From Eubacterium sp. (lineage in GTDB: Bacteria; Bacillota; Clostridia; Lachnospirales; Lachnospiraceae): 15,237 bases of DNA. Every line of letters begins with the position of its first letter. Position 1 is the stretch's first letter. Below are positions 1 through 15,237 of the stretch, in pieces. A program made the translations under genes and the position numbers. The stretch covers positions 1 to 15,237 of the forward strand of contig JAILSA010000155.1 in the NCBI GenBank assembly GCA_024697885.1, read 5' to 3'. The notes beneath the pieces are model-generated. The model did not search any database and was not told the origin of the DNA. It was given only the letters and a program-made list of their open reading frames with translations.

Positions 1-1328
1 TCTAGGGCCTTCCAGAGGCGGTCATCGTCTGCCCCGGCATCCCCCCAAAGGAGGTTGGACCGAATAGAGCCCTGAAAGAGAACTGCCTTTTGCTGGACAA
101 TGGCAATTTTCTTTCTAAGTTCTTTTAGGTCCCACTCCCTAACAGATTTTCCCTCAATGCGAAGCTGACCCTGACTGATGTCATAAAAGCGGGGAAGGAG
201 GTGGACAAGGGTGGATTTTCCCGAGCCCGTTCCTCCGATAATACCTATAGTCTGGCCTTTTTTTACCTGGAGATTGATGTCCTCTAGGGCAGGCTCGCCT
301 CCCTGGCCATAGGTCATGTAGACATGGTCCATAACAATCTGTGGATCCTGGCTTTGAAGCTGGCTCTCCTCCTCCACCTTCATCCCCGCCTCCATTTCAA
401 AAATGTCCTGGATGCGGCGGCCACAGGCTGCTGCCTTGTTGACGCTGATAATCAGGTTGGCAAGCTTTACTAACTCCACCAAAATCTGAGACATATAATT
501 TACCAGGGCAAAGACCTGGCCCTGGGTCAAAATCCCTGCATCCACTCGCAGGGCTCCAATCCAGATCAGGGCAATCATGGCCCCGTTAATAATCAGGAAG
601 GTCAGAGGGTTCATCAGGGCTGAAATTCTTCCCACAAAGGTCTGCATGTCATTGAGGGTCTGGTTTTCCTCCTCAAATTCCTCCACCTCTTTTTCCTGCT
701 TGTTGAAGGCTCGAATCACCCTGGCTCCTGTCAGGTTGTCTCTGGTTCTCCCGGTGATCTTGTCCAACTGGCCCTGAACCCTCTTGTAGAGGGGGATGCT
801 GGCAAACATGAGGCCAAAGACCACCAGGGTCAAGAGGGGAATGGCCACCACAAAGACCATGGCCCCCTTCCAGTCAATGGTAAAGGCCATCACCATGGCT
901 CCTAGCACAATAAAAGGAGACCTGAGAAAAAGCCTGAGCACCAGGTTTACCCCATTTTGCACCTGGTTGACATCGCTGGTCATTCTGGTAATCATGGTAG
1001 AGGTTCCCACCTGGTCCAGGGCGTCAAAAGGCAGGGCCTGGATGTGGGCAAAGAGGTCGTGCTTTAAATCCGTGGCAAAGCCCACCGCCGCCTTGGCTGC
1101 AAAGTACTGGGCCGTAAGGGAGGCCGCCAGTCCCACCGCCGCTAAAAGGAATAAGACCAGGGCCATTTTCCATATATAGGTCATGTCTCCCTGGTCGATT
1201 CCGCGGTCAATAATAGATGCCATGATTAATGGCACAAAAAGTTCAAAGCTAGCCTCTAAGAGCTTGAATAAGGGGGCCAAAATTGCCTCCTTCTTATAGG
1301 CCCTTATGTATCTTAACAATTCTTTCAT
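1..1328 (-). CDS. ABC exporter half-transporter (TMD-NBD), partial at 3' end
   Basis: ATP-driven exporter of the LmrA/MdlB/MsbA-like class, with membrane and ATPase domains fused; it would act as a dimer in the cytoplasmic membrane. 442 codons are visible and the reading frame leaves the window at base 1. Residues 1-300 hold about six hydrophobic spans (around 18-40, 55-73, 135-152, 156-177, 240-260 and 270-293). The NBD starts near 330 with Walker A GGTGSGKS at 365-372 and the Q-loop (VQQ, 411-413), followed by LFQGSIRSNL. The signature motif, Walker B and H-loop lie beyond the window. The ATG follows the stop of the glycerophosphotransferase gene by 3 bp, with a GGGAGA ribosome site inside that gene's end, so it is the fifth gene of the MMPL operon. 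Such proteins often come as adjacent heterodimer pairs, so a partner gene may follow to the left. The substrate is unknown; family assignment is firm. Confidence 0.93.
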   Translation of the reverse strand, partial: MKELLRYIRAYKKEAILAPLFKLLEASFELFVPLIMASIIDRGIDQGDMTYIWKMALVLFLLAAVGLAASLTAQYFAAKAAVGFATDLKHDLFAHIQALPFDALDQVGTSTMITRMTSDVNQVQNGVNLVLRLFLRSPFIVLGAMVMAFTIDWKGAMVFVVAIPLLTLVVFGLMFASIPLYKRVQGQLDKITGRTRDNLTGARVIRAFNKQEKEVEEFEEENQTLNDMQTFVGRISALMNPLTFLIINGAMIALIWIGALRVDAGILTQGQVFALVNYMSQILVELVKLANLIISVNKAAACGRRIQDIFEMEAGMKVEEESQLQSQDPQIVMDHVYMTYGQGGEPALEDINLQVKKGQTIGIIGGTGSGKSTLVHLLPRFYDISQGQLRIEGKSVREWDLKELRKKIAIVQQKAVLFQGSIRSNLLWGDAGADDDRLWKAL

Positions 1329-1331
1329 CTC

Positions 1332-2483
1332 TTATCTCCCTTGGTCAAAGTCATAGTGTTCTCTCATATAGTCATAAAGTCTCTGGCAAGCTCCCCCCTG
1401 AGGATAATCCTGGTAGCATTCCATCATTTTTTTCATCTTCTTCATAAGCTCCCTCTCCGGACTGACCACCTGGTCCAAAAAGCCAAGCAAGTGGTCAAAA
1501 TCCTCCACCCGGTAGCCCAGGACCTCCTCTTCAAAATGGTCAAAGGCGCAGCCGTAGGTGGCAAAGTAATCCTGGCTGTCAGAACATGTGAGAGCAATAG
1601 GCCTTTGAAGGGCCAAAAAATCAAAGTAGACAGAGGAATAATCCGTAATCAGGCCCTTGGCTCCTGCCAGGACCTGGTAGAGGTTGATTTTTTCCTCCCT
1701 TAACCACTGGTCGTCTGCCAGAACAATGTGGGGCAGGCGCCTTAGGTCAATAGCGGACAAGTCCTGGGCTGGATGAGGTCGAAAATACAGGGTCAGGCCC
1801 CTGTCTTCTAAGGCCCTTTCTAAGGCCTCTAATTCCTGTTCCGTCTCCACCTCCGGCATGCCAAAGGGATAGGTCTTTTTTAAGTTCAAAGAGGCCTTGT
1901 CCCTGTGCTGGCGAAAGGTGGGGAGCCAGACCAGGTAGTCCCCAAAATCCTTTTCCATTTTTTTCTGAAAAATATCATCTCTGGGATAGCCAAGAGGCAG
2001 AAGCTTGTCCTCAGGGATTCCCAATTTTCCGGTAAAGACATCCTTCCAATTGGCCCCCATGGTCAGGTAGCCATCCACCTCTCCCAACTGGTCGTAGCCG
2101 TGGTAGCCCCGGGTGATTTTAATCAGCATGCCATGGCCTAGATGGATGCGGATCTGGCCCTTCCTCCTCTTTTTGATATAGGAGTTGGAGTCCACAATAT
2201 AGCGGGACCTGTAAAGGATCTTTAACCTCTTTACCTGCTGGCCAAGGCCCCTGGCCTTTAGGGCAAAGGTGTCCACTCCCTCCGGCAGGTCAGAAAACTC
2301 CTCCTCCGGCCTGTGAAGGCCCCAGTGGATCTTCACCCTTTTATTGACCCCCTGGCTCAAGAGAAATTCATAAAAGGCCAGGCTATTATCAGAAAAATCC
2401 GGATGACTCTCTAGAATGATATCATTCCGAAGAGGTAACATCCGGATTATAGTGATCAAAATTTTTTTGACGATGTTTCCCAT
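1332..2483 (-). CDS. CDP-glycerol glycerophosphotransferase-like protein (TagB/TagF family)
   Basis: A 383-residue protein resembling the Glyphos_transf (PF04464) enzymes that add glycerol-phosphate from CDP-glycerol to wall teichoic acid or related polymers at the inner membrane face. Family-like signatures are HLGHG (114-118, matching the family's WHG..K region), WLPTFR (186-191), RPHP (235-238) and TDYSSVYFD (280-288) followed by LALQRPI. These last motifs form the nucleotide-sugar-binding C-terminal half of a GT-B fold. Residues 1-18 are hydrophobic and basic, which fits peripheral membrane attachment. It is shorter than full TagF and nearer TagB-sized enzymes. The ATG lies 6 bp after the tetR stop; its AGGAGAT ribosome site sits within the tetR 3' end, implying translational coupling. 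No tagA/tagD/tarI neighbours are visible, so a complete teichoic acid locus is not evident. It could prime, extend or decorate another phosphoglycerol polymer or glycolipid. Confidence 0.88.
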   Translation of the reverse strand: MGNIVKKILITIIRMLPLRNDIILESHPDFSDNSLAFYEFLLSQGVNKRVKIHWGLHRPEEEFSDLPEGVDTFALKARGLGQQVKRLKILYRSRYIVDSNSYIKKRRKGQIRIHLGHGMLIKITRGYHGYDQLGEVDGYLTMGANWKDVFTGKLGIPEDKLLPLGYPRDDIFQKKMEKDFGDYLVWLPTFRQHRDKASLNLKKTYPFGMPEVETEQELEALERALEDRGLTLYFRPHPAQDLSAIDLRRLPHIVLADDQWLREEKINLYQVLAGAKGLITDYSSVYFDFLALQRPIALTCSDSQDYFATYGCAFDHFEEEVLGYRVEDFDHLLGFLDQVVSPERELMKKMKKMMECYQDYPQGGACQRLYDYMREHYDFDQGR

Positions 2484-2489
2484 TTCGTT

Positions 2490-3095
2490 CTATATCTCCT
2501 GTCGTCGAAGTATATCACAAATCATTCCGTCAAGCTCTGGCTTTAGTTCCTCTAAAGTCACGGGCTCCTGGAAGAGGATTACATTGTGACAGGTGGCATT
2601 TACTAACTCCACAATCATGTAGAGCATGAGGTCAGGATTACGAAACTTTCTGCCAGACTCCTCCAGGAGGGCCTTGTAGGCATCGTAAAAAGTAAAATCC
2701 TGCTCACTGATTCCACCAGTTACAAGCATATCATGAAATACTCCCCAACTCAAGTTTTTCGATATGAAACGAAGTAAGATTTTGTTGGAGTTAAGACTGT
2801 CAATTACGGAATGGACAATGAATAAAACCTTTTCCTCCAGGGTGGGCAAAACCTGCTTGTTGAGGGCCTCTGTGGCCAGGTCAAAAAGTTCCCCGGCCCG
2901 CTCGGCAATCAACTTGTCCCTCAAGTCGTACTTGTCCTTAAAATAGAGGTAAAAAGTTCCCTTGGCCACATTGGCCTTGGCTGCAATTTCGGAGATGGAA
3001 GTCTCTGTGATTCCCTTGGTAACAAAGAGGTCGAAGGCCGTCTCAAAAAGGGCCTCCCTCTTTAAACGCTTTTTTTCCGTCAGTTTACTAGTCAT
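2490..3095 (-). CDS. TetR/AcrR-family transcriptional regulator
   Basis: A 201-residue one-component repressor. The N-terminal DNA-binding domain (about 8-55) shows the usual TetR pattern: an amphipathic first helix (ALFETAFDLFVTKG), then the helix-turn-helix SISEIAAKANVAKGTFYLYF at 33-52. Residues 60-200 form the helical ligand-binding and dimer domain, which is not informative about the effector. The ATG overlaps the 3' end of the heptad-repeat gene by 8 bp (ATGACTAG) with only a weak ribosome site, so it is probably translated by coupling. Being inside the operon whose promoter carries two TGACC-N3-GGTCA palindromes, it most likely represses its own operon, including the exporter. This arrangement is common for efflux systems (for example FarR with the MMPL exporter FarE in Staphylococcus), although the ligand here is unknown. 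Confidence 0.93.
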   Translation of the reverse strand: MTSKLTEKKRLKREALFETAFDLFVTKGITETSISEIAAKANVAKGTFYLYFKDKYDLRDKLIAERAGELFDLATEALNKQVLPTLEEKVLFIVHSVIDSLNSNKILLRFISKNLSWGVFHDMLVTGGISEQDFTFYDAYKALLEESGRKFRNPDLMLYMIVELVNATCHNVILFQEPVTLEELKPELDGMICDILRRQEI

Positions 3096-5097
3096 TCTCT
3101 ACCGCCTCAGTCTCAATAATAAACTTAACTTCACCGTCCATGTTCTTACTAATTCCGCTGAAGTTTTTGTATTCTTTTCCCGCATCAAGGGTAGCTCTCA
3201 AACGAGAAATCAGAGGTTTAATGTCATCCTCATACTTGTCTGTGAGCTTAACAATACCCTTCTTGTTAAATTCATCTATGCCCTCTGCAAACTTTTCAGT
3301 TCCCTGACCCAATTCCTGGCTGGCATCTGCAATCTTACCTGCTCCCTGAACTAACTTAGTGGTAGCCTTATTTAAAGCCTTGCCTCCACTTGTTAATTTC
3401 TTCATTCCCTTGGCCAGGGTCTTCATGGTCTTGTTAATTTTCTTACTGGATTTTTTCAGGGTCTTGCCTCCCTTGGTCAGCTTGCTATTGTTAGCTGTCA
3501 GGGTCTCGCCGCCCTCTTTTAATTTCTTAATGTTGGTCACTAATTCTGGCATGGATTTTTTTAACTGGCCAGATGCCTCTGTTAAACTAGAAGAATTTTT
3601 TGACAGGGTGGAAAGGCTATCCATCACAGTGGACACTCCCTCAGAAAGGGCTGTGGCCCCCTGCTTTAACTGGCTGTCCTTTGCCGTCTCTTCTTTCAGT
3701 TTTGTAATGGCCGCTTTTTGTCCCGCTGTCACCTTTTTTAGGCTCTCAATGGCCACCTTGACATCCTCGCTTGTGGCCTCTAGCGGCTCAAGGGCTGCTA
3801 TAATTTTTTCGTTGCTTGCATAACTTGCCTCTAACTCAGTCAGGGCCTCATTCATACTGGTGACGCCGTCAGAAAGATTCTTGGCACCACTCTTTAGGGC
3901 TGTGACATTCTCCTTGGCAGCTAACTTGTCCACACCTCCTGTGTAGGTTGTTAGTCCCTCATCAAAGGTCTTTAACTGGCTTGGAAGTCCCTTGGTGGCC
4001 TCATAGAGAGCAGTGTTTCCCTGGGCAATCTGGTCTGCCCCCTTGACGTAGGAATTTACTCCATCCACATAGGAATTAACGCCACTGGTATAGGCCTTGA
4101 TTCCCTTTTTCAACTCTGGGCCAGCCCCTGTCAGGCTGTTGACACCCTTAACATATTTTTGGACTCCGTCCTTTTTATAAGTCTTTACGGCGTCCTCAAA
4201 CTCTCCCATTTTCTCCGCGAAGGTTCCGGCTCCATCGGACAGGGTATCCGCTCCATCTACCAGTTCTTCTCCAGCCTCCTTGAGGTCATCAATTTTGTCC
4301 TCGATTTCGTCTAACTCCTCCACATCGTCAAGGTCCATCTCATTAAAGAGGGCGGAACTTCCATAGGTGTAAGTGTTTCCCAGCTCACAGTTCTCCACAT
4401 GGGCCTCAATGGTAAAATCGCTGGTGAGTTTGTCTGCCATATCCTCTGAAAAATCTTCGATCTGCAGGCTCTCTGCCAGACCCGGCAGGCCGTAACCCAC
4501 AACGATACAATTGCTTCCCTCGTTAATGACCTTGCCATTGTCCACCTTTACATCAGAGTATACATCCTGGTCCATAATCATACCAGTCACCATAACAAAT
4601 GGGGTGTAGATAGTAGTCTTTTCTCCCTCTACCACCTTGGTCTGCTTGGACTTGTTTATATACTCCACATGGATTTCTAACTGGCCAGACTTGCCTAAAA
4701 GGTCCTGTGGAGCAATGTCTTCACCGTCTAGCTTGTAGCTGATCTTCAGCCCCACTGGCAATTCCTTGTCTGTGGTTCCCTGATAATAGATATCCTTGTC
4801 CCCGGCATTCCAGGTCACATCCTGGCCCGCCTGGTCAAAGGTCTCATCTCCCTTTACATTTTTGATCTCTGTCAAATGGGAAAAATCCTCTACATTTCCC
4901 CCCTGGCTGCCGGAGTGCTCTAACCAGTCAGACACGGTGGTGCTTGTAACGCTGCCATCCGCCCCTGCATTGACAAATACAGTCTCCTGTTTTTTTACCT
5001 TTTCACCGTAGGAAACTACTCCGTTACTCAGGACCAGACTCAGAGCCAAAAGTCCTGATATAGCAGTTTTTCCAAAATATTTTACATTCTTCTTCAT
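3088..5097 (-). CDS. Secreted X-X-X-L-X-X-G heptad-repeat protein (YhgE/Pip-like repeat region)
   Basis: 669 residues with an N-terminal signal peptide (basic MKKNVKYFGK, hydrophobic 11-24, probable cleavage near 28-31). Residues 35-250 look like a folded, beta-rich domain. Residues about 265-610 are a long helical stretch with recurring L/V/Y-x-x-G heptads (LVDGADTLSDGAGTF, VDGVNSYVKGADQ, LKSGAKNLSDG, LKQGATALSEG, LVQGAGKIADA). This is the repeat type found in the extracellular part of YhgE/Pip proteins. Unlike YhgE/Pip, no transmembrane segment follows: the C-terminus (611-669) is polar, and there is no LPXTG or lipobox. It sits 18 bp after the MMPL exporter gene with a GGAGG site 8 nt before ATG, and likely works with that exporter on the outer face of the membrane, perhaps as a periplasmic-adaptor-like or substrate-handling partner. 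That role is inference from genetic linkage. A long coiled-coil-like rod is the safest structural statement. Confidence 0.8.
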   Translation of the reverse strand: MKKNVKYFGKTAISGLLALSLVLSNGVVSYGEKVKKQETVFVNAGADGSVTSTTVSDWLEHSGSQGGNVEDFSHLTEIKNVKGDETFDQAGQDVTWNAGDKDIYYQGTTDKELPVGLKISYKLDGEDIAPQDLLGKSGQLEIHVEYINKSKQTKVVEGEKTTIYTPFVMVTGMIMDQDVYSDVKVDNGKVINEGSNCIVVGYGLPGLAESLQIEDFSEDMADKLTSDFTIEAHVENCELGNTYTYGSSALFNEMDLDDVEELDEIEDKIDDLKEAGEELVDGADTLSDGAGTFAEKMGEFEDAVKTYKKDGVQKYVKGVNSLTGAGPELKKGIKAYTSGVNSYVDGVNSYVKGADQIAQGNTALYEATKGLPSQLKTFDEGLTTYTGGVDKLAAKENVTALKSGAKNLSDGVTSMNEALTELEASYASNEKIIAALEPLEATSEDVKVAIESLKKVTAGQKAAITKLKEETAKDSQLKQGATALSEGVSTVMDSLSTLSKNSSSLTEASGQLKKSMPELVTNIKKLKEGGETLTANNSKLTKGGKTLKKSSKKINKTMKTLAKGMKKLTSGGKALNKATTKLVQGAGKIADASQELGQGTEKFAEGIDEFNKKGIVKLTDKYEDDIKPLISRLRATLDAGKEYKNFSGISKNMDGEVKFIIETEAVEND

Positions 5098-5115
5098 AAT
5101 ATCTTCCTCCGTTTT

Positions 5116-7194
5116 TTAATAATCTATCTTTCTCATATCCCATGTGGTCTTGCAAATAGCCTTGTCAAAAACTGTCAGCATAGCCGGCAGCTCCACAATA
5201 ACCACTACCATACTGATAATAGCTCCCCTAGAAAGCAGGGTACAGATGGAGCGAATCATGTCGATATTTGATGACAGGGTGACGCCGAAGGTGGCGGCAA
5301 AGAGGCTCAGGCCGCTGACCAAAATAGACTTGATGGAGGTCTGGTGGGCAATGGCCACTGCCTCCTTTTTAGACTTGCCCCTGTTTAACCTCTCCTTGTG
5401 GTAACGGCTGGTCATCAAAATCGCATAGTCCACGGTGGCACCTAACTGGATGGTACCAATGACGATGCTGGCCACAAATGGCAGGGGTGTGTTGGTATAA
5501 TAAGGCACGCTCATGTTGAGGAAAATGGCGAACTCAATTACAGACACCAAGATCGTAGGCAAGAGGATGGACTTAAAGGTCAGCATAATAATTACAAAGA
5601 TGGCCAGGATGGATACTGTATTTACCGTATTCAAATCCACATCTGTTACATCCTCTAGGTCCTTGGTTAAAGGAGCCTCTCCTATGACCATGGATTCTGG
5701 GCTGTAGGACTTTACAATCTTATTGATATCACCAATCTGCTTGTTGACCTCGTCTGTGGCACTCTTGTAGTCGGAGCAGATAAATTCCAGCTCATAATCA
5801 CGGCTCTTTAGCATTTCCTTAAACTTGTCTGGCACCATGGAATCCGGAATTCTCGCCCCCACAAAGGAGTCCATACCCAGAACCCATTTTACTCCCTCTA
5901 CCTGGTTAATCTCATCGTTTAACTGAACCCGGTCCTGGGTCTCAAGGCCATTTTTCAAAAGAAGGACATGCATGTTGTTCATGTCAAATTTCTCATTGAG
6001 CTTTTGGTTGGCCACAGCCGAATCCAAATCCTGAGGCAGGGAACTGTCAATGTTGTAATAGATCTCGTAATTTTTGTTGCCGTAGTAGGCAGGTGGCAGG
6101 AGGATGACAAAGAGTCCAATAGCCACAGGCCAAAGCTTTACAATAAACTTGGATGTTCTCTTGAACTTTGGGAAAAAACTTCTGTGGGTGGTCTTATCAA
6201 TCAACTTGTCAAAGCAAAGGATCATGGACGGCAGGAAGGTCAGGCAGACAATCACGCCAAAAACAACTCCCTTGGCCATAACCAAACCCAGGTCCATGCC
6301 CAGCTTGTAGGTCATAAAACACAGGGCGGCAAAACCGGCAATGGTAGTAATAGAGGAACTGGTTACGGACACGAAGGTGTTTGAAATGGCATGCTTCATG
6401 GCCCGGTTCTTATCTCCCTCAAACCTCTTTTTCTCCGCCTCATAACTCTCAAAGAGGAAGATGGAGTAATCCATGGTCACACCCAACTGAAGGATGGCTG
6501 TAATGGCCTGAGTGACATAGGAAATCTCTCCAAACATAATATTGCTTCCCATGTTGTAGACCACAGCCACGCCGATTCCCGCAATGAAAATAAAGGGGAT
6601 GGCGGCGGACTCCATGGCAAAAATCAAAACCAGAAGAGACAGGGTCACTGCCACCACTACATAGATTGGCATCTCCGACAGAGCCAGGTTTTTAATATCC
6701 GTTACTATACCTGACATTCCTGAGATAAAGGCCCTCTCCCCCACATATTCCCTCATGGCTGTCACCGCCTCCATGGTGGTGTCTGAGGATGTGGTGTCGT
6801 CAAAAAGGGCGATCATCATGGTGGCATCCCCGTTAAAAAGCGCCTCCTTGTACTTGTCTGGCAGCATCTCTACCGGAACACTGATATCCATAATATCGTC
6901 GTACCAGATTACCTTTTCTACATGGTCAATCTTCTTTAGACCCTCCTTCAGGTCTACAATATCTTTTTTCTCCATGTCTTCCACTATAATCATGGAAAAG
7001 GCTCCCATGCCAAACTGGTCCACCATAGTGTCCTGGCCGGACACGGTTTCCAGGCTAGATGGCAGGTAGCTGAGAACGTCATAGTTGATTCGGGTTGAAA
7101 CATATCCAATTCCAGCAGGAATCAAGAGGACTAGAGAAAGGATGATAATCAAGATCTTATGCTTGACCACCCATTCGCTAAATTTCATTATCAA
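5116..7194 (-). CDS. MMPL/RND-family membrane exporter
   Basis: A 692-residue proton-driven transporter of the RND superfamily, MMPL type, in the cytoplasmic membrane. The layout is two similar halves: TM1 (about 12-33), a large outer loop (34-175), TM2-6 (177-325), TM7 (352-370), a second outer loop (371-523) and TM8-12 (525-675). Aspartates expected for proton relay sit in TM4 (GVTMDYS, D242) and TM10 (GATVDYA, D589). MMPL proteins typically move lipids, fatty acids or other hydrophobic molecules. The start chosen is TTG at 7194: AAGGAGGT lies 8 nt upstream of it, while the ATG two codons later would have 14 nt spacing. It is the first gene of the five-gene operon, directly behind the operator-bearing promoter. 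A heptad-repeat secreted protein follows by 18 bp. Substrate unknown; family certain. Confidence 0.94.
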   Translation of the reverse strand: MIMKFSEWVVKHKILIIILSLVLLIPAGIGYVSTRINYDVLSYLPSSLETVSGQDTMVDQFGMGAFSMIIVEDMEKKDIVDLKEGLKKIDHVEKVIWYDDIMDISVPVEMLPDKYKEALFNGDATMMIALFDDTTSSDTTMEAVTAMREYVGERAFISGMSGIVTDIKNLALSEMPIYVVVAVTLSLLVLIFAMESAAIPFIFIAGIGVAVVYNMGSNIMFGEISYVTQAITAILQLGVTMDYSIFLFESYEAEKKRFEGDKNRAMKHAISNTFVSVTSSSITTIAGFAALCFMTYKLGMDLGLVMAKGVVFGVIVCLTFLPSMILCFDKLIDKTTHRSFFPKFKRTSKFIVKLWPVAIGLFVILLPPAYYGNKNYEIYYNIDSSLPQDLDSAVANQKLNEKFDMNNMHVLLLKNGLETQDRVQLNDEINQVEGVKWVLGMDSFVGARIPDSMVPDKFKEMLKSRDYELEFICSDYKSATDEVNKQIGDINKIVKSYSPESMVIGEAPLTKDLEDVTDVDLNTVNTVSILAIFVIIMLTFKSILLPTILVSVIEFAIFLNMSVPYYTNTPLPFVASIVIGTIQLGATVDYAILMTSRYHKERLNRGKSKKEAVAIAHQTSIKSILVSGLSLFAATFGVTLSSNIDMIRSICTLLSRGAIISMVVVIVELPAMLTVFDKAICKTTWDMRKIDY

Positions 7195-7202
7195 AATGTA
7201 TT

Positions 7203-7210
7203 ACCTCCTT
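7203..7210 (-). promoter_or_regulatory. Ribosome binding site deciding the TTG start of the MMPL gene
   Basis: Minus-strand AAGGAGGT, a full match to the anti-Shine-Dalgarno core, ends 8 nt before TTG at 7194 and 14 nt before ATG at 7188. Normal spacing favours the TTG start, giving a protein beginning M-I-M-K. Because UUG is a weaker initiator, it may hold down expression of a potentially toxic membrane transporter (inference). Confidence 0.75.
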
Positions 7211-7225
7211 GTATTTCCGGCCTTA

Positions 7226-7242
7226 TTGATAAAAATTATCAA
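7226..7242. promoter_or_regulatory. Fur-box-like palindrome in the MMPL operon leader
   Basis: A perfect inverted repeat with 7-bp arms and a 3-bp centre: TTGATAA-AAA-TTATCAA on the plus strand. On the minus strand the inner 15 bases, TGATAATTTTTATCA, match the Bacillus 7-1-7 Fur consensus TGATAATNATTATCA at 13 of 14 defined positions. It lies between the downstream TetR operator and the ribosome binding site, at roughly +27 to +43 of the predicted transcript, where a bound repressor could block elongation. The AT-rich context raises the chance of coincidence. It may instead belong to PerR, Zur or an unrelated dimer. Confidence 0.5.
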
Positions 7243-7246
7243 AAAA

Positions 7247-7259
7247 TGACCGTTGGTCA
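7247..7259. promoter_or_regulatory. Putative TetR operator O2 (TGACC-GTT-GGTCA)
   Basis: A perfect 5-3-5 palindrome, the second copy of the TGACC-N3-GGTCA element. It lies just downstream of the predicted start site of the MMPL operon, about +10 to +22. Its centre is 44 bp from that of O1, close to four helical turns, so dimers on both sites could face nearly the same side of the DNA. It is assigned to the TetR-family protein encoded in the same operon by location and symmetry. Confidence 0.75.
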
Positions 7260-7275
7260 GATTTGTCTTGCAAGA

Positions 7276-7304
7276 ATAATAACACAAAACTGACCACCGG
7301 TCAA
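7276..7304 (-). promoter_or_regulatory. Promoter of the MMPL-TetR-ABC operon
   Basis: On the minus strand the -35 box TTGACC (7299-7304) and -10 box TATTAT (7276-7281) are separated by exactly 17 bp, each matching the vegetative sigma consensus at 5 of 6 positions. The predicted start is near 7268, giving a leader of about 75 nt. The -35 box shares bases with operator O1, so repressor binding would exclude RNA polymerase. Confidence 0.8.
7291..7303. promoter_or_regulatory. Putative TetR operator O1 (TGACC-ACC-GGTCA)
   Basis: A perfect 5-3-5 palindrome overlapping five bases of the -35 hexamer of the MMPL operon promoter. It has the same arms as O2 with a different 3-bp centre, which is how dimeric TetR-family operators usually vary. 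It is the probable primary repression site. Confidence 0.78.
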
Positions 7305-7331
7305 CAATTACTTTTTTATTCAAATTTCCTA

Positions 7332-9581
7332 TTAATCAGACAGATGCCAGATCTCCTGGTTGTACTGGGCAATGGTGCGGTCGGAGGAGAAAAATCCTGC
7401 CTTGGCAATATTGACCAACATCTTGTCTGCCCACTCCATCACATTCTCATAGTCGGAGTAGGCCCTCTCCTTGGCTCTCACATATTCGTTAAAGTCTGGG
7501 AAGGTCATAAACCAATCCTTGTTGAGAAGCTCCTTGTAGAGTTCATTCAGCTTCTTCTTGCTGCCGATGGACAGCATTTTTTTGCTGACAATAAAATCTA
7601 CAGCCTCCTGGAGAACCGGATTTTCCCTGTAGTAGTCCATGGAGCAGTAGTCCCCCCTGTCGTAGCGGGCAATGACGGTGTCGCTGTCCTCACCGAAGAT
7701 GTAAATGTTATCATCTCCTACCAGTTCATGGATTTCCACATTGGCTCCGTCCTCAGTTCCCAGCGTAACGGCCCCGTTTAACATAAACTTCATGTTGCCG
7801 GTACCGGAGGCCTCCTTGGAGGCCAGGGAAATCTGCTCAGAAATGTCGCAGGCAGGAATCAGTTTTTCCGCCAGGCTCACATTGTAATTTTCCACCATAA
7901 CCACCTTGAGGTATGGGCTGACTTCTAAATCTCCCTCGATTAATTTTTGCAGGCACAAAATCAGGTGAATAATGTCCTTGGCAATCACATAGGCCGGCGC
8001 TGCCTTGGCGCCAAAAATCAGGGTGATTGGCCTTCTTGGAATCTTGCCCGCCTTAATCTCTAAGTACTTGTGAATAGCATAGAGGGCATTGAGCTGCTGT
8101 CTCTTGTACTCGTGAAGTCTCTTGACCTGGATGTCAAAAATAGAATTCACATCCAACTCAATTCCCTGGTTTGCCATAAGGTAGTCTGCCAGGGCCCTCT
8201 TCTTATTTTTTTTAATCTCAATTAATTGTTCCAAAACCTTTTCGTCACCCCTGTAGGCCAAAAGGTCCTCTAGTTTGGAGGCATCCTTCTTAAAGTCCTC
8301 TCCAATGGTTTCCTCGATAAAATCTGTCAACTGGTGGTTGCAGTGAAGGAGCCAGCGGCGGAAGGTAATGCCGTTGGTCTTATTGTTGAATTTGTCCGGA
8401 TAAATCTTATAAAAATCCTTGAGCTCACTGTTTTTTAGGATTTCCGTGTGGAGGTAGGCCACGCCGTTGACGCTGTGTCCAAAGTGCATGTCCATTCTGG
8501 CCATGTGAATCAGGTCACCCTCAATAATAGCCAGGGCTGGATCCTTGTATTTTTCCCTGACCAGCAAATCCAATTTTTCAATGATTGGAAGGATCTTTGG
8601 TGCCACCTTCTGGATAAAGGTCTTAGGCCATTTCTCCAGGGCCTCCGCCAGTATGGTATGGTTGGTGTAGGCACAGGTGTCTGTCACAATCTGAACTGCC
8701 TCTTCAAAGGCAATCCCCTCCTCCTCTAAGAGGCGAATCAACTCCGGAATCACCATGGATGGATGGGTGTCATTGATCTGAATCTGAACATAGTCAGGTA
8801 AATCATGGAGCTTACAGCCCCTCTCCTTGGCCTCTGCCAAAATCAGCTGAGCCCCGCAGCTCACCATAAAGTACTGCTGGTAAACTCGCAGGAGTCTTCC
8901 CTCCTCATCGCTGTCATCAGGATAGAGAAAGAGAGTCAGATTCTTTCTGATTTCTTTTTTGTCAAACTTTATGCCCTTTTGAATCAGGGACTCGTCCACG
9001 CTGTCCAAATCAAAGAGGTGGAGACGGTTGCTGCCCTGGTCGTAACCAGTTACCATAATGTCATACATGCAGGCCTCCACGTCAAAGTCTCCAAAGGAGA
9101 CCTGGAAGTTTCGCTTGCTTCGGATGAGCCAGGAATCCTTTTCAATCCAAGGATTTGGCTTTTCCTTTTGCTTACACTTTTTGAAGACCTGGCGAAAAAG
9201 TCCCTCGTGATAGTTGAGGCCAATGCCGTCTCCGTAAAGTCCCAAAGTGGCAATGGAGTCCAAAAAGCAGGCCGCCAACCGGCCCAAACCACCATTTCCC
9301 AAGGAAGGCTCTGGCTCCCTCTCCTCTAAATCAGACAACTTCTTGCCCGCTTTCTCTAATTCCTCCGCTACCTGGTCATAAATTCCCAGATTAATCAGGT
9401 TGTTGCTGAGCAACTTACCGATCAAAAATTCTGCGGAAATATAGTATAGTTTCTTCTTGCCGGAAATTTCTTTTTTCTGGGCCAGTTCCTGCACCATCTG
9501 AAGCAAGGCTGCATAGGTCTGATCTAAATCTAATTCCTTAAGACCCTTTCCGTATTTTTTCTTAACAAAACTCTCTAGCAT
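7332..9581 (-). CDS. glgP: Glycogen/maltodextrin phosphorylase
   Basis: A cytoplasmic PLP enzyme that phosphorolyses alpha-1,4-glucan ends to glucose 1-phosphate. At 749 residues it is at the short end of bacterial GT35 enzymes (often 750-840). Seen motifs are [10 protein letters not shown] (46-55), [19 protein letters not shown] (91-109), QINDTHPS (268-275), [16 protein letters not shown], and the PLP site [10 protein letters not shown] with the cofactor lysine at residue 598 (codon 7788-7790). There is no long N-terminal extension carrying regulatory sites as in animal phosphorylases. The ATG follows the Ig-like protein gene by 28 bp, with a GAGGGAG ribosome site close upstream, so it is probably co-transcribed with that gene and trxA. 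No other glycogen gene (glgA, glgB, glgC, malQ) is adjacent. There is no convincing terminator before the next promoter, so some read-through into the exporter operon is possible. Confidence 0.96.
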
Positions 9582-9609
9582 GTCTCTCCCTCATTTCCCG
9601 GTAGATATC

Positions 9610-11316
9610 CTACTCTTCATTTGATGTTGTAGTCTCTGTAAAAGCAAAGTCAAACTGACGACTACCAGATGTGATTGTGATTTCATAAATGCAATCATCC
9701 ACACCCTCATAGGTGGCTGTAATGTCATATGAACCCTCTGGCACACTCATGGAATAATATCCATTGGCATTGGTTGTAGCCTGGTAAACTCTTCCGTCAT
9801 AGCGGTTGGTGGCAGTGATAATCTGTCCCGCAATAGCCTTCTGATTTGCATCCTTTACAATACCCACAAACTTCTTGGCTGTCTCTACCTTGAGATTTAC
9901 AGTCAGGCTTGTGCTAATGCTTGGATCCGCCTTGTCCTTTACAGTGACGGTGGCGCTATACTCTCCTGCCACACTTGGGCTGCCGCTGATGGTTCCATTT
10001 TCATTCATGGTAATGCCACCTGGCAGATTTTCTGCGGTGCAGAGGTATTCTCCACTTCCGCCACTGGCCTCTAATACCTTAAGGCCCTCAATCTCCTGGT
10101 CAAGTACCAGGCTTCTGCTGCGCCCCAGGCCGTGGATGGCGCTGGCGCTTCCCACTGCCACATAAATGGTCTGACTTACACTATTGCCCAACTCGTCCGT
10201 AGCTGTCACAGTAATTTTTCCATCTTTTCCAGACAGCTCATACTTGCCGCTAAAGGTCAAAACATTCTCTGTCTGGCTGTAGGAAATTCCAAGAACTCCC
10301 CCTGTCACCTTGTAGGATACATCACCGCAACAGTAGTCGCTTAAATCCACTCGTTCTTCCATCTCCTGGCCCAAAAAGCCAGTCCAGTAAAGGTTCTCCG
10401 GTGTCTCAGGTTTTACAAAGGCCACCTGGCACTCTGCTGCCTTGGTTCCGTTGCCACTAAGGCTTGGAACGCTGACCTGAACAAACTCTCCCTCTGTCAG
10501 ATCATTGCATGTGGAGAGAAAAATATCATAGGTCTTGTTGTTGTAGCTGCGAATTCTGCGAACGCTGTAACTTCTGTTATAATTTCCAGCACTGTATTTC
10601 TTGCTCTTAACGACAAAATCTCCTGTATTAATTACCTTTGCCTTATTGAGTTCCACTCGGATACAATCTCCTGCCAGGGCTCTGGCACTTGTGAGATTAA
10701 TGGCATCCTTGGACAAAACTTTAATTTTGCAGGTTGCCTTTTTATTGCTTCCCTCTACCGACTTAACTGTAATGGTTGCGGTACCAGCCTGTTTACCTGT
10801 GACCACACCTTTTTTGGTCACCTTGGCAACTGAGGTGTCGGAACTTGTAAAAGTCACCTTCTTGTAGCTTCCGCTGGCTGGCAAAACCGTCGCAGTCAGG
10901 GTAAGTTTGTCTCCCTTGTAAATCTCTGCGCTGGTCTGATTCAGGCTGACGGAGGTAACTTTTTTTACCACCTTGACCTTGATTTTAGCTCTTTTGGCTG
11001 GATTTTTCTTGGATTTGACCGTGATTTTACAGGTGCCCTTTTTGACTCCCTTGACATAGCCAGCGGAAGTCACTTTGGCCACCTTCTTATTGCTTGAAGA
11101 ATAGGTCACCTTCTTGTTTTTCTTTTTGTTAGGTGTCACTGTTACTGTTGTGGTCAGTTTAACCTTCTTACCCACTGCCACATGAACCATGGAGCCATAA
11201 TTGCTTGCCACCTTGACCTTAGACACTCGAACCGCGGCGTCGGCCTCTGTGGAAAAAGCTCCTCCCAATACCAAAACCCCCATCAAAAGTAACACAGATT
11301 TCACTAAATTCTTCAT
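9610..11316 (-). CDS. Secreted multi-domain Ig-like protein (Big_2, putative-Ig, carboxypeptidase-regulatory-like)
   Basis: 568 residues with a clear signal peptide: MKNLVKS, a hydrophobic core at 8-20, and cleavage near ADA-A (27/28). Two bacterial Ig-like (Big_2) units follow, about 31-117 and 118-201, each with the typical V-x-y/f-S-S-x-x-x-x-V-A-K-V-T core and G-T-x-x-I-T-V strand. Residues 205-390 are beta-rich and unassigned. About 395-478 resembles a putative-Ig/cadherin-like unit (LPGGITMNENGTISGSPSVA, 431-450). About 483-560 resembles a CarboxypepD_reg or Cna-B-like fold (VKDANQKAIAG, TNANGYYSMSVPEGSYDITA). The Big_2 region is extremely lysine-rich. There is no LPXTG motif, lipobox or C-terminal membrane span, so it is released or held non-covalently at the wall. 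It lies 43 bp after trxA and 28 bp before glgP. Its function may be carbohydrate or wall-polymer binding, but no catalytic domain is recognisable. The boundaries are estimates. Confidence 0.85.
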   Translation of the reverse strand: MKNLVKSVLLLMGVLVLGGAFSTEADAAVRVSKVKVASNYGSMVHVAVGKKVKLTTTVTVTPNKKKNKKVTYSSSNKKVAKVTSAGYVKGVKKGTCKITVKSKKNPAKRAKIKVKVVKKVTSVSLNQTSAEIYKGDKLTLTATVLPASGSYKKVTFTSSDTSVAKVTKKGVVTGKQAGTATITVKSVEGSNKKATCKIKVLSKDAINLTSARALAGDCIRVELNKAKVINTGDFVVKSKKYSAGNYNRSYSVRRIRSYNNKTYDIFLSTCNDLTEGEFVQVSVPSLSGNGTKAAECQVAFVKPETPENLYWTGFLGQEMEERVDLSDYCCGDVSYKVTGGVLGISYSQTENVLTFSGKYELSGKDGKITVTATDELGNSVSQTIYVAVGSASAIHGLGRSRSLVLDQEIEGLKVLEASGGSGEYLCTAENLPGGITMNENGTISGSPSVAGEYSATVTVKDKADPSISTSLTVNLKVETAKKFVGIVKDANQKAIAGQIITATNRYDGRVYQATTNANGYYSMSVPEGSYDITATYEGVDDCIYEITITSGSRQFDFAFTETTTSNEE

Positions 11317-11359
11317 TTTTAAATTTGCCTCATTTCTAAGTATACTCTACATCATTTTC

Positions 11360-11668
11360 TTACTTTACAAGTTCTGCAATCTTGTCCTTGTTAATCAGAC
11401 CTACAGAGCGATTTACCTCCTGGCCCTTGTCCATAACCACCAGGGTAGGAATGGAAACTACGCGGAACTGCTGAGCCAACTCCGGCTGCTCGTCCACATT
11501 TACCTTGCCAACCTTTACCTCATCCTGGTCTTCACCGAACTGGTCTACCAGTGGAGAGAGCATCTTACATGGTCCACACCAGGCTGCCCAAAAATCCACC
11601 AAAACCTTCTTGTCGGAATTTAATACCTCTGCTTCAAAATTGTCCTTTGTAATTTCTATTACTGCCAT
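11360..11668 (-). CDS. trxA: Thioredoxin
   Basis: A 102-residue cytoplasmic disulfide reductase carrying the classic active site W30-C31-G32-P33-C34 in FWAAWCGPCKM, the buried Asp (D25 in LVDF) and cis-proline P74 (SIPT). Length and motif order match ordinary TrxA from end to end. The ATG has an AGGAGG site 7 nt upstream, and a good extended -10 promoter lies about 75 bp upstream. No thioredoxin reductase gene is adjacent. As first gene of the probable trxA-Ig-like-glgP unit, its promoter likely drives all three. Confidence 0.97.
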   Translation of the reverse strand: MAVIEITKDNFEAEVLNSDKKVLVDFWAAWCGPCKMLSPLVDQFGEDQDEVKVGKVNVDEQPELAQQFRVVSIPTLVVMDKGQEVNRSVGLINKDKIAELVK

Positions 11669-11708
11669 TTTTCTACCTCCTGTAAAAAATTATTTTTCTT
11701 TTTTTCAT

Positions 11709-11722
11709 GGGACTTCTGTCCC
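11709..11722 (-). other. Small hairpin in the trxA leader
   Basis: Minus-strand GGGAC-AGAA-GTCCC forms a 5-bp GC-rich stem, flanked by a T run before and an A run after that could extend the pairing. It falls around +17 to +30 of the predicted trxA transcript. No U tract follows on the minus strand, so it is not an intrinsic terminator. A 5' mRNA-stabilising role is possible but untested. Confidence 0.35.
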
Positions 11723-11744
11723 AAAAACAAAAGTTTATTGTTTC

Positions 11745-11773
11745 ATTATATCAAACTATGGGGTAACCGTCTA
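11745..11773 (-). promoter_or_regulatory. Promoter of trxA
   Basis: On the minus strand a perfect TATAAT -10 box (11745-11750) is preceded by TGA, an extended -10 element (TG-N-TATAAT). A 4-of-6 -35 box, TAGACG (11768-11773), sits 17 bp upstream. The predicted start is near 11738. The -35 lies only 13 bp beyond the stop codon of the GTPase-nuclease gene. Confidence 0.75.
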
Positions 11774-11785
11774 GTTGAACAGGCC

Positions 11786-14377
11786 CTATTCCTCCTCCTG
11801 ATTTTGGAAGTTTCTAAGGCTCTCCTCCACCCTTTTTACGTCCGCTTCCAGGTCCCTGGCAGACATGAGCCGACAGCCAGCTCCCCGGATAATCACCTGC
11901 TCTAAACCGTCGGAAGTGGCTACGATAATGTCGTACTTTTGGCCATTTTGGTGGGCGAACTTTTCTATGTACTGGTCCGCCGTCTCCGCCTCCTTGGTAT
12001 AGACCACCTTGATGTTGTGGTAGTCAATCACCTCGGTCTTGTGGTTTTGAACCCGGTAGGCGTCAAAGACCAAAATCAGCTGAAAGCCCTTGTAACCCTG
12101 GTAGTTGCAGAGAATGTCCATAAGCTTTCCCCTGGCTCCGTCTATGTAGTCCCCCGCAAGTTCTGCCAAGTCCTTCCAGGCAAAAATAATATTATAGCCA
12201 TCCACCAACATGAATTTTTCCCGGACTTCCTTTTTCTTAGGGGCCTTGGAAAGCCCCACGGGCTTGGCCTTCACCGACCGACCCCTCCGGCTGGAAATTC
12301 CCTTGTGGGAAATAGGCCCTGACTTTCGGTTGGCAGAGGAGGCTCTGGCAATAATGTCATCGATTTCCTCCACTCCAAGCCAAACCTCTTCTGTTCTCTC
12401 TGAGCCCTCCCAGTCCTCATTCTCACTGGCCTGGTCCTGACCAAAATCCACCTGACAGTGCATATAATCTGCCACCTGGTCCCAGTCCACATAAAAGCCG
12501 GAGCCGTGGGCGCAAAAAACAGAATTGGAAGGGTTTTCTAAATCTCTGTCCGGGTCGTAGGCAAGTTCTGCCACCACCTGGTCCTGCCTCTTGCAAGGCC
12601 GATAACCATCTGGCATGCAGACCAGTCTTCCCCTTCCTCTGGTATAGGTCACCACCTGTCTTGCGTAGTCTCTCATGGCGGCCACCGGTCCCTGGCCCTC
12701 CAGAACGGACATGCCACCCTGGCCCTGGGTCAGGGTAAAATCTGCCTTCATCTGGTCCAAATCTGTCATGGCCCTGCCAAGACTTTCCTCTGGCAATTCT
12801 AAGCGGTAGTGGTAGTAGGGCTCTAGGAGCACATTTTCCGCCTGCATAAGTCCCTGGCGAATAGCCCGGTAGGTGGCCTGGCGAAAATCTCCCCCCTCCG
12901 TGTGCTTGAGGTGGGCCCTTCCTCCTATCAGGGTAATTTTCACATCCGTCAGACTGGACCCCGTCAAAACTCCCACATGATCTCTCTCTGCAATATGGGT
13001 CAAAATCAGCCGCTGCCAGTTTTTGTCCAGGACGTCCTCCTTGCACTGGCTGTCAATGACGATGCCAGAGCCTGGCTCCCCCTCCTCAATCCAGAGGTGG
13101 ACCTCCGCGTAGTGGCGAAGGGGTTCAAAATGTCCCGCCCCGTGAACGCCTCCCCGGATGGTCTCCTTGTAGACTATACTACCCTGGTCAAAGGTCACTT
13201 TTATGTTGAATCGGTCCTCAATTAGCTTCTGGAGAATTTCAATTTGCACATCTCCCATAACCTGGGCCAAAATCTCCTGCTTTTTCTCATTCCAGACAAT
13301 GTGAAGTTCTGGCTCTTCTTCCTCCAAAATCCTGAGTTTGGGAAGCATGGTGGAGACATCTACCTCCGCCGGCAGGACAATGGCATAGGTCAAAACGGCC
13401 TCTAAGACCGGAGCCACTCCCAGGCCCTCACAGCCAAGTCCCTGGCCCGCCACGGTCTCCGTCAGGCCCGTCAGGGCACAGACGCAGCCCGCCTCCACCT
13501 GGTCCATAGTCTCAAAGCGGTTTCCCGAGTAAATTCGAATTTGATTGACCTTTTCTGGATTGTCTGATCCCGGGTAAAAAATCTCCTGTCTGGCGGACAA
13601 AGTCCCCCCTGTCACCTTTATATGAGTCAGGCGGTTTCCCTTGTCGTCCCTGGTAATCTTAAAGACCCTGGCCCCAAATTCCTCTCCGTAGGCAGGCTCC
13701 AAAACCAGGTCGGAAATTCCCTCAAGAAGGTCTTCCACCCCCTGGCCAAGAAGGGCCGAGCCAAAAAAGACTGGGAAAATTTTTCTCTCCCAGACCAGGC
13801 CCTGCATGGTCTCCTGTGAAATCTTTTCCTCCTCCAAAAACTCCTCCATGGCCTCCTCGCTGCCATAGGAAACCTCCTCGTAGAAGTCGGAATTTTTCTC
13901 CTGGGAAAAATCCACCACTCCCTCTCCCAGGTCCCTTTTTAGGCCCCTAAAAATCTCCTCCTTGTCTGTCCCCGCCTGGTCCATCTTGTTGACAAACAAA
14001 AAGGTGGGAATCCCGTGTTTTTCCAGGAGTTTCCACAGGGTCAGGGTGTGGCCCTGGACCCCATCCGGCCCGCTGACTAGCAATATGGCATAGTCAAGAA
14101 CCTGGAGAGTTCTCTCTGTCTCCGCGGAAAAATCCACATGTCCCGGCGTGTCAAGAAGGGTAAAGTTCCAGTCCTTCCAATCAAAGACTGCCTGCTTGGA
14201 AAAAATGGTAATACCCCTCTCCTTTTCCAAATCATAGGTATCTAAAAAGGCGTCTCCTTTATCGACACGCCCTTTTACTCTAATCTTGCCGGTCACATAT
14301 AGGATTTCCTCGGACAAACTGGTTTTACCGGCATCCACTGCCGCCATGATTCCAAGACATATTTTCTTTCTATCCAC
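11786..14377 (-). CDS. Tet(M)/EF-G-like ribosomal GTPase fused to a C-terminal YacP/Rae1-type NYN nuclease
   Basis: 863 residues; GTG start with GAGGTGA just upstream, giving the same N-terminal spacing to the P-loop as Tet(M). GTPase motifs: G1 AAVDAGKTS (12-20), ERGITI (53-58), DTPGH (76-80), NKMD (130-133), GSA (206-208). EF-G-like domains II-V follow to about 680 (domain IV/V marks: GGDFR 495-499, LLEPY 517-521, GYRPC 591-595, FCAHGSG 621-627). A basic linker at 681-720 leads to a NYN/PIN-like domain at 721-855: VDGYN (D726), FDA (D772), ETADQYIE (D801), TSDGLEQ (D823), closely resembling B. subtilis YacP/Rae1, a ribosome-dependent A-site mRNA endonuclease. Tet(M) is about 639 residues and Rae1 about 170, so both parts look complete. 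The tip-loop residues by which Tet(M) clears tetracycline are replaced (RAHLKHTEGGDFR, 487-499). Likely a translation-coupled RNase or ribosome-rescue factor; drug protection is possible but doubtful. Confidence 0.9.
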   Translation of the reverse strand: MDRKKICLGIMAAVDAGKTSLSEEILYVTGKIRVKGRVDKGDAFLDTYDLEKERGITIFSKQAVFDWKDWNFTLLDTPGHVDFSAETERTLQVLDYAILLVSGPDGVQGHTLTLWKLLEKHGIPTFLFVNKMDQAGTDKEEIFRGLKRDLGEGVVDFSQEKNSDFYEEVSYGSEEAMEEFLEEEKISQETMQGLVWERKIFPVFFGSALLGQGVEDLLEGISDLVLEPAYGEEFGARVFKITRDDKGNRLTHIKVTGGTLSARQEIFYPGSDNPEKVNQIRIYSGNRFETMDQVEAGCVCALTGLTETVAGQGLGCEGLGVAPVLEAVLTYAIVLPAEVDVSTMLPKLRILEEEEPELHIVWNEKKQEILAQVMGDVQIEILQKLIEDRFNIKVTFDQGSIVYKETIRGGVHGAGHFEPLRHYAEVHLWIEEGEPGSGIVIDSQCKEDVLDKNWQRLILTHIAERDHVGVLTGSSLTDVKITLIGGRAHLKHTEGGDFRQATYRAIRQGLMQAENVLLEPYYHYRLELPEESLGRAMTDLDQMKADFTLTQGQGGMSVLEGQGPVAAMRDYARQVVTYTRGRGRLVCMPDGYRPCKRQDQVVAELAYDPDRDLENPSNSVFCAHGSGFYVDWDQVADYMHCQVDFGQDQASENEDWEGSERTEEVWLGVEEIDDIIARASSANRKSGPISHKGISSRRGRSVKAKPVGLSKAPKKKEVREKFMLVDGYNIIFAWKDLAELAGDYIDGARGKLMDILCNYQGYKGFQLILVFDAYRVQNHKTEVIDYHNIKVVYTKEAETADQYIEKFAHQNGQKYDIIVATSDGLEQVIIRGAGCRLMSARDLEADVKRVEESLRNFQNQEEE
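11789..12217 (-). other. NYN (YacP/Rae1-like) nuclease domain of the fusion protein
   Basis: Codons 721-863 of the GTPase fusion. Four acidic positions expected for a PIN-like metal site are kept: D726 in LVDGYN, D772 in VFDA, D801 in ETADQYIEK and D823 in ATSDGLEQ. The C-terminal SARDL segment also matches the YacP pattern SAREL. In most Firmicutes this domain is a free-standing protein. Confidence 0.88.
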
Positions 14378-14403
14378 TATGTCACCTCATATAATTCTAT
14401 TTT

Positions 14404-14446
14404 ACTTAGTCAAGACTCGCTCGCGAGTCTTGCGCGCCGACTGAGT
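14404..14446. repeat. GC-rich interrupted inverted repeat between metY and the GTPase-nuclease gene
   Basis: Perfect 10-bp arms CAAGACTCGC (14411-14420) and GCGAGTCTTG (14423-14432) with a 2-bp centre, extended outward by ACTTAGT (14404-14410) and ACTGAGT (14440-14446), which pair at 6 of 7 positions after a 7-nt bulge (CGCGCCG). The outer arm touches the metY stop codon. The minus strand after the hairpin reads ACTAAGTAAAATAG, with no U tract. It could be a weak or Rho-assisted terminator of metY, an mRNA 3'-end stabiliser, a leader element of the downstream gene, or a dispersed palindromic repeat. Confidence 0.6.
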
Positions 14447-15237
14447 TAAATGGCATCCAAGGCCTGCTGAAGGTCTGCAATCAGGTCCTTCTTATCCTCC
14501 AAACCACAGGACATACGAACCAGTCCTGCAGGAATGCCGGCATCATTTAACTGCTCATCTGACATCTGGCGATGGGTGGAGGTAGCAGGGTTTAAACAGC
14601 AACTTCTGGCATCTGCCACATGGGTCTCAATAGCCGCGATTTTCAGCTTGCCCATGAAGGCCTCAGCTGCCTTTCTTCCTCCCTTTAATTCAAAGGAAAC
14701 TACGCCACAGGTGCCGTTTGGCATATACTTCTGAGCCAAATCGTAGTAGTCATCTCCCTTAAGTCCTGGGTAAACCACCTTTGCCACCTTGTCCTGTGCT
14801 GCCAAGAACTCAGCAACTGCCAGGCCGTTTTCCACGTGGCGAGGCATGCGGACATGGAGGGACTCCAAGCCCAAATTCAGGATAAAGGCATTCTGTGGAG
14901 ACTGGATACAGCCAAAGTCTCTCATGAGCTGGGCTGTACACTTGGTGATAAAAGCTCCCTCTTTACCGAACTTCTCAGCATAGGTAATTCCGTGATAGGA
15001 CTCGTCTGGTGTGCAAAGTCCTGGGAATTTTTCCTTATTTGCCATCCAGTCGAACTTACCGGAATCCACAATAACACCACCTACTGCAGCTCCGTGGCCA
15101 TCCATGTACTTGGTGGTAGAGTGAGTGACAATGTCAGCTCCCCACTCAATTGGTCTGCAGTTTACTGGAGTTGGGAAGGTGTTGTCCACGATCAAAGGCA
15201 ATCCGTTGGCATGGGCCACCTTGGCGAATTTCTCAAT
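14446..15237 (-). CDS. metY: O-acetylhomoserine sulfhydrylase-type Cys/Met-metabolism PLP enzyme, partial at 5' end
   Basis: The C-terminal 263 residues of a fold-type I PLP enzyme that makes homocysteine from O-acetylhomoserine and sulfide in methionine synthesis. The frame runs open through the window edge (IEKFAKVAHANG), so the true start is outside; family members are about 420-430 residues. Visible motifs are LIVDNTF with the PLP-contacting Asp, CRPIEWGADIVTHSTTKYMDGHG with the PLP lysine in STTKY, GGVIVDSGKFDW, and the C-terminal ADARSCCLNPATSTHRQM and GLVRMSCGLED. The VDSGKFDW stretch and the loop after it favour MetY over cystathionine gamma-synthase or gamma-lyase, but closely related activities cannot be excluded. 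The stop codon lies 68 bp before the GTPase-nuclease gene, with the inverted repeat between them. Confidence 0.9.
   Translation of the reverse strand: MEKFAKVAHANGLPLIVDNTFPTPVNCRPIEWGADIVTHSTTKYMDGHGAAVGGVIVDSGKFDWMANKEKFPGLCTPDESYHGITYAEKFGKEGAFITKCTAQLMRDFGCIQSPQNAFILNLGLESLHVRMPRHVENGLAVAEFLAAQDKVAKVVYPGLKGDDYYDLAQKYMPNGTCGVVSFELKGGRKAAEAFMGKLKIAAIETHVADARSCCLNPATSTHRQMSDEQLNDAGIPAGLVRMSCGLEDKKDLIADLQQALDAI

Follow-up and report, generated by a model that had tools for sequence, protein, structure and literature searches.

A gene in a 15,237-nucleotide stretch of Eubacterium sp. DNA (hereafter the window) raises the question of why an EF-G-like GTPase should be joined to a Rae1-type nuclease in one protein. 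An earlier note on this DNA had described the fusion and had read its GTPase as a Tet(M)-type factor recognising stalled, drug-bound or otherwise defective ribosomes. We examined the architecture of the gene, the relatives of each half and the distribution of the fusion, and weighed what the protein may do.

Architecture of the fused gene

The fused gene was found to be a single uninterrupted open reading frame on the minus strand, with an AGGTGA element immediately 5′ of the GTG start. The product contains EF-G-like domains I-V, a short extension, an 80-residue linker and an NYN_YacP domain, in that order (Table 1). All Pfam domains scored above their cut-offs, including EF-G_D2 (residues 234-310) and EFG_III (residues 326-397), and the three G-domain motifs listed in Table 1 occur in fused and unfused relatives alike. 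GTP_EFTU and NYN_YacP were both present in all 120 of the best homologues among 7,977 (one being the window's own protein), confirming that the GTPase and the nuclease are fused as the earlier note had claimed. The same fusion is carried by a genome of the same genus with 99% completeness (G108); because this genome and the 120 best homologues share the architecture, the fusion is not a product of chance or a chimera.

Table 1. Features of the fused gene, in window coordinates
Feature	Residues	Position	Strand	Details
Whole fused gene	863 aa	11786..14377	(-)	GTG start
G domain	7-224	13706..14359	(-)	Pfam GTP_EFTU 6.1e-49; DAGKT, DTPGH, NKMD
Domain IV	400-513	12839..13180	(-)	Pfam EFG_IV
Domain V	516-598	12584..12832	(-)	Pfam EFG_C
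C-terminal extension	600-640	12458..12580	(-)	GY.PC...SVFCAHG.GF..W..V..YMH
Linker	641-720	12218..12457	(-)	conserved helix-like motif 664-686, then basic stretch
NYN_YacP / Rae1-type nuclease domain	721-863	11789..12217	(-)	D726, D772, D801, D823

On inspection by eye, 180 of 181 fused proteins carry the linker motif, which was seen in neither parent (unfused GTPases or stand-alone NYN proteins). Measured from the anchor of the extension profile, the linker is 73-100 residues long in the 120 closer homologues and, less uniformly, 66-142 residues long in 61 proteins of a wider set. When approximately 3.45 million translated residues of the loci examined were searched for ELxxIFxRTYG, one match fell outside a fused frame, and this match (L137, genome G095) is apparently a fused gene cut by a contig end. 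Unfused GTPase frames stop 0-8 residues past the extension match, with neither linker nor NYN domain.

An AlphaFold model of the fused protein was of moderate confidence (mean pLDDT 77.6, pTM 0.54); the Foldseek and VIA lists consist of EF-G-like chains and say nothing on the NYN part. No Rfam match indicating an upstream RNA element was found at gathering score within the window. Anti-phage defence was also considered, and this reading was rejected because none of the PADLOC families matched at E 0.01.

The GTPase and nuclease halves

The GTPase is 28-30% identical to Tet(M/O/W) and 27% identical to EF-G. The best NCBIfam score was that of tet_protect (NF012153), above the EF-G models, at 411.7 bits against a curated cut-off of 775; the EF-G model TIGR00484 also scored below its cut-off (273 against 659.4 bits). 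Given this identity and the missed Tet cut-off, the label Tet(M)-type is a loose one. Among solved structures the best sequence match was Tet(O) (248.2 bits), with EF-G nearly tied (241.7 bits). At the tip of domain IV the fused protein reads GHFEPLRHYA (415-424) and KHTEGGDFR (491-499), where the Tet proteins have IHIEPNPFWA and SPVSTPADFR, and its loop III is AHLKHTEGGDFR in place of the YYSPVSTPADFR of Tet(M/O/W), at equal length. KHTEGGDFR was present in 59 of 60 fused rows and KHT.GGDFR in 25 of 30 unfused rows. Fold comparison placed the C-terminal extension where that of Tet(M) sits, and the AlphaFold model aligned to Tet(M) (3j9y) up to model residue 634. Judged by sequence comparison, the GTPase belongs to a clade separate from Tet(M), with its own domain IV tip that is common to unfused relatives.

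These unfused same-clade GTPases were found in Clostridium, Romboutsia, Orenia, Lysinibacillus and Sporosarcina. They share the domains, mostly the tip and, in nearly all cases, the C-terminal extension with the fused proteins, and no family name was found for them. Some fused proteins are named "translation factor GTPase family protein" by NCBI, and two (P0041 and P0098) are named tetracycline resistance proteins in some sources.

Within the nuclease half, D726, D772, D801 and D823 align to D7, D53, D81 and D104 of B. subtilis Rae1, which we take to be its catalytic aspartates. The earlier note had described the nuclease as apparently intact, with its acidic residues, and the alignment to the Rae1 aspartates shows that its assignments of D726 and D801 were correct. 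All four positions were D in 79 of 79 fused rows (which include the window's own protein twice), save for one truncated row gapped at the last, and in 32 of 32 stand-alone NYN rows. Degradation of the active site across homologues, which the earlier note had named as evidence that would count against it, was therefore rejected. Across 54 fused homologues, conservation was highest in domain IV (mean majority frequency 0.85) and in NYN (0.84). NYN_YacP (PF05991) matched residues 723-862 (9e-47; 159.6 bits against a cut-off of 24.6), and the window's NYN domain matched the Rae1 structure PDB 5mq8 at E 2e-23.

Because the Pfam match ends at profile position 142 of 166, having begun at position 1, the window's NYN domain lacks the C-terminal stretch, which is kept by stand-alone Rae1 proteins and by various other fused proteins. 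Coverage was 1-137 in G108 and extended up to 165 in G102, G090 and others; the full-length C-terminal part of the profile is not known to define Rae1/YacP nucleases. The alignment to Rae1 stops at Rae1 residue 135, so that R166 falls outside it. In reports on B. subtilis, the impaired swarming of an efp mutant is relieved when rae1 is lost, and Rae1 R166P was found among the efp suppressors, a class read as loss-of-function.

Distribution and origin of the fusion

The earlier note had proposed mapping the taxonomic spread of the fusion; the fusion was found in 97 of 120 genomes of the family Lachnospiraceae, making it near-core. None of these 97 carried a second full-length NYN or a second same-clade GTPase. 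A separate full-length rae1, another point on which the earlier note could have failed, was absent from fused genomes throughout the samples scanned, and for these samples the idea of an extra copy beside a normal rae1 was rejected on this basis. Two NYN matches were observed in 6 of 299 genomes, each of which was re-inspected: in G130 and G173 they seem to be fragments of a single NYN, in G154 the second belongs to another fused copy that is cut but scores equally, in G039 a fragment at a contig edge (140 bits) accompanies the fused NYN, and the second matches in G076 and G278 were under the cut-off. The fused gene replaces the separate genes.

Family genomes without the fusion had both separate genes (5), NYN alone (4), the GTPase alone (0) or neither (12), and among them the separate GTPase and NYN were associated (Fisher p 0.006). 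Absence of both parts from 12 of the 120 family genomes indicates that the factor is dispensable there. The order sample gave no significant association between the separate genes (p 0.34; 12 with both, 2 with the GTPase only, 52 with NYN only, 21 with neither), and of the 19 unfused-GTPase genomes to which named loci led, 5 had no NYN match (L157 and L158 among them), indicating that the GTPase can manage without Rae1. A strict GTPase-Rae1 pairing was thus not upheld outside the family in the order sample and at the named loci. Each half exists without the other in other genomes; of the three rows adjoining the fused clade in the GTPase tree, L157 and L158 have no NYN match and L099 has one.

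Two of 72,556 plasmid records covered at least 80% of the fused gene, as did two "phage" records (MT835514 and MT835563). The first of these looks bacterial, since the fused gene there is surrounded by FeoB, MraW, a class I tRNA synthetase, a RelA/SpoT-like protein and a sugar kinase, and on the resemblance of this one of the two records to bacterial DNA a mobile or phage gene was rejected. Five family genomes carried a Tet(O)- or Tet(W)-like gene (94-99.5% identity) alongside the fusion.

The GTPase tree showed one fusion origin, amid older unfused GTPases. In the poorly resolved NYN tree (140 columns, 54 of 107 branches open) a single fused clade was neither rejected nor shown (p-AU 0.85). 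The fusion is still joined across several orders. One fused gene (G042) is broken within the linker into two overlapping frames, and one lineage (L172) has an unfused GTPase and a separate NYN to which the fused group is not the nearest. Two older separate proteins have been joined end to end, through a linker of mostly about 80 residues that carries a new motif.

Proposed role and known systems

We give about an even chance to the reading, drawn from sequence comparison, that the fused protein is a housekeeping ribosome-rescue factor in which a Rae1 nuclease, tethered to the GTPase, is carried by it to stalled ribosomes. It would be a chromosomal, vertically inherited factor for ribosome quality control in Lachnospiraceae and related Clostridia. 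The GTPase module would dock at the factor site of a stalled ribosome, placing its domain IV in the A site, and would leave the A site upon GTP hydrolysis; the tethered nuclease would then enter the vacated site and cut the mRNA, resulting in ribosome rescue and destruction of the message. As the A site is the target of both modules, they would be expected to work one after the other and not together. Counting for this reading are the strong conservation of domain IV and NYN, the intact aspartates, the near-core spread with no full-length second NYN or same-clade GTPase, the association of the separate genes within the family, the single origin in the GTPase tree, the linker motif, and the A-site cutting and efp suppression described for Rae1. 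Counting against it are the lack of a significant association in the order sample, the unfused-GTPase genomes with no NYN match, the 12 family genomes with neither part and the C-terminal stretch missing from the window's NYN domain. A further proposal, which we hold tentatively and consider rather doubtful, is that the KHTEGGDFR-tip clade is a dedicated ribosome-clearing factor that frees the A site of stalled ribosomes and loads Rae1 there via the linker helix, giving one-protein no-go decay, and that separate genes, such as those of Clostridium or Lysinibacillus, encode partners.

Fusion may instead be a convenience that fixes dose and co-expression, with an ordinary Rae1 finding the A site alone and a GTPase having an unrelated ribosomal job. 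The occurrence of the halves apart in other genomes fits this account, as do the continued resemblance of both fused halves to their stand-alone forms, the broken gene of G042, the separate genes of L172 and the variable linker of the wider set. However, a passive joint would not need a conserved motif, and the near-universal linker motif found in neither parent counts against it, together with the narrower length range in closer homologues and persistence of the joined state across several orders; we regard it as unlikely. Still less probable is protection from tetracycline or another A-site drug by means of RNase activity, as suggested in 2015. Here the top NCBIfam model, the top structure match, the Tet-like extension and the Tet(M) length of loop III are favourable, as are reports that Tet(M) with three altered loop III residues is active, and that the ribosomal protection genes predicted in a 2020 screen include ones from Lachnospiraceae, with one from Clostridium saccharolyticum found to be active. 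A Tet(M)-type resistance gene was nevertheless rejected as the main reading, because the score misses the curated cut-off, the Tet tip motif is absent, the gene is nearly absent from plasmids while present in most family genomes, and Tet(O)- or Tet(W)-like genes reside beside it in five. On grounds of clade, tip, spread and co-resident genes, the Tet(M)-type label and the recognition of drug-bound ribosomes put forward in the earlier note were not supported. Least probable, and in our view very unlikely, is an rRNA or tRNA processing enzyme steered to the ribosome by the GTPase: NYN domains have been proposed to mature rRNA and tRNA (as quoted in PMC4342817), yet Rae1, the closest solved relative, cuts mRNA in the ribosomal A site of B. 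subtilis according to a review, and the 12 family genomes with neither fused gene nor stand-alone NYN would be odd for an essential processing step.

Lachnospiraceae are abundant gut bacteria. If the rescue-factor reading is true, the only Rae1-type nuclease detected in the family is joined to a translational GTPase, a pathway that cuts mRNA on stalled ribosomes could be approached via one gene, and a candidate partner of Rae1 is available in bacteria that keep the genes apart. Tetracycline-resistance labels on fused proteins are likely to be false positives in resistome surveys.

The architecture is already known, as the earlier note had allowed. Atkinson 2015 (PMC4342817) describes ten clostridial species whose Tet-like proteins bear a YacP-like NYN domain, the same combination in clostridial proteins as here, and reads it as a possible resistance mechanism using RNase. 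Beyond that account, the housekeeping look of the fusion within the family is new, with its near-core status, single origin, replacement of stand-alone rae1, GTPase clade apart from Tet(M/O/W), co-resident Tet(O)- or Tet(W)-like genes in five genomes and linker motif. Like Tet(M), Tet(O) and Tet(W), the protein has five EF-G-like domains and a C-terminal extension; unlike them, it falls below the family cut-off at 28-30% identity, has other tip motifs and is rare on plasmids. Its NYN domain resembles B. subtilis Rae1/YacP (PDB 5mq8, 5mq9) in all four aspartates. Whereas Rae1 is a separate small protein encoded in the yacO-rae1 operon, the window's nuclease lacks the C-terminal stretch, lies at a different locus and is attached to a GTPase.

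The two modules of the fused protein

The earlier note proposed a fusion of a translation-type GTPase to a Rae1-type nuclease, and this was borne out: one 863-residue open frame encodes, in order, GTP_EFTU, EF-G II, III, IV and V and NYN_YacP, every domain scoring above its Pfam cut-off. An AlphaFold model of the fused protein, built from a 54-row alignment, reached a mean pLDDT of 77.6 and a pTM of 0.54, with pLDDT below 50 at residues 38-60 (G domain), at 648-668 and 681-716 (both within the linker, residues 641-720) and in two short NYN loops; a helix was modelled at residues 669-682. The best structural matches of the GTPase half were EF-G structures. In the structure alignment most bacterial EF-G rows stop near model residue 606 and Tet(M) 3j9y is covered up to residue 634, indicating that the short extension after domain V (residues 600-640) sits at the position of the Tet(M) C-terminal extension.

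Features of the fused gene and its flanks in the window
Feature	Position	Strand	Details
Fused GTPase-NYN gene	11786-14377	minus	863 aa, GTG start, AGGTGA element upstream
Linker helix-like motif	12320-12388 (residues 664-686)	minus	VEEIDDIIARASSANRK in the window
Inverted repeat between sulfhydrylase stop and fused-gene start	14411-14432		perfect 10-base arms CAAGACTCGC/GCGAGTCTTG flanking two bases; terminator-like, yet without a T run
Upstream neighbour of fused gene			O-acetylhomoserine sulfhydrylase-like gene
Downstream neighbour of fused gene			thioredoxin

Over residues 4-600 the GTPase shares 28-30% identity with the plasmid-borne proteins Tet(M), Tet(O) and Tet(W). Identity was 31% with a protein labelled Tet(W) in a phage record and 27% with EF-G of C. 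difficile. Scores fell below the cut-offs of both the NCBIfam tet_protect model (411.7 bits versus 775) and the EF-G model (273 versus 659.4), and in a search against the sequences of solved structures Tet(O) scored 248.2 bits and EF-G 241.7, nearly a tie. Loop III of Tet(M) domain IV is reported to displace the drug. At the domain IV tip the fused protein carries AHLKHTEGGDFR whereas the Tet proteins carry YYSPVSTPADFR, and loop I likewise differs (GHFEPLRHYA versus IHIEPNPFWA). The motif KHTEGGDFR was present in 59/60 fused GTPase rows (the remaining row being a broken gene) and KHT.GGDFR in 25/30 rows from unfused GTPases of the same clade, while KHT occurred in none of the four Tet rows. 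Judged by these comparisons the GTPase is distinct from Tet(M), and the label of a Tet(M)-type factor used in the earlier note is not supported by the identity, the tet_protect score or the domain IV tip.

B. subtilis Rae1 (5mq8) residues 3-135 aligned with the window NYN domain (E 2e-23), equating D726, D772, D801 and D823 with Rae1 D7, D53, D81 and D104, respectively. All four positions were aspartate in the 79 fused rows, which include the window's own protein twice, save that one truncated row has a gap at D823, and in 32/32 stand-alone NYN rows. The nearby E798 was replaced by Q in 13/79 fused rows and by Q, V or I in 5/32 stand-alone rows. The window domain ends at profile position 142 of 166 and that of a fused genus-mate at 137; other NYN domains, e.g. 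in genomes G102 and G090, extend to position 165. The R166 position of Rae1 falls in the C-terminal part absent from the window; in B. subtilis, R166P is reported among the rae1 mutations that suppress efp, in a class interpreted as loss-of-function. By its conserved aspartates the nuclease is intact, as had been suggested.

A conserved motif in the linker

Unfused GTPase frames stop 0-8 residues past the extension match, and stand-alone NYN frames have 7-24 residues before the nuclease core in 15/16 cases (62 in the remaining one); given these short overhangs in the parents, the linker appears to have arisen anew. Measured from the extension profile, the 120 closer homologues have linkers of 73-100 residues (median 82); those of 61 other fused proteins are less uniform, at 66-142 residues (median 81). 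The linker motif, which reads DKELxxIFxRT(Y/F)GPIKR in other lineages, was detected by two strict patterns in 169/181 fused proteins and by a loose pattern in 8 more, and a variant could be recognised by eye in 180/181. Its conservation across 54 homologues was 0.69, compared with 0.28 and 0.45 in the flanking linker. The motif was not seen in the unfused parents and is kept in fused proteins of several orders. In the 61 other proteins, where anchoring was cruder, the averaged composition of the linker was acidic over its first half and basic over its second. A passive tether would have no need of a conserved motif and a charge pattern, and the motif is a possible docking site for the GTPase or for a ribosomal protein.

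Distribution and origin of the fusion

Both halves were searched for in the same 120 Lachnospiraceae genomes, a fusion being called when the two matches lay at neighbouring positions in open frames of identical or nearly identical extent. That the sampled family is Lachnospiraceae follows from two of its members, G046 and G054, whose NYN matches coincide in contig and coordinates with those of Hungatella hathewayi and Anaeromicropila populeti, respectively. The fusion was found in 97 genomes, separate GTPase and NYN genes in five (in one, G099, the GTPase is in broken frames), NYN only in four, GTPase only in none and neither in 12. In G095 the fused gene is apparently cut by contig ends, and in G042 (locus L264, G042:C93:5000-9200) the gene is broken inside the linker into frames of 711 and 190 aa that overlap, possibly a natural re-splitting or an assembly error. 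A second full-length NYN was absent from all 97 fused genomes, bearing in mind that draft genomes may hide a second copy; G039 carries in addition a contig-edge piece scoring 140 bits, and in G076 the extra match is a fragment that does not reach the cut-off. These counts were taken on 120 genomes because a larger scan of 299 gave best matches only; among the matches listed there, 264 genomes had an NYN match and six had two. On re-inspection of these six, the paired matches of G130 and G173 looked like parts of a single NYN, G154 had a second but cut fused copy of equal score, and G278, like G076, had a second match short of the cut-off, the sixth being G039.

An order-level sample of 126 genomes comprised 39 with the fusion, 12 with both genes separate (the G321 GTPase being broken), two with GTPase only (G377 at a contig edge), 52 with NYN only (G335 in a 523-aa frame) and 21 with neither; two fused genomes (G345, G318) had a short second fragment. 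GTPase matches with E > 1e-7 were excluded from these counts, and from their frame lengths we take them for EF-G- or Tet-like; five weak matches fetched from the 120-genome scan were all Tet-like. Among 249 genomes sampled across the phylum, the fused NYN was the only one in 16/16 fused genomes and a separate NYN was present in 2/2 with an unfused GTPase. For 32 genomes of named loci, one NYN was found in each of 13 fused genomes (three in broken frames) and one separate NYN in 14/19 with an unfused GTPase, the other five (L157, L158, L174 from Halanaerobium, L200 from Orenia, and L230) giving no NYN match. The fusion was thus not found beside a normal rae1 in the family, order, phylum or named-locus samples, an arrangement that the earlier note had named as part of the evidence against its reading. 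Like L097, these five loci place an unfused GTPase of the clade in a genome where no NYN_YacP was detected, which makes an independent role of the GTPase probable.

Among the named loci, the best 80 of at least 597 ranked against an unfused sequence, the fusion occurred in Lachnospiraceae (Hungatella hathewayi, Herbinix, Hespellia), in Oscillospiraceae and relatives (Intestinimonas, Pseudoflavonifractor, Flavonifractor, Dysosmobacter, Caproicibacter, Ruminococcus) and in Monoglobus; the unfused GTPase occurred in Clostridium weizhouense, Romboutsia timonensis, Orenia, Lysinibacillus, Sporosarcina and Anaeromicropila populeti. In a quick 95-row GTPase tree, with long EF-G and Tet branches, 60/60 fused rows and the unfused L172 formed one clade (SH-aLRT 100%) nested among unfused sequences, and two state changes were enough to explain the pattern. 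The separate GTPases of Lachnospiraceae branch outside this clade, unlike recent fissions. The separate NYN of the L172 genome had stand-alone top matches (46% identity), with a fused NYN close behind (41%), and a weakly resolved NYN tree did not reject a single fused clade (p-AU 0.85). Ten frames of four stand-alone NYN loci were inspected: one locus sits between a sigma factor and a SpoU-type rRNA methylase, which recalls the B. subtilis yacO-rae1 operon, a second has the sigma factor, and neither gene was among the frames of the other two (Lachnospiraceae). Neither adjoins the window's fused gene.

Proposed function and relation to known systems

At the level of sequence, the comparisons show two intact modules, joined once, kept joined and standing in place of separate genes. 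Published work on Rae1 gives mRNA in the ribosomal A site as the target, hypothesises that ribosome stalling raises Rae1 access and describes relief of an efp mutant by Rae1 loss. Since both modules aim at the A site, they may act sequentially: the GTPase would first bind the factor site of the ribosome, placing its domain IV in the A site, which the nuclease would enter afterwards. Alternatively, the two halves may merely be co-expressed, given that each half is found alone in other genomes.

Tetracycline protection is a less likely role for the fused protein. If it protected well, the presence of the gene in most Lachnospiraceae would make the family generally resistant; commensal Lachnospiraceae are often tetracycline-susceptible. 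A Tet gene accompanied the fusion in 5/97 fused family genomes (L265-L269), four Tet(O)-like (94-99.5% identity to Tet(O)) and one Tet(W)-like (96% to Tet(W)), counted from genomes giving weak matches in the GTPase scan, so that the true number may be higher. Matches covering at least 80% of the fused protein occurred in 2/72,556 plasmid records; 1,253 had any match, and most of 25 rows sampled from these at even steps were Tet(M/O/W/S). Loop III is of equal length in the fused protein and Tet(M), and a Tet(M) with three altered loop III residues is reported to be active; by sequence alone, therefore, the fused protein might still protect against tetracycline.

One of the plasmid matches, L128 (NZ_OY725736.1, Monoglobus pectinilyticus 'plasmid 12', 518 kb, circular), bears the fused gene and spore-coat genes and could be a chromid or part of a chromosome. 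In L133 (MT835514.1 7279-25801), a record deposited under the label of an unverified bacteriophage, the fused gene sits among feoB, mraW, tRNA synthetase and relA/spoT-like genes, bacterial housekeeping surroundings that make it look like mislabelled bacterial DNA.

In searches of freely available literature, which takes in a small part of the work on Rae1, no functional study of the GTPase-NYN fusion appeared among the titles and abstract openings listed. The earlier note's guess that the architecture might already exist uncharacterised proved apt: Atkinson 2015 (PMC4342817) reports the gain of a YacP-like NYN RNase domain by Tet proteins in ten clostridial species and suggests that resistance might involve RNase activity. 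The window protein can thus be counted as a further member of an architecture that is on record but, as far as we have seen, uncharacterised. To that report the present analysis adds the near-core status of the fusion, its single origin, the replacement of rae1, a GTPase clade that is not Tet and the linker motif.
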